DNA of 64,000 nt from Bacillus sp. NP157. Lineage in GTDB: Bacteria > Pseudomonadota > Gammaproteobacteria > Xanthomonadales > Rhodanobacteraceae. Both the position numbers and the translations under genes were made by a program. This document shows positions 1 through 64,000 of the stretch, piece after piece (the stretch's first letter is position 1; each line of letters starts with the position of its first letter). The notes beneath the pieces are model-generated. The model searched no databases. It saw only the letters and a program-made list of their open reading frames with translations, and was not told where the DNA came from. The DNA lies in NCBI GenBank assembly GCA_018889975.1, contig CP076546.1:1612001-1676000 (forward strand), in the 5' to 3' direction.

Positions 1-2
1 GC

Positions 3-188
3 CAGTGGTGCGTGGCCAGGGACAACGGTCGCGTGGCGACCTATCGGATCGAGGAAGACCTGCAGCCGAAGGGCAGCGTGTTCGGTGACGGCTGGAAGCT
101 GATGTCGGTGCAGATGCGCCTGCGCGACGCCTGCCCGTCCGAGGTCGTCTCGACCGATCCGCGCGACGCGGTCGCCTCGGATAGCTGA
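3..188 (+). CDS. C-terminal fragment of an unidentified protein
   Basis: An open frame enters from the left edge and stops at TGA 186-188, giving 61 residues (starts QWCVARDNG, ends RDAVASDS). Codon use looks like the neighbouring genes. The piece is too short and lacks a motif I recognise, so no function is proposed. It lies 10 bases upstream of marC on the same strand and may share a transcript with it. Confidence 0.55.
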   Translation, partial: QWCVARDNGRVATYRIEEDLQPKGSVFGDGWKLMSVQMRLRDACPSEVVSTDPRDAVASDS

Positions 189-198
189 GCCTCCCGGC

Positions 199-837
199 AT
201 GTCCTTCGACATCACCTTCGCCATCAAAGTGTTCACCGCGATGTTCGCGATCATGAATCCGATCGCGAACGTGCCGCTGTTCCTGTCGCTGACCGACGGC
301 CTGACCGAAGCCAACCGGCGCAAGGTCGCCTGGGCGGTGATCTTCGCGGTGAGCATCGGCTGCGTCGTCGCGGCCGCGCTCGGCGGGGCGATCCTCGCCG
401 TGTTCGGCGTGACGGTGAACGACTTCCGGCTCGCCGGCGGGGTGATGGTCTTCCTCATCGCGCTGGACATGCTGCACGGCGCGCCGAGCAGCCAGCACGC
501 GCCGACCGTCTCCGAGGCGGAAGCCATGGCCGAGGCCGAAGACGTCGCGGTGTATCCGTTGTCGATTCCCCTGCTGTTGGGCCCGGGCGCCATCGCCACG
601 CTCATCGTGCAGGGGCAGACCGCACGTAATACCAACATGGCCCTGGCCTTCGCGGTCGGCCTTGGCGCCTTCCTCGTCGTGCTCGCCATTTCGCTGCTCG
701 GCGCACCCTACGTGGCGCGCTACCTGTCACCCAAGGCGGTCGGCATCGCCCGGCGCCTGATGGGCATGATCCTGGCCGCGATCGCGGTGCAGATGATCGT
801 CAGTGGCCTGCGCAACGCCTTCCCCAGCCTCGGCTAA
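199..837 (+). CDS. marC: MarC family integral membrane protein
   Basis: A 212-residue hydrophobic protein with about six membrane segments. The N-terminal part carries the family-typical stretch MFAIMNPIANVPLFLSL, and the second half has LSIPLLLGPGAIATLIV, the two sequence-related half-repeats of MarC/UPF0056 proteins. Length matches the family (about 200-220). The physiological role of MarC proteins is unknown; an early link to multiple antibiotic resistance in E. coli was not upheld. No strong Shine-Dalgarno precedes the ATG. The gene reads toward the PGA locus, with a 184-base gap between them. Confidence 0.9.
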   Translation: MSFDITFAIKVFTAMFAIMNPIANVPLFLSLTDGLTEANRRKVAWAVIFAVSIGCVVAAALGGAILAVFGVTVNDFRLAGGVMVFLIALDMLHGAPSSQHAPTVSEAEAMAEAEDVAVYPLSIPLLLGPGAIATLIVQGQTARNTNMALAFAVGLGAFLVVLAISLLGAPYVARYLSPKAVGIARRLMGMILAAIAVQMIVSGLRNAFPSLG

Positions 838-986
838 CCGTCCCGAAATCGGCAGGAAACCTGAACGGATTCGGCATTCCGTCGACAAAACGTGCACACT
901 CAGCCCCCGAAAGTGCCGGAATTGCGTAGACCGATGGTGGCCCTAAGCCATTGGTTTCAATCGATCTAGCACAAGGAGGCTCGACC

Positions 987-1025
987 ATGGCGAACGGCAG
1001 GCTCGACATGGAGACCAGCGGATGA
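987..1025 (+). CDS. 12-codon leader ORF coupled to pgaC
   Basis: A perfect AAGGAGG at 973-979 sits 7 bases before an ATG at 987 that opens a 12-residue frame (MANGRLDMETSG). Its TGA at 1023-1025 overlaps the ATG of the following pgaC at 1022 (ATGA). The glycosyltransferase itself has only weak ribosome-binding sequence, so ribosomes loading at the leader and re-initiating at ATGA would be the simplest way to translate it. The peptide contains no run of one amino acid, so classical attenuation is not suggested. Whether it is translated is inference. Confidence 0.5.
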   Translation: MANGRLDMETSG

Positions 1026-2278
1026 CGGCAGATGCATCGGTGATGCATTCGCTGCTCCAGTACGCTTTTTACTACCCCTGGGTGATGTCGCTGCTCTGGA
1101 TGAGCGGCGGGCTGGTGTATTACCTGCGCACGGAACGGCACATGGACGATCGCGAATCGCCCGCGCCGCTCGCGGAGTACCCGTTCGTCAGCCTGGTGGT
1201 GCCCTGTTTCAACGAGGGTGAGCAGGTTCGCGAAACCATCCTGCACTTGGCCGCGCAGCGCTGGCCGGACTTCGAGATCATCGCCGTCAACGACGGCTCG
1301 TCCGACGACACTGGGGCGATCCTCGATGCATTGATGCGCGAGCAACCGCGGCTGCGCGTGATGCACATGGAATCCAACCATGGCAAGGCGATGGCGTTGC
1401 GTGCCGCGGCGCTCGCCGCGCAAGGCGAATACCTGCTGTGCATCGATGGCGATGCGCTGCTCGACGATTACGCCACGCACTGGATGGTCTCGCGGCTGAT
1501 GCGCAACGTCCGCGTGGGCGCGGTCACCGGCAATCCGCGCATCCGCAATCGCTCCACGCTGCTGGGCAAGCTGCAGGTGGGTGAGTTCTCCTCGATCATC
1601 GGCCTGATCAAGCGCGCGCAAAGTGTCTACGGCCGCATCTTCACCGTGTCCGGCGTCATCGCCGCGTTCCGCAAGAGCGCGTTGCACGACGTCGGTTACT
1701 GGAACACCGACATGGTGACCGAAGACATCGACGTGAGCTGGCGTTTGCAGATGCGCCATTGGGAAGTGCAGTACGAGCCGAATGCGCTGTGCTGGATCCT
1801 TATGCCGGAGACCATGCGCGGCCTGTGGAAACAACGGCTGCGCTGGGCCCAGGGCGGGTCCGAGGTACTGCTGCGTTACGCAGGCGACCTGCTGCGCTGG
1901 CGCCAGCGCCGGATGTGGCCGCTTGCGATCGAATACATCCTCAGCGTGGCGTGGTCGTACATCATGGCCACGATCATCGTGCTGTGGCTGCTGGGCAAGT
2001 TCACCGACGTACCGCCACCGTTCCACGTCGCGTCGCTGGTTCCGCAATGGCATGGCGTCGTGCTCGGCGTCACCTGCCTTACCCAGTTCATGCTGAGCCT
2101 GCTGGTCGACCGCCGCTACGAGGCGCGGATCGGCCGCCATTACTACTGGATGATCTGGTACCCGCTGGCGTACTGGATGCTCAACACCGCGACCTCCGTC
2201 GTTGGCCTGCCGCGGGCGGCATTCCGTCGCCACGGTAGCCGGGCAACGTGGGTCAGCCCTGACCGGGGAGTCCAATGA
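1022..2278 (+). CDS. pgaC: poly-beta-1,6-N-acetylglucosamine synthase PgaC, copy 1
   Basis: A 418-residue processive GT2 inner-membrane glycosyltransferase that polymerises UDP-GlcNAc into PGA. Visible motifs: the nucleotide-binding IIAVNDGSSDDTG, the DxD site in CIDGDALLDDY, the acceptor-site TEDIDVSWRLQ, and QRLRWAQGG, the Q-x-x-RW motif of hyaluronan/cellulose/PGA synthases. One membrane span lies near residues 10-30 and others after residue 300. An alternative start at ATG 1043 aligns better with the second copy. The stop overlaps pgaD by four bases. It is very similar to the second copy at 6869-8119, so the window holds two synthases around one export/deacetylase pair. Confidence 0.93.
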   Translation: MTADASVMHSLLQYAFYYPWVMSLLWMSGGLVYYLRTERHMDDRESPAPLAEYPFVSLVVPCFNEGEQVRETILHLAAQRWPDFEIIAVNDGSSDDTGAILDALMREQPRLRVMHMESNHGKAMALRAAALAAQGEYLLCIDGDALLDDYATHWMVSRLMRNVRVGAVTGNPRIRNRSTLLGKLQVGEFSSIIGLIKRAQSVYGRIFTVSGVIAAFRKSALHDVGYWNTDMVTEDIDVSWRLQMRHWEVQYEPNALCWILMPETMRGLWKQRLRWAQGGSEVLLRYAGDLLRWRQRRMWPLAIEYILSVAWSYIMATIIVLWLLGKFTDVPPPFHVASLVPQWHGVVLGVTCLTQFMLSLLVDRRYEARIGRHYYWMIWYPLAYWMLNTATSVVGLPRAAFRRHGSRATWVSPDRGVQ

Positions 2279-2775
2279 AAGCCGATAGCATCCTGATCGA
2301 TCGTCCCGAGAAGCAGTCGCTGCCGCGCCGCATCGTCTATGCCGCGCTCACCGTGGTGGCCTGGCTGGCGTGGGGATTCCTGTGGCTGCCAGCGTTGCAC
2401 GTGCTGGCCGACAAGCTTGGCCTGCCCGCCGCGTGGGAGCGCTGGATCCCCGGCGTCGTGCTCGGCAGTGCGCGTGAGATCACCGACATCATGTGGATCG
2501 CGCCGTTGAGCCTGCTGGTGATCGTCGCCTGGTCGTTCTATGAGAGCCGCCAGCGCAGGAAAACACGCCAGCGGCGCAAGAAGGCGCAGCCAGTGCCGCT
2601 GCCTGCGGCCGCGGAAGTGTTGAATACCTCCGTGCACGACGCCCTGCTGGTGCAGGAAAGCCGCCGCGCGGTCATCCAGGTGGACGGCGACGACCACATG
2701 GTGGTCCCGGAAGCCGACGCACCGGCCAACAACGTGACGGACATCCCCGAGCGTCGGCGCAAAACCGCCACGTAA
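2275..2775 (+). CDS. pgaD: PGA synthase accessory subunit PgaD, copy 1
   Basis: A 166-residue protein starting at ATGA overlapping the pgaC stop. The N-terminal half has two hydrophobic segments (about residues 20-42 and 72-92), as in PgaD. In E. coli PgaD is stabilised by c-di-GMP binding together with PgaC and is needed for polymerisation. After the second span comes a basic patch (RQRRKTRQRRKK) and a longer polar tail than in copy 2 (166 versus 147 residues). Both copies begin MKA and share a similar DRPE/QRPE motif. Assignment rests on position after pgaC and topology, because PgaD sequences diverge quickly. Confidence 0.82.
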   Translation: MKADSILIDRPEKQSLPRRIVYAALTVVAWLAWGFLWLPALHVLADKLGLPAAWERWIPGVVLGSAREITDIMWIAPLSLLVIVAWSFYESRQRRKTRQRRKKAQPVPLPAAAEVLNTSVHDALLVQESRRAVIQVDGDDHMVVPEADAPANNVTDIPERRRKTAT

Positions 2776-2791
2776 ACAATTTTGTCATTTT

Positions 2792-2807
2792 TGGCACTAC
2801 CCTTGCA
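2792..2807 (+). promoter_or_regulatory. sigma-54 (-24/-12) promoter of pgaA
   Basis: TGGCAC at 2792-2797 and TTGCA at 2803-2807 are separated by TACCC, which places GG and GC exactly 10 bases apart. This matches the RpoN consensus TGGCAC-N5-TTGCW. Transcription would start near 2818, about 95 bases before the pgaA ATG. The site lies in the short gap after pgaD copy 1, so the downstream pgaA-pgaB-pgaC-pgaD block could be transcribed apart from the first pgaCD pair. No enhancer-binding site was identified. Confidence 0.7.
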
Positions 2808-2913
2808 TCCATGACGGCAAGCCCGTCGACGTGCCAAGCGGACGGCGCTCTCACATTCTCAACCGTTGCCGGAAATGGATAGCGCGGCGGCAGGAATAAG
2901 GTCACAAGGCAGT

Positions 2914-4983
2914 ATGCAAATCATCAGCACGACACCGCCGCGCCCAACGCGCGTGCCACGGGGACGCTTGTGCCTGGCTTTGGCGCTTGCCCTCCACGGC
3001 CACGTGGCGCTGGCGGCGACGACGAATCCAGAGCGTGACGCGTTGTTGTCGCAAGTGCGCACCGAGCGCGACCAGGGCCACCGTGTTGACGCCCTGCGTC
3101 ATGTGCAGGCGATCCTCGATCGCTGGCCCGACGACCACGATGCCCTGGAACTGAATGTCGCCCTGCTGAGCGATCTCGGTGCAACCACTCGCGCCCGCGA
3201 GCTGGCCAGCTCGCTGCGGCCGCCGAAGTCGCCGGCTGACGGTGCACGCCTGGCTGCCGACCACGTTTCCCACGAAATCCGCTGGGCCAACGGCGAGCCG
3301 GCCGATCCGCGCACGCCTTATGCCGAGGCCGACAAGGCAGTCGCCGACGCCCGCCGGCTGGCCGACGACACCTCTTTGCCCGCCGACCTGCGCCGACGCG
3401 AGACGTTCGACCTGCTGGTGGCGCTGGACCAGGCCGGCCGGCCCGACGAAGCCATCCAGCGTTACGAGCAACTGGAGAAAGAGCACGTCGACCTGCCTGC
3501 TTATGTGGAGCGTGCCGTCGCCGACGCCATGCTGGTCAAACGCCGGCCGCTGGAGTCGGCGAAGCTTTATGAAGACAGCATCCGCAAGGAGCCCGGCCCG
3601 TACGCAGGCACCGACAGTGAGCCGCGCATCGGCTTGATGTATGCCTATTCCGAATCCGGCCAGACCGACAAGGCGTTCGCCACCATCGACGAACTGGCCG
3701 CGAAGGAACAGCCGTGGGTACGCGTGCGCGGGATTCGCCTGCCGATCCAGAACGCGCGCAAGGTCGATGCGGACCTGAATGCCGCGGTGTTGCGCAACAC
3801 GGTGGGCCTGACCGAATCGGCCTACGACCGTCTCAACGCGATGAGCCGCGAGGCACCCGCCAACGCGCAGATCCGCCGCGAACTGGGCAACACCGAACTA
3901 CAGCGCGGCTGGCCGCGCACGGCACTGGACGATTTCCATATCGCCTCGACGCTCAACCGTCGCGACGCGAATGCGTTGATCGGCGAAGCGGATGCGTATC
4001 GTGCGCTATACCAGTACGACCAGGTCGACGAAACGCTTGCCGAGGCGCAGACGCTGGGCGATCGCAATGGCCAGGTCGATCGCGCGGTGCGCTCGTGGGA
4101 CCGCCAGCGTGGCTGGCAGTTCGACCTGAGCACGGAACAGGGCAAGGGCTCGAGCCCCGACTATGGCGACCGTGACGGCACCACCCAGGCCACCCTGGCC
4201 AGCCCGTTGATCGACGATCACTGGCGCGTGCTCGCGCTCGGTCGTTATTCAACGGCCGACCTGCCCGAAGGCGGCGTCCGCCGTACCCGTGCGGGCGTGG
4301 GTATCCGTGGCTATGCCGAAGGCATCACCGCCTACGTGCAGGCCTTGCCGGCGATGGACCGCTACGTCGGCAAGACCGCGCTCGAGGCCGGCTTCGACTG
4401 GTCGCTGACCGATCGCTGGGCCGTGGCCGCCGATTTCAGCACCGCCGGCGAAGACACGCCGCTGCGCGCGCAGTACTACGGCATCTCGGCGAAGACCCTG
4501 GATACCGCGGTGACCTGGCGCGCCAACGAACTCACCGAGGCACGCCTGGGCGTGTCGCGCGACAACTTCAGCGACGGCAACAAGCGCACCAGCTGGCTCG
4601 CCTCGCTCACCCAACGCCTGCACACCGCGCCGAACCTGACGGTGGACGGTGGCGTGGAAGTGGGCGGATCGATGAACACGCAGACCGATCGCCCTTACTT
4701 CAATCCGCGCCGCGACAACAGCTACGCGCTCACCGGCCGCTTGCAGAACGTGCTCGGCCAGTTCTACGACCGCAGCGTGAGCCAGCGGCTCGACGTCGCC
4801 GTCGGCCAGTACGCCGAGCAGGGCTATGCCACCGACTGGATGGCCAGCGTGCGCTACGGCCAGATCCTGCAGGCGCGCGATGGCCTGCGTTTCGGCTGGG
4901 GCATCGGCTGGCACAACCAACCTTACGATGGTCGCCGCGAGCATCGCGTCGTCCTCGACCTGACGCTGCACTGGGGAGAATGA
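2914..4983 (+). CDS. pgaA: PGA export porin PgaA (TPR plus beta-barrel)
   Basis: Outer-membrane exporter of poly-GlcNAc, 689 residues from ATG 2914. I chose this start because it gives a clean signal peptide (basic RVPRGR, then CLALALALHGHVALAA) with an AAGG at about 2906; an upstream TTG at 2866 would add 16 residues before it. Residues about 25-380 are helical TPR-like repeats (for example ALRHVQAILDRWPDDHDAL and RRELGNTELQRGWPRTALDD), the periplasmic part that holds PgaB. The rest is rich in alternating polar/aromatic strands ending in DLTLHW, typical of a barrel with a final aromatic strand. E. coli PgaA is 807 residues, so this one is shorter. The stop overlaps pgaB by four bases. Confidence 0.9.
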   Translation: MQIISTTPPRPTRVPRGRLCLALALALHGHVALAATTNPERDALLSQVRTERDQGHRVDALRHVQAILDRWPDDHDALELNVALLSDLGATTRARELASSLRPPKSPADGARLAADHVSHEIRWANGEPADPRTPYAEADKAVADARRLADDTSLPADLRRRETFDLLVALDQAGRPDEAIQRYEQLEKEHVDLPAYVERAVADAMLVKRRPLESAKLYEDSIRKEPGPYAGTDSEPRIGLMYAYSESGQTDKAFATIDELAAKEQPWVRVRGIRLPIQNARKVDADLNAAVLRNTVGLTESAYDRLNAMSREAPANAQIRRELGNTELQRGWPRTALDDFHIASTLNRRDANALIGEADAYRALYQYDQVDETLAEAQTLGDRNGQVDRAVRSWDRQRGWQFDLSTEQGKGSSPDYGDRDGTTQATLASPLIDDHWRVLALGRYSTADLPEGGVRRTRAGVGIRGYAEGITAYVQALPAMDRYVGKTALEAGFDWSLTDRWAVAADFSTAGEDTPLRAQYYGISAKTLDTAVTWRANELTEARLGVSRDNFSDGNKRTSWLASLTQRLHTAPNLTVDGGVEVGGSMNTQTDRPYFNPRRDNSYALTGRLQNVLGQFYDRSVSQRLDVAVGQYAEQGYATDWMASVRYGQILQARDGLRFGWGIGWHNQPYDGRREHRVVLDLTLHWGE

Positions 4984-6872
4984 AAGTCATGCGTCCGCTG
5001 TTGTTCCTGCTAGCCCTCGCCGGGCTCGCCCTGCCCGCCTTCGCGCAACCGGTCGCGCCAGTCGCGCCGGTGCATCCGAACCTGGTGGTGCTCGCCTACC
5101 ACGACGTCCGCGACGACGTCGGCCTCGATGCCGACCGCGATCCGGACGCGACCAGCACCGACCACCTGGTGTCCCACTTCGACTGGTTGAAGGCCAACGG
5201 CTATCACGTCGTCACCTTCGACCAGGTGCGCGAAGCCGCGCGCGGTGGCCGGCCGTTGCCAAAGGACGCCGTGCTGCTCACCTTCGACGACAGCCTGGAA
5301 AGCTTCTACACGCGTGTTTATCCCCTGCTGCGTGCCTATAACTATCCGGCGCTGTCCGCCGTGGTCGGCTCATGGATGGACCTGCCCGATGGCAAGCGCA
5401 TGCCATACAACGGCAGCGACTGCGACCGCTCGTGCTTCCTGACCTGGGACCAGGTCGCCGAGATGCAGAAGTCCGGTCTGGTGGAGTTTGCCTCGCACTC
5501 GTATGCGCTGCACCAGGGCAACAACGGCAACCCGCAGGGCAACCAGATGCCTGCCGCCGCCTACATCGGCTACGACGACGCGACGAAGCACTACGAAAGC
5601 GAAGCCGAATACGCCGAGCGCGTGCGCGCCGACCTGGCCAAAAGCGCCGACGAAATCGCCGCGCACACCGGCGTGCGCCCGCGTGCGATCGCGTGGCCGT
5701 ACGGCGCCTTCACCCGCGTGGGCCAGGACGTCGCCGGCCGCCTGGGCATGGACATTTCCTTCAGCCTGGGCGACGCGATTCCCTCGCTCGGCGCAGGCGG
5801 CACGATCCCGCGCCTGCTGGTCAGCGGCAATATCACGGCCAACCGGCTGGGCTGGCTGATCCGCCACCAGGCCCGCGTCGAGGCCACGCGCGCCGTGCAG
5901 GTCGACCTCGATTACGTGTACGACCCCGATCCCGCCCAGCAGGATCGCAACCTGTCCAAATTGCTGGACCGGATCAAGCGCATGCATCCCACCCAGGTGT
6001 GGCTGCAGGCGTATGCCGACCCGGATGGCGATGGCGTGGCCGACGCGGTCTACTTCCCCAGCCGCCACCTGCCGATGCGTGCGGACCTGTTCTCGCGGGT
6101 CTCCTGGCAGCTGCGTACCCGCGCAGGCGTGCAGGTGTACGCGTGGATGCCGGTGCTGGCCTTCCGCTTCCCCAACGAGAAGAACCTGCCCTCGCTCGCC
6201 GGCGAACCCGCGCCCGGGGGCGACCACTACCGCCTGGCGCCTTATGACCCGCGTGTCCGCCAGCTCATCGGCGACACCTTCGAAGACCTTGCCATGCACA
6301 CCGACGAAGCCGGCGTGCTGTTCTCCGACGACGCCTACCTTCGGGATACCGACAACCTTGGTCCCTGGGCAAAGAACACGCCCGCGCAGAATACCCAGGC
6401 CCTGATCGACTTCACGCGGGAACTGACGGCGCGGATGAAGAAGTGGCGCCCGCAGCTGCTCACTGCGCGTAACCTTCTGGCACGCCCGGTGCTGCAACCG
6501 AATGCCGAAGCATGGACGGCACAGTCGCTGGGCGCGTTCGTGAATGCCTACGACATGACCGCGATCATGGCCATGCCGCAGCTCGACCAACAGTCCGACC
6601 GGCTTGGCTGGTACCGCAACCTGGTGTCGAAAGTGCTGGAGCAGCCCGGTGCCGCGGATCGCACGCTGTTCGAGTTCGCGACCTATGACTGGCGGAAGAA
6701 GAAGCGGATCGACGTGGGTGACCTGACCGAGCGCATGCGTGCGACCCAGGCGGCGGGTGCCCGCCACATCGGCTACTACCCGGACGATTTCCTGCACAAC
6801 CACCCGGACCTCGAAACCATTCGTCCGTTTATTTCAGCATCCGACTACCCGTATCCGGTGCCGGCGCGATGA
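4980..6872 (+). CDS. pgaB: poly-beta-1,6-GlcNAc N-deacetylase/glycosidase PgaB
   Basis: A 630-residue periplasmic enzyme that partly deacetylates PGA before export by PgaA. The N-terminal CE4/NodB domain shows LAYHDVRDD, the metal-binding LLTFDDSLESFYTRVYP, FASHSYALH and AIAWPYGAF. The C-terminal GH153-type domain includes HPTQVWLQAYADPDGDGVAD and VYAWMPVLAF. Start is at ATGA 4980 overlapping pgaA; an internal ATG at 4989 gives a tidier signal peptide (RPLLFLLALAGLALPAFAQ). E. coli PgaB is a lipoprotein, but no lipobox cysteine is present here, so this version is probably a soluble periplasmic protein. The stop overlaps the second pgaC. Confidence 0.93.
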   Translation: MKVMRPLLFLLALAGLALPAFAQPVAPVAPVHPNLVVLAYHDVRDDVGLDADRDPDATSTDHLVSHFDWLKANGYHVVTFDQVREAARGGRPLPKDAVLLTFDDSLESFYTRVYPLLRAYNYPALSAVVGSWMDLPDGKRMPYNGSDCDRSCFLTWDQVAEMQKSGLVEFASHSYALHQGNNGNPQGNQMPAAAYIGYDDATKHYESEAEYAERVRADLAKSADEIAAHTGVRPRAIAWPYGAFTRVGQDVAGRLGMDISFSLGDAIPSLGAGGTIPRLLVSGNITANRLGWLIRHQARVEATRAVQVDLDYVYDPDPAQQDRNLSKLLDRIKRMHPTQVWLQAYADPDGDGVADAVYFPSRHLPMRADLFSRVSWQLRTRAGVQVYAWMPVLAFRFPNEKNLPSLAGEPAPGGDHYRLAPYDPRVRQLIGDTFEDLAMHTDEAGVLFSDDAYLRDTDNLGPWAKNTPAQNTQALIDFTRELTARMKKWRPQLLTARNLLARPVLQPNAEAWTAQSLGAFVNAYDMTAIMAMPQLDQQSDRLGWYRNLVSKVLEQPGAADRTLFEFATYDWRKKKRIDVGDLTERMRATQAAGARHIGYYPDDFLHNHPDLETIRPFISASDYPYPVPAR

Positions 6873-8119
6873 ACGGCGGCGTGCTGCATTTCCTGCTCGA
6901 GTTCGCCTTCTTCTACCCGCTGGCGATGTCGCTGGTGTGGATGAGTGGCGGCGTCATCTATTACCTGCGCTGGGAGCGCAACGAGCCGCTGCGGGTGAAG
7001 CCGCCCGAGCTGGCCGAGTACCCGATGGTGTCGCTGGTGGTGCCCTGCCACAACGAGGGTGAGCAGGTGCGCGAGACCATCGCCCACCTGGCGTCGCAGC
7101 AGTGGCCGAACTTCGAGATCATCGCGATCAACGATGGTTCCACCGACGATACCGGTGCGCAGCTCGACCAGCTGCTCGACCAGTATCCGACGCTGCGCGT
7201 GATCCACATGGCCTCCAACCAGGGCAAGGCCATGGGCCTGCGTGCCGCGGCGCTGGCGTCGAAGGCCGACTTCCTGGTCTGCGTGGACGGCGACGCCTTG
7301 CTCGACGACTACGCCACGCACTGGATGGTCTCGCACATGCTGGAAAGCCCGCGCGTGGCCGCCGTCACCGGTAACCCGCGCATCCGCAATCGTTCCACCC
7401 TGCTCGGCAAGCTGCAGGTGGGCGAGTTCTCGTCGATCATCGGCCTGATCAAGCGCGCGCAGCGCGTGTACGGCCGCATCTTCACGGTGTCCGGCGTGAT
7501 TGCCTGCTTCCGCAAGAGCGCCCTGCATGACATCAATTACTGGAACACCGACATGGTGACCGAGGACATTGACGTAAGCTGGCGCCTGCAGATGCGCCAC
7601 TGGGAGATCCGCTACGAGCCCAACGCCCTGTGCTGGATCCTCATGCCGGAAACGGTGCGCGGCCTGTGGAAGCAGCGCCTGCGCTGGGCCCAGGGCGGCT
7701 CGGAGGTGCTCTTGCGCTACACCGGCAAGTTGCTGCACTGGAAGCAGCGCCGGATGTGGCCGGTGGCCTTCGAATACTTCACCAGCCTGCTGTGGTCGTA
7801 CACCATGGGCACGATCATCGTGTTGTGGGCGCTCGGCAAGCTAATGCCGCTGCCGCCTTCGCTGTATATCGATACGCTGCTGCCGCAGTGGCATGGCGTG
7901 GTGCTGGGCATCATCTGCCTGCTGCAGTTCGGGATCAGCCTGTTGGTCGACCGCCGCTATGAAACGCGCATTGGCCGCAATTATTACTGGATGATCTGGT
8001 ACCCGCTGGTGTACTGGCTGCTCAACACGGCGACCTCGATCGTCGCGTTGCCCAAGGCGCTGCTGAAGCGCAAGGGCACGCGCGCGGTATGGGTCAGCCC
8101 GGACCGGGGACTGCGATGA
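6869..8119 (+). CDS. pgaC: poly-beta-1,6-N-acetylglucosamine synthase PgaC, copy 2
   Basis: A second complete GT2 synthase of 416 residues. It has the same catalytic motifs as copy 1 (IIAINDGSTDDTG, CVDGDALLDDY, TEDIDVSWRLQ, QRLRWAQGG), and long stretches such as the NPRIRNRSTLLGKLQVG region are identical. Differences cluster in the N-terminal 40 residues and around the C-terminal membrane segments. It starts at ATGA overlapping pgaB and ends at ATGA overlapping pgaD copy 2, so it is tied to the pgaAB transcript. In E. coli the order is pgaABCD, and this copy holds the classical position. Confidence 0.93.
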   Translation: MNGGVLHFLLEFAFFYPLAMSLVWMSGGVIYYLRWERNEPLRVKPPELAEYPMVSLVVPCHNEGEQVRETIAHLASQQWPNFEIIAINDGSTDDTGAQLDQLLDQYPTLRVIHMASNQGKAMGLRAAALASKADFLVCVDGDALLDDYATHWMVSHMLESPRVAAVTGNPRIRNRSTLLGKLQVGEFSSIIGLIKRAQRVYGRIFTVSGVIACFRKSALHDINYWNTDMVTEDIDVSWRLQMRHWEIRYEPNALCWILMPETVRGLWKQRLRWAQGGSEVLLRYTGKLLHWKQRRMWPVAFEYFTSLLWSYTMGTIIVLWALGKLMPLPPSLYIDTLLPQWHGVVLGIICLLQFGISLLVDRRYETRIGRNYYWMIWYPLVYWLLNTATSIVALPKALLKRKGTRAVWVSPDRGLR

Positions 8120-8559
8120 AAGCCGAAGCCATCGTCATCCAGCGTCCGGAACGCCAGAGCGGCGCGCAGAAGGCCGCGTTCGGCCTGGTCACTGTCGTGC
8201 TCTGGGTCGGCTGGGCCATCCTCTGGCTGCCACTGGTCACGCTTGGTGCGTGGGCCTATGGCATCCGCGATGCACTGTCGCAGTTGCACCTGCTCGACCC
8301 GATCACCGACGGCGGCGACATCCACATCGTCATCCTGGTCGCACTCGCCACCGCGATCAGCTTCAGTGCGTGGTCCGGCTACAACTACGCCCGGTTCGTC
8401 GGCCGGCAGAAGCGTCGCGGCAATTCGCCGGTGGGCGTGGCCGAGACGGCCGCGACCATCGGTGCGACCACCGACGACGCCGTGCGCATGCAGGACACAC
8501 GGCGTGCCGTGGTCAGCGTGTCCGACGAGGGTTTCATGACCCTCACCGACGCACGCTGA
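8116..8559 (+). CDS. pgaD: PGA synthase accessory subunit PgaD, copy 2
   Basis: A 147-residue protein starting at ATG 8116 (four-base overlap with pgaC copy 2). It begins MKAEAIVIQRPERQ and has two hydrophobic segments at about residues 18-42 and 72-92, followed by a basic NYARFVGRQKRR and a polar tail. This matches copy 1 in layout, including the closing motif around DDAVRMQDTRRAVVSV (DALLVQESRRAVIQV in copy 1). Last gene of the locus; the next gene is convergent. Confidence 0.82.
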   Translation: MKAEAIVIQRPERQSGAQKAAFGLVTVVLWVGWAILWLPLVTLGAWAYGIRDALSQLHLLDPITDGGDIHIVILVALATAISFSAWSGYNYARFVGRQKRRGNSPVGVAETAATIGATTDDAVRMQDTRRAVVSVSDEGFMTLTDAR

Positions 8560-8591
8560 GCCTGGGCGAGAACGGCCATCGGCCGCTTCCG

Positions 8592-10763
8592 CTACACGGC
8601 CTTCAGCAGGAACACGCCGAATGCAGGCTCGGCGGAGATCCATTCCCGCTCGATCGTCCAGCCGGAAGCCGCCGCAAGCGCGGCGAACGAGGCCGGGGTG
8701 AACTTGTGCGAGTTCTCGGTGTGGATCGTCTCGCCGGCGGCGAAGCTGAAACGCTGCCCGTTCAGATGGACCACCTGGGCGACCCGGCTCTCCAGGTGCA
8801 TCTCGATGCGTGCCTTCGCCGCGTTCCAGACGGCGCGATGCTCGAACGTGCCGACATCGAAGTCCGCCCCTAGCTCACGGTTTGCCCGCACCAGCACGTT
8901 GCGATTGAACGCGGCGGTGACGCCTTCCGCATCATCGTACGCAGCGAGCAGGGTCTCGACGGCCTTGACCTGGTCGGCGCCGACGATGAAGCGTGCGCCG
9001 CGTCCCAACCGGCGACGCACCGAGCGCATGAGCTCGATCGCTTCGCCCGCTTCGAAATTGCCGATGGTGGAGCCCGGAAAGAACGCCACCAGCGGCTTGC
9101 CGGCGAGCTTGTCCGGCACCTCGATGCCCCGGGTGAAATCCGCGACCACCGGCAGGATCGGCAGCGCCGGATACGCGGCGCGCAGGCGCTCCGCGGCACC
9201 CTGTAGCGCGTCCGGGCTGATGTCGACGGGCACGTAGGCCGCCAGCGTCGGCGACGCATCCAGCAGGAGCCGTGTCTTCTCGCTTGCGCCGCTGCCCAGT
9301 TCGAGCAACACCGCATCCTCGGGAATCGCCGCCGCCAGTGCCGGCGCGATCTCGCGCAGCAGGGCCGTCTCCGTCCGCGTGGGGTAATACTCGGGCGTGG
9401 CGCAGATCGCTTCGAACAACGCGGAGCCCGCGCCGTCGTAGAAGTATTTCGGCGAGAACGCCTTCGGCGTCGCCGCCAGTCCTGCCAGCGTGTCGCGCAG
9501 GAAGCCCGCACGCTCGTCATCGTCTGCGGCCGGAAGGTCGCGCGCCAGGCGCAGGCCAGCAAACATCCAGCGCTGCGCGGGACGGTAGAAGTTGCGATAG
9601 GAAGGCCGCGAATGCCCGGGCGGCGTGATCGATGCACCGCCACGCAGCACCATCTGCCCACTCATGAACTTGCCGTTGTATTCGCCGACGGCGTCGTCCG
9701 CCGCGCGAAAACCCGGGTATGCCGTGTAGGCGCTGGCGGTCCACTGCCACGCGGTGTCGGCCACCTGTTCCAGGTCATGTCGCGTGCGCACGGCGTGCTC
9801 CCACTCCGCTTCGGTCGGCAGGCGCGCGTCGGCCCAGCGCGCATACGCGTCGGCCTCGTAGAAGCTCACGTGGCAGACGGCGGCATCGGGATCCACCGGC
9901 CGCCAGCCGCCCGGCGTCATGTGGAACCAGGCATCGCCTTCGCGCTGCCAGTACAGCGGCGCGTCCCAGCCCTCGGCCTGCGCCTGCGCCCAGCCGTCGG
10001 ACAACCACAGTTCCGGCCGGCGGTAGCCGCCTTGCGCGATGAAGGCCAGCCACTGACCGTTGGTCACCAGCCGGTCGGCAAGCTGGAAGGGTTCCAGCCA
10101 CGCCGTGTGCCGCGGACCTTCGTTGTCGAACGCGAACGGCTCGTCGGCGGCGCCGATCCGCACGGGACCACCGGCGACATGCCGGTAGCGGGCGGCGGGG
10201 CCTGCGCCCATGGATTGCCAGCCCGGGTCGATCGCGGGCTTGAGCGGCGACTGGGCAAACAGGTGCTGCACGTCCATCACCAGCAGCTCCTGGTGTTGCT
10301 CCTCGTGGGCGAGGCCCAGCCGCAGCAGCGCCTCGCGTTCGCCGTCGAGCCCGCTGGCGATGAAACGGCGCATGTGCGCGTCGACGTGCTCGCGGTAGGC
10401 GCGCACGCGTTCGATCCCGGGCCGGGTCAGCAGGCCGCGCATCGGCCGCGGATGGCGCGGGCCGATCGCGTCGTAGTAGGAATTGAAGAGGTAAGCGAAC
10501 ACGGGGTCGAACACCTCGTAACCGGGCAGGTTCGGACCCAAAAGGAAGGTTTCGAAGAACCACGTGGTGTGCGCGAGGTGCCACTTGGCGGGGCTGGCAT
10601 CGGGCATCGACTGGGCCAGCATGTCCTCCGCGTCGAGGTGGGCGACCAGCGCGCCACTGCGGGCGCGCACGGCGTCGTAGCGCTCGGCGAGCGTCGGGGC
10701 GGGCGTCGCGGCGTCGATGACGGCCGCGGCGCCCGTGTTACAGGTGTCGAGGATGGCTTGCAA
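8592..10763 (-). CDS. EgtB-EgtD fusion for ergothioneine synthesis
   Basis: One 723-residue frame carries two ergothioneine enzymes. Residues about 15-400 are EgtB, the sulfoxide synthase: a DinB-like part with KWHLAHTTWFFE and the iron-binding HEEQHQE, then an FGE-sulfatase-like part with LPTEAEWEHAVR and WQWTASAYTAYPGF, ending RWMFAGLRLARD. Residues about 410-723 are EgtD, the SAM-dependent histidine trimethyltransferase: KYFYDGAGSALFEAI, YYPTRTE, LELGSGASEKTR, FFPGSTIGNFEAGE and HTENSHKFTP. No stop separates them. Start is TTG 10763, chosen because GGAG lies 7 bases upstream and the next gene ends at 10781; no ATG fits. In most bacteria these are separate genes; fungal Egt1 has the reverse order. 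Confidence 0.9.
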   Translation of the reverse strand: MQAILDTCNTGAAAVIDAATPAPTLAERYDAVRARSGALVAHLDAEDMLAQSMPDASPAKWHLAHTTWFFETFLLGPNLPGYEVFDPVFAYLFNSYYDAIGPRHPRPMRGLLTRPGIERVRAYREHVDAHMRRFIASGLDGEREALLRLGLAHEEQHQELLVMDVQHLFAQSPLKPAIDPGWQSMGAGPAARYRHVAGGPVRIGAADEPFAFDNEGPRHTAWLEPFQLADRLVTNGQWLAFIAQGGYRRPELWLSDGWAQAQAEGWDAPLYWQREGDAWFHMTPGGWRPVDPDAAVCHVSFYEADAYARWADARLPTEAEWEHAVRTRHDLEQVADTAWQWTASAYTAYPGFRAADDAVGEYNGKFMSGQMVLRGGASITPPGHSRPSYRNFYRPAQRWMFAGLRLARDLPAADDDERAGFLRDTLAGLAATPKAFSPKYFYDGAGSALFEAICATPEYYPTRTETALLREIAPALAAAIPEDAVLLELGSGASEKTRLLLDASPTLAAYVPVDISPDALQGAAERLRAAYPALPILPVVADFTRGIEVPDKLAGKPLVAFFPGSTIGNFEAGEAIELMRSVRRRLGRGARFIVGADQVKAVETLLAAYDDAEGVTAAFNRNVLVRANRELGADFDVGTFEHRAVWNAAKARIEMHLESRVAQVVHLNGQRFSFAAGETIHTENSHKFTPASFAALAAASGWTIEREWISAEPAFGVFLLKAV

Positions 10764-10780
10764 GGGGAAACTCCGGCGGA

Positions 10781-11158
10781 TCAGTCGGGCGTGTGCTCGA
10801 TCGTCACGCGGTCGGGGTAGAAGGCCAGGTGCTCGCGGATCGCCGCCACGGCATCCGCGGGCGTCTCGTAGGTCCAGATGGCATTGATGGCGCGTTCGCT
10901 GTTGCCGGGCAGGCTGAAATACGATGCCTCGCCCTTGTAGGGGCACCAGGTGGCGTGTTCCGTACGGCTGAGGCTGGCCATGTCGGCATCCTCGCGCGGG
11001 ATGTAGAACACGGCGGGATAGGTCGATTCCTTCAGCGTCAGCGCGTTGCGGGTATCGGCGATGACGACATCGCCATCCCGCACCACCACGCGTCCACCCG
11101 AAGGCGTGACGGTGATCGGATGGTCGGGGCCGGGGATCCTGATCGGGCGGGAGGACAT
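10781..11158 (-). CDS. DUF427 domain protein
   Basis: A 125-residue protein starting at ATG 11158 with AAGGAG upstream. Recognisable DUF427 features are VVVRDGDVVIADTRNAL, YPAVFYIPREDAD and the TWCPYKGEASYF core. The family is small and of unknown biochemical function. It is 17 bases upstream of the egtB-egtD fusion on the same strand and almost certainly cotranscribed, which hints at a link to ergothioneine or low-molecular-weight thiol metabolism. That link is inference. Confidence 0.85.
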   Translation of the reverse strand: MSSRPIRIPGPDHPITVTPSGGRVVVRDGDVVIADTRNALTLKESTYPAVFYIPREDADMASLSRTEHATWCPYKGEASYFSLPGNSERAINAIWTYETPADAVAAIREHLAFYPDRVTIEHTPD

Positions 11159-11363
11159 CACGCGCTCTCCTTCGTTGCGGGCATGCAGACACACGATCGT
11201 GCGACCGCCGTGGGGCAAAGCCAACCCAACGCACTGGAAAAGGTGAAATGTCGCGCAGGCACAAATGGCAGGATTGGACGTTCCGACCCTGGCTGTTGGG
11301 GGCGGGTGGGAGCGTGTGGGGCGGAGGAATCGCGCGCGAGCGGGGTTGCACAGGGCGGACTCA

Positions 11364-11385
11364 TCGCGCGCAGGCGCGCTCCTAC
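11364..11385 (-). repeat. REP element, copy 1
   Basis: On the minus strand this reads GTAGGAGCGCGCCTGCGCGC followed by GA, with a GCGCGC/GCGCGC stem. It matches five other copies in the window. The TAG of the conserved head is the stop codon of the neighbouring methyltransferase gene (11382-11384). The layout resembles Pseudomonas-type REP sequences. Confidence 0.85.
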
Positions 11386-12467
11386 AGGAGGGGGCGGGCG
11401 AAGCGGTAGTGGGCGACCATCCATTCGCTGCCGCCGGCATAGCCGAACAGCTCGGCGCAGGCCATCCAGAACATCCGCCAGCGCTGGAACCAGAGGCTGG
11501 CCGCGGCACCATAGGCCTCGGTCAGCACGGCCATCACCGCGTCGCGGTTCTCGTCCTGGCGCTGCAGCCAGTGGTTGGCGGTCTTTTCATAGTGCGTGCC
11601 GTCGACCAGCCAGCGGTCTTCGATGCGCAGGTCGTCCTGGAACCAGAGCAGCGTATCGGCGGCCGGCATGATGCCGCCGGTGAAGAAATGCCGGGCCATC
11701 CAGTCGTCGTCGCCATCGGTCTCGAACGGGTACATCAGCGTGCGATGGGCGAAGATGTGCACGAACAGCTTGCCGCCGGGTTTCAACCAACGGCCGATCC
11801 GGCCAAGCAGGGTGGCGTAATTGCGCATGTGCTCGAACATTTCGATCGACACGCAGCGATCAAAGGCCTCGTCCGCCAGTGCCAGCACGTTGACGTCGGT
11901 GGTGATGACCTGCACGTTGGTCAGGCCCTGGGCGACGCATTGGGCCTCGATATGCCGCCGCTGCGGTGCGGAGTTCGACACGGCGGTGATCTGCGAGCGC
12001 GGAAAACGCCGCGCCATCCACAGGGTCAGCGAACCCCAGCCGCAGCCCAGTTCCAGGATCGCCTGGCCGTCGGCCAGCTCCGCGCGCTCGGCGTACAGCG
12101 CGAGCATCGCGTCTTCCGCTTCCTCGAGGGTCATGCCCGGCCGGGGGTAATAGCAGGACGAATACTTCAGCCGCGCGCCGAGGCACTGGGTGAAAAAGGC
12201 CGGCGGCAACTCGTAGTGCTGCGCGTTGGCGGCGTCGGTATGGATCGCGACCTGGCTGTGGCGAAGCGCGTCGATCCGCTGCTGGAAGCGCTCGGCCGTG
12301 GCCGCCACGCCGCCGCGCGATTCGTCGGCCAGCCGCTTCGCGCACAGGCGACGGATCCCCAGTCGCAGCAGGGCATCCGGGAGCACGCCGCGTTCGGCGA
12401 GGCCAGCGAGCCCCGGTGCGGCACGATCTTCGCGGGCGTAGCCCGTGGGGTTGACGATGGTGTTCAT
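11382..12467 (-). CDS. CFA-synthase-like SAM methyltransferase, copy A
   Basis: A 361-residue protein starting at ATG 12467, overlapping the stop of the DUF1295 gene (ATGA). It has the CFA-synthase pattern: YELPPAFFTQCLGARLKYSS substrate region, SAM-binding LELGCGWGSLTLWMA, and SIEMFEHMRNY. It would methylate or cyclopropanate unsaturated acyl chains in membrane phospholipids; the exact product cannot be told from sequence. It differs clearly from the second family member at 13249-14481, so the two probably catalyse successive steps. Its stop codon lies inside a REP element. Last gene of the lipid operon. Confidence 0.85.
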   Translation of the reverse strand: MNTIVNPTGYAREDRAAPGLAGLAERGVLPDALLRLGIRRLCAKRLADESRGGVAATAERFQQRIDALRHSQVAIHTDAANAQHYELPPAFFTQCLGARLKYSSCYYPRPGMTLEEAEDAMLALYAERAELADGQAILELGCGWGSLTLWMARRFPRSQITAVSNSAPQRRHIEAQCVAQGLTNVQVITTDVNVLALADEAFDRCVSIEMFEHMRNYATLLGRIGRWLKPGGKLFVHIFAHRTLMYPFETDGDDDWMARHFFTGGIMPAADTLLWFQDDLRIEDRWLVDGTHYEKTANHWLQRQDENRDAVMAVLTEAYGAAASLWFQRWRMFWMACAELFGYAGGSEWMVAHYRFARPLL

Positions 12468-13252
12468 GCGTCCTCGCTTGAATGGCCGGGAAACCAGGGA
12501 AAGAACATCGGCGTATCGCGCTGGTAGCGGCGATAGTCGTCGCCGCGCGAGCGCAGGGCCTGCTTTTCGGTGAAAGGCACGCCACTGACGTAGCGCAGGA
12601 ACAGGTACATCACCACCGGGCCGCTCCATGCCAGCCAGCCCAGTGGCGAACCTATGGCGAGGAAGACATAGGTGAACCAGTGCAGCCATTCGAAGAAATA
12701 GTTCGGGTGCCGCGAATAGCGCCACAGGCCATCGCGACAGGTCTTGCCGCGGTTGGCCGGGTCAGCGCGGAAGCGCGCCAGCTGGCGATCGGCCAGCGAC
12801 TCGCCGGCTACGCTGGCGATCCACGTGGCCAGCGCGGGAAGGACCCAGCCACCGGCGCCTTCGGCATTCGCGGCCACCGCGATGAACGGCACCGCGAACA
12901 CGGCGACGAGGAAGGCCTGGAACTGGAAGAACGCAAAGAACTTGCCCTGGTGACCATGCCAGTGCGCACGCAGCTCGCGATAGCGTCCGTCTTCCGGCTC
13001 GCCCTGCACGCGATGCCACAGATGCAGGGCCAGGCGAAGGCCCCACAGGCCACCCAGCACGGCCAGCCACACGCGGGTCGGCCCTGCCCCGCTTCCCAGC
13101 AGCGCCGCGAACACGGCAGACACGCCGAGCCCCGCCGACCACAACGTATCCACGATGCCCGCGTTGCGCTTGCGCCGCTGCCATGCCCAGCCGGCGGCCA
13201 TCACCCACGCGGCCGACAGCCAGATCGCCAGGAGCGTGTTGACCGTGCTCAC
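12464..13252 (-). CDS. DUF1295 membrane protein (steroid-reductase-like)
   Basis: A 262-residue polytopic membrane protein. Start is GTG 13252, overlapping the stop of the upstream gene (GTGA). It carries several hydrophobic segments and the DUF1295/isoprenylcysteine-methyltransferase-type C-terminus: GLWRYSRHPNYFFEWLHW, then KQALRSRGDDYRRYQRDTP. Such proteins bind a nucleotide or SAM cofactor near the membrane. It sits between two CFA-type methyltransferases, as DUF1295 genes often do in bacterial unusual-fatty-acid clusters. The reaction is not established. Confidence 0.85.
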   Translation of the reverse strand: MSTVNTLLAIWLSAAWVMAAGWAWQRRKRNAGIVDTLWSAGLGVSAVFAALLGSGAGPTRVWLAVLGGLWGLRLALHLWHRVQGEPEDGRYRELRAHWHGHQGKFFAFFQFQAFLVAVFAVPFIAVAANAEGAGGWVLPALATWIASVAGESLADRQLARFRADPANRGKTCRDGLWRYSRHPNYFFEWLHWFTYVFLAIGSPLGWLAWSGPVVMYLFLRYVSGVPFTEKQALRSRGDDYRRYQRDTPMFFPWFPGHSSEDA

Positions 13253-14481
13253 GCCAGCGGACCCGGACGCGCGAACAGCAGGTGCGAAACCCCGATTGAA
13301 CCTTCGAGGAACCCACCTTCGCAATACGCGAGGTAGAACTCCCACAGGCGCAGGAAGCGCTCGTCGAAGCCCTGCCCGCGCGCTTCGCCCCGCGCACCCA
13401 TGAAGCGCTCGCGCCAGGCATGCAGCGTGCGCGCATACGACAGGCCGAAGTCATCCTGGCGAACGAGCGCGAGGTCGGACACGCGCGTCTTCGCCGCAAG
13501 CATGGCCTGGATCGACGGAATGAAGCTTCCCGGGAACACATGGCGCTTGATGAAATCCACCGAACGCAATGCCTGGGCGTAACGATGGTCTTCGATCGTG
13601 ATCGCCTGCAGCAACGCGCGGCCACCGGGTCGCACCAGGCTGCCCAGCTTCGCGAAGTACGTATCAAGGTAGGCCGCGCCGATGGCCTCGATCATCTCGA
13701 TCGAGACCAGCTTGTCGTACTGGCCTTCCAGGTCGCGGTAGTCCTGCAACAACAGGGTTACCCGGTCGCCCAGGCCGGCATCTTCGATGCGTCGCGAGGC
13801 CAGCGCATGCTGCTCGCGCGAAATGGTGGTCGTGGTGACGTGGCAGCCGTAATGCTGCGCGGCATGCAGCGCGAAGCCGCCCCAGCCCGTGCCGATCTCC
13901 ACCACCCGATCGCCGGGGACTAGTTCCAGCCACTGGCAGACCCGGTCGAGCTTGCGTCGGGAGGCCGTCTCGAGCGTGTCGTCCGCACCGTCCCACAAGG
14001 CCGAGGAATACATCAGGTCATCGGACAGGAACAGGCCGAAGAAGGCGTTGCCCAGGTCGTAGTGCGCCGCGATGTTGCGCTGGCTGCCGCCACGCGTATT
14101 CCGCCGCAACGCGGCCCACGCCTGCATCACCCAGCCACCCACGCGCGCCATGCCGCCCTCCATGCCATCAAGCAGGTCACGGTTACGCACCAGCAGGCGA
14201 ATCAGTCCGACCAGGTCGTCGCAGGACCACAGCCCGTCCATGAAGGCCTCGCCGGCACCGACGCTGCCGTTCGCGGCGACCGCACGGTAGAAACCGGCGT
14301 CGTGCACACTGACGTGCACGCTGAGCGCGTGGCCGGGCTCGCCGATCTCGACCCGGCCCATGGCGTCGCTGAGCACCAGCCGGCCATGCCGCAGCCCGGC
14401 CATCCGGCCAAGCAGTTGGCTGCGCAGGAAACGCGAGCCGCGCGAAAACGCCGGCGAGGTGTCACGGGCGATGACGTTCAT
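13249..14481 (-). CDS. CFA-synthase-like SAM methyltransferase, copy B
   Basis: A 410-residue cyclopropane-fatty-acyl-phospholipid synthase-type enzyme starting at ATG 14481. It has a longer N-terminal domain than copy A, then NIAAHYDLGNAFFGLFLSDD, VEIGTGWGGFALHAA, TTISREQHALA, SIEMIEAIGAAYLDTYF and FIKRHVFPGSFIPS, all characteristic of CFA synthases. It overlaps the DUF1365 gene by 20 bases. Together with the desaturase it could act on double bonds newly placed in acyl chains. Whether it makes a cyclopropane ring or a methyl branch cannot be read from sequence. Confidence 0.88.
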   Translation of the reverse strand: MNVIARDTSPAFSRGSRFLRSQLLGRMAGLRHGRLVLSDAMGRVEIGEPGHALSVHVSVHDAGFYRAVAANGSVGAGEAFMDGLWSCDDLVGLIRLLVRNRDLLDGMEGGMARVGGWVMQAWAALRRNTRGGSQRNIAAHYDLGNAFFGLFLSDDLMYSSALWDGADDTLETASRRKLDRVCQWLELVPGDRVVEIGTGWGGFALHAAQHYGCHVTTTTISREQHALASRRIEDAGLGDRVTLLLQDYRDLEGQYDKLVSIEMIEAIGAAYLDTYFAKLGSLVRPGGRALLQAITIEDHRYAQALRSVDFIKRHVFPGSFIPSIQAMLAAKTRVSDLALVRQDDFGLSYARTLHAWRERFMGARGEARGQGFDERFLRLWEFYLAYCEGGFLEGSIGVSHLLFARPGPLA

Positions 14482-15250
14482 AGCTTTCCTCGGCAAGTTT
14501 GCCCGGGTGGTCGTGCACCGGGTTGCGCTTGAGCCACAACCGAAGTGCTTCGAAATGGATGGCGCCGACGACCTTCGCGGTCATCAACGGATAGCGCCAC
14601 AGGATGCGCGCCAGCGAGGCACCGGTCAGCGGCCGGCGACCCAGCGCAAGATGCGCATCGAACTCACGCTCACCGTCGCGGAACACCTCCATGTTCACCC
14701 GCAGCCATTCGCCCGGCGCAGTGAAGCGCCAGCGATACGTGCGCTCCATCGGCATGAATGGCGACACGTGGAATGCCTTGGGGAACGTGGCATCGACCGC
14801 GTGCGCGCCTTCCGCGTCGGCCGGCAGGACATAGGCGTGGCGTTCGTGCCAGGGCGTGTTGGTGATCTCGGCCAGCACACAGGCGAGGGTTTCGCCGTCC
14901 GCCTCGTAGCAATAGTAGAAACTCACCGGATTGAAGACGAAGCCGGCATAGCGCAGGTGCGCAAGCACGCGTACCGGCCCCGTCGGGCGCTGGCCAAGGG
15001 TCAGCGCGGCACGGTCGCGCACGGCATCGGCGAGCGGCACGTCAGCCGGGCCGTAATAATCGGTGCGACGGAACTCGGCGAGGTTGCGCCGGTCGGCCGA
15101 CCACAGCCAACGCTTCGCGAACACCCGGTCGACCTCGTCCAGGTCCAGCCATAGCTGGGCCATGCGATAGCGGAACGCGTGCGGATGCGGCGCGTGGCGA
15201 CGATGGGTCACCACCCCTTCGTACACGGCGCTGGCGAACGGCTCGCTCAT
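14462..15250 (-). CDS. DUF1365 domain protein
   Basis: A 262-residue protein beginning MSEPFASAVYEGVVTHRR at ATG 15250. Family marks are HPHAFRYRMAQLWLDLDE, RYAGFVFNPVSFYYCYE and the FHVSPFMPMERTYRW region. DUF1365 proteins regularly accompany an FAD-dependent amine oxidase and a CFA synthase, as here. In Rhodobacter sphaeroides, genes of this kind belong to the singlet-oxygen sigma-E/ChrR response (recalled from the literature). Its chemistry is unknown. It overlaps its upstream neighbour by ATGA and its downstream neighbour by 20 bases. Confidence 0.87.
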   Translation of the reverse strand: MSEPFASAVYEGVVTHRRHAPHPHAFRYRMAQLWLDLDEVDRVFAKRWLWSADRRNLAEFRRTDYYGPADVPLADAVRDRAALTLGQRPTGPVRVLAHLRYAGFVFNPVSFYYCYEADGETLACVLAEITNTPWHERHAYVLPADAEGAHAVDATFPKAFHVSPFMPMERTYRWRFTAPGEWLRVNMEVFRDGEREFDAHLALGRRPLTGASLARILWRYPLMTAKVVGAIHFEALRLWLKRNPVHDHPGKLAEESYERHRP

Positions 15251-16515
15251 GCAGGCAACCGCCGTCGCGTGGTGGCCACGGCGTCGAAGGCGTGCGCGAG
15301 TTCCACGGCGCTGCGCATGCCATCTTCGTGGAAGCCCCAGCCCCAATACGCGCCAGCGAACCAGGTGCGGCGCACGCCCTGGATTTCGCCTCGCCGGGCC
15401 TGGGCCGCGACCGACGCATGCGAATACACGGGATGGTGATAAGCCATCCGCCGCAATACCTTGGTCGGGTCGATCGCGTCGGTCCGGTTCAGGGTCACGA
15501 TGAATGGCTCGGGCGAGGTGATCCCTTGCAGGATGTTCATGCAATAGCTCACCGTGCAGGCATCACCCGGCCTGGCCGGCACCCATGCATTCCACGCCGC
15601 CCACGCCTTGCGCGACCGCGGCAGCAGCGTGGCATCGGTATGCAGCACGGTGTCGTTGGCCTGGAAACGTATCGCACCCAGCACCTCGTTTTCCGCCGGC
15701 GTGGGATTGGCAAGCAGCGCCAACGCCTGGTCCGCATGGCAGGCGAGCACCACCTCGTCGAAGGTTTCGCTGCCGCGATGCGTGATCACGTCCACCCGAT
15801 CGTCGTGGCGGCGCACCGACATCACCGGCGTCGCCAGCCGCTCCTGCACCTGCCAGCGGGCACGCAGCGCCTCGACATACCGTGCCGAGCCGCCGCTGAC
15901 CACCCGCCATTCCGGCCTGCCCGAGGCTTGCAGCATGTGGTGGTTGGCCATGAAGCGAACGAGGTACTTCGCCGGGAAGCCAAGGATGCCGGTGGACGGC
16001 GACGACCACAGCGCGCAGGCCATCGGCACGAGGTGCTCGTCGCGGAACGCCGTGCCGTAGCCGCCCTGGTCGAGGTACTCGCCGAGCGTCGGCCCCTCCC
16101 CCGTCATCGACAGCAACGCCGGGGCTTCGCGGTAGAAGCGGAACAGATCGCGCAGCATGCCGAGGAAGCGCGGCGAGACCAGGTTGCGTCGCTGGCAGAA
16201 CAGCGTGTCCAGGCGCGTGGCGTTGTATTCCAGCCCCGACGCTTCGCTGCGCACTGCAAAGCTCATGGTCGTCGGCCGGGTGGCCACGCCGAGCGTCTCG
16301 AACAGGCCGGTCAACAACGGATAATGCACGGGGTTGTGCACGATGAAGCCGGTGTCCACCTCGTAATCCTGGCCCTGCATCGTCACGCGATGCGTATGCA
16401 CGTGGCCACCTATACGATGACTCGCTTCGAACAGCACCACCTCATGGCCCTGCCGCGAAAGCAGCCATGCCGATGCCAGCCCGGCGATTCCCGACCCGAC
16501 CACTGCGACGCGCAT
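15247..16515 (-). CDS. FAD-dependent amine oxidase/desaturase-like protein
   Basis: A 422-residue flavoprotein. The N-terminus has the Rossmann dinucleotide motif VAVVGSGIAGLASAWLL with a downstream acidic residue (FEASHRIGGHVHTH), the phytoene-desaturase/amine-oxidase signature. YEVDTGFIVHN and the C-terminal FAGAYWGWGFHEDGMRSA complete the FAD-binding pattern. In lipid clusters of this type it probably oxidises an acyl-chain intermediate rather than an amine. It is 3 bases downstream of the desaturase and overlaps DUF1365 by ATGA. Confidence 0.88.
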   Translation of the reverse strand: MRVAVVGSGIAGLASAWLLSRQGHEVVLFEASHRIGGHVHTHRVTMQGQDYEVDTGFIVHNPVHYPLLTGLFETLGVATRPTTMSFAVRSEASGLEYNATRLDTLFCQRRNLVSPRFLGMLRDLFRFYREAPALLSMTGEGPTLGEYLDQGGYGTAFRDEHLVPMACALWSSPSTGILGFPAKYLVRFMANHHMLQASGRPEWRVVSGGSARYVEALRARWQVQERLATPVMSVRRHDDRVDVITHRGSETFDEVVLACHADQALALLANPTPAENEVLGAIRFQANDTVLHTDATLLPRSRKAWAAWNAWVPARPGDACTVSYCMNILQGITSPEPFIVTLNRTDAIDPTKVLRRMAYHHPVYSHASVAAQARRGEIQGVRRTWFAGAYWGWGFHEDGMRSAVELAHAFDAVATTRRRLPA

Positions 16516-16518
16516 CGA

Positions 16519-17472
16519 TCAGCCCCTCATCTTTGCCGCGACCCATGCCGGGATCGGCTTCAGGTCACGCACCAGCCCCAACGCGGACATCAGGCGCAGG
16601 CCGTACCAGGTCAGGTCCACTTCCCACCAGCGGAAGCCCTGGCGCACCGTGCCGGGGAAAAAATGGTGGTTGTTGTGCCAGCCCTCGCCAAAGGTAATCA
16701 ACGCAAGCAGCGGGTTGTTGCGACTGTCGTCACGGGTCTCGAAGCGGCGCGTGCCGTAACGGTGGGCGAGCGAGTTGATCGTCACCGTGGCGTGGAACAG
16801 CACTACGGTCGAAATGAAGAAGCCCCAGACCAGCATCTGCCAGCCACTGGTGCCCAGCCCTGGTGCGACGTGTTCCAGCAGCTTGCCCAGCCCGAACAGC
16901 GCAACGGCGAGCAGCACCGGGATCGCCGTGTCATAGCGATCCAGCCAGCGCAGCTCGGGATAGGCCGCGAAGTCCGGCACCCGGTCCATGTCCGTGCGGA
17001 AGCCGCGCGGGGTCAGGAACCAGCCGGCATGGCTCCAGAGGAACCCGTGCACGCGCGGCGAATGCGGATCCTGCGCGGTGTCCGCGTGGCGGTGGTGGTT
17101 GCGATGGTGTGCCGCCCACCACAACGGGCCCCGCTGGACGCACGAGGCACCGATGACGGCGAAAGCGAACTGCACGGCGCGCGAGGTGCGAAAGGTGCGA
17201 TGGGAAAAATAGCGATGGTAAAACCCGGTCAGCGCGAACATGCGCACGGCGTACATCGCCAAGGCCACCAGCACGGCCACCGTCGAGGTCCCGGTCCAGA
17301 CCACGCCGATGCAGGCCAGGTGCAGGCCGACGAAGGGTGCCACGCGCAGCCAGTCCAGCCGGTCGGCGCGCTCGTCCTCGGTCGGGGCCGTCGCCGAGGT
17401 GTCGAACCAGCGACGAAGCGCCGCCAGGTAGCGAGGCGGACGCCGGTCCTGCAGGGCGGAATGGGAATGCAT
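16519..17472 (-). CDS. acyl-CoA/fatty acid desaturase
   Basis: A 317-residue di-iron membrane desaturase, first gene of the lipid operon. The three histidine boxes are intact: HRYFSH, HRNHH and HNNHH (in GEGWHNNHHFFPG). Four hydrophobic spans flank them. This is the delta-9 acyl-CoA desaturase type, which introduces a cis double bond and would give the unsaturated substrate for the downstream methyltransferases. A 73-base gap separates it from the secreted-protein gene upstream; that gap contains a GGCCCG/CGGGCC hairpin but no convincing promoter. Confidence 0.92.
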   Translation of the reverse strand: MHSHSALQDRRPPRYLAALRRWFDTSATAPTEDERADRLDWLRVAPFVGLHLACIGVVWTGTSTVAVLVALAMYAVRMFALTGFYHRYFSHRTFRTSRAVQFAFAVIGASCVQRGPLWWAAHHRNHHRHADTAQDPHSPRVHGFLWSHAGWFLTPRGFRTDMDRVPDFAAYPELRWLDRYDTAIPVLLAVALFGLGKLLEHVAPGLGTSGWQMLVWGFFISTVVLFHATVTINSLAHRYGTRRFETRDDSRNNPLLALITFGEGWHNNHHFFPGTVRQGFRWWEVDLTWYGLRLMSALGLVRDLKPIPAWVAAKMRG

Positions 17473-17545
17473 GGACCTGCCTGTTTGCGGTGGTGTCCCC
17501 GAGATATACGGGTGATGCGGCCCGGCGGATGCACGGGCCCGGCAC

Positions 17546-18286
17546 TCAGGTGGCGCAGCTGCCCACCAGTGGGGCCTTCAGGACCTCATCCAGCGCCGAC
17601 GACGGCAACCCGGTGGCGCGTCCCGACGGCGGGAAGTCGATGCGCACGTCGACGCTCTTGCCCTTGGCATTGCGGATCGTGCCCATGCCCTCGTAGCGCA
17701 GCAGCTGGCGGTTGTCCGCCGCATAGGTCATGTCGATGGTCGGCGCGGCGAAGGCATACCAGGCGTCCAGCTTCATCGCCAGCTGGCGCTGCCCATGGCC
17801 TTCCTTGCCGCCGAGGATCTTCACGTCGAAGAAGCGGAAGCGGCTGGCGACCAGGAACGGCACCGAGACGCCGGCATCCAGGCCGTCCCAGTGGGTGCGG
17901 ATGTAGGGATCGAAGCCCGCGTCGATCACGGCCCCGGCAGGCACGTCGAGGGTCTTCACCTGGTCGGCGGCACCGTTGCGCGACACCTTTACCTCGACCT
18001 GGTTGCCCTGCGAACGCACCGATTCGCGAAAGCCCCGCTGCGCATCCTCGAACACCACGTCCGGCCGGGTCGGGTCACGCCCGCTGTCCAGCAGCTTGCG
18101 TGCGAACGGCTTGCCATCGGGACACTGGTAGCTGACCACCTGGCGCGGGCCGTCGACGAAATGGATCTCCCGGTATAGCACCGCACCGCCCGCGCGTGGC
18201 GTCGCATCGCCGGCGTAGCGTTCGGCGGCATGCAGGGGCAAGGCGACGACGCCGAGGGCGGCGAGGATCAGGCGGTGCATCGGCAT
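17546..18286 (-). CDS. secreted protein of unknown function
   Basis: A 246-residue protein with an N-terminal signal peptide (LILAALGVVALPLHAAERYAG). The mature part is predicted mainly beta, with VVSYQCPDGKPFARKLL, a long middle with FDPYIRTHWDGLDAG, and a C-terminal TGLPSSALDEVLKAPLVG. I do not recognise the family with confidence. It is divergent from the ECF sigma factor gene (132-base gap) and upstream of the lipid operon on the same strand, so it may be part of the same regulon. Confidence 0.75.
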   Translation of the reverse strand: MPMHRLILAALGVVALPLHAAERYAGDATPRAGGAVLYREIHFVDGPRQVVSYQCPDGKPFARKLLDSGRDPTRPDVVFEDAQRGFRESVRSQGNQVEVKVSRNGAADQVKTLDVPAGAVIDAGFDPYIRTHWDGLDAGVSVPFLVASRFRFFDVKILGGKEGHGQRQLAMKLDAWYAFAAPTIDMTYAADNRQLLRYEGMGTIRNAKGKSVDVRIDFPPSGRATGLPSSALDEVLKAPLVGSCAT

Positions 18287-18418
18287 AGGCTACGTCCCGT
18301 TGGCGGCGCGGCGTGGCCGCCCTTTGGCCCTAGGGTCACTTGCCACTAGTCGCATTCCCGTGACGGCCATTCATGCTATAGATCGCCCCGACTTGTTCCC
18401 GGCGAAGGATTCTCGCGC

Positions 18419-18976
18419 ATGCCAGCCACCAGCCCCGCCGAGCGGGACGCGCTGAACGACCTGCTCCGGCGCACCGCCGCGCGGGACGAAAAGGCCTTCG
18501 CTGCCCTGTACAAGGCGACCTCTCCCCGATTGTTCGGCGTGTGCCTGCGCCTGGTTGGCGACCGGGCCGAGGCCGACGACATCCTGCAGGAAGCCTTCGT
18601 CACCGTCTGGCGCCGGGCCGCGTCGTTCGATGCCACGCTGTCGAGCGCATTCACCTGGCTGGTCACGGTGGTCCGCAACAAGGCCATCGACCGCCTGCGC
18701 CAGCGCCCGGCGCACGCCGCCAGCGAGCTGGACTGGGATTCCCTGGTCGACACCGCACCCGGCCCCGCCGCCGAAGCCGAGGCTGGGGAAGCGCATGGCC
18801 GGCTGCGCGCGTGCCTGGATGAGCTGGAAGACACCCAGCGTCGCTCGATCCGTGAAGCCTTTTTCAGCGGCGCTACGTATAACGAGTTGGCGGAACGTGC
18901 AAAGGTGCCCCTGGGCACCATGAAAAGCTGGATCCGCCGCGGATTGATCCAACTACGCGCGTGCCTGGGCTCATGA
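18419..18976 (+). CDS. ECF sigma factor
   Basis: A 185-residue extracytoplasmic-function sigma-70 factor. Region 2 is visible as LYKATSPRLFGVCLRLVGD followed by ADDILQEAFVTVWRRAASF and FTWLVTVVRNKAIDRLRQR; region 4 as RRSIREAFFSGATYNELAER with AKVPLGTMKSWIRRGLIQL. It ends in a four-base overlap with an RskA-type anti-sigma gene, the classical arrangement of a membrane-signal pair. It is divergent from the secreted protein and lipid operon, its likely targets. GAAGGA precedes the ATG at a 9-10 base spacing. Confidence 0.93.
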   Translation: MPATSPAERDALNDLLRRTAARDEKAFAALYKATSPRLFGVCLRLVGDRAEADDILQEAFVTVWRRAASFDATLSSAFTWLVTVVRNKAIDRLRQRPAHAASELDWDSLVDTAPGPAAEAEAGEAHGRLRACLDELEDTQRRSIREAFFSGATYNELAERAKVPLGTMKSWIRRGLIQLRACLGS

Positions 18977-19689
18977 ATTCGACTTTCGAAGCCGACAAAG
19001 ACAACCTGCGCTACGCCGAATACGTGCTTGGGCTGCTCGATGCAGACACGCGCGCCGCCGTGGCCCGGGAAATCGCCGAACAGCCGGAAGCGGCGGCGGC
19101 GGTTGCCCGCTGGCAAGCCTGGCTGACCCCGCTGGCCGTCGAGATCGACGCCGTGGAGCCGCCGGCCCATGCCTGGGCGGCGATCCGCCAGCGCCTCGGC
19201 CTGGTCGAAGCCGCGCGGCCGAGCCTGTGGGACAGCCTTGCCCTGTGGCGCTGGATCGGTGTCGGCGCGACGGCCGTTGCCGCGTGCCTGCTGGTGCTCA
19301 GCGTGACCCGACCCGTCCCGCCGGCCACGCCGGTGGCGCAGGCGCAGCACGTATTGATGGTCTCGACGATCGCCGGCGACAACGGCATCGCCGGCTGGAC
19401 CGCGACCATGGATATCCAGCGCGGCGAGCTGCTGCTGGTACCGGCGAGCCCGCAGCCGGTCGCTTCCGGCCGCGACACCGAGCTGTGGCTGATCCCTGAA
19501 GGGGGCGCACCGATCGCCGTGGGCGTGTTCCCGGCGGCCGAGGCACGCCGCTTCACCTTGCCGGCCAGCCTGCTCAGCCAGCTCGGCCCGAAAGCCGCGC
19601 TGGCGGTGTCGGTCGAGCCGGCCGGTGGCTCGCCGACCGGCCAGCCGACCGGGCCCGTGGTCGCCAAGGGCGCCATCCGTGCGGCATGA
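18973..19689 (+). CDS. RskA-family anti-sigma factor
   Basis: A 238-residue single-span membrane protein beginning at ATG 18973, which overlaps the sigma factor stop. The N-terminal cytosolic part (RYAEYVLGLLDADTRAAVA, EQPEAAAAVARWQAWLTPLA) is the zinc-less anti-sigma domain of RskA/SigK regulators. A transmembrane helix lies at about residues 95-115 (WIGVGATAVAACLLVLSV), and a periplasmic RskA domain (ELWLIPEGGAPIAVGVFP) follows. It would hold the sigma factor at the membrane until an envelope signal releases it. No ChrR-type metal-binding cysteines or cupin are present. Confidence 0.88.
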   Translation: MNSTFEADKDNLRYAEYVLGLLDADTRAAVAREIAEQPEAAAAVARWQAWLTPLAVEIDAVEPPAHAWAAIRQRLGLVEAARPSLWDSLALWRWIGVGATAVAACLLVLSVTRPVPPATPVAQAQHVLMVSTIAGDNGIAGWTATMDIQRGELLLVPASPQPVASGRDTELWLIPEGGAPIAVGVFPAAEARRFTLPASLLSQLGPKAALAVSVEPAGGSPTGQPTGPVVAKGAIRAA

Positions 19690-19803
19690 GTCTTCTTCAC
19701 ATTTGTCGAGAAGTTCGCCGTAACATCCTGAACCGAGGGCTCAACTTCGATGCCCTTTTGCCGATAAGACGTTAGCGTTGCAGGCAGGGGACAGAAGCGC
19801 ACC

Positions 19804-21300
19804 ATGAAACTCGTCATCGCCGCGGTGGCCGTGCTTGCGGTCCATGCGATCGCGCTGGTCTACACGCCGGCGGGCGGCATGGCCATTTCCTATGGTTTCT
19901 TCTTTGGCGTCGCCGTCCTGGCGATGGCAAGCACCGTGCTGGCCTGGCACCGCTCGGGCACGCCGCGCGATCCGCGCTGGTGGCTGCTGATGGGCAGCCT
20001 CGTGCTGTGGACGATCGGCATGTCGCTGTCGGCCCGGCAGAACTACGTGATGGATAACTCCAATCCCGCGCCCGGCGACAGCATGTTCTTCTACATCCTG
20101 TACGTCCTGCCGGTGTTGGTGGCGGTGTCGTCCGCGCCGGTGGCCGCACGAAAGAAATGGGCACTGGCGATCGACCTGGTGCTCGCGGCACTGTTGGGCG
20201 TGCTGTTCTACGTGCGTACGTTCTCGATCGTCTCGCTGGAAGGCGCGATGGGCCCGCAGCAGGCGGTCGACGTCGCACTGATGCTCGATTTCGAAAATGG
20301 CTGCCTGGCCGTCGCGGCGTTGCTGCGCTTCGTCGCCACCGATCGCGCCGACGACCACTACTTCTTCCGCGCGGTGATGGCGTTCTTCGTCTGCTACGCG
20401 TTGTGTGGGTTCTTCTACAACCACTATGTCGCGCTGGGCGGCCACCCGGACTTCGGCGACTCACCCTGGGATGCCCTGCTCGAGGTGCCCTTCCTCGCGC
20501 TGATCATCACCGCGGTGTCGCGCAAGCCGCAGCGCCACTGGCACCCGCCGGTGTACCTCGTGCGTTTCGTGCAGAGCGCCAGCCCGACCTTCCTGGCCAT
20601 GAGCGTGCTGGCCTTCGGCCTGATGGTCATCCCCGGCTATGCCTCGCTGGGCATCACCGGTGCCATCGCCGCGGTAGTCGGCATCGGCCTGCGCGGCACG
20701 CTGGCGCAGGTGGACCTGGTGGAAGAGGAATACCGCCTTTCGCGCAGCCGCGATGAACTCGAAGGCCTGGTCTTTGTCGACAGCCTGACCGGGCTGGCTA
20801 ACCGCCGTGCCCTGGACGAACGCCTGCTGCGCGAGTGGCACCGTCCCGGCCAGCGCGAACCGATCGCCCTGCTGATGATCGACGTCGATTGCTTCAAGGA
20901 ATACAACGATCGCTACGGACATCTCGCCGGCGACGACTGCCTGCGCGCGCTGGCCTCGGCGATGGTCTCGCGTGGCCTGCGCGTCGGCGACTTCCTCGCC
21001 CGCTTCGGTGGCGAAGAGTTCGCCGTCGTCGCCCCCGGCACGCGCCTGGCCGACGCCCTCGTGCTTGCCGAAGACCTGCGCGCGCACATCGAGGCGCAGG
21101 CCATTTCGCACCCGCGTAGCCCGTTCGGCGTGTTGACCATTACCGTTGGCGTGGCGGCGATCCACGCCTCCGCCGCCGGTGGCCCGCTGGAATTGTTGAA
21201 CGCCGCGGACCGTGCCCTGTACCGGGCCAAGCACGCCGGGCGCAATCGCATCGGCGGACCCAGCGAAGCACGCAAGGAAACATCCGCACGCGTGGTTTAA
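19804..21300 (+). CDS. membrane diguanylate cyclase (GGDEF)
   Basis: A 498-residue inner-membrane enzyme making c-di-GMP from two GTP. The first 300 or so residues form about eight to ten hydrophobic segments. The GGDEF domain (about 325-490) has DSLTGLANRRALDERL, DVDCFKEYNDRYGH, the active-site FGGEEFAVV, and an intact RxxD inhibitory site (RVGD) five residues before GGEEF, so product inhibition is expected. c-di-GMP activates PgaCD in E. coli, which makes the PGA locus in the same window a possible target, though nothing shows this link directly. Confidence 0.92.
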   Translation: MKLVIAAVAVLAVHAIALVYTPAGGMAISYGFFFGVAVLAMASTVLAWHRSGTPRDPRWWLLMGSLVLWTIGMSLSARQNYVMDNSNPAPGDSMFFYILYVLPVLVAVSSAPVAARKKWALAIDLVLAALLGVLFYVRTFSIVSLEGAMGPQQAVDVALMLDFENGCLAVAALLRFVATDRADDHYFFRAVMAFFVCYALCGFFYNHYVALGGHPDFGDSPWDALLEVPFLALIITAVSRKPQRHWHPPVYLVRFVQSASPTFLAMSVLAFGLMVIPGYASLGITGAIAAVVGIGLRGTLAQVDLVEEEYRLSRSRDELEGLVFVDSLTGLANRRALDERLLREWHRPGQREPIALLMIDVDCFKEYNDRYGHLAGDDCLRALASAMVSRGLRVGDFLARFGGEEFAVVAPGTRLADALVLAEDLRAHIEAQAISHPRSPFGVLTITVGVAAIHASAAGGPLELLNAADRALYRAKHAGRNRIGGPSEARKETSARVV

Positions 21301-21356
21301 CCCCGTTTCGCCCCCTGCCCCGTTTCATCGTCATGTCCCCAAGGAGGCCATGCACG

Positions 21357-23171
21357 ATGAACACGCTCCGCACCTCGCTGTCCCTGCTGTTTGCCGGTCT
21401 CGTCGTCGCGGCCGGTGCCGCCGGCACCGAACCGCCCGCCGCCCGCCATCCGACGCCCGTACTGCCCGACGATGGCAGCGCCGACTGCGGAGGGCCCGTC
21501 GCACCGATCATGTATGCGCCGGTGCGCGGCCCACGCGCGGTGCGCCAGGCCGCTCCCGCGCCCTTGCCGATGCCGGCGCCCATGCGGGCGGTGGACGCCG
21601 CCAGCGTCGAAGGCCGCGCGCTCGCCGTCCCTGCGCCGCCGCCGTCGCCACCGTCGCCGGCCGCGCCTGCCATGGAGTCCGCGAAGGTGGCTGCGATCGC
21701 CGGGTATGCACCCACCAGCAATGGCTTCGCCGGACCCGGTGTCATGATGGCGCCCGCGCAAGGCGTCGACACCAGCCGCTACGCCCATCGCGATCCGAAC
21801 CCGGTGCACCTGGCGGCGACCGACCCGGTCTCGACCTTCAGCATCGACGTGGACACCGGCTCGTACACCAACGTCCGCCACATGCTCAACGAAGGCCAGC
21901 TGCCGCCCGCGGACGCGGTGCGCAGCGAGGAATTCATCAACTACTTCGACTACGGCTACGCGCCGCCGAAGGATCGCTCGAAGCCCTTCAGCGTCACCAC
22001 CGAACTGTCCAACTCGCCGTGGAACCCGAACCGCCAGCTGCTGCTGGTCGGCATCCAGGGCTACCGCGTGCCCGCCAGCCAGATCCCCGCATCGAACCTG
22101 GTGTTCCTGGTCGACGTGTCCGGTTCGATGGACGAACCGGCCAAGCTTCCGCTGCTGAAGGCGTCGTTGAAGCAGATCGTGCCGCAGCTGCGTGCGCAGG
22201 ATCGTATCTCGCTGGTCACCTATGCAGGCAGCACCTGCGTCGCCCTGCGCTCCACCCCGGGCGACCAGCACGCGAAGATCAACGCCGCCATCGACGCGCT
22301 CGGTGCGGGCGGTTCGACCAACGGCGCCGCCGGCATCGACCTCGCCTATGCGCAGGCGGCGAAGGGCTTCATCAAGGGCGGCGTGAACCGGGTGATCCTC
22401 GCGACCGATGGCGACTTCAACGTCGGCACGGTCGGCGTCGAGGCGCTGAAGGACCGGATCGCCGACAAACGGCGTAGTGGGATCGCGCTGACGACGCTGG
22501 GCTTCGGCGAAGGCAACTACAACGACGAGATGGCGGTGACCCTGGCGGATGTCGGCAACGGCAGCCACCACTACATCGACAGCCTGGAAGAAGGCCGCCG
22601 CGTGCTGGTCGACGAGATGTCGGCCACGCTGATGACCATCGCGAAGGACGTGAAGATCCAGGTCGAGTTCAACCCCGGCGTGGTCGCCGAATACCGCCTG
22701 ATCGGCTACGAGAAGCGCATGCTTGCCCGCGAGGACTTCAACAACGACGCGGTCGACGCCGGCGAGATCGGTGCCGGTGCGAACGTCACCGCGCTGTACG
22801 AGATCACGCTGAAGGGTGCGAAGGATGCGCACGTCGATCCGCTGCGCTACGGCAGCGAGCCGGCGGCGGCCAGGGGCAATGAACTCGCCTTCCTGCGCCT
22901 GCGCTACAAGTCGCCCGAAGGCGGCGCGAGCCAGCTGATCGAGCAACCGCTGTCGGCGACCATCAGCACGCCCAGCGAACGCATGCGCTTCGCCTCGGCG
23001 GTCGCGGCGTTTGCCGATAACCTGCGCGGCGGCGGCAATGTGCAGGGCTTCGGGTACGACAAGGTGGCCAGCCTTGCACGCAATGCGCTGGGCAAGGATA
23101 CCGGCGGATATCGCGCGGGCATGGCGCGGCTGGCCGACATGGCCGGGGGCATGCAGACCGAGGCACGTTAG
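21357..23171 (+). CDS. secreted von Willebrand factor A domain protein (YfbK-like)
   Basis: A 604-residue protein from ATG 21357, 9 bases after AAGGAGG. A signal peptide (SLLFAGLVVAAGAAG) is followed by a proline-rich segment (about 60-120). Then come the vWF-N region (DTGSYTNVRHMLNEGQLPP), a vWA domain with the MIDAS motif VFLVDVSGSMDEPAK, and a C-terminal DUF3520-type region. Family members are called YfbK in E. coli; their function is unknown, but vWA domains bind ligands through a metal. It is 21 bases upstream of a second ECF sigma gene, with which it probably forms an operon. Confidence 0.9.
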   Translation: MNTLRTSLSLLFAGLVVAAGAAGTEPPAARHPTPVLPDDGSADCGGPVAPIMYAPVRGPRAVRQAAPAPLPMPAPMRAVDAASVEGRALAVPAPPPSPPSPAAPAMESAKVAAIAGYAPTSNGFAGPGVMMAPAQGVDTSRYAHRDPNPVHLAATDPVSTFSIDVDTGSYTNVRHMLNEGQLPPADAVRSEEFINYFDYGYAPPKDRSKPFSVTTELSNSPWNPNRQLLLVGIQGYRVPASQIPASNLVFLVDVSGSMDEPAKLPLLKASLKQIVPQLRAQDRISLVTYAGSTCVALRSTPGDQHAKINAAIDALGAGGSTNGAAGIDLAYAQAAKGFIKGGVNRVILATDGDFNVGTVGVEALKDRIADKRRSGIALTTLGFGEGNYNDEMAVTLADVGNGSHHYIDSLEEGRRVLVDEMSATLMTIAKDVKIQVEFNPGVVAEYRLIGYEKRMLAREDFNNDAVDAGEIGAGANVTALYEITLKGAKDAHVDPLRYGSEPAAARGNELAFLRLRYKSPEGGASQLIEQPLSATISTPSERMRFASAVAAFADNLRGGGNVQGFGYDKVASLARNALGKDTGGYRAGMARLADMAGGMQTEAR

Positions 23172-23192
23172 TCGCCCGCGACTTACGCACGA

Positions 23193-23774
23193 ATGGCCAA
23201 TGCCGTAACCTCCACGGCCATGGATGCGCCACTGGCCGACGATGCTTCGCTGATGCTTGCCTGGACGGGCGGGGATGCGGACGCGTTCAAGACGCTCTAT
23301 GCACGGCATAAGGGACCGCTCTACCGTTTCCTGCTGAAGACGGTGAAGGACCGCGCCGTGGCGGATGAGCTATTCCAGGAAACCTGGGCGCGCGTGGTGG
23401 CGGCACGCGCGCGTTACCGGCCCGAGGCAAGGTTCAGCACCTGGCTGCTGCAGATCGCGCACAACCTCGCCATCGACGGCTTCCGCAAGCAGAAGCCGCA
23501 GGCTGGTAGCGAAGAAGCCGACGCGGTGTTCGCCCAGCACGCGGCACCGGAGCGGGAGCAGCCCGATCACGCGCTGTCGGAATTCGAACTGCGCCGGCGC
23601 ATGCAACAGGCGATCGACAGCTTGCCCGACGACCAGCGCGCCACCTTCGTGTTACGCATGGAGTACGAACTTTCACTGGAGGACATCGCCGCCGTGACCG
23701 GCGTGGGCCGCGAAACCGCGAAATCCCGCCTGCGCTACGCCATGGCACGCATCAAGCAGTGGTTTGCCGACTGA
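23193..23774 (+). CDS. ECF sigma factor, second in window
   Basis: A 193-residue sigma-70 family protein. Region 2 motifs are LYARHKGPLYRFLLKTV, VADELFQETWARVVA and FSTWLLQIAHNLAIDGFRK; region 4 reads DSLPDDQRATFVLRMEYEL followed by SLEDIAAVTGVGRETAKSR. The start is uncertain (ATG 23193 or 23220; neither has a good Shine-Dalgarno). The next gene begins one base after its stop and encodes a membrane-anchored protein that could be its regulator. This is a different ECF type from the one at 18419. Confidence 0.92.
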   Translation: MANAVTSTAMDAPLADDASLMLAWTGGDADAFKTLYARHKGPLYRFLLKTVKDRAVADELFQETWARVVAARARYRPEARFSTWLLQIAHNLAIDGFRKQKPQAGSEEADAVFAQHAAPEREQPDHALSEFELRRRMQQAIDSLPDDQRATFVLRMEYELSLEDIAAVTGVGRETAKSRLRYAMARIKQWFAD

Positions 23775-23775
23775 C

Positions 23776-24720
23776 ATGAATCCGAACACGCCACCTCCGA
23801 GCGACGACGAACTGCCCGACGAGCGCGAGCTTGCGGCGCTGTACGCCCGCCTGCCGAAGGCCGAGCCCGATGCGGCGCTAGACGATGCCGTGCTGGCCGC
23901 GGCCGCGCGAGCCACGCCGACGGCACGCCCGGTCGTCCCGCGCCATCGCACGCGCTGGCCCCTCGCCCTGAGCTCGGCCGCCGTGCTCGTCCTCGCTGCC
24001 GGCATCGGCTGGCAGATGCGCGAGCAGCCGATCCGCGACCCGGTCGCCGAACGCGCGGCCAGCGTCGCTGCACCCACTGCCGCCCAGACCGCTTCGATAG
24101 AGGCCCCGACCGCCAATGGTGCCCCGGCTGCGGCCGACCAGGTCGTCGCCACGCCTGCGCCCGCACCTGCGCCACCCGGCGATGCCGAAGCGACCAAACT
24201 GGCTGGCCGGATGAAGTCGAATGCACCCGCCCCTGTCGCGCGCAAGATCATCCAGCACCGCGAGGCGTTGCCGGCACCCGCACCCTCACCGCCGCCTGCA
24301 GCCGTTGCCGCCGCGCCGATGGCGCCCGCGGAAGCCTACGTATCGGCTGCGCCTGTCGCGCCTGTCGCGCCGCCTGCTCCGCGTGCTCCGCCCGCGCCAC
24401 CTGCGCCAGCGGCTCCGCCGGCGATGCAGCCAGCGATGCAGCCCGAAATGCAACCTGCGCCGCAGGTCGAGGCCGGCAGCACGGATGCCCGCTCGGCAAG
24501 CCGCCAGGCGTATACCTTGCCGGAACAACAGCCGGCGCGAACAAGCGATAGCTTCGCGGCAGGCAAGCCGGCCGGCTTTGGCCCCGACGACCGGGTCGGC
24601 GAAATCCGCCGGCTACTCGACCAGCACGATCGCGAGGGCGCGCTGCGCAAGCTGGCCGAGCTGCGTCGGCTTTATCCGGCCTACGACCTGCCCCAAGATC
24701 TCCGCGACCTGAAACCTTGA
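23776..24720 (+). CDS. membrane-anchored Pro/Ala-rich protein, putative anti-sigma
   Basis: A 314-residue protein from ATG 23776, just after the sigma factor stop. A short cytosolic N-terminus (DERELAALYARLPKAEPDAA) precedes one transmembrane helix at about residues 62-78 (LALSSAAVLVLAAGIGW). A long proline/alanine-rich low-complexity stretch (about 165-235) follows. The C-terminal 50 residues (RVGEIRRLLDQHDREGALRK and LAELRRLYPAYDLPQDLRDL) look helical. Position and topology suggest an anti-sigma factor, but no zinc-binding HxxxCxxC motif is present and I cannot name the family. Confidence 0.7.
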   Translation: MNPNTPPPSDDELPDERELAALYARLPKAEPDAALDDAVLAAAARATPTARPVVPRHRTRWPLALSSAAVLVLAAGIGWQMREQPIRDPVAERAASVAAPTAAQTASIEAPTANGAPAAADQVVATPAPAPAPPGDAEATKLAGRMKSNAPAPVARKIIQHREALPAPAPSPPPAAVAAAPMAPAEAYVSAAPVAPVAPPAPRAPPAPPAPAAPPAMQPAMQPEMQPAPQVEAGSTDARSASRQAYTLPEQQPARTSDSFAAGKPAGFGPDDRVGEIRRLLDQHDREGALRKLAELRRLYPAYDLPQDLRDLKP

Positions 24721-25340
24721 ACGCCCCGCTCGACACCCTCGTCGCGCCATGCCGCCACGAAGAGGAGATCAGGAAAAGCCGCTTCCTTGCCCAGGCCGCG
24801 CCTGTCGGATCGCCCGCAGACGCGCTTGCGTTCTTCAGCGCCGTGGGCGATCCGGCGGCGACGCACAACTGCTGGGCCTATCGCATCGGCGATGCCTACC
24901 GTTTCAACGACGACGGCGAACCCGGTGGCACCGCGGGGCGGCCGATCCTCGCGGCCATCGACGGCCAGGGATATGACCGCGTCGCGGTCGTGGTCACCCG
25001 CTGGTATGGCGGGATCAAGCTCGGCGCCGGCGGCCTGGTCCGCGCCTATGGCGGCAGCGCGGCCGAATGCCTGCGCGTGGCACCGCGCATGCCGATCATC
25101 GCGACCGGCAAGCTCGTGCTGAAGGCCGATTTCGCCGACCTCGCCCTGGTGGCCGCACGCATCCGCGAACTCGACGGCAGCATCGACGAGGAACGCTTCC
25201 TCGCCGATGGTGCCGAGCTGGTCATCGTCGCCGCGCTGGACCGACTGGATGCCATCGCGGCCCGCGTCGTCGATGTGACGCGCGGGCGCAGCACCCCGCG
25301 GCGTGTCGACGCGGCGGACGACACGCCGCCCGCCGCGTAA
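24717..25340 (+). CDS. yigZ: YigZ/IMPACT family protein
   Basis: A 207-residue protein with the UPF0029 core: RKSRFLAQAAPVGSPADA, ATHNCWAYRIG, DDGEPGGTAGRPIL and VVVTRWYGGIKLGAGGLVRA. The C-terminal YigZ domain follows. The start appears to be a TTG that overlaps the stop of the previous gene (TTGA at 24717), since no ATG lies before the conserved core. The family is related to eukaryotic IMPACT; its bacterial role is unclear. The following gene is convergent. Confidence 0.9.
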   Translation: MNAPLDTLVAPCRHEEEIRKSRFLAQAAPVGSPADALAFFSAVGDPAATHNCWAYRIGDAYRFNDDGEPGGTAGRPILAAIDGQGYDRVAVVVTRWYGGIKLGAGGLVRAYGGSAAECLRVAPRMPIIATGKLVLKADFADLALVAARIRELDGSIDEERFLADGAELVIVAALDRLDAIAARVVDVTRGRSTPRRVDAADDTPPAA

Positions 25341-25382
25341 CCCGCGATGCGAACGACCTGCGCGGGCCCCGGGCCCGTTGGA

Positions 25383-25823
25383 TTACTCCGCGTCTAGCCG
25401 CGCGTTCTCGCCGGTCCCGCTCACGGCGACCTTGCTACCGACGCCAAGCCCCTTCACGCCCTGGCCCGTCTGCACCAGAGCCATGGTCTTACCGTCGTCC
25501 ATCTTCAGCTTCACCATGTAGTGCGCCGCGGGACCTTCGCCGGCAACGCGACCGCCAACTTCTTCGCCCGCGGCCTGCGAGCCGTTGCCGATCAGGTTGA
25601 CCGCCGTGGGGCTCTTGGCCGCCGAGGCCGCGCCCATGCCGAACAGGCCACCCAGCACCTTGCCCATCTGCTTGCCCTGCTTGTGCTGCTCGCTTTCGTC
25701 GTCACCGCGGTTGTCGATCGCCTTCATGTCGACGATGGTGCCGTGGCGGACGGACTGGGCGTGGCTGACGCCGAGGGGAGCGAGCGAAGTCACCGCCAGC
25801 ATGGCGGAAAGCATCCATTTCAT
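25383..25823 (-). CDS. small secreted protein, unknown function
   Basis: A 146-residue protein with a clear signal peptide (MLAVTSLAPLGVSHAQ). The mature part has a glycine-rich patch (GKVLGGLFGMGAASAAK) like the glycine-zipper surface proteins of outer-membrane SlyB/Rcp type, and a C-terminal beta-like domain (MVKLKMDDGKTMALVQTGQ). The overall shape recalls the SlyB-like family but is not a confident match. Monocistronic, convergent with yigZ. Confidence 0.65.
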   Translation of the reverse strand: MKWMLSAMLAVTSLAPLGVSHAQSVRHGTIVDMKAIDNRGDDESEQHKQGKQMGKVLGGLFGMGAASAAKSPTAVNLIGNGSQAAGEEVGGRVAGEGPAAHYMVKLKMDDGKTMALVQTGQGVKGLGVGSKVAVSGTGENARLDAE

Positions 25824-25880
25824 AAGTCACCTGCAAAACCGGAGGGAAGATGCGCCCGTACGCCGGACGCGCGCGTCGCA

Positions 25881-26318
25881 TCAGCGATTCTTGGGTCGAC
25901 CCCAGCCACGGATGTACGGGGCGCACTTCACGCCGTCGTATTCGTAGCGGCTGATGATGCCGTCTGCATTCGCGTAGAAGGTGACCGTGCAGTGGTGTTC
26001 CGCCGGTACTTCGTGGTGCTCGGTGGTCGTCTGCATGATCAGCGTGCTGCCCTCGTTACCGATGGGCGCGGTGTTGCTGGAGTCGTAGGAGTACGCCGCG
26101 CTGCCGAAGTTGTATTCGTAGGCGGTCTCGCCGGTCTTCTCGACCTCGTACGAGCTGAAGCCACGGTCGACCGGCCACTGCACGAGCAGCTCGCTGGCGT
26201 CGTGGCCGAGCCAGCTGTCGGCAACCGAGGTACTGGCCTTGCTGTAGGCGTTGGTGGCCAGGCCGGGGGTGGACACGGCAAGGGCCAGCAGGCCAAGGCT
26301 GAAAAGCGATGCGCGCAT
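25881..26318 (-). CDS. small secreted protein, unknown function
   Basis: A 145-residue protein with signal peptide (LFSLGLLALAVSTPGLAT). The mature part includes SWLGHDASELLVQWPVDRG and two cysteines (HHCTVTF and GVKCAPYIRG) that could form a disulfide. The pattern of a W(L)G-x6-L-x-W-P motif followed by a beta-rich domain and a final cysteine resembles small exported proteins annotated only as hypothetical. It lies 57 bases upstream of the previous small secreted gene on the same strand. Confidence 0.65.
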   Translation of the reverse strand: MRASLFSLGLLALAVSTPGLATNAYSKASTSVADSWLGHDASELLVQWPVDRGFSSYEVEKTGETAYEYNFGSAAYSYDSSNTAPIGNEGSTLIMQTTTEHHEVPAEHHCTVTFYANADGIISRYEYDGVKCAPYIRGWGRPKNR

Positions 26319-26452
26319 GAATCACTCCATTGAATACATGGGGCCGTGCCCCTGTTCCCGTCGGGGCGGAGCTTACCCGGAAACACGGATGGATTGAATA
26401 GTGCACCGGGCGGCCCCATCCGTTGGCCATTGGGCTGGAGGCAGGAACACGA

Positions 26453-28216
26453 ATGAGTGGCGAAAGAAGGGAGAAATCCCGCCGGATCGGCGCATTGCGC
26501 AACCTCTGGCCGTTCCTGAAGCCGCACAAGGGCCTGGCGATCGGCTGGCTGGTCTTCCTCGGGATCTCCTCGGGCGCATCGCTGCTGCTGCCCGTCGCGG
26601 TCCGCCACATCATCGATCATGGCTTCCTCGCCGCGAACGTCGCCACGATCAATGGCACCTTCCTGGCCCTGTTCGGCCTGGCAGTGGTGCTCGCCCTCGC
26701 GACGGCGGCCCGCTATTACTGCATCGCCCTGCTTGGCGAGCGCTCGCTGGCCTCGCTGCGCACCTCGCTCTACCGGCACGTGATCGGCCTCGACGTCGGC
26801 TTCTATGAAAGTACCCGCGTCGGCGAGCTGACCTCGCGCCTGGGCACCGACACGGAAGTGGTGCAGACCCTGGTCGGCTCAGGCATCTCGGTCGCGTTGC
26901 GAAGCGCGGTGATGTTGCTGGGTGCGGCCGGCGCGATGGCCTGGACAAGCCCACGCCTGGCCGGCCTCACGGCGTTGGTGATCCCGGCAGTGATGCTGCC
27001 AATCCTGGTCTTCGGCCGCCGCGTCCAGAAGCTGTCCCGGCACAGCCAGGATCGCATCGCCGACGCCGCGGCCGTCGCCAACGAAACCCTCAACGCCGCC
27101 CAGGCGGTGAAGGCCTATAGCCGCGAGCCGATCGAGAGCCGTCGCTACGCCGATGCCATCGCCCTGGCGCTGGCCACGGCCCGCCGGCGCATCGGCATGC
27201 GCTCTTTGCTGACGGCGGCCGTCATCGTGCTGATCTTCGGTGCGATCACCCTGGTCCTATGGGCCGGCGCCCGCGACGTGATCCACGGCGACCTCGCACC
27301 GGGCGTGCTGACCCAGTTCGTGTTCTACGCCATCTTCGCCGCCGGTTCGGTCGCCGGCCTGTCCGAAGTGTGGGGCGATGTCCTGCGCGCGGCGGGTGCG
27401 ATGGAGCGCATCGGCGAACTGTTCGCCGAGGAAGCCGCGATCACCACGCCTGCGGCGCCCGAGCCGCTTCCGGTGCCGGTCACCGGCGCACTGCGCTTCG
27501 AACACGTGGAATTCCGCTACCCGTCGCGGCCCGACGTCGCCGCGCTGTCAGACTTCAACCTCGAGATCGCCGCGGGCGAAACCGTCGCCCTGGTCGGTCC
27601 TTCCGGCGCGGGAAAGAGCACGGTGCTGAGCCTGCTCCTGCGCTTCCACGATCCGAAGGCGGGCGCGATCCGCTTCGACGGCGTCGACCTGCGCGCGCTC
27701 GCCCTGCCGGACCTGCGCGGTGCTATCGCGCTGGTGCCGCAGGAGACGATCATCTTCGGCGGCAGCGCCGCGGACAACATCCGCTTCGGCCGCGAGGACG
27801 CCAGCGACGCCGAGGTGCGCGAAGCGGCGCGCCTTGCGGAAGCGGACGGCTTCCTGTCGTCGCTGCCCGAAGGCTACGACGCCGCCCTGGGCGAGCGCGG
27901 CGTGCGCCTCTCCGGCGGCCAGAAGCAGCGCATCGCGATCGCCCGCGCGATCCTTCGCGATGCCCCGCTGCTGTTGCTGGACGAGGCCACCTCGGCGCTG
28001 GATGCCCAGTCCGAGGCGGCCATCCAGCAGGCGCTGGAGCGGCTGGAGAAGGGCCGGACCACCCTGGTCATCGCCCACCGCCTGGCGACCGTGCAGCGCG
28101 CGGACCGCATCGTGGTGATGGAGGCGGGACGGATCGTGGCGCAGGGTACGCACGAGGAGCTGCTCGCGCAGAACGGGCTGTATGCGGAGCTGGCGCGGTT
28201 GCAGTTCGTGGCGTAA
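26453..28216 (+). CDS. ABC exporter, fused membrane and ATPase domains
   Basis: A 587-residue half-transporter of the MsbA/lipid-exporter class. Six membrane helices fill residues about 20-310. The nucleotide-binding domain has Walker A GPSGAGKST, Q-loop LVPQETIIFGG, signature LSGGQKQRIAIARA, Walker B LLLLDEATSALD and the H-loop IAHRLATV. It would work as a homodimer. Start is ATG 26453, with GGAGG 11 bases upstream. The substrate cannot be named; the genome's true msbA is usually next to lpxK, which is not seen here. Confidence 0.88.
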   Translation: MSGERREKSRRIGALRNLWPFLKPHKGLAIGWLVFLGISSGASLLLPVAVRHIIDHGFLAANVATINGTFLALFGLAVVLALATAARYYCIALLGERSLASLRTSLYRHVIGLDVGFYESTRVGELTSRLGTDTEVVQTLVGSGISVALRSAVMLLGAAGAMAWTSPRLAGLTALVIPAVMLPILVFGRRVQKLSRHSQDRIADAAAVANETLNAAQAVKAYSREPIESRRYADAIALALATARRRIGMRSLLTAAVIVLIFGAITLVLWAGARDVIHGDLAPGVLTQFVFYAIFAAGSVAGLSEVWGDVLRAAGAMERIGELFAEEAAITTPAAPEPLPVPVTGALRFEHVEFRYPSRPDVAALSDFNLEIAAGETVALVGPSGAGKSTVLSLLLRFHDPKAGAIRFDGVDLRALALPDLRGAIALVPQETIIFGGSAADNIRFGREDASDAEVREAARLAEADGFLSSLPEGYDAALGERGVRLSGGQKQRIAIARAILRDAPLLLLDEATSALDAQSEAAIQQALERLEKGRTTLVIAHRLATVQRADRIVVMEAGRIVAQGTHEELLAQNGLYAELARLQFVA

Positions 28217-28267
28217 GCATGCACGGTTTTTTCGTGGTTTTGACGCGCGCGGCCCTAGCGTGCGGGG

Positions 28268-29287
28268 ATGGATAGCGACCTGCTGCTACCCCGCCCGGAA
28301 GGCCTGTACTGTCCCGCGGGCGATTTCTTCATCGACCCCATGCTGCCGGTCGCGCGTGCCGTGGTCACGCACGCGCATGGCGACCACGCACGCTCGGGCA
28401 GCGCGCTCTACCACGTCGCCCGCGCCGGCCAGGCGCTGATGCAGGAGCGCCTCGGCGCCGCCGCCACGATCCTCGCCTTCGACTACGGCGAACGCTTTAC
28501 CCTCGGCGAGACCGTGCTCAGCCTGCATCCGTCGGGGCATGTCCTCGGCGCCGCCCAGGTGCGGATCGAAGGGCGTGGCAAGGTCGCGGTCGTTTCGGGC
28601 GACTACAAGCGCGACCCGGACCCGACCTGCGCACCCTTCGAACCGGTGCCGTGCGATGTGTTCGTCACCGAATCGACCTTCGGCCTGCCGATCTACCGCT
28701 GGCCGCCGATGGCTGAGGTCATCGACGACATGCTCGCGTGGTGGGACGACTGCGCGGCACGCGGCATCCCCGCCGTGCTGTTCTGCTACGCGCTGGGCAA
28801 GGCGCAGCGCATCCTCGCCGAACTGGCGACGCGTACCGATCGCCAGGTCTTCCTGCACGGCGCGATGGTCCGGCTGGTCGAGGACTATCGCGAAGCCGGC
28901 ATCGACATGGTGCCGACCCAACCGGTGAGCGACGAGGCCCGCGGCCGCGACTTCGCCGGCGAGCTGATCCTCGCCCCACCCTCCGCCGCGGGTTCGCCGT
29001 GGATGAAGCGCTTCGCCAAGGCGTCCACGGGCTTTGCCTCCGGCTGGATGCAGGTGCGCGGCGCGCGCCGCCGGCGCGGCTACGATCGCGGATTCATCGT
29101 CTCCGACCATGCCGACTGGCCGGGCCTGGTGCGCAGCGTCGAAGACTGCGGGGCAAAGCGCATCTACGTCACCCATGGCGATGGCGAAGCGCTGATCCGC
29201 TACCTGCGCGAACGCGGCCACGATGCACGCGCGCTGCGCTCGCTCGGGCAGATGCCCGACGTGCGCGCGAGCGAGGAAGGCGACTGA
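28268..29287 (+). CDS. ligase-associated DNA exonuclease (metallo-beta-lactamase fold)
   Basis: A 339-residue enzyme of the SNM1/Artemis-like branch. Metal motifs: THAHGDHARSG, HPSGHVLGAAQV, GDYKRDPDPT, and later the C-terminal VSDHADWPGL. First gene of a four-gene DNA-repair operon (exonuclease, ATP-dependent ligase, Lhr-Core helicase, PdeM phosphoesterase) known from Pseudomonas putida and other bacteria. The TGATG junction couples it to the ligase gene. Confidence 0.92.
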   Translation: MDSDLLLPRPEGLYCPAGDFFIDPMLPVARAVVTHAHGDHARSGSALYHVARAGQALMQERLGAAATILAFDYGERFTLGETVLSLHPSGHVLGAAQVRIEGRGKVAVVSGDYKRDPDPTCAPFEPVPCDVFVTESTFGLPIYRWPPMAEVIDDMLAWWDDCAARGIPAVLFCYALGKAQRILAELATRTDRQVFLHGAMVRLVEDYREAGIDMVPTQPVSDEARGRDFAGELILAPPSAAGSPWMKRFAKASTGFASGWMQVRGARRRRGYDRGFIVSDHADWPGLVRSVEDCGAKRIYVTHGDGEALIRYLRERGHDARALRSLGQMPDVRASEEGD

Positions 29288-30882
29288 TGCGCCGCTTCGC
29301 GCAGCTCTACGATGCGCTGGATCGCACGGCCTCGACGTCGGCGAAACGCGATGCGATGGCGGCCTACTTCGCCGAAGCGCCGGCCGTGGACGCGGCGTGG
29401 GCCGTCTACGTGCTGGGCGGTGGCAAGCTGAAACGCACGGCGACGTCGACCGAGCTGCGCGCCGCGCTCGCCAGCGAGACCGGCTACGCCGACTGGCTGA
29501 TCGACGACAGCTATTCGCATGTGGGCGACCTCGCCGAAACCATCGCGCTGATGTTGCCGCGCCAGGAAGGCGAAGGCACCGATACGCCCCTGCATGTGTG
29601 GATGGAGGCACGGCTGCCCTCGCTGGCGCGGCTGGAGTCCGCCGAGCGCATGGACACCCTGCGCGAGTGGTGGCGTGAACTGCCCGCCAGCCAGGTCTTC
29701 CTCGTCAACAAGCTGCTGACCGGCTCGCTGCGCGTCGGCGTGTCCCACCGGCTGGTGGTCCAGGCACTCGCGCAATGGACGAACCTGCCCACCGACCTCA
29801 TGGCCCATCGCCTCAGCGGTACGTGGAAGCCAGGCGCCGACGCCATCGCCGCGCTGGCCGGGCCGGAGCGGGCCGACGAACATGCCGGCGACCGGCCCTA
29901 CCCGTTCTTCCTCGCCTCGCCGCTGGAACACGAGGTGGCGACGCTCGGCGACGTCGACGCCTGGCTGGCCGAGTGGAAGTGGGACGGCATCCGCGCACAG
30001 CTGATGCGCCGCGGCGACGACGCGATCCTGTGGTCCCGCGGCGAGGAACGCCTCGACGGTCGTTTCCCCGAGCTGGAACAGGCCGCGCGCGCCCTGCCCG
30101 ACGGCTGCGTGATCGACGGCGAGATCCTCGCGTGGTCGAACGACGAAGTGCATCCGTTGCCGTTCGCCGCGCTGCAGAAACGCATCGGCAAGCTCAAGCC
30201 CGGGCCGAAGCTGCTCGCCGATACGCCGGTGCGGCTGATGGCCTACGACCTGCTCGAACTCAACGGCGACGACCTGCGCGAAACCCCACTGCAGGAACGC
30301 CGCGCGAGGCTGGCAAGCCTGCTCGACGGACACGGCCCCACCTTCATGCTGTCCGCCGGCATACCGGCCGCCACCTGGGAGGACCTCGCGACCATCCGCA
30401 CCGAGTCGCGCGAGCGTCGTACCGAAGGCCTGATGCTGAAGCGGCTGGAGTCACCGTATCGGGTCGGCCGCAAGCGCGGCGACTGGTGGAAATGGAAGGT
30501 CGATCCGTACACCGTCGATGCCGTGCTGCTCTACGCGCAACCGGGGCATGGCCGCCGCTCGGGCCTGTTTACCGACTACACCTTCGGTGTGTGGGACGGC
30601 GAGACGCTGGTGCCGGTCGCGAAGGCGTATTCCGGGCTCGACGATACCGAGATCGGCAAGCTCGACCGCTGGATCCGCGCGAACACCATCGACCGTTTCG
30701 GCCCCGTGCGTTCGGTCACCCCCACCCACGTATTCGAACTCGCGTTCGAAGCCATCCAGGCCTCGGGCCGCCACAAGGCCGGCGTGGCCGTGCGCTTTCC
30801 GCGCATCCTGCGCTGGCGCACTGACCTTGCGATCAACGATGCCGACAAGCTCGACGACCTCCGCCGCCTGGCGTCGGGCTGA
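29287..30882 (+). CDS. ATP-dependent DNA ligase
   Basis: A 531-residue ligase. The N-terminal DNA-binding domain (RRFAQLYDALDRTAS on) leads to the adenylation site EWKWDGIRAQL, with the KxDG lysine near residue 235. Motifs III and IV follow (CVIDGEILAW; EGLMLKRLESPYRVGRKRG), then the motif V WWKWKVDP and an OB-fold domain. It seals nicks using ATP, unlike the essential NAD-dependent LigA. Start ATG 29287 overlaps the exonuclease stop by one base. Confidence 0.94.
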   Translation: MRRFAQLYDALDRTASTSAKRDAMAAYFAEAPAVDAAWAVYVLGGGKLKRTATSTELRAALASETGYADWLIDDSYSHVGDLAETIALMLPRQEGEGTDTPLHVWMEARLPSLARLESAERMDTLREWWRELPASQVFLVNKLLTGSLRVGVSHRLVVQALAQWTNLPTDLMAHRLSGTWKPGADAIAALAGPERADEHAGDRPYPFFLASPLEHEVATLGDVDAWLAEWKWDGIRAQLMRRGDDAILWSRGEERLDGRFPELEQAARALPDGCVIDGEILAWSNDEVHPLPFAALQKRIGKLKPGPKLLADTPVRLMAYDLLELNGDDLRETPLQERRARLASLLDGHGPTFMLSAGIPAATWEDLATIRTESRERRTEGLMLKRLESPYRVGRKRGDWWKWKVDPYTVDAVLLYAQPGHGRRSGLFTDYTFGVWDGETLVPVAKAYSGLDDTEIGKLDRWIRANTIDRFGPVRSVTPTHVFELAFEAIQASGRHKAGVAVRFPRILRWRTDLAINDADKLDDLRRLASG

Positions 30883-33280
30883 AGCCCGCCTCATCGCATG
30901 GTTCACGGCGCAGGAACGCAAGCCTGCGCCGTTCCAGCGCGCGGCCTGGAAGCACTGGGCCGAGGGCCGGCACGGCCTCGTCCATGCGCCCACCGGCACC
31001 GGCAAGACGCTCGCCGCCGCGGGCGGGCCGCTGATCGACGGCGTGCTCAACCCCGGCACTGGCCTGCGCCTGCTCTGGATCACGCCGCTGCGCTCGCTGG
31101 CCACCGACACCACCCAGCACCTGGGCGCGGCGGTGGAAGCGATGGGCCTACCTTGGCGCGTATTACGGCGTACCGGCGACAGCGGTAGCGCCGAGCGTGC
31201 ACGCCTGCGTCGCGGTGCCTGCGAACTGCTGGTGACGACACCGGAAAGCCTGGCCCTGTTGCTGAGCTATCCGGATGCACGCGAGCGCTTCGCCAACCTG
31301 CGCGGCGTCGTGGTCGACGAGTGGCACGAACTGGTTGGCAACAAGCGTGGGACCTTGCTGCAGCTTGGCCTGACCCGCCTGCGCACGTGGCACCCCGGCG
31401 CGCGCATCTGGGGCCTGTCGGCGACGCTGGGCAACCTCGACGAGGCCCTGCGCGCACTGGCCGGCGACGGCGTGCTGGTCGGCGCCGCCACGCGCAAGAA
31501 AACGGTAATCGACACCGCGCTGCCCGAAGGCGACGAACGTTTCCCGTGGGCCGGCCACCTTGGCCTCAGCCAGTTGCCGCGCGTGCTCGCCGCGGTGCTG
31601 GAAGCACGCAGCAGCCTGGTTTTCGCGAACACGCGTTCGCAGGCGGAGCTATGGCATGAGGCACTCGCCTCCGTATGGCCCGAGGCACCGGCGACGCTTG
31701 CCTTGCACCACGGCTCGATCGATCCGAAGCTGCGCCTCGCGACGGAAGAAGGCCTGCGCGTCGGCGCGCTGCGCTGCGTGGTCGCCACCTCCAGCCTCGA
31801 CCTTGGCGTCGACTTTTCCAGCGTCGAGCGGGTGATCCAGGTCGGCAGCCCGAAGAGCATCGCGCGCCTGCTCCAGCGCGCCGGGCGCAGTGGCCACCAA
31901 CCCGGCATGCCGTCGCGGATCCTCTGCGTGCCGACCCACCTGCTCGAACTCGCCGAGGTCGACGCGGCGCGCCGCGCACTCGGCGAAGGCCACCTGGAAC
32001 CGCGCCACCCGATGCGCGGGTGCCTCGACGTGCTAGCCCAGCACCTCATGACCATGGCGCTGGGCGGCGGCTTCACGGCCGACGAGGCCTTCGCGGAAGT
32101 CACCTCGTCGCTGGCCTACGCGAGCCTGCCACGCGAGCGCTTCGATGCCGTGCTCGCCTACCTCTGCACCGGCGGCAGCGCGCTCGCCAGCTACCCCGAA
32201 TACCAGAAGCTGGTCCAGGTGGATGGCCGCTTCCTTGTCGAGAGCGGGCGTATCGCCCGCATGCACCGCCTGTCGATCGGCACGATCACCTCGGATGGCA
32301 CGCTGCAGGTGCGCTACATGAAGGGCGCACGACTCGGCACGGTCGAAGAAAGTTTCGTCTCGCGCTTGCGGCCCGGCGATCGTTTCCTCTTCGCGGGACG
32401 CAACCTGGAACTGGTCCGCGTGCGTGACATGGTGGCCTACGTGCGCGCCGCACCAAACCGTCGTGGCGGCGTGCCGCGCTGGATGGGCGGACGGATGCCG
32501 CTGTCCGGCGAACTCTCCGATGAACTGCGCCGCGCACTGGCCGAACCCGACCCGCGCAGTGCGGAGATGCGGGCACTGAAGCCCTTGCTGGCGATCCAGC
32601 GCAAGCAGTCCACGGTGCCCTCGCTCGCGCAGACCCTCGTCGAGACGACCCGGACGCGTGAGGGCGATTACCTGTTCGTCTTCCCGTTCGCCGGCAGGCT
32701 CGCCCATGAAGGCCTGGCCGCCGTGCTCGCGTCGCGGCTCGCGCAGCTGCAACCGGGCGACTACGGCTATGCCGTGAACGACTATGGCCTAACCATCACC
32801 GCGGCGCGCATGCCCACGCTGGACGCCGACGCGATGCGCCTGCTGCTGCATCCCGCGAACCTGCGCAGCGACATCCGCGCGAGCGTGAACCTCTCCGAAC
32901 TCGCGCGGCGACAATTCCGCGAGATCGCCCGAGTGGCCGGCCTGGTCTTCAACGGCTACCCCGCGCAGGCGAAAACGCTGCGCCAGCTGCAGGCATCCAG
33001 CGGGCTACTCTACGACGTGTTGCGCCGGCATGACCCGACCCATCCGCTGCTCTGGCAAGCCGAGCGTGAAGTACTCGACCAACAGCTGGACTTCACCCGC
33101 CTGCGCACCTGCCTGCTGCGCGTCGCCCGTTCGGAGCTGGTCTGGAACGAAACCCGACGGCTAAGTCCGCTGGCCTTCCCACTCTGGGTCGAGCGCCTGC
33201 GCGGCGGCATCGCGACGGATGACTGGAAATCGCGCGTGGAACGAATGCTCGCCTCGCTGGAAGCGGGGGCGCCGGCATGA
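30839..33280 (+). CDS. ligase-associated DEXH helicase (Lhr-Core)
   Basis: An 813-residue superfamily-2 helicase. Walker A APTGTGKT, motif II VVVDEWHEL, motif III LSATLGN, and helicase-C motifs (SSLDLGVDFSSVERVIQVG, LLQRAGRSGHQPG) are present, followed by the winged-helix and Lhr-specific C-terminal domains. The chosen start, ATG 30839, overlaps the ligase by 44 bases and gives the length usual for this group. It lacks the extra C-terminal extension of long Lhr proteins. Confidence 0.93.
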   Translation: MPTSSTTSAAWRRAEARLIAWFTAQERKPAPFQRAAWKHWAEGRHGLVHAPTGTGKTLAAAGGPLIDGVLNPGTGLRLLWITPLRSLATDTTQHLGAAVEAMGLPWRVLRRTGDSGSAERARLRRGACELLVTTPESLALLLSYPDARERFANLRGVVVDEWHELVGNKRGTLLQLGLTRLRTWHPGARIWGLSATLGNLDEALRALAGDGVLVGAATRKKTVIDTALPEGDERFPWAGHLGLSQLPRVLAAVLEARSSLVFANTRSQAELWHEALASVWPEAPATLALHHGSIDPKLRLATEEGLRVGALRCVVATSSLDLGVDFSSVERVIQVGSPKSIARLLQRAGRSGHQPGMPSRILCVPTHLLELAEVDAARRALGEGHLEPRHPMRGCLDVLAQHLMTMALGGGFTADEAFAEVTSSLAYASLPRERFDAVLAYLCTGGSALASYPEYQKLVQVDGRFLVESGRIARMHRLSIGTITSDGTLQVRYMKGARLGTVEESFVSRLRPGDRFLFAGRNLELVRVRDMVAYVRAAPNRRGGVPRWMGGRMPLSGELSDELRRALAEPDPRSAEMRALKPLLAIQRKQSTVPSLAQTLVETTRTREGDYLFVFPFAGRLAHEGLAAVLASRLAQLQPGDYGYAVNDYGLTITAARMPTLDADAMRLLLHPANLRSDIRASVNLSELARRQFREIARVAGLVFNGYPAQAKTLRQLQASSGLLYDVLRRHDPTHPLLWQAEREVLDQQLDFTRLRTCLLRVARSELVWNETRRLSPLAFPLWVERLRGGIATDDWKSRVERMLASLEAGAPA

Positions 33281-33918
33281 TCACCCGCGAGATCGAAGTC
33301 GCCGGCGAACGCCTGACCCTGCATGCCGAGCGCGCCTTGTACTGGGCCTCGCAGCGCACCCTGATGGTGTCCGACGTGCACTTCGGCAAGGGAGCGGTGT
33401 TTCGACGCGCGGGCATCGCCGTGCCCAGTGGCGACACCGGCGACGACCTGCAACGGCTGGATGCCCTGTTCGCCGCGTTCGCACCGGACCGATTGGTGAT
33501 CCTCGGTGACCTCGTCCATGGCGCGGCGACCGAACGCAGTGCATGGGTGGACGATGTACGCGCATGGCGACGCCGGCACGCACGCGTCGAGATCGTGCTC
33601 GTCGCCGGCAACCATGACCGCCACTTCGATGTCGCCAGCCTCGGCATCGACGTACGCCACGACCGCATGGCCATGGCGCCCTTCGTGCTGTCGCATCATC
33701 CCCACGCCCACGCCGAGGGCTACGTGCTGGCCGGCCACGTGCACCCTGGCGTGGTCGTGCGCGATGGCTGGCGCAGGCATCGGCTACCCGCGTTCGTGTT
33801 CGATCGCGACGTGGCCCTGCTACCCGCGTTCGGCACGCTCACCGGCCTGCATGAGGTGCCGCGCATGGCCGGGCGCAGCCTGTTCGCCGCGACGCCCGGC
33901 GGCATCGTGCCCGCCTGA
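33277..33918 (+). CDS. pdeM: ligase-associated phosphoesterase PdeM
   Basis: A 213-residue calcineurin-like metallophosphoesterase with the full motif set: SDVHFGKGA, LGDLVHGA, VAGNHDRHF, SHHPH and GHVHPG. PdeM-type enzymes of this operon have DNA endonuclease/phosphodiesterase activity. ATGA overlap with the helicase. The four genes (28268-33918) are contiguous and coupled, so they act together in DNA damage repair. Confidence 0.92.
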   Translation: MITREIEVAGERLTLHAERALYWASQRTLMVSDVHFGKGAVFRRAGIAVPSGDTGDDLQRLDALFAAFAPDRLVILGDLVHGAATERSAWVDDVRAWRRRHARVEIVLVAGNHDRHFDVASLGIDVRHDRMAMAPFVLSHHPHAHAEGYVLAGHVHPGVVVRDGWRRHRLPAFVFDRDVALLPAFGTLTGLHEVPRMAGRSLFAATPGGIVPA

Positions 33919-33997
33919 AAATACCTGCGGGCGTCCTACCATTCCGTAACGTTTTCGCTGGCATACTCCGGTGACCACGAGGCAGGGAGTCACACGG

Positions 33998-34849
33998 ATG
34001 AAGAAGCAGTGGATCATTGGCATGGCAGCGCTCGCGATGACGGGCCTGGCCGTCGCCGCAGGGCCTGGCGCCGCGCGCAAGCGGGCCGAAGCAAGCATGT
34101 TGGTCACCGGCGACATCACCGTCGCACCCGACGGAAGCGTTAGCGGTTACACACTGGACCGCCAGGAGAAACTGCCCGCCGACGTCGTCGGCCTGGTCAG
34201 CAAGGCCACGGCGAAGTGGAAGTTCCAGCCCACGCTGCGCGACGGACACGCCGTGGCTGCGAAAGCACACATGAGCCTGCGCCTGGTCGCCCGGCGCGAA
34301 GCCCCTGACAGCACGACCTACACCATGCGCATTTCCGGCGCGTCGTTCGGTGACGAAGGTGCCGGTGGCGAAGAGATCTCCTACGCCACCCGCACGCCGC
34401 CGGCCTACCCGACCAATGCGATCGCGCAGGGCATCGAAGGCACGGTGTACCTGCTGGTGAAGGTCGGCCGCGACGGCAAGGTGGCCGACGTCGATGCGCA
34501 GCAGGTGAACCTCGGCGTCGTCGGTTCCGATACGCAGATGAACGTGTGGCGCAACGTGCTGGCCAACCCGGCGATCCGCGTCGCGAAGACGTGGACCTTC
34601 ACCGTGCCGACCAGGGGCGACCACGCGAGCGATCCGTATTACTACGCCGTCGTGCCGATCACCTACCATCTCAACCGGAACGCGCGCCCCGACGATGCCT
34701 ACGGCACGTGGCAGGCCTACGTGCCGGGACCGAAGCAGGAGATCCCCTGGGCGAAGGAAACCGGCGACAGCGCCGATGCCGTCCCCGACGATGGCCTGTT
34801 CCTGGTCAACAGTGGCCTGAAGCTGGCCACGCCGCTGGATAACGGCTAA
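33998..34849 (+). CDS. secreted protein with TonB-C-like domain
   Basis: A 283-residue protein starting at ATG 33998 (GGCAGGGA upstream). Signal peptide IIGMAALAMTGLAVAAG. Two similar halves are seen: one around VTGDITVAPDGSVSGYTL, and one with PAYPTNAIAQGIEGTVYLL then VKVGRDGKVADV, which is the strand pattern of the TonB C-terminal domain. There is no inner-membrane anchor beyond the signal, so it is not a standard energy transducer. It overlaps the convergent next gene by four bases. Confidence 0.75.
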   Translation: MKKQWIIGMAALAMTGLAVAAGPGAARKRAEASMLVTGDITVAPDGSVSGYTLDRQEKLPADVVGLVSKATAKWKFQPTLRDGHAVAAKAHMSLRLVARREAPDSTTYTMRISGASFGDEGAGGEEISYATRTPPAYPTNAIAQGIEGTVYLLVKVGRDGKVADVDAQQVNLGVVGSDTQMNVWRNVLANPAIRVAKTWTFTVPTRGDHASDPYYYAVVPITYHLNRNARPDDAYGTWQAYVPGPKQEIPWAKETGDSADAVPDDGLFLVNSGLKLATPLDNG

Positions 34850-35346
34850 GGCTTCGGCCGGCGCTCGGCGGTCGAGGCTTCCACCAGCTCGATCGCCGTG
34901 ACGCCGTGGACCCAGCGTGCCGGACGCGCGTCGTCGGGCACCACCAGCCGGTACGGACCGTCTTTCGCGTCGAGCGGCTTGCCCTCGTGCTTGTCCACGA
35001 GCACGACCTTGCGTCCGCCGAACGCGGGATCGAGTTCGCCGAGGCTGAAGACCACCTGGTAGCCGTCGCTCGCGGTGATCCGCACGAAGTCGGTGAGCGC
35101 CTTGCCACGCAGGGCTTCGCCCGCGGGTGCCCCCTGCGCGTGCAATACATCGATAAGGTTCACGCCCTGCCACGCCGTCGGCGCGTCGCCATGCGCACCG
35201 GCTTTTACTTCCGTACGCGGAAGCGCCGAAGTATCCAGGTCGACGGGCGCCTTGCCCGGCGCGGTGTAGCGCAGCGCATCGGCGCCGAGGGCGTTGCCCG
35301 CCAGCAGCAGCCCGGCGAGCACGGCAAAACCTTGCAGACGAATCAC
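34846..35346 (-). CDS. small secreted molybdopterin-oxidoreductase-fold protein
   Basis: A 166-residue protein from GTG 35346, chosen because AGGAG lies 6 bases upstream and a signal peptide follows (FAVLAGLLLAGNALGA). The sequence matches the sulfite-oxidase-type fold: WQGVNLIDVLHAQGAPAGE, DFVRITASDGYQVVFSL, and PYRLVVPDDARPARWVHGV. The active-site cysteine region of full enzymes is missing, as in many short members, so cofactor binding is doubtful. Confidence 0.78.
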   Translation of the reverse strand: MIRLQGFAVLAGLLLAGNALGADALRYTAPGKAPVDLDTSALPRTEVKAGAHGDAPTAWQGVNLIDVLHAQGAPAGEALRGKALTDFVRITASDGYQVVFSLGELDPAFGGRKVVLVDKHEGKPLDAKDGPYRLVVPDDARPARWVHGVTAIELVEASTAERRPKP

Positions 35347-35387
35347 GGTCGACTCCTGGTGGGACGAGGCGCCGTGACTATAGCGTG

Positions 35388-36107
35388 TCAGGCCAGCGCG
35401 GCGACCAGGGCGCGCACCGTGTCGACGTCCGTGCGCGTCTCGCCCGAACCCATCCCCAGCGGATCCGCCGGCGAACGACGCATGGCCGACGGCAACCGGC
35501 GCTTCGCCGAGGCGTGGAATTCGTCCGCGCCGGTGTGGGTACGCAGCGCGGCGACGTTGCCCGGCTCGATGCCGGCGCCGGGCATCACCACGATGCGTCC
35601 CGCCGCCTGCGCGACCAGCCGCGCGATCCGCCCGGCACCAGCGACCGCGCCCGGCATGCCACCGGATGTCAGCACGCGCTCGAAGCCCAGTTCGATGATC
35701 GACTCCAGCGCCGCCGGCTGGTCGTCGACCAGGTCGAAGGCGCGATGGAAGGTAACGCCCATGCCTTCGGCGGCCTCGAGGAAGCGCACGCAGGCCTCGG
35801 TATCCACGTCGCCTTCCGGCGTCAGCGCGCCGACCACGACACCGTCGCAACCCAGTTCACGGCAGTGCACGATGTCGTCGAGCATGGCTTCGATCTCGTG
35901 GTCTTCGTACACGAAGTCGCCCGCGCGCGGACGGACGAGCACGTAGAGCGGGATCGACAGGCCTTCGCGCGCGAGCACCAGGGTGCCGTGCGACGGCGTG
36001 ACCCCGCCTTCGTCCAGGCTGGCGCACAGTTCCACCCGGCCCGCGCCGCCTTCCTGCGCGGCGAACGCCGACGCCGCGGAGTTCGCCGCTACTTCGAGCA
36101 AGGCCAT
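35388..36107 (-). CDS. cutC: CutC family protein
   Basis: A 239-residue TIM-barrel protein. Family marks include LEVAANSAASAFAAQEGGA, RVELCASLDEGGVTPS, VLVRPRAGDFVYED, VTFHRAFDLVDD and LTSGGMPGA. CutC has been linked to copper homeostasis in E. coli, though that role is disputed. The gene begins two bases after the asparaginase stop, so the two are probably cotranscribed. Confidence 0.93.
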   Translation of the reverse strand: MALLEVAANSAASAFAAQEGGAGRVELCASLDEGGVTPSHGTLVLAREGLSIPLYVLVRPRAGDFVYEDHEIEAMLDDIVHCRELGCDGVVVGALTPEGDVDTEACVRFLEAAEGMGVTFHRAFDLVDDQPAALESIIELGFERVLTSGGMPGAVAGAGRIARLVAQAAGRIVVMPGAGIEPGNVAALRTHTGADEFHASAKRRLPSAMRRSPADPLGMGSGETRTDVDTVRALVAALA

Positions 36108-36109
36108 GG

Positions 36110-37159
36110 TCAGTAGGTGCTCTTGCCGGGGATCAGGGTGTCCTGCTTCTTCGCGTCGCATACCGCGTAGGAGAAGCCCTTCTGGATCGCCCACGCGCCA
36201 ACGTTGCCCTTCTTGTCCATGGCGAGGAAACCGACCTGCAGGTCCTTCGCTCCCGGCTTGCGGCGGAGGATGCGCTCCACCGCTTCGCGACACGCATCTT
36301 CGGGCGAGCGGCCCTGGCGCATCAGTTCGACGACGAGGAAGCTGCCGACGTTGCGGATCACTTCTTCGCCGACGCCGGTCGAGGTGGCCGCACCCACTTC
36401 GTTGTCCACGTAGAGGCCCGCGCCGATGATCGGGCTGTCGCCCACGCGTCCGTGCAGCTTCCACGCCATGCCGCTGGTGGTGCACGCGCCGGACAGGTTG
36501 CCCTTCGCATCGATCGCCAGCATGCCGATCGTGTCGTGGTTCGATGCGTCGCCCGGCGTACCGCCCGGGCCGGCGTTATAGGTTTTCACTTCGCTGTTGG
36601 CCTGCGGCGTGTACTTCGCCGTCTTTAGCCACTCGTGCCAGGCCTTGTCGGACTCTGGCGTGAGCAGCTCCTCTCGCGGGAAGCCCTGCTCCAGCGCGAA
36701 CTGCAGGGCGCCATCGCCGACCAGCAGGACGTGCGGGGTGCGCTCCATCACCCGGCGCGCCACCGAGATGGGATGGGCGATATGTTCGATCGCCGCGACC
36801 GCACCGCAGTTACCGTTCTCATCCATGATGCTGGCGTCGAGCGTGACCTTGCCGTCGCGGTCGGGATAACCCGCGCGGCCCACGCTGTGGTTCTTCATGT
36901 CCGCTTCGGGAACGCGCACGCCCTGCTCCACCGCATCCAGCGCACGGCCGCCAGCGGACAGGACTTTCCACGCCGCCTGGTTCGCCGGCACGCCGAAGTC
37001 CCAGGTCGAGCAGACGCGGGGCAGCATGCCGCCGGATGCGTCGCGGCGCGCGCCGGCCGGGCCCGGTTCAGCCGCGGAACCCGCCTTTGCGAACCCGTTG
37101 GCAGTCAACGCCATGCCCGACGCCACCGTTGCGCCCTGGAGAAAACGCCTGCGATCCAT
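36110..37159 (-). CDS. N4-(beta-N-acetylglucosaminyl)-L-asparaginase/isoaspartyl peptidase, Tat-exported
   Basis: A 349-residue Ntn-hydrolase. The twin-arginine signal MDRRRFLQGATVASGMALTA is at the N-terminus. The precursor is expected to self-cleave before the threonine of SNHDTIGMLAID (about residue 205), giving alpha and beta subunits. IGAGLYVDNEVGAATSTGVG and the N-terminal VCSTWDFG also match glycosylasparaginases. It acts in the periplasm on N-acetylglucosaminyl-asparagine, so a scavenging role is likely. The start region overlaps the end of a short pilX-like frame. Confidence 0.9.
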   Translation of the reverse strand: MDRRRFLQGATVASGMALTANGFAKAGSAAEPGPAGARRDASGGMLPRVCSTWDFGVPANQAAWKVLSAGGRALDAVEQGVRVPEADMKNHSVGRAGYPDRDGKVTLDASIMDENGNCGAVAAIEHIAHPISVARRVMERTPHVLLVGDGALQFALEQGFPREELLTPESDKAWHEWLKTAKYTPQANSEVKTYNAGPGGTPGDASNHDTIGMLAIDAKGNLSGACTTSGMAWKLHGRVGDSPIIGAGLYVDNEVGAATSTGVGEEVIRNVGSFLVVELMRQGRSPEDACREAVERILRRKPGAKDLQVGFLAMDKKGNVGAWAIQKGFSYAVCDAKKQDTLIPGKSTY

Positions 37160-37394
37160 GGAATCCCTCGAATGTCGGCGCGCCGTCCGCGCCACCACCG
37201 ATGGTCGCACGCACGGCGCCGGCATCGCCACCGACCCGGCCCGTTGCACGGCCACGTTCGAGCTCGACGCACCAGAGGACGTGGAACGCTTCGTGCCGCG
37301 CGGCGGCGAAGCGCGAGGCATGCACGCCGAGGTAGGCCAGGATCGCCAGCGCGGCCAGCACGACGACCAGGATCGCGCCGCGTTGGCGAGGCAT
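37068..37394 (-). CDS. short PilX-like minor pilin, probably degenerate
   Basis: A 108-residue frame starting at ATG 37394, overlapping the preceding gene by one base. Only the first 40 residues look like a PilX N-terminus (RQRGAILVVVLAALAILAYL then GVHASRFAAARHEAF). The remainder runs out of frame into the asparaginase start (92-base overlap) and has no pilin character. PilX proteins are normally about 150-200 residues. I read this as a truncated relic or a very short pilin-like protein. Confidence 0.5.
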   Translation of the reverse strand: MPRQRGAILVVVLAALAILAYLGVHASRFAAARHEAFHVLWCVELERGRATGRVGGDAGAVRATIGGGADGAPTFEGFHGSQAFSPGRNGGVGHGVDCQRVRKGGFRG

Positions 37395-37873
37395 CACGGG
37401 ATCCCGATAACGCGCGAGTGCAACCGGCCCGTCCGCGTCCGCAGGCGCACCTCGATCAGGCGCGCGTCGGAGGGGACGCCCTCGTCGACCCGCCGACGAC
37501 GCACCCCATCGGCATCGGCCACGTCCGCCAGGACATCCAGGCCGACGATGCCGTCGAGCACGACCTCGCACTGCAGGCGGCACCGACGCAGCCCGTTGTC
37601 GACCGTCCAGCGCACGGGCTCGACGCCCGCGGGCAGCAGGCGCGGATGGCAACGCCATGCGAACAGGCAACGCCATGCGTCGCGCCGGCCACGGACATCC
37701 GCCTCGATCGCCGCGAACGCATCCGCCAGCCGCTCGGCCGTGCGCGCCTGCGCGAGACCCATGCGGACGTGCGTGGCCACGGCGACCGAGCCGGTCATGA
37801 CGATGGCGGCAACGATCGACGCAAGCGCCAGGCCGACCAGCAGTTCGACGAGGGACATGCCGCGGCAAGTCAT
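37394..37873 (-). CDS. PilW-like prepilin
   Basis: A 159-residue protein with a textbook prepilin site: leader MTCRG, then MSLVELLVGLALASIVAAIV with glutamate at +5. The following region has ARTAERLADAFAAIEADVRG, as in PilW/GspJ-type minor pilins. PilW is usually over 300 residues, so this is about half size. It overlaps the PilV-like gene by ATGA and the PilX-like frame by one base. A type II secretion pseudopilin is the alternative. Confidence 0.68.
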   Translation of the reverse strand: MTCRGMSLVELLVGLALASIVAAIVMTGSVAVATHVRMGLAQARTAERLADAFAAIEADVRGRRDAWRCLFAWRCHPRLLPAGVEPVRWTVDNGLRRCRLQCEVVLDGIVGLDVLADVADADGVRRRRVDEGVPSDARLIEVRLRTRTGRLHSRVIGIP

Positions 37874-38343
37874 GGCGCAGCCCCTGCCGACGGCGTGGCT
37901 GGCGGCGTGGGTGACGGTGCGGCCGACAGAGCCGGCAAGGACGTCCGCCACGCCAACGCGCCCGAAGCCCACTGGATGCTGATGACGCACTCCCCCTCCG
38001 CGCAACGAACCTCACCTTGTGCGGCACGGCCGAGCGCGAGGTCGAGGTTATCGCGGAACTGCCGCAGGTCGAGACGAGCCAGCCTGTCCGGCATACAGCG
38101 GCGCCGGCAATCCGCCTCAGCCCGGCCTACGGCCGCCGCGACCGGCCAACCGTAATCGCCCGCCCGTGCAGCATGGGCATTGGCGCGGACCCGGGCGGCC
38201 ATGTCGACCGCGACCCCAAGGGCCACACGATGCGCCCCGGCATCCGCCACTTCGTCCGTTGAACGAGCCAGCCATGCCGCGGACGCCGACGATCCGACGG
38301 CGAAGACCGCGATGGCGGTGAGGGATTCGATGAGGGTAGCCAT
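37870..38343 (-). CDS. PilV-like prepilin with atypical cleavage site
   Basis: A 157-residue protein beginning MATLIESLTAIAVFAVG. The hydrophobic N-helix with glutamate fits a prepilin, but the residue before the expected cleavage point is the initiator methionine rather than glycine. The VALGVAVDMAARVRANAHAA segment followed by AGDYGW is typical of PilV. First gene of the short pilin set. A strong bidirectional hairpin lies about 140 bases upstream. Confidence 0.65.
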   Translation of the reverse strand: MATLIESLTAIAVFAVGSSASAAWLARSTDEVADAGAHRVALGVAVDMAARVRANAHAARAGDYGWPVAAAVGRAEADCRRRCMPDRLARLDLRQFRDNLDLALGRAAQGEVRCAEGECVISIQWASGALAWRTSLPALSAAPSPTPPATPSAGAAP

Positions 38344-38484
38344 GCGCACAGGATGGCCTGCAGGCCGGCGGCGCGAAGCCGGCGCGGGCCGGCCAGGCGA
38401 CGGGGCGGCGCCCGTGGCGATGGACGGCTGGATGGCCATGCGTCGCGCCGGGTGTCCGCCGACCGTCTGTCAGGATCTGCGGGC

Positions 38485-38510
38485 AAAAAAAACCCCGCGC
38501 GAACGCGGGG
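38485..38510 (-). terminator. rho-independent terminator of the cold-shock gene
   Basis: Read on the minus strand, CCCCGCG, a TTCG tetraloop, and CGCGGGG (38510-38493) are followed by eight T residues (38492-38485). It starts 28 bases past the cold-shock gene stop. The other side is flanked by TTTT, so it may also act weakly in the forward direction. Confidence 0.95.
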
Positions 38511-38537
38511 TTTTCCGTGGGAACCTTGCGCGACTGC

Positions 38538-38744
38538 TTAGGCAGCGAGCTCGACACCCGAGGCCTGGGCGCCCTTAGGCCCCTGGGTTACTTCGAACTG
38601 CACGCGCTGTCCTTCCTGAAGGCTGCGGAAGCCCTTCGAATTGATCGCAGAAAAGTGGACGAACACGTCCTCCCCACCGTCCTCGGGTGCGATGAAACCG
38701 AAACCCTTGGCGTCGTTGAACCACTTGACCGTACCGAAACGCAT
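38538..38744 (-). CDS. cold-shock domain protein (CspA family)
   Basis: A 68-residue single-domain nucleic-acid chaperone. RNP1 (KGFGFI) and RNP2 (VFVHFS) are intact within [20 protein letters not shown] and [10 protein letters not shown]. Length and charge match CspA-type proteins. GAGG lies about 9 bases before the ATG. A likely promoter 90-115 bases upstream leaves a leader of roughly 80 bases, shorter than that of E. coli cspA, and a strong terminator follows. Monocistronic. Confidence 0.96.
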
Positions 38745-38830
38745 TGCGGAAACCTCTGGACATGGACTGGAAGCACCCGGATGGCGAGGCTTCCCCAGAT
38801 CCCCTTGGCCTGCCCCCGCGGCGCGTGCGA

Positions 38831-38860
38831 AGTATCCTCATGTTTTAGACAAAAGCGCAA
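38831..38860 (-). promoter_or_regulatory. probable sigma-70 promoter of the cold-shock gene
   Basis: On the minus strand TTGCGC (38860-38855) and GATACT (38836-38831) are 18 bases apart, in a locally AT-richer stretch. Transcription would start near 38824, about 80 bases before the ATG. Match to consensus is moderate. Confidence 0.45.
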
Positions 38861-38895
38861 CTGCGACTCTTTCCCATGTTGGAGGCTGCGCGGCG

Positions 38896-38970
38896 CTCGG
38901 GCGTGGTCGCAGGACCAGCCCTCGTGCGTGGTCGCCGCACCAGCGCTCGGGCGTGGTCGCAGGACCAGCC
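38896..38970. repeat. three 25-base tandem units
   Basis: Units at 38896-38920, 38921-38945 and 38946-38970. The first and third are identical (CTCGGGCGTGGTCGCAGGAC then CAGCC); the middle unit differs at four positions. No spacers, so this is not a CRISPR array. Confidence 0.85.
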
Positions 38971-39062
38971 CTCGGCGCCCACCCTCGCTGCTCAGACAGG
39001 TCCTCCGCGCTCGACAAGGTTGGCCGCAGCCGCGGCCCATGTATTTGATTAGCCTTCGGCTG
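38968..39062 (+). repeat. dispersed intergenic element, copy B
   Basis: Begins GCCCTCGGCGCCCACCCTCG and runs through CTGCTCAGACAG; this 32-base head matches the reverse complement of 39572-39603 at 30 positions. The next 60 bases are a diverged version of the same strand of copy A (GACAAGGTTGG versus GAAAAGGATGG, then TTGATTAGCC versus TTATTGGCC). Confidence 0.6.
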
Positions 39063-39108
39063 CTCGCTTGTGCGGAAGATGCCGCGGCTTCGCCGCCATG
39101 CTTTCCAT

Positions 39109-39130
39109 TCGCGCGCAGGCGCGCTCCTAC
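39109..39130 (-). repeat. REP element, copy 2
   Basis: Minus-strand GTAGGAGCGCGCCTGCGCGC followed by GA. It forms an inverted pair with the copy 21 bases away, a BIME-like arrangement. Confidence 0.88.
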
Positions 39131-39151
39131 AACGCCGCTACATAGGCTCAT

Positions 39152-39173
39152 GTAGGAGCGCGCCTGCGCGCGA
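39152..39173 (+). repeat. REP element, copy 3
   Basis: Plus-strand copy with the same 22 bases, inverted relative to copy 2. The two heads face each other across ACGCCGCTACATAGGCTCAT-like spacer DNA. Confidence 0.88.
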
Positions 39174-39286
39174 AAACCAACAGGGCGGGATGCTGGAACC
39201 TGATTCACCGATCATGCGAACGCCGTCGAATCACATTGGAATGATGATCTTGGGCGCTGGTACCTGCTGTGCTGAGGCAATCCCAT

Positions 39287-39308
39287 TCGCGCGCAGGCGC
39301 GCTCCTAC
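39287..39308 (-). repeat. REP element, copy 4
   Basis: Minus-strand copy of the same 22 bases, 113 bases after copy 3. Confidence 0.88.
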
Positions 39309-39360
39309 ACGAGCCGCCGCCGTTGCATCGGCCGTCCAAACCAGCTTGCGGGAACGTGGA

Positions 39361-39386
39361 GGAAGAGCCCTCGGTGCCTACCCTCG
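39361..39386 (+). repeat. left arm of a perfect 26-base inverted repeat
   Basis: GGAAGAGCCCTCGGTGCCTA then CCCTCG. Its exact reverse complement is at 39584-39609, 197 bases away. The interval between the arms holds two perfect hairpins: GGCCGGCC-ACGAT-GGCCGGCC (39435-39455) and GGGCTGC-GGA-GCAGCCC (39533-39549). Confidence 0.8.
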
Positions 39387-39510
39387 AGGCGAGTTCGTGG
39401 CGGCGAGGGGGCCGGGCGGGAAAAGCCCGCAGGGGGCCGGCCACGATGGCCGGCCGTTCTTGTTGAGGCAGGATGCCGAATCAAGAACCTCCGCCCGGCA
39501 CCCGGTGCGC

Positions 39511-39609
39511 GGCCGCAGGCCAATAAGAAGACGGGCTGCGGAGCAGCCCATCCTTTTCGCACGCCAGAACGCTGTCTGAGCAGCGAGGGTAGGCACCGAG
39601 GGCTCTTCC
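39511..39609 (-). repeat. dispersed intergenic element, copy A
   Basis: Minus-strand element beginning GGAAGAGCCCTCGGTGCCTA (39609) and ending around 39511. It includes the right arm of the 26-base inverted repeat and the GGGCTGC/GCAGCCC hairpin. It is the better-formed relative of copy B at 38968-39062. Confidence 0.6.
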
Positions 39610-39644
39610 CGCCGCAACGCCCGAGCGCCGCGCTGAGGTCGGCC

Positions 39645-40385
39645 TCAGCCCAGCAGCCGGGCCAGGATCGGCGGGACGTTCGCCGTGGCGGCGGCCAGGT
39701 GGGCGAAGATTTCCTCGATGCTGATCTCCGCCTCGTCGCCCGCGCCCGCGGCGAAATTCGCCACCAGGGCCAGGCAGGCAAACTCCAGGTCCAGCTCACG
39801 CGCCAGCGCCGCCTCCGGCATGCCGGTCATGCCCACCAGATCGCAACCATCGCGCTTCATCCGCGCGATCTCCGCACGCGTCTCCAGACGCGGGCCCTGG
39901 GTCACTCCGTGCACGCCACCGTCGATGATCGCGAGACCCTCGGCACGCGCCGCGGCCAGGATCGCCTGGCGCAGGCTCTCCGTGTACGGCTCGCTGAAAT
40001 CGATATGCCGGACCTCGGCGCCTTCCACGTCATTGAAGCTCGTGAAACGGCCATGCGTGTAATCGATGACCTGGTCCGGCACCACCAGCGCGCGCGGACC
40101 CATGTCGTCGCGGATGCCACCCACGGCATTCACCGCCACCACGCGGCGCGCACCCAGCGAATGCAGCGCCCACAGGTTCGCCCGGTAATTCACCCGGTGC
40201 GGCGGCACGGCATGGCTCTCGCCATGACGCGCGAGGAAGGCCAGGCGCTTGCCGTTGAAGTCGCCGACGACGACGTCGCCCGAGGCCGGGCCGAACGGCG
40301 TTTCCACCGCGTGGCGTTGCGGATTTTGCAGGCCTTCGAACGCGTACAGGCCGCTACCGCCGATGACGGCAAGGTCGATGCTCAT
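39645..40385 (-). CDS. S-methyl-5'-thioinosine (or thioadenosine) phosphorylase
   Basis: A 246-residue PNP/MTAP family enzyme. Family marks: LAVIGGSGLYAFEGL, ARHGESHAVPPHRVNYRANL, NAVGGIRDDMGPRALVVPDQ and GMTGMPEAALARELDLEFAC. The HRVNYRANLWAL stretch and placement next to nagZ and hpt resemble Pseudomonas aeruginosa PA3004, which prefers methylthioinosine. Substrate preference here is inferred. It starts four bases after the hpt stop. Confidence 0.88.
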   Translation of the reverse strand: MSIDLAVIGGSGLYAFEGLQNPQRHAVETPFGPASGDVVVGDFNGKRLAFLARHGESHAVPPHRVNYRANLWALHSLGARRVVAVNAVGGIRDDMGPRALVVPDQVIDYTHGRFTSFNDVEGAEVRHIDFSEPYTESLRQAILAAARAEGLAIIDGGVHGVTQGPRLETRAEIARMKRDGCDLVGMTGMPEAALARELDLEFACLALVANFAAGAGDEAEISIEEIFAHLAAATANVPPILARLLG

Positions 40386-40389
40386 CGGG

Positions 40390-40938
40390 TCAGTCCTTCA
40401 GTGCGTAGATGGCCGGCAGGTTACGCGCCTGCTCGTGGTAGTCCATGCCGTAGCCGAAGACATAGCGATCCGGCAGGTCGACGCCGTTGAAGTCGGCTTC
40501 GATGCCATCGGCGCGGCGGTCGTGCAGCTTGGTGCAGAGCACGGCCAGCAACACCCTCTTCGCACCCATCTCGATGCAAGCGTCGCGCACGGCCTTCAGG
40601 GTGTGGCCTTCGTCGAGGATATCGTCAACGAGCACCACGGTGCGGTCGTGCAGCGGCACTTCAGGACGGCGCAGCCAGTGCAGGTCGCTGCCGGTGGTGG
40701 CGCCGCGGTAGCGGGTCGCGTGGACGTAGTCGAATTCGAGGTCGGTCTTCATCGCCAGGGAGAGCTGGCCGGCGAAGATCAGCGCGCCATGCATCACGGT
40801 GAGGAACACCGGGCGCTCGCCGGCAAGGGCGGCATCGATCTCGCGGCCCATCCGGGCGATCTGGACGTCGAGTTGTTCCCGGGTGAACAGGACGTCGGCA
40901 TGGGCGAGCGCATGCTCAAGCGAAGCGGAGGCGGTCAT
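40390..40938 (-). CDS. hpt: hypoxanthine-guanine phosphoribosyltransferase
   Basis: A 182-residue PRTase. The PRPP-binding loop is TVVLVDDILDEGHTLKAV, the first loop FLTVMHGALIFAGQL, and the C-terminal purine-binding region DLPDRYVFGYGMDYHEQARN matches HPRT. It recycles hypoxanthine to IMP. It fits metabolically with the adjacent methylthioinosine phosphorylase, which releases hypoxanthine. Confidence 0.92.
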   Translation of the reverse strand: MTASASLEHALAHADVLFTREQLDVQIARMGREIDAALAGERPVFLTVMHGALIFAGQLSLAMKTDLEFDYVHATRYRGATTGSDLHWLRRPEVPLHDRTVVLVDDILDEGHTLKAVRDACIEMGAKRVLLAVLCTKLHDRRADGIEADFNGVDLPDRYVFGYGMDYHEQARNLPAIYALKD

Positions 40939-40945
40939 GGGCGGA

Positions 40946-41947
40946 TCAGGACTCCAGGGCGGTCACGCGTGCGATGAAGCGCTCGCGTTGGGGATTGTCG
41001 ACAAGGCCTTCCCAGGTCGAACCGATCGCGCCACGCAAGGGGGCGATCCGTTCGGGCGGCGAGAGCCGGCGGCCTTTCACCGCGGCGATCGCTTCGGGAA
41101 CCACGTCGGGGAAACAGGCCAGCACGAGGTCGCAGCCGGCGTCGAGGTTGGCGTGCACGCGCGCCGCGATGCCGCCGGCGCTGGCCGCGGCGGCCATGCT
41201 GATGTCGTCGCCGAACACACAGCCGCGGAAGCCGAGTTCACCGCGCAGGATCTCTTCGATCCACACGTGCGAATAGCCAGCCGGCTGGTCGTCGACCGAA
41301 GTGTACTTGACGTGCGCCGCCATCACCGCTTCCGCGCGCGCTTCGATCCCGGCGACGAACGGCAGCAGGTCGGTGCGCAGGATCTCGTCCTTGGCACGGG
41401 TGTCGATGGCGATCGCTTCGTGGGTGTCTTCGCGGACCGAGCCGTGGCCGGGGAAATGCTTGAGCACCGCCGCCATGCCACCCAGGTGCATGCCACGCAC
41501 GTAGGCCTGCACGAGCTCGGCACTGATCGCCGGATCCACATGGAAGGCACGGTCGCCGATGGCCTTGCTGCCGCGGTCGATGTCGGCCACGGGCGCGAAG
41601 CTGAAATCGACGCCGATGGCGCGCATTTCGCTGGCCATGATCCAGGCGTGTTCTTCGGCGCGATCGACCGCTTCGCCCGGCGCGCTGTCGTAGAGCTTGC
41701 CGATCGCACGCAGCGGCGGCAGCCGGGTGAAACCGTCGCGGAAACGCTGGACGCGGCCACCTTCCTGGTCGACGCAGACCAGCAGGTCGTCGCCACCGTG
41801 CTCACGCACGTCGTCGATCAAGGCGGTGACCTGCTCGCGCGATTCGAAATTGCGCGAGAACAGGATGACGCCAGCGACGCCGTGCGCGGTGAGCCGGCTG
41901 CGCTCGTGCACACCCAGTTCCCTTCCTTCCAGACCAATCAGCAACAT
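40946..41947 (-). CDS. nagZ: beta-N-acetylhexosaminidase NagZ
   Basis: A 333-residue GH3 enzyme of cytosolic cell-wall recycling that removes GlcNAc from anhydro-muropeptides. LLVCVDQEGGRVQRFRDGF, FAPVADIDRG, AVLKHFPGHGSVREDTHEA and VMAAHVKY are the usual NagZ landmarks, including the flexible catalytic His loop (KHFPGHGS) and catalytic Asp in GCVFGDDISM. No signal peptide. ATG overlaps the CYTH gene stop by one base. Confidence 0.95.
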   Translation of the reverse strand: MLLIGLEGRELGVHERSRLTAHGVAGVILFSRNFESREQVTALIDDVREHGGDDLLVCVDQEGGRVQRFRDGFTRLPPLRAIGKLYDSAPGEAVDRAEEHAWIMASEMRAIGVDFSFAPVADIDRGSKAIGDRAFHVDPAISAELVQAYVRGMHLGGMAAVLKHFPGHGSVREDTHEAIAIDTRAKDEILRTDLLPFVAGIEARAEAVMAAHVKYTSVDDQPAGYSHVWIEEILRGELGFRGCVFGDDISMAAAASAGGIAARVHANLDAGCDLVLACFPDVVPEAIAAVKGRRLSPPERIAPLRGAIGSTWEGLVDNPQRERFIARVTALES

Positions 41948-42465
41948 CAGGCGTTCTCCTCCCCGTCGCGCTCGGCCGGCGTCCAGTCGCGGTACGGGCG
42001 GTCGATCAGGTTGACGTTGTAGTAGCGGACGCAGTCACTCACTTCCCGGCCCAGCCACGCCGGCCGCGGATAGCTGGCGTCGACCGCGTCCAGCTCGATC
42101 TCGGCCACCACCAGGCCCGCGTTAGCGCCGGTGAACTCATCGATTTCGAAGTGTGCACCTTCAAGCATGACATGGTGGCGAACCTTCTCCACGACGCCGT
42201 CGGCGAGGGTGTCCAGCATGTGCCGCGCATCGGCCAGCGGCACGAGGTATTCGTATTCCTGCCGTTCGATGCCGAGCGTTGCCGACTTGATGTTCAGCCA
42301 GGCCTTCTCGCCGGAGATGCGCACGCGCACCGACGACCGCGCGTGGCCGCCTTCAATCGCGCCCATGCCGACGAGGTAGCCCTGGGCGATCGGCTCGCTG
42401 CGCTCGACCAGCGCGCGCCAGCCGTCGCCGGCCAGGAGGAACTTGCGTTCGATTTCGACGCCCAT
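41947..42465 (-). CDS. CYTH domain (triphosphate tunnel) protein
   Basis: A 172-residue protein with the defining N-terminal ExExK motif (MGVEIERKFLL), then VRVRISGEKAWLNIKSATLG, RQEYEYLVPLADARHML and a C-terminal GREVSDCVRYYNVNL. This short form is the YgiF/CYTH-like group that hydrolyses inorganic tripolyphosphate or binds nucleotide triphosphates; it is sometimes called class IV adenylate cyclase-like. Located 13 bases after rlmD and coupled to nagZ. Confidence 0.9.
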   Translation of the reverse strand: MGVEIERKFLLAGDGWRALVERSEPIAQGYLVGMGAIEGGHARSSVRVRISGEKAWLNIKSATLGIERQEYEYLVPLADARHMLDTLADGVVEKVRHHVMLEGAHFEIDEFTGANAGLVVAEIELDAVDASYPRPAWLGREVSDCVRYYNVNLIDRPYRDWTPAERDGEENA

Positions 42466-42478
42466 GCCCCGCCCCTGC

Positions 42479-43780
42479 TCAGCCGCGCTCGAACAGCGCG
42501 ATGGATTCGACGTGCGCGGTGTGCGGGAACATGTCCATCACACCGGCGGAGACCAGCCGGAAGCCGTGCTTCTCGACGAGGATACCCGCGTCACGGGCCA
42601 GCGAGCCCGGATGGCAGGAAACGTAGACGATGCGGTTGGTGCCCTTGCGCGGCAGGTACTCAAGCACCTTGTCGGCGCCGGCACGCGGCGGATCGAGCAG
42701 GATCTTGTCCCAGGCCTGCTTCGCCCAGGGCTCGTTGCGCTGGTCCTCGAACAGGTTGGCCACGCGGAAGCTGGCATTGCCCAGGCCATTGCGCGCCGCG
42801 TTTTCCGCCGCGCGCTGGACCAGGCCATGCTCGCCTTCCACGCCGACCACTTCCGCCGCATGCCGCGCCATCGGCAGGGTGAAGTTGCCCAGGCCGCAGA
42901 ACAGGTCGAGGACCTTGTCGGTCGGCTGCAGGTCGAGCAATTGAAGGGTACGGGCCAGCATCCGCTGGTTCATGCCCGCGTTGACCTGGATGAAGTCCAG
43001 CGGCAGGAACTCCAGCGTGACGCCATCCGCCGGGATGGCGAACGACAGGCGCGGCGACTCCGGCCACAGCGCGTGGACCGTGCTGTGGTTGCCCGGTTGC
43101 AGGAAGACGGCGAAGCCATGTTCCTGGGCGAACGCCGTCAGCCTGGCGCGATCACCGTCGGTCAGGGGCGACAGATGGCGGAAGACCAGGGCCACGCTGT
43201 CGTCACCGGCGGCGAACTCGACCTGCGGGATGTCGCGTGCGGTGTCCAGACCCTGGATGAGCGTGGCGAGCAGGCCCACCTTCGGGCCGATCGCCGGATG
43301 GATCACCTCGCAGACGTCGATATCCGCCACGAAGCGCGGGTTGGACTCTTCGCGGAAGCCGACCAGCACGCGGTCCTTCTTGTTGACGAAGCGCACCGAG
43401 AAGCGGCCCTTGCGCCGGTAATTCCAGGGCTGGTCGACGAGCGGCGGCAACCACGACGCCGGCGATACCTTGCCGATGCGCTCGAAGTTCTCGGCGAGGA
43501 CGCGCTGCTTGGCGGCGATCTGTGCAGCCGGGTCCATGTGCTGCAGCGAGCAGCCGCTGCACACGCCGAAGTGGCGGCACTTCGGCTCCACGCGATCCGG
43601 CGACGGCTCGATGATCGACACCACTTCGGCGTCGTCATAGTGGCGGTGGCGTTTGCGGTATTTCAGCAGGACCTTCTCGCCCGGCAAGGCGCCGGACACG
43701 AAGGTGGCCTTGTTGTCGATGCGGGCGACACCCCGGCCGTCGTGGCTGAGGTCGGTGATGGTGGCTTCGAATTCGGTCAT
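42479..43780 (-). CDS. rlmD: 23S rRNA (uracil-1939-C5)-methyltransferase RlmD
   Basis: A 433-residue SAM enzyme from ATG 43780. An N-terminal TRAM domain (EATITDLSHDGRGVARID) precedes the iron-sulfur ligands CRHFGVCSGC. The methyltransferase domain has VLDLFCGLGNFTLPMA, ILLDPPRAGADKVL and the catalytic IVYVSCHPGSLARD. All four cluster cysteines appear to be present. It modifies U1939 (E. coli numbering) of 23S rRNA. Confidence 0.95.
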   Translation of the reverse strand: MTEFEATITDLSHDGRGVARIDNKATFVSGALPGEKVLLKYRKRHRHYDDAEVVSIIEPSPDRVEPKCRHFGVCSGCSLQHMDPAAQIAAKQRVLAENFERIGKVSPASWLPPLVDQPWNYRRKGRFSVRFVNKKDRVLVGFREESNPRFVADIDVCEVIHPAIGPKVGLLATLIQGLDTARDIPQVEFAAGDDSVALVFRHLSPLTDGDRARLTAFAQEHGFAVFLQPGNHSTVHALWPESPRLSFAIPADGVTLEFLPLDFIQVNAGMNQRMLARTLQLLDLQPTDKVLDLFCGLGNFTLPMARHAAEVVGVEGEHGLVQRAAENAARNGLGNASFRVANLFEDQRNEPWAKQAWDKILLDPPRAGADKVLEYLPRKGTNRIVYVSCHPGSLARDAGILVEKHGFRLVSAGVMDMFPHTAHVESIALFERG

Positions 43781-43797
43781 GCGCTCAAAAACGGGAA

Positions 43798-43820
43798 AGC
43801 CCGGACCGGGGGTCCGGGCT
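43798..43820 (-). terminator. terminator after ydbL
   Basis: Minus strand: AGCCCGGACC-CCC-GGTCCGGGCT, a perfect 10-bp stem, followed by TTCCCGTTTTT. A second hairpin, CGCCGCGC/GCGCGGCG at 43831-43855, precedes it. They lie between the ydbL stop and the rlmD start. Confidence 0.85.
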
Positions 43821-43875
43821 GGCTGGGAGGCGCCGCGCGGGTTGGCAGCGCGGCGAACGATCCTGGCAACGGGGC

Positions 43876-44481
43876 CTACTTGCGCTTCCAGGCGCCGGAG
43901 GCGTCCCGATAATACCAGCCCGACGGAGCGCGCTCGACCCAGCCGGCGGCGAAGGTCTTGCGGATCTGGGCTTCCCATTCCGGATGGCCGTTGGCCTTGG
44001 CGATGGCGGCGTAGAGCTGGTCGCGGTCGCTGTTTTCCTGGCTCACGGCCGCGTTGGCCTGCGAGCGCTGGTCGAGCGGCAGCGCGCCCGCGTCGCGCAC
44101 GGCGACCAGGCCATCGGCGGTGAAGCCCACCGCGCCACTGTCGAACAGCGACTTGAGCTGCCCGCCGAAACGGCCTTTCATCCGCTCGCGGATGGCATCG
44201 GTTTCCGGCGTACGGACCTGGATGTCGGGGTTTTCCGCCGCCATGGCCTGGGGGATGACCAGGTCGAGCAGCGAGGCGGAGGGTTGCTTGCCGGCCGCCG
44301 GTTTCGGCGCGGGTTTGGGCTCGGCGGGGGCGGCCGGGCCGCTGTTGTCGAGCACGGTGCCGATGAACTGGTCGGCAGCCTTCTGCGCCGCTGCCTCGGG
44401 GAAGTAGACGTTGATGGTGACGCAGCCGACGAGGGCGATGGCGGCCAGGCTGATCAGCGTTATCAGGGGCTTGCGGAGCAT
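43876..44481 (-). CDS. ydbL: YdbL-like DUF1318 lipoprotein
   Basis: A 201-residue protein with a lipobox (LAAIALVGC), so a lipoprotein. Directly after the cysteine comes VTINVYFPEAAAQKAADQFI, then a proline-rich linker and the DUF1318 domain ending RAPSGWYYRDASGAWKRK. It follows ydbH on the same strand, as in E. coli ydbH-ynbE-ydbL. No separate ynbE is visible. The lipidated N-terminal beta-strand could take over the role of YnbE; that is inference. Confidence 0.83.
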   Translation of the reverse strand: MLRKPLITLISLAAIALVGCVTINVYFPEAAAQKAADQFIGTVLDNSGPAAPAEPKPAPKPAAGKQPSASLLDLVIPQAMAAENPDIQVRTPETDAIRERMKGRFGGQLKSLFDSGAVGFTADGLVAVRDAGALPLDQRSQANAAVSQENSDRDQLYAAIAKANGHPEWEAQIRKTFAAGWVERAPSGWYYRDASGAWKRK

Positions 44482-44529
44482 GGGTTCGTCCTTTTCTGGG
44501 ATGGTGCGGCTACATCGCGTGGTTGGCTT

Positions 44530-44551
44530 TCGCGCGCAGGCGCGCTCCTAC
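44530..44551 (-). repeat. REP element, copy 5
   Basis: Minus-strand GTAGGAGCGCGCCTGCGCGC followed by GA. Its conserved TAG (44550-44548) is the stop codon of ydbH. It also forms most of the gap between ydbH and ydbL. Confidence 0.88.
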
Positions 44552-46575
44552 TGGACTATCGGGCCGTCGCCGGTGGTGGCGGCCTGGAGGCGGCGGACCA
44601 GGGTGGGCCAGTCGACCTCGCGCTGGTGGCCGACCACGGTGAGGTGCGGCAGGCCACTGCCTTCGACGATAGTGTAGCCATCCTTCGCGGCGCCCAGCCC
44701 GCCCATGCTGCAGACGTCGCCCTTGAGGGTGCAGCTGAGCCCGATGCGGCGGTAACCGAAGGTCTTGAACAGTTTCAGGACCGTGCCCTGGAGGCCCCCG
44801 GCGATGCCGCCACCGCCGACCGAGGTGAGGTTGTTGACCGCCTTCTGGCTGATCCGGCCGCCCTTGTCGGCCAGCAGCGTGGCCTTGAACGCCGCGGGCT
44901 TCCAGGCGACCAGGCGCAGGTCGCTCACCCCGCCGCCAAGGCGACCGGTGATGCTGCCGAAGTCGAATACCGAGGTCATCTGGGCCAGGTCGAGGTTGCG
45001 CAGGGCGATATCGCCCGCGAGCACGGGGGCATCGCTGAACGGGCGCGACAGGGTCATGCCGGTGATGTCGACGAAGCCATCGAAGACGTTGAGCGACAGG
45101 CCGCCTGCCAGTTCGACGCGATCGTCGACGTAACGCAGCGAAGGCATGGCGCCACCGAGCGTTCCCTTGAATTCGGGCCAGCCGAGCGCGCGGCAGAACG
45201 CGCCCATGTCGATCTGGGTGAGGGCCAGCGAGGTCTGCAGCCGTTCGCCGACCGCTGCCGCGGGCTTCCAGCCAAGCGACAGCACGCGCAGGTGGCCATC
45301 CAGCACGGGGATGGCCATGGGCTTTTCCAGCGCCAGCGTGCCGGACTGGCTGCGCCAGCTGCCTTCGGCGGCACCATTCGGGATCCGGTAAACCTGCAAC
45401 GCGCGCCAGCCGAGTTTCGTGGCCGGGCGGTCTTCGTCCACGCTCCAGTCGAGCGAACCATGCAGTCCGTCGACGCCGAGCCGGCCATCGGCCATGGCCA
45501 GGTCGAGGCCGCTCGTCTGCAGGGCGAACGCGCTGGGGCCATTCGCGCCGATGGTGGCGTGGCCGGCAAGCTCACCCGAGGCGCGCAGCCCGTCGATCCC
45601 CCAAGCGCGTAGCAGGCCCTTGCCGTAGCGATCGTAGGCCGCGGGGAAGCGGGCATTGAAGCGATCGAGCTTCAGCAGTGAGAGGTCGCCCTTCGTATCG
45701 AAGCCGAGTTCGCCTTCCAGTTGGAGGGCGTCGGGGTCGATCACCCGCAGGCGGCGAATCGCCAGGCTACCCTTCTGCGAACGTGCCGATAGCGAAAGCT
45801 GCACGGGGTGGTCGGGCAGCTTCGCGTACAGGGGCCCAAGCAGCCATTCGCCACCGCGCAGGCTGGCATCGAGGTCGATCGTGGTGCCACTGGCCGCGGT
45901 GTCCAGTCCCACCCGCCCGTTGCCGCTGATCTTCTGCCCGGCGAGCTTGCCACCCGGGCTATCGAAGCCGACGCCGTCCAGGGCGAACTGGCCGGCCGCC
46001 TGGGTACCGGTGTCGAGGAGGTCGAGGGCGAGGTCGGCGTCGACCTTGCCGGTCGTCGTGCGGCCGGTCCACACCGTCGACAGTAATCCCTGTAGCCAGC
46101 CCGCCGGCAGGTTCTTGAGAGTTATCTGTGCGTGGGTGACCTGGTCCATCGGCAAGGCCACTTCCGCCAGCGTCTTATCCTGGGCGATCGACACAGTAAG
46201 CGTGTTGGCGGCCTCGTCGGCAACGATGCGCACGCCCGCGTCGGTCAGCGCGTTGCCCGGCGCACCGCGCAGGCGCACCCGCCCGTCGAAGATCCAGCGA
46301 CCCAGCTCGTCGCGGTCGAGCGCGCCGGTCATGCCGACCGCCAGTTTTCGCCAGCCCAACGCGGGGATGTCGGCGCGTTTCGCATCCAGCCGCAGCTGGA
46401 CGCCCTTGCCGTCGGCCTGCGGATCGAAGTCCGCCTGCATGCCGGTCATGGACATTCCCGGCAAAGTCAGGCTATCCGCACCGACCGAGAGCCCCGCCCA
46501 CGCGACCGTGCACCAGGACATGGCGATCCAGGCGACAAGGAAAAAGGCGATCGGGCGGGTTGATACGGGATGCAT
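44548..46575 (-). CDS. ydbH: YdbH-like AsmA-superfamily envelope protein
   Basis: A 675-residue protein starting at ATG 46575 (GGAG 4 bases upstream) with a signal anchor (RPIAFFLVAWIAMSWCTVAWA). The rest is long repetitive beta-strand sequence. The C-terminal half has the YdbH/dicarboxylate-transport domain: SGLDLAMADGRLGVDGLHGS, GLSLNVFDGFVDITGMTLSR, DLAQMTSVFDFGSITGRLGG and QKAVNNLTSVGGGGIAGGLQ. E. coli YdbH forms part of a bridge that carries phospholipids between inner and outer membranes. E. coli YdbH is about 880 residues, so this is shorter. The stop codon lies in a REP. Confidence 0.85.
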   Translation of the reverse strand: MHPVSTRPIAFFLVAWIAMSWCTVAWAGLSVGADSLTLPGMSMTGMQADFDPQADGKGVQLRLDAKRADIPALGWRKLAVGMTGALDRDELGRWIFDGRVRLRGAPGNALTDAGVRIVADEAANTLTVSIAQDKTLAEVALPMDQVTHAQITLKNLPAGWLQGLLSTVWTGRTTTGKVDADLALDLLDTGTQAAGQFALDGVGFDSPGGKLAGQKISGNGRVGLDTAASGTTIDLDASLRGGEWLLGPLYAKLPDHPVQLSLSARSQKGSLAIRRLRVIDPDALQLEGELGFDTKGDLSLLKLDRFNARFPAAYDRYGKGLLRAWGIDGLRASGELAGHATIGANGPSAFALQTSGLDLAMADGRLGVDGLHGSLDWSVDEDRPATKLGWRALQVYRIPNGAAEGSWRSQSGTLALEKPMAIPVLDGHLRVLSLGWKPAAAVGERLQTSLALTQIDMGAFCRALGWPEFKGTLGGAMPSLRYVDDRVELAGGLSLNVFDGFVDITGMTLSRPFSDAPVLAGDIALRNLDLAQMTSVFDFGSITGRLGGGVSDLRLVAWKPAAFKATLLADKGGRISQKAVNNLTSVGGGGIAGGLQGTVLKLFKTFGYRRIGLSCTLKGDVCSMGGLGAAKDGYTIVEGSGLPHLTVVGHQREVDWPTLVRRLQAATTGDGPIVQ

Positions 46576-46599
46576 GCTGCTCCATTCTGCCAAAACCAG

Positions 46600-47352
46600 A
46601 TGAACGACATGGAACGTTGCATGGACCCGACCCGGCCGCCCCCACTTGACCGCAGCATCGTTCGCACCGTACTGGTCGCGGACGACGACCCCTCCACCCG
46701 TCAGTTCCTCTCCGGCGCGCTGGTCTCGCTGGGCTTCGACGTGGCGCTGGCGGTGGATGGCGCGGATGCGCTGCGCCAGGCCAGGGCGACCCGCTTCGAC
46801 GCCTTGCTGATCGACTGCCGGATGCCGCATGGCGGGGCCATCGACGTCTTGCGCGACCTGCTCGAAAGCATCGATGCGGCCTCCGCGGGTGTCCCCGCGT
46901 TCGCCACCAGTGCGGAGATTTCCCCCGTGCTGCGCGGGGACATCGAAGCGGCCGGCTTCGTCGGCTGCATCGAAAAACCATGCAAGATCGCTGCGTTGAA
47001 ATTCGCGCTGGAAGCCGCCCTCGGCGTCGACCCACGAATGCAACTGCTGGATGACGCCGACGGACTCAAGGCCACGGGGGATGCCCAGATCCTGGATTCG
47101 CTGCGTGAGCTGCTCCGCATCGAATTGCAGCAGTTGCGCAGCGAGCTGCACACGCTGGCGCACGATCCCGCCGGCCTGGTCGATCGCCTGCATCGGCTGC
47201 GCTCTGCCTGTGGATTCTGCGGCGCGACGCGGCTGGGTGCGCAGACCAGGGCGCTGCAGGGTCATGTGGTGGAGGCACGGCAGGCCGCACCGGCGATGCT
47301 TGAGCGATTCCGGCGCGAGGTAGAGGCGACGATCGTGGCGCTTGCAAGGTAG
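46600..47352 (+). CDS. response regulator receiver with C-terminal Hpt-like domain
   Basis: About 250 residues; starts at ATG 46600, 46609 or 46621 are all possible. The receiver domain has the acidic pair (VLVADDDPSTRQFLS), the phospho-acceptor aspartate in LLIDCRMPHGG and the lysine in CIEKPCK. Residues about 160-250 resemble an Hpt domain, with HRLRSACGFCGATRLGAQTR in place of the canonical H-x-L-K-G-S motif, so the histidine may accept phosphate. No kinase is encoded nearby. Divergent from ydbH with only 24 bases between starts. Confidence 0.82.
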   Translation: MNDMERCMDPTRPPPLDRSIVRTVLVADDDPSTRQFLSGALVSLGFDVALAVDGADALRQARATRFDALLIDCRMPHGGAIDVLRDLLESIDAASAGVPAFATSAEISPVLRGDIEAAGFVGCIEKPCKIAALKFALEAALGVDPRMQLLDDADGLKATGDAQILDSLRELLRIELQQLRSELHTLAHDPAGLVDRLHRLRSACGFCGATRLGAQTRALQGHVVEARQAAPAMLERFRREVEATIVALAR

Positions 47353-47360
47353 CGTTGAGA

Positions 47361-48545
47361 TTATCCAACCAGAGGAAGATCCCTCGCGTAGGCCGGTGCG
47401 GCCGCCTTCCACCCGAAAACGTCGAGGAGCGCCTCATCCATGGCGCCCCAGCAATAGGCATGGATATGCAGCCCAGGACGCTCGAATGCCGTCTGTGCCT
47501 CGTCTAACAACATCGCGGAAATATCTTCCACGATCAAACGGTGAGGCTTTGCGGCCGCGATCAGGTGACGTTGCTCCGCTCTGTCGACGTTCAACATGCC
47601 TAGATCCGCGAACAACCTGTCATCGATGTCCCAGTTATCCCCCATCGGCTGGCCATGCGCGCCGGTGTAGAAATAGATGTTGCGAGCCGGTTGATGCTCA
47701 CGACTGATAGTCCGAAGTGCGTCTCGGGCGTGCGTATGGGTGATCCAGGTATCGGGGCCGAAGTGAATGGCTTCGGGAATGCCGGGGCTGGTCACCTTGA
47801 TCCACTTCGGCTTTATCGTCACGTGGGCATTTCCATTGGTCCATGCCACTCTTAGGCGACCGTCTGGCACATCGACGACGCTTCCCACCAACGTTCGCGC
47901 CACGCCATTCCTGCCAACAGGCGATCGGTCGGCTACGATGGGCGCCTTGCGCACGAAGCCAGGCGGGCGACTCACCGGCGCACGGGACATCGACAGCAGC
48001 GACAGATTCGCCGTCCTGCCAACCCGGGTCGCGAAGCCGGCTCCCATCGACGCCGGGCCTGCAGCAATGGCGACCCAACCGAAGATTGCGCTAGCCTTTG
48101 AGTCGCCCACTGCAAGCGCGCCAAGGGATCCAATCTCCGCTGCCACAGACACCATGTCGAATACTGCGGCTGCCGTCATGCTTGCCATGGATGCCGTAGA
48201 CACAGACGCCGTGAGGCCGCCTGCGGCCGCTGCACCCAAGGCGCCAGCGAGAGCGCCACCCGTCGCAATGGTGCCAGCCACGGCAGCGACCAGCCCCAGG
48301 CCCGCAATCAGCCATTCCCACCACGCATTGCCCGAGGGATCGATACGATTGATGGGGTCGCCGCTACAGTAGGCGTATCGATTCAAGCCACCGCGGTCGA
48401 ATGGGCTCATCAGGTCGGGGGACATAAACCGGCGCAGCGCGGGACCATAAAGCCGCGCACCCAATGGGTAGCCACCCGATTCGTTGTCGACCACCTCGCC
48501 TGCGTAGGCAAGACGGGGCCTATCCGTAACGTTGCTGCAATCCAT
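47361..48545 (-). CDS. orphan RHS C-terminal tip, module D (His/Cys-dyad domain)
   Basis: A 394-residue protein, no signal peptide. It begins inside the RHS-associated core (LAYAGEVVDNESGGYPLGA, RLYGPALRRFMSPDLMSPF, GGLNRYAYCSGDPINRIDPS), as though the 1300-residue shell had been removed. A hydrophobic Ala/Gly-rich stretch (about 75-170) follows, then the effector-like domain. Conserved positions there: His297 in NIYFYTGAHGQPMGDNW, RLIVEDIS, and Cys365 in HIHAYCWGAMDEALLDVF. Start ATG 48545 is preferred over TTG 48560 because GGAG precedes it at 9 bases. Its function is unknown. Confidence 0.8.
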   Translation of the reverse strand: MDCSNVTDRPRLAYAGEVVDNESGGYPLGARLYGPALRRFMSPDLMSPFDRGGLNRYAYCSGDPINRIDPSGNAWWEWLIAGLGLVAAVAGTIATGGALAGALGAAAAGGLTASVSTASMASMTAAAVFDMVSVAAEIGSLGALAVGDSKASAIFGWVAIAAGPASMGAGFATRVGRTANLSLLSMSRAPVSRPPGFVRKAPIVADRSPVGRNGVARTLVGSVVDVPDGRLRVAWTNGNAHVTIKPKWIKVTSPGIPEAIHFGPDTWITHTHARDALRTISREHQPARNIYFYTGAHGQPMGDNWDIDDRLFADLGMLNVDRAEQRHLIAAAKPHRLIVEDISAMLLDEAQTAFERPGLHIHAYCWGAMDEALLDVFGWKAAAPAYARDLPLVG

Positions 48546-48575
48546 GTCGAATCGCTCCAATCGTTGTTCATTGAC

Positions 48576-49133
48576 TCACGGTGTCGGCCAACTGACGTAC
48601 ACAGGCCTGGGCCTTGCCTTGAATAGTGCCAACAGCACTTCGTCGACCACGCCGTAGCACACAAGATGGATGTAGATGCCTGGCTCCTGGTAGAGCTTCG
48701 TTGCAAACTCCGGCGTGAGCTCGGCCAGGTCGATAAGGCGCACCGTCCGACCGTCAGAAATCATGCCTGTCGCGGCCCGCCCGGAAGGCTCGTTAAGATA
48801 AGCAATATCCGCAGGAAGCAACCGAGGGTCAGTCGCTCGTCTACCTGAAACGAGCCAGTTCTGCCCGTACCATTCTCCATGCGCGCCGCCAAAAATCGTG
48901 ATGTCCTGATCGGGATGCGCATGCACGACGTTCGCCAGGATCCACGGCGTGTCGCTCGTTGCAATGGGGCCGTCCGACGCATAATGCACAACGCCAGGAA
49001 ATCGGTCTTTGTCGAACACCGCATGCCAGGTGGGCTTGACGCTGGTGCTGCCGTCAGGGAAGGACCGCAGTTGTGCATCGGCTGGCACATCGCCCCTTTG
49101 ACGAACCACGCGGCCTCTCACCGTCGCGGGCAA
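48576..49133 (-). CDS. truncated RHS tip, module C (His/Cys-dyad domain only)
   Basis: A 185-residue frame from TTG 49133. It lacks the RHS core and hydrophobic stretch of its neighbours but keeps the terminal domain: His85 in ITIFGGAHGEWYGQNW and Cys159 in IYIHLVCYGVVDEVLLALF. Similarity to module D extends upstream of the TTG (FRRGSRVGAASDEGDV) as far as an in-frame TGA at 49202-49200. It therefore looks like a 5'-deleted module; translation is uncertain. Confidence 0.55.
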   Translation of the reverse strand: MPATVRGRVVRQRGDVPADAQLRSFPDGSTSVKPTWHAVFDKDRFPGVVHYASDGPIATSDTPWILANVVHAHPDQDITIFGGAHGEWYGQNWLVSGRRATDPRLLPADIAYLNEPSGRAATGMISDGRTVRLIDLAELTPEFATKLYQEPGIYIHLVCYGVVDEVLLALFKARPRPVYVSWPTP

Positions 49134-49473
49134 AACGTCGCCTTCATCCGACGCGGCTCCAACTCGGGAACCTCGCCGGAAAAGGAGAGTCTGGGCACAT
49201 CATTTTCTCATCGGCATCCATGCCCGTCGTTCCTCCCGTAACAACCATCGTCGTCAAGCAAACACTGAGACGACGGGATAGACGTCGAACAGGTCTGCAA
49301 GATCACGATCGGCTGCACCGAATCAGCACGCGGTCCAACATACGCCGATAAGGCGCCTGTGATCGCACAAGGCGCGCTTACAGCGCGTCATTCAACGTGC
49401 GTTCCCGGAATCAGCCGGCCAAGGCACTGACGCGTCGGAAAAAGTCGGCCGCGACATGAAGGCTTAGACTCTC
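49134..49473. other. 340-base gap with relics of a lost RHS module
   Basis: No intact gene. The left 65 bases still encode, on the minus strand, a continuation of the module C domain. Further along there is an inverted pair CCCGTCGT/ACGACGGG (near 49224 and 49269) but nothing recognisable as RHS core, immunity gene or promoter. It probably marks a deletion of the module's front part. Confidence 0.5.
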
Positions 49474-50694
49474 TCACGGCGCCAGTAGCCGCGATTCGTA
49501 GACGGGCGTTGCCTCGATGATGCCGAACATGTCCAGGAGCACCTCATCGACGGCACTGAAGCAGTAGGCATGCACATGTATGCCTGGCCTCCGGAAGTTT
49601 TCTCGTGCCGTGGCCACGGTGAGGTTACTGATGTCTTCGATGACTAGCTTATGAGGCGCCGCGGCCATGCTGAGCGCGCCCTGGTTAGCCACATCCTCGA
49701 AGTAGGAAACCGGATCCGGACCAATCCGCCTGGTCCTGTTCCAATTTCTTCCCATGGCATGTCCATGCACGCCGGTGTAGAAGAACAGGTCGCCAGGCGC
49801 GGCGTTCGCATCCCGGACGATCCCTGGCACGTAGGCTGTGATGTGCTGCCTTGCCACGGCGGTGTCGGCACCAAAATGAAGGACCCCTGGCAAGTCGTGG
49901 TTCGACGTTTGTATCCACTTGGGCTTAAGACGGACGTGCCAGCGCATGCTCGCGTCCTGCATCGCTGCGAAGCGGCTGTCTGGCACAAGCGAAGGACTCC
50001 TGATGAAGGTGCGCTTGACCGCGTTACGATCCACGGGGCTCTCTTGTTGAATCAGCTGTCGGCGCCTGGCAAACCGTACCGGCGGCTCCACGGGGCTCCG
50101 GTAGCGGCTTGCGCCACCTGACGCACTAAGGCCTGCACGCGAGATTCCAGCCAGCCCCACGGACGCCACACCCGTGCCCAAGGCAATCCACCCGAGAATC
50201 GCACCCGCTTTCGCGTCCTGAGTCGCCAGGGACACAGCCGAGCCGATTTCGGCGGCGACTGAAACGACATTGACCAAGGCAGCCGCCGTCATCGCCGCCA
50301 TGGAAACGGTGGATGTCGATGCGGTGAGGCTGCCAGCCGCGGCAGCGCCGACCACCCCAGCGAGCGCCCCGCCTGTGGCAACCGTGCCGGCAACCACGGC
50401 CACCAGGCCAATACCGGCGACCAGCCACTCCCACCATGCATGGCCGGACGGATCGATGCGGTTGACCGGGTCGCCGCCACTGTACGCGTATCGATTGAAA
50501 CCGCCCCGGTCGAACGGACTGAGCGTGTCGGGAGATACAAATCGATGTAACGCTGGGCCATATAGCCTGCCGCCCAGTAGATAAAAACCGTATTCGTCGA
50601 TTACCTCTCCCGCGTAGGCCAACTGCGCATTGCCAACCCCTATGCCGCGTTCCATGCCTGCTACCTCGGATTCGTTGCTGCCGGCCCACGGCAT
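49474..50694 (-). CDS. orphan RHS C-terminal tip, module B (His/Cys-dyad domain)
   Basis: A 406-residue protein. Start ATG 50694 has AGGGAG 6 bases upstream; ATG 50655 is an alternative. Residues about 25-80 are the RHS-core end (LAYAGEVIDEYGFYLLGGRL, FVSPDTLSPFDRGGFNRYAY, GGDPVNRIDPSGHAWWEWL). A hydrophobic Ala/Gly/Thr-rich stretch (80-175) follows, then a basic linker and the effector-like domain with His310 (DLFFYTGVHGHAMGRNW), LVIEDIS and Cys378 (HVHAYCFSAVDEVLLDMF). It is close to module D in the shared front part even at DNA level. Confidence 0.8.
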   Translation of the reverse strand: MPWAGSNESEVAGMERGIGVGNAQLAYAGEVIDEYGFYLLGGRLYGPALHRFVSPDTLSPFDRGGFNRYAYSGGDPVNRIDPSGHAWWEWLVAGIGLVAVVAGTVATGGALAGVVGAAAAGSLTASTSTVSMAAMTAAALVNVVSVAAEIGSAVSLATQDAKAGAILGWIALGTGVASVGLAGISRAGLSASGGASRYRSPVEPPVRFARRRQLIQQESPVDRNAVKRTFIRSPSLVPDSRFAAMQDASMRWHVRLKPKWIQTSNHDLPGVLHFGADTAVARQHITAYVPGIVRDANAAPGDLFFYTGVHGHAMGRNWNRTRRIGPDPVSYFEDVANQGALSMAAAPHKLVIEDISNLTVATARENFRRPGIHVHAYCFSAVDEVLLDMFGIIEATPVYESRLLAP

Positions 50695-50806
50695 TGGACA
50701 CTCCCTGGAGGACAGTAGCGTTGCAGCGCCCAATAGCGTCGACACCGTCGTGACCGGGAACACACTCTCCTACCTCACCGGCGTAAGCGGGAAACGACGA
50801 TATTAG

Positions 50807-51943
50807 TCAAGCGAGCATTGGCAATACGGGACGAGCATCGAATAGTTCAGCAACGTAGCGATCCGCGGCACCGTAGCAAATAAAGTCGAAGTGCGCCCCG
50901 TCTCTCTTGTACATGTCAGGCAGCTCGGAAGCCCAATACGGCCTCTCCGCACGAAAACGCTTACCAATGCGTCGCCGAAGAAAATCGATGACATCGTCGT
51001 CGGCTTTGAGCTCCATAACGTCGTCTAGATGTCGCGGGCTTCGTGCTGCACCGAGGCCCTCCCAATTGTCACCGTCTTGCGACCCATGCGAACCGTAATA
51101 GTAGAAAATGTCAGACTTCGGATGTTCCTGCCTGATCTTCTCTACAATCTTTCCTGCTTCAAAGGCATCGATGGGCGAATCCACCGCATACCGAAACGCC
51201 TTCTCATTCCTCGGGTTCGTGAATCGATACAACTGCGGCTTCAGCACGCGTCGTCGTGTCCCGTCACGGCTTACTTGGACTTCGAAACGTCCAGACCAGG
51301 TCCTGTCAAATGGTGCTCGGTACGTACCAGCCGGGCGCCGTGGCACGTCGACAATGGCATCCATCGGCCTCGCAGCCCTCTTGATTCCTCGCTCAACCCA
51401 ACGGATGTCACTGGCGTGGTGCCACTTGCCTGCGTTCTTCGCCATGCGCCACGCCGCGCCCCCTGCCGCACCCGACGCAATACCCGTCCCAAGTCCGACC
51501 CACCCGAAGATCGCCCCCGTTTTCGTATTACCTGTGGCCAACGATGCCGTCGCGCCAATCTCTGCGACCACCGAAACCACATCCAGCACGGCTGCGGTGG
51601 CAGCTACCGCACCTGACGATGTACCCAACGCCGCCATCATGCTTCCGGCCGCGCCTACTGCGCCGACCAGTGCACCGCCCGATGCAACCGCACCGACAAC
51701 GGACAACGCCAGGCCAACGCCGGCCAATAGCCAGTCCCACCAGGCGTCGCCGGAGGGGTCGATGCGGTTGATCGGATCCCCACTGCAGTACGCGTATCGA
51801 TTCAACCCGCCCGCATCGAAAGGGCTCGCCACGTCGGGGCTCACGAACTGTCGCGCCATCGTGCTGTAGAGCCTGCCACCCAGGACGTAGAAGCCGGCGT
51901 CGTGCTCGCTCGCTTCGCCCGCATAGGCGATCCGCGCAGTCAT
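50807..51943 (-). CDS. RHS C-terminal tip coupled to the shell gene, module A
   Basis: A 378-residue protein whose ATG overlaps the stop of the RHS shell (ATGA at 51943-51940). It starts exactly where an RHS core would continue: MTARIAYAGEASEHDAGFYV, LGGRLYSTMARQFVSPDV, GGLNRYAYCSGDPINRIDPS. A hydrophobic segment (about 65-160) leads to the effector-like domain, with His286 in IFYYYGSHGSQDGDNW and Cys356 in FDFICYGAADRYVAELF. This module lacks the IEDIS motif of B and D and is the most diverged. It is probably made in step with the shell and may assemble with it. Confidence 0.82.
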   Translation of the reverse strand: MTARIAYAGEASEHDAGFYVLGGRLYSTMARQFVSPDVASPFDAGGLNRYAYCSGDPINRIDPSGDAWWDWLLAGVGLALSVVGAVASGGALVGAVGAAGSMMAALGTSSGAVAATAAVLDVVSVVAEIGATASLATGNTKTGAIFGWVGLGTGIASGAAGGAAWRMAKNAGKWHHASDIRWVERGIKRAARPMDAIVDVPRRPAGTYRAPFDRTWSGRFEVQVSRDGTRRRVLKPQLYRFTNPRNEKAFRYAVDSPIDAFEAGKIVEKIRQEHPKSDIFYYYGSHGSQDGDNWEGLGAARSPRHLDDVMELKADDDVIDFLRRRIGKRFRAERPYWASELPDMYKRDGAHFDFICYGAADRYVAELFDARPVLPMLA

Positions 51944-54900
51944 CGGACGGGACTCCGCTGTCCTGCGTGGCTTGGCGATTCGCGCAGCCCACCGAACGCA
52001 TCGTAAGTCCGGATGCCAGTCACGCCGTCATGCGTCACGATGACCGAACCCTGCGGATCGGTACCAAGCAGCCACGTTGTTCGCACCGCCTGGGCAAGCC
52101 GTGTCTCGGCGATCGCGTTGCCACCCACGCGGATAAATCGCCTCGCTTCACCGTCCGTGGCCTGTTCGTAGGCCAACGCGCCGTCCTCATAGAAACGCCG
52201 TGTGCGTGTCGCTCCTTCGTCGACGATCCATGGACGCCCGCCTGGTCCGTGCTGGTAGCGCCATTCCTTACCTTCGGGCACGGCCATGCTCGAGATTCGC
52301 CCTGCCCCATCCCAGGCGAGCCGCATGCCGCGCCCGTCATCGATGAGGTTGCCGTCGGCGTCATAACGCAGCGACCAGCTTGTTTCTCCAGGCTGGCCGG
52401 CCCGGGTGCGCCGGATGCGCACGGCGCGATCCCGGTCTAACGTGTCGTAGTCGTAGGCCAACGTATCCACAACGCCATTCTTGCGCGTCGTGGTGACCTC
52501 GAGGAGGTTATCGATGGCGTCATGGCTGAAGGCCTGGCGAATGAATGGCTCGCCTTCGTCATCGACGGGAAGTTCGCTATCCGCGGCCGCTTCGATGGCA
52601 TGCACCACGAGCCGCCCGCGCGCGTCGTACTCGAAGGACTCTTCCCGGCGCAGTGTCCCCTCCGGACCATGCCAGCGCTTGGCCGTTACCTTGTTGTCCG
52701 CACGGTAGGCGAGCACGAGCCGACGCACAGCCCTGGCGTCTACCGTCCAGCTCACCTCATCGACACGGCCCAATCCGTCGTAGTGCGCGTCCTGGGCCAA
52801 AGTGGCGCCGTCAGGTCCGTTTGTGGTGCGGCGAGTCGCACGCGAAAGCGCGTCGTATTCAAATGACGTTCGCAGGTCGCCATCGATGACCTCGTCTAGC
52901 CGCCCGAGATCGTCGTAGGCACACTCGCGGACCACGCCATCCTGGCCCACCTTGCCAAGGATCCGGCCGGCTGGCGACAGCGTCGTCGTGCAATGTTTCG
53001 CGTCGCCGTCAGCGGGCTCGACGGTCTGCTCGGTCAGGCGTCCCCGCGCGTCCGGGGTGATGTGCATGACGCCAGCTTCCGCACCCAGCAAGGTTGGCAA
53101 GCCCGTTCGTCGATCGTAGTCGCCACGAGCGATGGTCGGGCCGTGCTCGCCGATCCGGGTATTCAGCAGCTTCTCGCCGAGCCGCCGGTCATATGTCATG
53201 CGTATGTCGGTGCCCGAAGGGCGACGTGTCGATGCGGGGGACAGTTGCCCCGGCACGTACACGTTCACGGTTTCCAGGCTGCCGGACTTTTCTCGTGTAA
53301 TGCGTCCCAGGCCGTCATATTCACGCACGCCGAGGAAAAATTCGCCTGCGGGTGCCTGCGCGACGACGCGAAGCATTTCGGCCCGCGGTTTGCCGCCTTC
53401 GTCGACGTAGGTACGCTGCACCCGGCTGCCGTCCGGGAGCGTTGTTTCGACGAGGCGACCGTCGCTATCCCACGCTTGCAGCGTCTGCCGCGACTGGTCG
53501 TCCCATGCTGCCGTTTGCTCGGTGACGCGCCCCATCCCGTCATAGGTCCAGCGCTCCACGAGACCGCCCGTCGTATGACTGACCTTGCGTCCGGCAGCGT
53601 CGGTGACCGTGCTGGTCGGGCCCTCCGCCAGTCCCCCACCTTCGCGCCACGCGGTGCTGCGCAGGCAGACGCCGTGCCCTTCAACATCGTTCACAAGGCG
53701 CGTCTCACTGAACGACACGCTGCCATCCGGATGCATGACCTGCGCGGCGCGCCCCCAGTCGTCGTAGCTATAGCGCGTCACCAGCTCCATTACCGGATGG
53801 CCAGGCCACTCATCGCGTCCCGTTTCCGCGACCTGCTGGCCGAGCCCGTCGTAGGCGTAGCGCAACGTCGTGAACCATCCCTCCTCGCCCACGGCCTCCG
53901 CCGCGGCGATGTCGAGGCCACGTTCATCGAGCCAGTTTCGACGCCTCACGCCAAGCACGTCGCGGGCTTCGACCCAACGCTCGGTCGTGGATACCTGGTA
54001 GGCCCAGGTCCGGCTCGCTTCGTAATCCGCCATGCCCGGCGAAACGGTTTCGCTCACCATCCGTCCCAGGCTGTCGTAGCCGTAAGCCGTCTTCACAAAC
54101 ATGCTTTCCGTCGCCGTGACCAGGCCACTAACGAGGGCGAGCGTTTCGCTGGACGTCGATTCCAGACCGTCGTGGGTACGCAGGGTCTTCTTCGTCGTCC
54201 ACCCGACCGGCCCCAGCGAATAATCGATCGTCGCTTGGGCGTCGCCCCACGGCTTGCGAAGGATCTCCGAGGCAAGGCACCCGTGTGCCAGGCTTCCGTC
54301 GGTCACGTACGTCCGGTCGAGTTGCGAACGCTGCCGCTCCCCTTTCGCATCGCTGACCCATTCGGCTTCCGTGAAGCACTGGACGTAACGCCGTGTCCCA
54401 TCGCGAACAGGTACTGTGTCGTACCGGTAGTAGGTGGACACGACAGGGCCACCACCCGGGCCGGGCGATACCGTGTGCTGTCTGAGCCGGCGGACGATAC
54501 CCATTGGGTCGGGCGGGCAAAGCCATTCACCGCTGTGGTCGCGGAAGCCTTCGGCGGGATAGTGCGTCGATATCTCCCGGACACCGCTCGCGCTGTCGAA
54601 CTTCGACGTCACATTGCCCCGGTCGTCGTAGTCGGTTTCCGTATACGTCTCAAGCACGATTCCGGGGTCATCAGCATGCCATTGCCGGGTCGTTTGCCGG
54701 TGGGGCAGCTGGAAATCAGGCGGTTGGTCGGCAAACGGCTTGCCGGGCAGATCGCCGTAACGCATCGTGACTTCGCTCGTGACCTTCCCGCGGGTGGTGG
54801 TTTCTTTGGTCAGCAGATGGAACTGGTTGAAGTCGCGCCGCGTGACGATAACCGGCTTCCCCTCGTTGTACTGCGTTTCCTCTGCCCAGTACGTAAACGA

Positions 54901-55950
54901 TCCCTGGCCGATCAGATGGATCAGCTGGTCGCGCGCAGCCACCCAGTTGGCAACGATGTCGAATCCCGAGAAGTTCGTGCGCGAGAAGCGATAGTGAGTC
55001 TCGCCGAGCGCTACGGAAGGCTCGCTAACGCTCGCGATCCGGTGCTGGGTCACGATCGGCATGTGGGTCAGGGGCCCGCCCTTCGGCAATGCGAGACCGG
55101 CATCGTCATAGACCATCGTTTCGACGAGCCCCGTCGGGCTCACGAGCCGTCGGATGAGGAACACAGGGATCGGCGCATTTGCCTGGCGATAGTCAAATGT
55201 CCATGTGGCCCTTTCCTCGGCGATGACCGACTCCGCGTTGGCTGCGGCCAGCGTGGGCAGCTCGATCCGGACCAGCCGGTTGCCTTCGCGGATGAAACGC
55301 AGTGTGACCGGCTCGTCTTGCCCCATGTGCAGGGACACGTCGGTCTGGTTGGCACCGTTATAGTCAATCGATAGCAGTTCGACGCCGCTGTCGTCCCTGA
55401 CGTTGCCGAGGCCAAATCCCCCGCGCGGTAGTGGAACCCATCCGAGAGTGAGGCTATCGCCCGCCGGGTTGACCAGACGGTGCGTGCGAAGGACTTCTCC
55501 GCGGTTTCCCGGTAACGCCAGTTCTTCCGTATGGCCGGAGATATGCGAAAGCGTGGCCGTGATGATGTTGGGGCCAGGCGTGAGGATGAATGTTTCGAGC
55601 TTGCGATCCTCGAACGTCACCAGCTGGCCGGGTATCATTGCGTGCGCCTTGAACGACTCGCCGCTATCAAGGGCAAGCATTCGGGTCGACCGATCAAGCG
55701 TGCTCGTCCGCAGTGACCATCCCTGACCAAACCCTTCGTCCACGCTCGACAGTGCGTCGTACCCCAGGTGAAACGTGAACGATGGGCCGCGCAGCGTATT
55801 GCCTTCCCCGCATTGCAGGTCGACGCTGACGATGTACGTGCCGGTACGTGGATCCACGCGACCTGCCACGTGGCTGAAGAAGTTCAGTGCCGTCGAGTGC
55901 GTGCCGCCCGACGGTGCCGCTGGCAGTGACGTTCCTTGTTCAGGTGGCAT
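51940..55950 (-). CDS. RHS repeat shell protein ending before the tip
   Basis: A 1336-residue protein from ATG 55950 (GGAGGG upstream). The N-terminal part (NFFSHVAGRVDPRTGTYIVS, LGYDALSSVDEGFGQGWSL) is the Pseudomonas/Burkholderia-type RHS start. Many YD repeats follow, such as YDGLGQQVAETGRDEWPG, YDDWGRAAQVMHPDGS, YDGMGRVTEQTA and YDDLGRLDEVIDGDLRTSFE. The frame stops at YDAFGGLRESPSHAGQRSPV-R, in the middle of the RHS-associated core, and the next gene continues the core. No PAAR, VgrG-binding or signal sequence was seen, so the export route is unknown. RHS repeats build a hollow shell around a C-terminal cargo in related toxins. Confidence 0.9.
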   Translation of the reverse strand: MPPEQGTSLPAAPSGGTHSTALNFFSHVAGRVDPRTGTYIVSVDLQCGEGNTLRGPSFTFHLGYDALSSVDEGFGQGWSLRTSTLDRSTRMLALDSGESFKAHAMIPGQLVTFEDRKLETFILTPGPNIITATLSHISGHTEELALPGNRGEVLRTHRLVNPAGDSLTLGWVPLPRGGFGLGNVRDDSGVELLSIDYNGANQTDVSLHMGQDEPVTLRFIREGNRLVRIELPTLAAANAESVIAEERATWTFDYRQANAPIPVFLIRRLVSPTGLVETMVYDDAGLALPKGGPLTHMPIVTQHRIASVSEPSVALGETHYRFSRTNFSGFDIVANWVAARDQLIHLIGQGSFTYWAEETQYNEGKPVIVTRRDFNQFHLLTKETTTRGKVTSEVTMRYGDLPGKPFADQPPDFQLPHRQTTRQWHADDPGIVLETYTETDYDDRGNVTSKFDSASGVREISTHYPAEGFRDHSGEWLCPPDPMGIVRRLRQHTVSPGPGGGPVVSTYYRYDTVPVRDGTRRYVQCFTEAEWVSDAKGERQRSQLDRTYVTDGSLAHGCLASEILRKPWGDAQATIDYSLGPVGWTTKKTLRTHDGLESTSSETLALVSGLVTATESMFVKTAYGYDSLGRMVSETVSPGMADYEASRTWAYQVSTTERWVEARDVLGVRRRNWLDERGLDIAAAEAVGEEGWFTTLRYAYDGLGQQVAETGRDEWPGHPVMELVTRYSYDDWGRAAQVMHPDGSVSFSETRLVNDVEGHGVCLRSTAWREGGGLAEGPTSTVTDAAGRKVSHTTGGLVERWTYDGMGRVTEQTAAWDDQSRQTLQAWDSDGRLVETTLPDGSRVQRTYVDEGGKPRAEMLRVVAQAPAGEFFLGVREYDGLGRITREKSGSLETVNVYVPGQLSPASTRRPSGTDIRMTYDRRLGEKLLNTRIGEHGPTIARGDYDRRTGLPTLLGAEAGVMHITPDARGRLTEQTVEPADGDAKHCTTTLSPAGRILGKVGQDGVVRECAYDDLGRLDEVIDGDLRTSFEYDALSRATRRTTNGPDGATLAQDAHYDGLGRVDEVSWTVDARAVRRLVLAYRADNKVTAKRWHGPEGTLRREESFEYDARGRLVVHAIEAAADSELPVDDEGEPFIRQAFSHDAIDNLLEVTTTRKNGVVDTLAYDYDTLDRDRAVRIRRTRAGQPGETSWSLRYDADGNLIDDGRGMRLAWDGAGRISSMAVPEGKEWRYQHGPGGRPWIVDEGATRTRRFYEDGALAYEQATDGEARRFIRVGGNAIAETRLAQAVRTTWLLGTDPQGSVIVTHDGVTGIRTYDAFGGLRESPSHAGQRSPVR

Positions 55951-55974
55951 CGTGTGCCCTCCCTGGGCGAGCGT

Positions 55975-58101
55975 TTACACAAACTCGAAGTCTTCCCGAG
56001 TGCCTGCTTTGAACTGCAACGTCAGGTTGTGCTCCGTACCGTAACCGTCGAGCAACGTTACCGCCATGCGATCACGCGGTAGTTTCTCATTACCCGCCAT
56101 GGGCACGCCGACACGGCCACATAGCACAAGCACACTACTGTAAAGCTGCGGACGATCCAGCTGTTTCGGCACACTCATCAGGGCCGCTACACCCGCGTCA
56201 CAGTGGATATCCCTGGAATCTGGCTGCGCATACGCCAGGGCGCAAGGGTTGGTGTCACCCGGCATCAACGTTTGCCAGTGCACAACGCCTGCCGGGTTGC
56301 ATGACAACCTCTTGATCGACGGCCCGAAGCCCGTGCGGGGCTGGATGGTCATTACACCAGCCCTGTTGTAAACCGCCTCGTCGATGTCTTCCGCCGTATG
56401 TGGCAGCTCGTACCAGCCGATGTCGATTTCGCTACCGCTGTATCGAAGTGGAATCTCCTGCGTGATATCGATGCCCAGACGCACGTCATAGCTCGGGTCG
56501 GGACGTGCCGCCTCGCCCGGCGGGGTCACATGGCCCGTACTGGCATAAATCGTGCCGTTCCGGCCCTGTATGCTGAAGGCAAGGCGCAAGGGGATCCCGT
56601 GAGCCGCGGCATCGACCGAGATAAAGAAGTACCGCGTGTCCGACGCGATGGACTCCGACGCAGTGAAAGAACCGGGATACCTGGCGTAACCTGCGTCGTG
56701 GTGCTGCGCCGCCCAGCCTACGTCGCCTCCTGTCCATGCCGTATCGGTGAAAGGCACCGGCTCCCTTGAGTCATGGTCGAGGAAGCGTAACGATGCCCAT
56801 TCTTCTTCGGTCAATGAGGTGTCGACACCGCCGAGCCTGGCTTCGACAGTGATGCCAACCCTGACCTGTTGCCGACCATTCGCGTAAAGGCGAGTCTGTT
56901 GTAGCTGGATACCGAGGCTGTCGACCGAAAAGACATCGCTACTGATCGCCGCTACACTGGAGTGAGAGTCGATCGCAAGGTAGTTGAAACCATTGCCACC
57001 GATCAGGAACAGGCGAATCTTGTGATCATTGCCAAACTCGTCTCGCAAGAGCAAATCGGCGGATCGTCTGGACGGCAGACGCGCCACGTTACGGTCGTAT
57101 ATCTGCAAGTGTTCGTCGCTGAGAACCATGCCGATGACGAGGGCCGAGGTGTCGTGTGTATTGCTGACCGCATACTCGTCCATGAGCTCCGGTATGCTCC
57201 ATCGAAAAGCGTGACTGGCACCGGCAAGGAGGCAGCCAAGCGAATCGGAGTATCCAACTATCTTGCTTCGCGGCTGATACACATAAGTGATGCACCATTC
57301 CGCACCGCTCGGCGCCTTGCCCTCATCGTTCCAGAGACTGAACTTTGCAAGTCCCCCATCGGACATCGAAACCCAGTGAAATACGGTCTTCTCATACGTT
57401 AGAGTGATTAGTTGCTCATACGATCGCAGGCTATTGTTGGAACCTTTGACGCGCGTATCCAGTAACCTGTGCCGATCATCGGACCATTTTCGGCCGTAGT
57501 AGGCGATGTCAGGCTGATTGAACTTCGTGCCGATGATATTCACGGACGAGTTGAACTTCCCGAATCCGTCGCCGCGATCGCTACCTTCCTCGATGCCTGG
57601 TAGATCCCAATTGGTGGACGCGATTACGCTACCGTTCTCGTCGATGAACGCGACGGCGACACGCAGCGATTCGGCGACTTCCGTCATCACCCAGAAATCG
57701 AAAACCTGCGTTCCCGTTGCTCGCACGCCAACATCCTTCACGCGCCTTTCGTCCGCCTCGCCCGCCGCCATCGGGGCAGCAAACGTCATTACCAGGTTCT
57801 CGTTCCACACGTACGGCGACGGTATCTTCCAGACCTTCCAGGCGGTGTACTTTCCTGAGCCCAGAAGATTGCCACCGGAGTATGAGATCAGTTTAAAGCT
57901 ATTGAAAATCTCGGCCGGGGTGAGCTCGCGAGGCATGCCGTTCTCGACCGCCAGAAACTCCACCCTGATCTTGCACGCCTGGCGCCCATTACTGAATATG
58001 TAGAACTTGGGCCGCACATATTCCGAGCCTTCGCGAAAAATGCGGAGGAAATTGAAGCTCACGCCACTCAACGGCGTTGCCAGCGTCGTGTCACGTTGCA
58101 T
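55975..58101 (-). CDS. RHS-associated modular protein of unknown function
   Basis: A 708-residue protein from ATG 58101 (AAGGAAGGGAG upstream), directly before the RHS shell gene (24-base gap). It has two related halves: VRPKFYIFSNGRQACKIRVE near the N-terminus and QQTRLYANGRQQVRVGITVE near residue 430. Each starts a beta-rich module with a following LT-E-E/LTPAE region. It ends MAVTLLDGYGTEHNLTLQFK. No signal peptide or enzymatic motif. Similar proteins stand upstream of RHS genes in Pseudomonas, as I recall. The coding sequence is visibly AT-richer than the core genome, hinting at transfer. Confidence 0.72.
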   Translation of the reverse strand: MQRDTTLATPLSGVSFNFLRIFREGSEYVRPKFYIFSNGRQACKIRVEFLAVENGMPRELTPAEIFNSFKLISYSGGNLLGSGKYTAWKVWKIPSPYVWNENLVMTFAAPMAAGEADERRVKDVGVRATGTQVFDFWVMTEVAESLRVAVAFIDENGSVIASTNWDLPGIEEGSDRGDGFGKFNSSVNIIGTKFNQPDIAYYGRKWSDDRHRLLDTRVKGSNNSLRSYEQLITLTYEKTVFHWVSMSDGGLAKFSLWNDEGKAPSGAEWCITYVYQPRSKIVGYSDSLGCLLAGASHAFRWSIPELMDEYAVSNTHDTSALVIGMVLSDEHLQIYDRNVARLPSRRSADLLLRDEFGNDHKIRLFLIGGNGFNYLAIDSHSSVAAISSDVFSVDSLGIQLQQTRLYANGRQQVRVGITVEARLGGVDTSLTEEEWASLRFLDHDSREPVPFTDTAWTGGDVGWAAQHHDAGYARYPGSFTASESIASDTRYFFISVDAAAHGIPLRLAFSIQGRNGTIYASTGHVTPPGEAARPDPSYDVRLGIDITQEIPLRYSGSEIDIGWYELPHTAEDIDEAVYNRAGVMTIQPRTGFGPSIKRLSCNPAGVVHWQTLMPGDTNPCALAYAQPDSRDIHCDAGVAALMSVPKQLDRPQLYSSVLVLCGRVGVPMAGNEKLPRDRMAVTLLDGYGTEHNLTLQFKAGTREDFEFV

Positions 58102-58246
58102 CCCGATACTCCCTTCCTTGCGAGATACGCTCAACTTACGCCGCCACATGAGGCAGCGCGCGGCTGGCCGAACGCTGAGGAATAAATTCGCCATGCTTTC
58201 CCGGCACCGGATCTTCAAGTGCCCGAAAGCGATGGAAATCGGTCCT

Positions 58247-58939
58247 CTACCGCAGCACTCGCCAGGCTTTCAACTCGCTGCCACCCAGGTGAAACGTGAT
58301 CACCTGCCGCATCATTCGCCGCAAAGCGGACAGACCGGCTGCGTCGGGGGGCACGTCGTTCGCCAGCGCGAGAAGGTCCGACCCACGCAACGCACGCGGA
58401 TCACCCGGCCGCCCCGGCAACGCACCGGACTCCGGATCGTAGAAATACGTAGCGCCGGGGTCCAGCGGCTCGCCATCCAGCGCATCCACGTCCACCTGCA
58501 GCGCATAGCCCAGCGCATCGAGCATGTCGCGCTCGAATCGCCGCAGCGTCCACGCCAGCGGCTCGCCCGCGGCCATGCGCCTGAGCGTCCGTTCGTAGTG
58601 GTCGAAGAGTTCGGGATTGGGGTCCTGGCGGCCGGTGAGGCGGACGACCAGTTCGTTCAGGTAGAGCCCGGCCAGGCCGGCGTCGCCGGTGAGGCGCAAC
58701 GGCGTGCCGATGGGCTCCGCGGATCGCAGCGTCGCCAGTTCACCCTTGAGGATGAGATCGAGGGCAAGGGCCTGGAAGGGTTCGAGCTGCGCTCGTTGCG
58801 AGCGCGCCCGCTCGTTGCGTACCCCGCGGGCGACCACGCCGAGGCGGCCGTGGTCACGGCTGAGGCATTCCACCAGCAGCGAGGTCTCGCGGTAGGGCCG
58901 CGCATGCAGGACGAAGGCATGTTGCTGTTCGACGCGCAT
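58247..58939 (-). CDS. recO: DNA repair protein RecO
   Basis: A 230-residue protein with RecO landmarks: an N-terminal OB-fold (AFVLHARPYRETSLLVECLS, GRLGVVARGVR), LYLNELVVRLTGRQDPNPEL and the RFERDMLDALGY helical region. It mediates RecA loading in the RecFOR pathway. It is the last gene of the rnc-era-recO run, 21 bases after era. Zinc-binding cysteines found in some RecOs are absent. Confidence 0.93.
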   Translation of the reverse strand: MRVEQQHAFVLHARPYRETSLLVECLSRDHGRLGVVARGVRNERARSQRAQLEPFQALALDLILKGELATLRSAEPIGTPLRLTGDAGLAGLYLNELVVRLTGRQDPNPELFDHYERTLRRMAAGEPLAWTLRRFERDMLDALGYALQVDVDALDGEPLDPGATYFYDPESGALPGRPGDPRALRGSDLLALANDVPPDAAGLSALRRMMRQVITFHLGGSELKAWRVLR

Positions 58940-58960
58940 GCGCTGGCGCCCCCGGACGGC

Positions 58961-59893
58961 TTATTCGTAACCGAAACGCTTGAGCAGGTTCTCGTCGTCG
59001 GCCCAGCCTTCGCGCACCTTCACCCACAGCTTCAGGAAGACCTTCCGCTCGAACAGGGTTTCCATGGCGCGGCGCGCCGAGGTGCCGATCGCCTTGAGCT
59101 GCGCACCACCGTTGCCGATCACGATGGCCTTCTGGCCGTCGCGCTCGACCCAGATCACCGCATGCACTTCGGCCATGCCGTCCGGGCGATCGTGGAAGCC
59201 TTCGATCTCCACGGTGGTGGCGTACGGCAGTTCCTGGTCGAGGCGAAGCATCAGCTGCTCACGGACCATTTCCGCGGCGAGGAAGCGTTCGCTGCGGTCG
59301 GTGATCTCGTCTTCGCCGTAGACCGCCGGCTGCTGCGGCAGGCGCGTCATGATGCCCTTCTCGAGCCCTTCCAGGCCCTTGGACTTCAGCGCGCTGACGT
59401 AATAGACCTCGTCGAACGGATGCTTCTGCATCAGGTCGGCGACGAACGGCAACATGGCCGTCTTGTCCTTCTGCAGGTCGACCTTGTTGATCGCAAGCAG
59501 CTTGGGCATGCCTTCCTGCTCGGCGAGCGCCTGGTACATGGCGGCGTCTTCGTCGGTCCAGCGACCGGCTTCGATCACCTGCACGCCGAGGTCGACCTCG
59601 GTGACGGCGGCACGCGCGGCACGGTTGAGGCTGCGGTTCATGGCGCGCTTGGCACCCCGATGCAGGCCCGGCGTGTCGACGTAGAGGATCTGCCCTTCCG
59701 GCTTGGTCGCGATGCCGAGGATGCGGTGGCGGGTCGTCTGCGGGCGATGGCTGACGATGCTCAGGCGCACGCCGATCATGGCGTTCAGCAGCGTGGACTT
59801 GCCCACGTTGGGCCGACCGACCAGGGCGACGTAGCCACAGCGGAAGTCGTCGTTGACGGGGGACTCGGTGGTTTCGGTATCGATATCATTCAT
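58961..59893 (-). CDS. era: GTPase Era
   Basis: A 310-residue ribosome-assembly GTPase from ATG 59893, overlapping the rnc stop (ATGA). G1 [17 protein letters not shown], the switch region [12 protein letters not shown]3 YVDTPG, G4 NKVD and G5 SALKSKG are all present. The C-terminal KH domain ([20 protein letters not shown]) binds the 3' end of 16S rRNA. Operon order rnc-era-recO is conserved across Proteobacteria. Confidence 0.96.
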
Positions 59894-60543
59894 GGCTTGG
59901 TTTCCAGCAGCCGGCGGAGCACCGCCTCGGCGGCATCCTGTTCGGCGGCGCGCCGGCTGCCTCCGCGCCCTTCGGTGCGGATGGCTTCCGGTTGTTCGAT
60001 GGCACAGCACACGTCGAAGACCTTGGCATGGTCCTCCCCGTAGCTGTCGGTAAGTTCATAGGTGGGCAGCGGCAAGCCCCTGCCCTGCAACCATTCCTGC
60101 AGGCGCGTCTTGGCGTCCTTGCTGGAGCGTTTCAGTTCTCCCACGCGTGGCGTGAAGAGCCTGCGCACGACCTGGCGACAGGCATCGTAGCCGTCGTCGA
60201 GGTAGACGGCGGCCACCATGGCTTCGAAAGCATCGGCCAGGATGGAATCGCGGCGAAAACCGCCGCTTTTCAGTTCACCCGGGCCGAGTTTGAGGCGATC
60301 GCCGAGGTCGAGGTCGCGCGCGACGACGGCGAGCGCCTGGCCGTTGACCAGCTGCGAGCGCAGGCGCGAAAGCTCGCCTTCGCTCGCATACGGATGCACC
60401 TCGAACAGCAGCTCGGCGACCATGACGCCCAACAGGGCGTCGCCAAGGAATTCCATCCGTTCGTTGTTCGGCTTCCCGGCGCTGCGGTGGGTCAGTGCCA
60501 GGGTCGCGAGCGCAGGATCACGAAAACGGTGCGGGAATTCCAC
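59890..60543 (-). CDS. rnc: ribonuclease III
   Basis: A 217-residue double-strand RNase. The signature [20 protein letters not shown] holds the catalytic acidic residues, with [16 protein letters not shown] the second acidic cluster. The C-terminal dsRNA-binding domain has [20 protein letters not shown] and [18 protein letters not shown]. It processes rRNA precursors. In E. coli it also cleaves its own mRNA leader; a nested hairpin upstream of the operon here (60973-61018) is a candidate for the same control. Confidence 0.96.
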
Positions 60544-60552
60544 GGAACCTCA

Positions 60553-60930
60553 TTACCCAGCGGCGACGCTGCGGAGCGGCACCGACTTCTCGAAATGAAG
60601 CAGGAAGTCGATGTTGTAAAGAAACGGGATGCGCTTGTCGTAGGCGACGCGCATCTCGCTAGCGTTGTTCGTGCGGACGATTGTTACGTCCTTCGGCTTG
60701 ATCGTGGAGTCGTCCACGTACTGGAAGCTCATCTTGAAGGCGAGCTGGCGGCGAACCTGCTCGACATCGTCATTGCCGCCCTCGGTCGACATCTGGTTCA
60801 TGGCTTTCACCACGCCAAAGTACTCGATGTACGACGGCACCAGCTTCATCGCCATGTAGGCGAAGAAGCCCAGCACGAGGAGAAGAATGGCGAAACCGAT
60901 GAGCGTGATGCCCGACTGCCTGGATTTCAT
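60553..60930 (-). CDS. DUF4845 membrane protein
   Basis: A 125-residue protein from ATG 60930. It begins MKSRQSGITLIGFAILLLVL, a single N-terminal helix with a pilin-like look, and a short periplasmic domain follows (MKLVPSYIEYFGVVKAMNQ, FQYVDDSTIKPKDVTIVR). DUF4845 genes sit between lepB and rnc in many gammaproteobacteria, exactly as here. Function unknown. Nine bases separate it from rnc. Confidence 0.88.
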   Translation of the reverse strand: MKSRQSGITLIGFAILLLVLGFFAYMAMKLVPSYIEYFGVVKAMNQMSTEGGNDDVEQVRRQLAFKMSFQYVDDSTIKPKDVTIVRTNNASEMRVAYDKRIPFLYNIDFLLHFEKSVPLRSVAAG

Positions 60931-60972
60931 GTTCTTGGCCCTGCCGCGCGAGGCGGCTCCCCTGTTTGATTC

Positions 60973-61018
60973 GGTAATTACCCACGGGGCACACACGTGC
61001 CCCGCAGCGGAGATTACC
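60973..61018 (-). promoter_or_regulatory. nested hairpin upstream of DUF4845-rnc-era-recO
   Basis: Inner stem CGGGGCAC-ACAC-GTGCCCCG (60985-61004, 8 bp, perfect) is enclosed by an outer stem GGTAAT/ATTACC (60973-60978 with 61013-61018), joined by unpaired 6- and 8-base segments. No T-run follows on the minus strand, so it is not a standard terminator. Its place between lepB and the rnc operon suggests RNA processing or control. Confidence 0.55.
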
Positions 61019-61070
61019 TTGTCCGGCGCAGGGTGCAACGCCCGGTGCCGTGACGGGGGCCACCGTTCGG

Positions 61071-61982
61071 TCAATGGATGACCTTGCCCATGCGCGAGAA
61101 GTCGAACAGACCGCTGACGCCGTTATCGAAGCCGCGCCAGGCCAGCCAGACGAAGAAGGCCTTGCCTACGAGGTTTTCCTCCGGCATGCAACCCCACCAG
61201 CGGCTGTCGGTGCTGTTCATGCGGTTGTCGCCCATCACGATGTAGCAGCCCTTGGGCACTTCGGAGGGTACCGCCGCGTTGGGGATGTCCATAGGCACGT
61301 TATAGGCCGGGGTCAGCGCGATGGTATGGGTGATGCTGCCCAGGTGCTCGGTGTACAGCTTCGAGCCGTAGCTCATCAGCAGGTGGTCTTCCATCTGCTT
61401 GTCGTCGCCCTTGTACGGGCCCAGCTCGTCCATCGGCACGCGCTCGCCGTTGATGAACAGCTCGCTGCCGCGGGTCTCGATCCGGTCGCCGGGGACGCCG
61501 ATCACGCGCTTGATCCAGTTTTCGCTGGGCACCGGGGTGTCCGGGTTCTGGCAGGTGATGTCGCCGCTGCGGACGATATGGCCATTGCCATCCGGGCAGC
61601 GGTAGCCCGGGAAGCGGAAGACCACGACGTCGCCGGCACGCGGCTCGCCGTTTTCGACCAGCTTGTTGTTGAAGGCCGGCATGCGCAGGCCGTAGGAGAA
61701 CTTGTTGACCAGGATGAAGTCGCCTACGTCCAGGGTCGGCATCATCGAGCCGGAGGGGATCCGGAACGGCTCGGCCACGAACGAGCGCAGGATTAGCACC
61801 ACGAGGATGACCGGGAACAGCGAGCGGGCCCAGTCGACCGGCCACGGCTCGGGGATCTCGCTGCCCTGGGCTTCGGCGCGGGCACGGCGGCCCTTGGCCA
61901 GGAAAAGGCGGTCAACCAGCCAGATGACGCCAAAAAGGACCGTCAGCCCAAGCAGGAACGCCGAGAAATCGATTGCCGCCAT
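61071..61982 (-). CDS. lepB: signal peptidase I
   Basis: A 303-residue inner-membrane protease with N-terminal spans. The catalytic serine is in IPSGSMMPTLDVGDFILVNK and the general-base lysine in WIKRVIGVPGDRIE. The C-terminal YIVMGDNRMNSTDSRWWG is the conserved box E. It removes signal peptides from exported proteins. Located 101 bases after lepA, the usual pairing. Confidence 0.96.
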   Translation of the reverse strand: MAAIDFSAFLLGLTVLFGVIWLVDRLFLAKGRRARAEAQGSEIPEPWPVDWARSLFPVILVVLILRSFVAEPFRIPSGSMMPTLDVGDFILVNKFSYGLRMPAFNNKLVENGEPRAGDVVVFRFPGYRCPDGNGHIVRSGDITCQNPDTPVPSENWIKRVIGVPGDRIETRGSELFINGERVPMDELGPYKGDDKQMEDHLLMSYGSKLYTEHLGSITHTIALTPAYNVPMDIPNAAVPSEVPKGCYIVMGDNRMNSTDSRWWGCMPEENLVGKAFFVWLAWRGFDNGVSGLFDFSRMGKVIH

Positions 61983-62083
61983 GCCATCTCCGTTAGTCGT
62001 GTGAAAGGGCCCGGGGCCCCATTCCGGCGCATCCGGCGCCGGGTTTCCATGGGTAAAACGTCATGCTGCCGCGGGAGGGCGGC

Positions 62084-63874
62084 TTATTTGTCGACCTTCA
62101 GCACGGCCAGGAAGGCTTCCTGCGGGATTTCCACGGAGCCAACCTGCTTCATGCGCTTCTTGCCTTCTTTCTGCTTCTCAAGCAGCTTCTTCTTGCGCGA
62201 GATGTCGCCGCCGTAGCACTTGGCCAGGACGTTCTTGCGCAGGGCCTTCACCGTTGAACGGGCGATGACCGCGGCGCCGATGGCCGCCTGGATCGCCACG
62301 TCGAACTGCTGGCGCGGAATCAGGTCCTTCATCCGCTCGACCAGTTCGCGGCCGCGACGATCCGCATGCGAACGGTGCACGATCAGGCTCAGCGCATCGA
62401 CGCGATCGCCGTTGATCAGGATGTCGACGCGGACGAACGGGCCGGCATCGAAACGATCGAGGTGGTAGTCCATGGACGCATAGCCACGGGACACCGACTT
62501 CAGGCGATCGAAGAAATCCAGGACGACTTCCGCCAGCGGTAGTTCGTAGGTGATCTGCACCTGGGTGGCCAGGTACTGGATGGACCGCTGCACGCCGCGC
62601 TTTTCTTCGCACAGCTTGATCACGTTGCCGACGTACTCGGCCGGCGTGAGGATGTTCGCGACGATGATCGGCTCGCGGATTTCCAGGATCTGCTGCGGCG
62701 GGGGCAGCTTGGCCGGGTTATCCATGTCCAGCACGGTGCCGTCGGTCTTGGCCACTTCGTACACCACCGTCGGTGCCGTCGTGATCAGGTCGAGGTCATA
62801 TTCGCGCTCGAGGCGCTCCTGCACGATTTCCATGTGCAGCATGCCGAGAAAGCCGCAACGGAAACCGAAGCCCATGGCCTCGGAGCTTTCCGGCTCGAAG
62901 AACATCGCCGCGTCGTTGAGGCGCAGCTTGTCGAGGGCCTCGCGCAGGGCCGGGTAATCGTCCGCCGAGACCGGGAACAAGCCGGCGAACACGCGCGGCT
63001 GCATGGTCTGGAAGCCCGGCAGGGGCGCGTCGGCGGGCTTGCCGGCATGGGTCAGGGTGTCGCCGACCGGCGCGCCATGCACGTCCTTGATCGAGGCGTT
63101 GATCCAGCCCACTTCCCCGGCGGCGAGCTTCTCGAGTTTCTTCCGCTTCGGGGTGAACACGCCGACGTCGTCGACCAGGTGGGTACGGCCGGTGGACATG
63201 ACCAGGATCTTGTCGCCCGGCTTGATCTCGCCCTGCATCACGCGCACCAGCGAGACCACGCCCAGGTAATTGTCGAACCACGAGTCGATGATCAGCGCCT
63301 GCAGCTTGTCGGTGTTGCCGGGCTTGGGCGCGGGGATACGGTGGATGATCGCCTCGAGCACTTCAACGACGTTCTGGCCGGTCTTGGCGCTGACCGGGAT
63401 CGCGTCGGAGGCGTCCAGGCCGATCACGGCCTCGATTTCGGCCTTGGCCTTGTCGATGTCGGCGGTCGGCAGGTCGATCTTGTTGAGCACCGGGATGACT
63501 TCCAGGCCCTGCTCGATCGCCGTGTAGCAGTTGGCGACCGACTGCGCCTCGACGCCCTGTGCCGCGTCCACCACCAGCAGCGCGCCCTCGCAGGCGGACA
63601 GCGAGCGGCTGACTTCGTAGCTGAAGTCGACGTGGCCGGGGGTGTCGATGAAGTTGAGCTGGTAGGTCTTGCCGTCGCGTGCCGTGTACGGCAGCGAGAC
63701 GGACTGGGCCTTGATGGTGATGCCGCGCTCGCGCTCGATCGGGTTGTTGTCGAGGACCTGCGCTTCCATTTCGCGCTCGGACAGGCCGCCGCACAGCTGG
63801 ATGATGCGGTCGGCCAGCGTCGACTTGCCGTGGTCGATGTGGGCAATGATGGAGAAGTTGCGAATAAGTTCCAT
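62084..63874 (-). CDS. lepA: elongation factor 4 (LepA)
   Basis: A 596-residue translational GTPase. P-loop [16 protein letters not shown], switch [29 protein letters not shown] and NKID are intact, followed by the domains typical of EF4 and the LepA-specific C-terminus ([40 protein letters not shown]). It acts on stalled or assembling ribosomes. First gene of the lepA-lepB run; a GATAAT hexamer at about 63953-63958 on the minus strand could be its -10 box, but no good -35 is seen. Confidence 0.97.
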
Positions 63875-63972
63875 GGAGCGCCGTGTTCACGTTCACCATC
63901 GCTCGCGGCGCGAACGACGCGCACCAGCCGCCTTGGCCGGTGCGAATCAGGTATTATCGCATGCCCCGCCCC

Positions 63973-63994
63973 GTAGGAGCGCGCCTGCGCGCGA
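63973..63994 (+). repeat. REP element, copy 6
   Basis: Plus-strand copy of the same 22 bases at the right edge, in the intergenic DNA upstream of lepA. Confidence 0.85.
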
Positions 63995-64000
63995 TTGGGC

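Follow-up and report, generated by a model that had tools for sequence, protein, structure and literature searches.

In RHS proteins of known structure, the core winds into the cocoon and closes it, and it bears an Asp pair by which the toxin is cut off (PMC8765631). In P. protegens RhsA, a T6SS Rhs effector, tip and shell belong to one gene (PMC8765631). The Tc (ABC) toxins, for example Yen-Tc, are organized differently: in the published descriptions, the RHS shell and the C subunits are separate, several C subunits with different tips are available per B subunit, and the RHS core, with its autoprotease Asp pair, is part of the C subunit (PMC11067744, PMC7861908). Yersinia entomophaga is described as having a single tcB and several tcC genes, of which one is encoded at a distant site (PMC11067744). 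Orphan CdiA-CT and Rhs-CT modules are displaced C-terminal modules that lie downstream of a main gene (PMC3150448, PMC7043789); the orphan cdiA-CT modules are reported to be generally devoid of initiation signals and paired with immunity genes (PMC3150448). Finally, the Tox-HDC domain (PF15656) was characterized by Zhang and colleagues as typically without an immunity gene, as a predicted thiol peptidase or transglutaminase, and as directed at distant (e.g., eukaryotic) targets (PMC3482391).

The locus analysed here lies in a stretch of 64,000 nucleotides, called the window below, and has points in common with each of these systems. With T6SS Rhs effectors it shares the RHS cocoon and the C-terminal autoprotease core. 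However, tip and shell are in separate genes, the window shell has no PAAR or other T6SS N-terminal Pfam domain at E<=1, and the sheath family VipB (PF05943) has no match in the window's genome (G000). With Tc toxins it shares the separation of shell from core-bearing modules and the presence of several such modules behind one shell. TcB proteins contain the SpvB and TcdB mid-domain families. Unlike TcB, the window shell has neither of these Pfam families, and the TcA family (PF18276) has no match in G000. Moreover, the shell part amounts to about 65-85 residues in the window modules versus about 680 in Yersinia TcC as published, and the window has a tandem array together with an Ig-like upstream partner (UP). 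The resemblance to orphan modules extends to signs of recombination and decay, but the main gene in the window has no core or tip of its own, its modules have starts with Shine-Dalgarno (SD) words, and no immunity genes follow the tips. The last feature is shared with Tox-HDC and is expected, since Tox-HDC typically goes without immunity (PMC3482391). The H, D/N, C signature of Tox-HDC is also present in all four window modules, although the scores of A and B do not reach the Pfam cut-off and D has no confident fold match. No published description of this split-shell, multi-module layout was found in the open literature searched. Relatives share the layout, which makes the locus look like a genuine, if little-known, kind of toxin rather than a broken gene. 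By analogy, it most likely works in the manner of a TcB with several TcC loaded in trans, though it is not a Tc toxin.

Organization of the locus

On the minus strand of the window the genes follow one another in the order UP, RHS shell, A, B, C and D (Table 1). A preliminary description made from the sequence had proposed a 1336-residue shell followed by four modules on the same strand, that is, a tandem array of separately encoded RHS C-terminal modules behind one shell. The open reading frames are found where it placed them, and the array is confirmed, the core being absent from the shell and present in A, B and D. Shell and A overlap in an ATGA, and the gaps measure 24 nt (UP-shell), 112 nt (A-B), 340 nt (B-C) and 30 nt (C-D). 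Six-frame translations of the A-B, B-C and C-D gaps contain no immunity-like ORF, in agreement with the earlier claim that no immunity gene separates the modules. Promoter prediction gave nothing above chance at the locus.

Table 1. Features of the split RHS locus; positions are those of the window
Feature	Position	Strand	Basis
Upstream partner UP, 747 aa from TTG (in-frame ATG at 58101)	55975..58218	-	ORF list
RHS shell, 1336 aa	51940..55950	-	ORF list, RHS/YD repeats
Module A, 378 aa: RHS core (residues 3-65), hydrophobic linker, HDC-type tip	50807..51943	-	
Module B, 406 aa: RHS core (residues 21-85), hydrophobic linker, HDC-type tip	49474..50694	-	
Module C, 185 aa from TTG: HDC domain alone	48576..49133	-	PF15656 match
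Module D, 394 aa from ATG (399 aa from TTG at 48560): core, hydrophobic linker, HDC-type tip	47361..48545	-	
Core-start relic FPAYAGEV, in frame immediately past the stop of A	50771..50794	-	Read in gap translation
Relic of an A-like module end, FGAADRDLADLFDVYPVVSVFA	49257..49322	-	tblastn, 54.5% over 22 residues, E 0.005
Core-start relic VPRLSFSGEV	49169..49216	-	Weak tblastn match to D, 50% over 16 residues, E 0.69

The four modules

The RHS core model TIGR03696 matches A (E 1.4e-15), B (5.4e-16) and D (2.4e-18), with no match in C and none in the shell; a hydrophobic linker follows the core in each of the three. A profile search of every module, which the preliminary description had called for, gave Tox-HDC PF15656 as the best Pfam family in all four, at 31.2 bits for C and 22.3 bits for D (over the cut-off of 21) and at 17.1 bits for A and 15.0 bits for B (under it). 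The H, N and C residues are kept in A, B, C and D. Thus A, B and D do restart within the RHS core and end in a related domain, as had been noticed. The same does not apply to C as a full module: core and linker are missing and only the HDC domain is left. The closest relative of C in genome G013 is module 1 (L040:2-958), which is truncated by the contig start. Over the HDC domain the two are 59% identical, and the G013 module retains the linker and the end of the core, both of which C lacks. C is probably a decaying or free-standing enzyme.

Identity is 53% between B and D, 35-37% between A and either of them, and about 30% between C and each other module. The claim that all tips are homologous therefore holds for the window's four (about 30-53% identity). 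It does not extend to Stenotrophomonas arrays, whose tips are varied, so that tip homology is a local feature. In the AlphaFold2 model of D, the tip (residues 211-390) has block pLDDT values of 80-97, and this confidently predicted fold has no confident match to known folds; the core of D is modelled with low confidence. Elsewhere in the window's genome no further Tox-HDC match is found at E<=1, and two other RHS-core genes are ordinary-looking fusions, with core and tip in one frame.

Both autoprotease Asp residues of A, B and D align with those of RHS proteins of known structure. As both sit on the free modules, sealing and cutting would fall to the cargo protein, with the wall supplied by the shell. 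By itself the shell looks incomplete, and closure in trans by A, B or D appears to be the simplest reading. In the window modules DPxG is followed by N, D or H, whereas the published cleavage consensus has W, L or F at this place (PMC8765631), and cleavage may consequently not occur.

The modules might instead be stand-alone proteins, secreted or intracellular (for example, toxin-antitoxin-like), that no longer use the shell. Their own starts and the complete absence of the core from C could be read in this way, and in Salmonella orphan Rhs toxins are described as being made inside the cell (PMC7043789). However, A, B and D retain the RHS core with both Asp residues, which are of no obvious use without a shell, and the window gaps have no antitoxin or immunity ORF. 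We regard stand-alone function as improbable.

The shell and its upstream partner

The shell matches RHS_repeat PF05593 (E 1.2e-26) and has YD repeats in addition; its Pfam matches at E<=1 are limited to RHS_repeat, DUF6443 and a weak PDZ_5. It ends before the RHS core and has no toxin tip of its own. UP consists of two tandem units of about 345 aa, the second of which is modelled (AlphaFold2, pLDDT 80.9) as Ig-like beta-sandwiches, the Ig/Fab-like matches being weak. Scanned from 58182 on, UP has no Pfam or NCBIfam family at E<=1. UP and the shell co-occur in the identical 12 of 398 genomes, and in 0 of the 386 others. A role of UP in attachment or docking is our guess. Among 13 shell carriers, VipB is present in eight and TcA PF18276 in four; besides the window's genome, G008, G013, G237 and G396 are without both.

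Split and fused arrangements in relatives

The relatives of module D that bear organism names are five Luteibacter and one Stenotrophomonas, and from these names we infer that the genus of the window is Luteibacter. The shell family, at a threshold of 1e-60, is present in 11 of the 23 genomes of this genus, in three arrangements. In six (the window, G013, G003, G006, G008 and G021) the split is late, just before the core, and the shell is followed by free modules of core and tip; the shells of the five genomes other than the window end within about 30 residues of the end point of the window shell. In G013 a contig break separates shell from array, and in G006 the shell contig holds only the first module and the start of the second. 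In two genomes (G011 and G012) the split is early, about 400 residues sooner, leaving a shell of about 1000 residues, and most modules repeat about 400 shell residues before core and tip. In the remaining three (G018, G004 and G005) the proteins are fused, two in each genome. A third, middle split point is found in five loci taken as Stenotrophomonas (VV52, UBA4619, PS02289, S. rhizophila DE0483, taken as G396, and G237, which has the genus code of G396). Each consists of UP, a shell whose end lies about 100 residues short of the core, and two or three free modules. The search for the same layout in other genomes, suggested in the preliminary description, thus yielded split shells in five further genomes of the genus with the late split, two with the early split and five Stenotrophomonas loci with the middle one.

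In a tree of the shells (19 rows), the late split falls into two sets, one of which has a support of 87/80 only, the fused state into two, the early split into one and the middle split into one. This scatter of split and fused states indicates that the state has changed more than once. The fused proteins kept in three genomes indicate in addition that separation is not required.

The junction between shell and first module varies. In the window, G013 and G021, it is an ATGA overlap. In G003 and G006, an in-frame stop is followed by a new SD and ATG 12 and 9 nt on, respectively, and in G008 the start is 23 nt on. These differences make a shared frameshift device unlikely. They bear on the idea that a -1 frameshift within the ATGA overlap gives the window a fused shell-A protein, B-D being additional tips. 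The A frame is indeed open for 28 codons upstream of its ATG, but no classical slippery heptamer was seen by eye in the overlap, and the junction is of another kind in G003, G006 and G008, so that frameshift fusion is highly improbable. Equally improbable is an accident in which a frameshift or stop wrecked one fused RHS gene and left debris. The fused versions in three genomes speak for it, but six genomes of the genus are split at near-matching sites with differing frame relations, and shell and modules look constrained (see below). The sequence comparisons favour separate working genes over debris.

Start signals and selective constraint

A suitably placed 4-base SD word is present at 27 of the 31 module starts tested, among them the window's four, versus 36 of 480 internal in-frame ATG/GTG controls. 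Each start was chosen by hand as the start codon lying closest to the core on its upstream side; G013 module L040:970, whose sole candidate is a GTG without an SD word, was left out of the count. In the window, GGAG precedes A, B and D. The TTG of C is preceded by AAGG, and it is uncertain whether this codon is the true start. With the latter qualification, the earlier statement that each module has its own start with a Shine-Dalgarno sequence is borne out.

Proxies of dN/dS against G013 (NG86) are 0.16 for the shell, 0.11 for A, 0.14 for B (against G013 module 4) and 0.23 for C, and those between paralogs are 0.15 for B versus D and 0.41 for A versus B; dS is near or past saturation, which makes these ratios rough, and is undefined for UP and for A versus D. 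The values suggest that the genes have been constrained for most of the divergence time, not that each of them works today.

Recombination and decay of modules

Short remnants of further or longer modules are found in the A-B and B-C gaps (Table 1), and the VPRLSFSGEV relic is perhaps the lost front of C. Together with the truncated C, these relics indicate that modules decay, as would be expected of a cassette reservoir. There are also signs of exchange. Module 1 of G013 is a mosaic, with its linker nearest to A and its tip nearest to C (its front is cut by the contig start), and A, B and D share a 193-nt repeat, at 73-74% identity, in the region of core and linker. The preliminary description had proposed a family of interchangeable, independently made cargo subunits. 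The mixed fronts and backs fit interchange, and the separate starts fit independent synthesis; the co-assembly of shell and tip is a step that we infer.

The same observations can be accommodated if only A partners the shell, and B, C and D are a silent reservoir of cassettes that recombine into the A position, like orphan CdiA-CT/Rhs cassettes. Tight coupling to the shell by overlap exists only for A, and the repeat, the mixed fronts and backs, and the relics in the gaps also speak for this reading. However, the later modules have their own starts, mostly with SD words, unlike the orphan cdiA-CT modules described above. The distribution of catalytic residues in the arrays, given next, also speaks against a silent reservoir, which we consider unlikely.

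First and later modules

The conserved Cys is missing from the first, shell-adjacent module in 6 of the 7 arrays with a complete first module, the window being the exception. Later modules keep both H and C in 25 of 25 cases (Fisher 7.7e-6, from a hand count of related, not independent, sequences); the truncated module L053 and module L054, which is intact and on an unlinked contig, were left out. Since first modules mostly lack the Cys, the module coupled to the shell is often not the catalytic one, although in the window it retains the residue.

Of these 25 later modules, 7 have another residue in place of the asparagine. Database modules whose position is unknown blur the rule: P0025, P0027 and P0028 are without H and C, and P0007 is without H. 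The first tip of G006 seems to be of another type and not a decayed HDC.

The hydrophobic segment after the core is kept in the first module of G003, G006, G008 and G021. In later modules of G003, G008 and G021, 10 of the 11 tested fall below the hydrophobicity threshold of 1.6, two of them narrowly (1.59). This difference between first and later modules suggests a division of labour. The segment is also kept in 6 of 6 fused proteins, 8 of 8 early-split modules and 11 of 11 tested Stenotrophomonas modules. The family of first modules (G021, G008, G003 and five database proteins) shows 35-99% identity where the alignment is full length.

Proposed mode of action

We consider it probable that the locus encodes a split RHS toxin, in which UP and the open-ended RHS shell form a constant carrier and separate modules are loaded in trans. 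Each module, as a separate polypeptide, would supply the last strands that close the shell, and would bring along the aspartyl autoprotease dyad, the hydrophobic segment and the effector domain. With one module per shell, one carrier gene could deliver several cargoes. Within the shell, the Asp pair of the module itself would probably release the cargo, which, after delivery by UP or by the hydrophobic segment, would probably be active in a eukaryotic neighbour as a cysteine hydrolase or transferase. The enzyme chemistry, the target, assembly in trans, cleavage, delivery and toxicity are all putative, deduced from the features of the genes.

If modules load in trans, one shell gene serves many cargoes without recombination, and closure of the shell needs only about 70 residues of the cargo protein, far below what Yersinia TcC contributes. 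The repeated natural splits would also map sites at which the RHS shell tolerates a break. Loading in trans would further hint at a way for RHS toxins to operate without T6SS or TcA, and at UP as a new partner family.

A broader reading can be offered only tentatively, and we hold it to be somewhat doubtful: the loci may form a separate class of split RHS toxins, directed against eukaryotes and relying on neither T6SS nor TcA, in which an Ig-like partner accompanies an open shell that receives any one of several cartridges in trans. The first, shell-coupled cartridge of one clade would have become catalytically dead and hydrophobic (translocator-like), and the later ones would keep the enzyme. 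In Stenotrophomonas, the PPxY tails could bind WW domains of host proteins, NEDD4-type ubiquitin ligases for example.

PPxY motifs in Stenotrophomonas tips

PPxY motifs bind WW domains. Bacterial effectors that exploit NEDD4-family ligases are on record (PMC7342019, PMC12720080). The motif occurs in 9 of 19 Stenotrophomonas tips; it is absent from the five shells, from the module fronts and from 24 Luteibacter tips. Altogether there are 18 motifs, 17 of which lie within the last 42 residues. Several of the tips are close relatives and so not independent, and with this in mind the count of 18 compares with 0.43 on average, and never more than 5, over 2000 shuffles.

Occurrence of UP

The two-unit protein UP has no match to any named family. 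It occurs in exactly the same 12 of 398 genomes as the RHS shell, and G237 and G396, both genomes with Stenotrophomonas-type loci, carry further matches to UP that are weaker and unlinked.

Shell-adjacent and later modules

In the arrays L043, L046, L047, L053, L044, and L045, the module adjacent to the shell lacks the Cys of the HDC domain, whereas the later modules keep both the H and the C. The first module of late-split arrays also retains the hydrophobic segment, which is absent from most of the later modules tested. Among database modules, for which the array position is not given, P0025, P0027, and P0028 are without the HDC H and C, and P0007 is without the H. In the early-split arrays (L044 and L045, from genomes G011 and G012), about 400 shell residues are repeated in most modules, and these modules are nearer to TcC in their proportions.

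PPxY motifs in Stenotrophomonas tips

The PPxY motif is a ligand of WW domains. It is found 18 times in the Stenotrophomonas module tips, spread over 9 of the 19 (loci L075 and L080-L083), far more often than in shuffled sequences, and all occurrences but one (17/18) lie within the final 42 residues. The same motif count found none in five shells, in the module fronts, or in 24 Luteibacter tips.

Free modules and neighboring genes

Two free core modules each share a contig with a shell locus, at a distance of about 160 kb or more. The one in L078 (P0026) bears a barnase-like tip (PF00545), and the L079 module aligns with it over its length, the best segment at 50%. Directly behind these two modules, the ORF listing contains no same-strand ORF of at least 80 aa. 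Near module D, a 260-aa ORF is, judged by eye, a candidate response-regulator receiver protein.

Features of the window and of the compared loci (L, stretches of other genomes)
Feature	Location	Strand	Remark
UP	window 55975-58218	-	two-unit protein, Ig-like by model
260-aa ORF	window 46570-47352	+	convergent with end of module D
Free core module	L078:8001-9377		about 160 kb or more from shell locus
Free core module	L079:8001-9326		about 160 kb or more from shell locus
Two similar tandem lipoprotein-like ORFs	L046:17478-19399		among modules of genome G008; by eye
Tip, weak ADP-ribosyltransferase-like match	L075:6643-8412		ART-PolyVal, E 0.11
Tip very similar to that of L075	L080:6483-7928		in VV52; by eye
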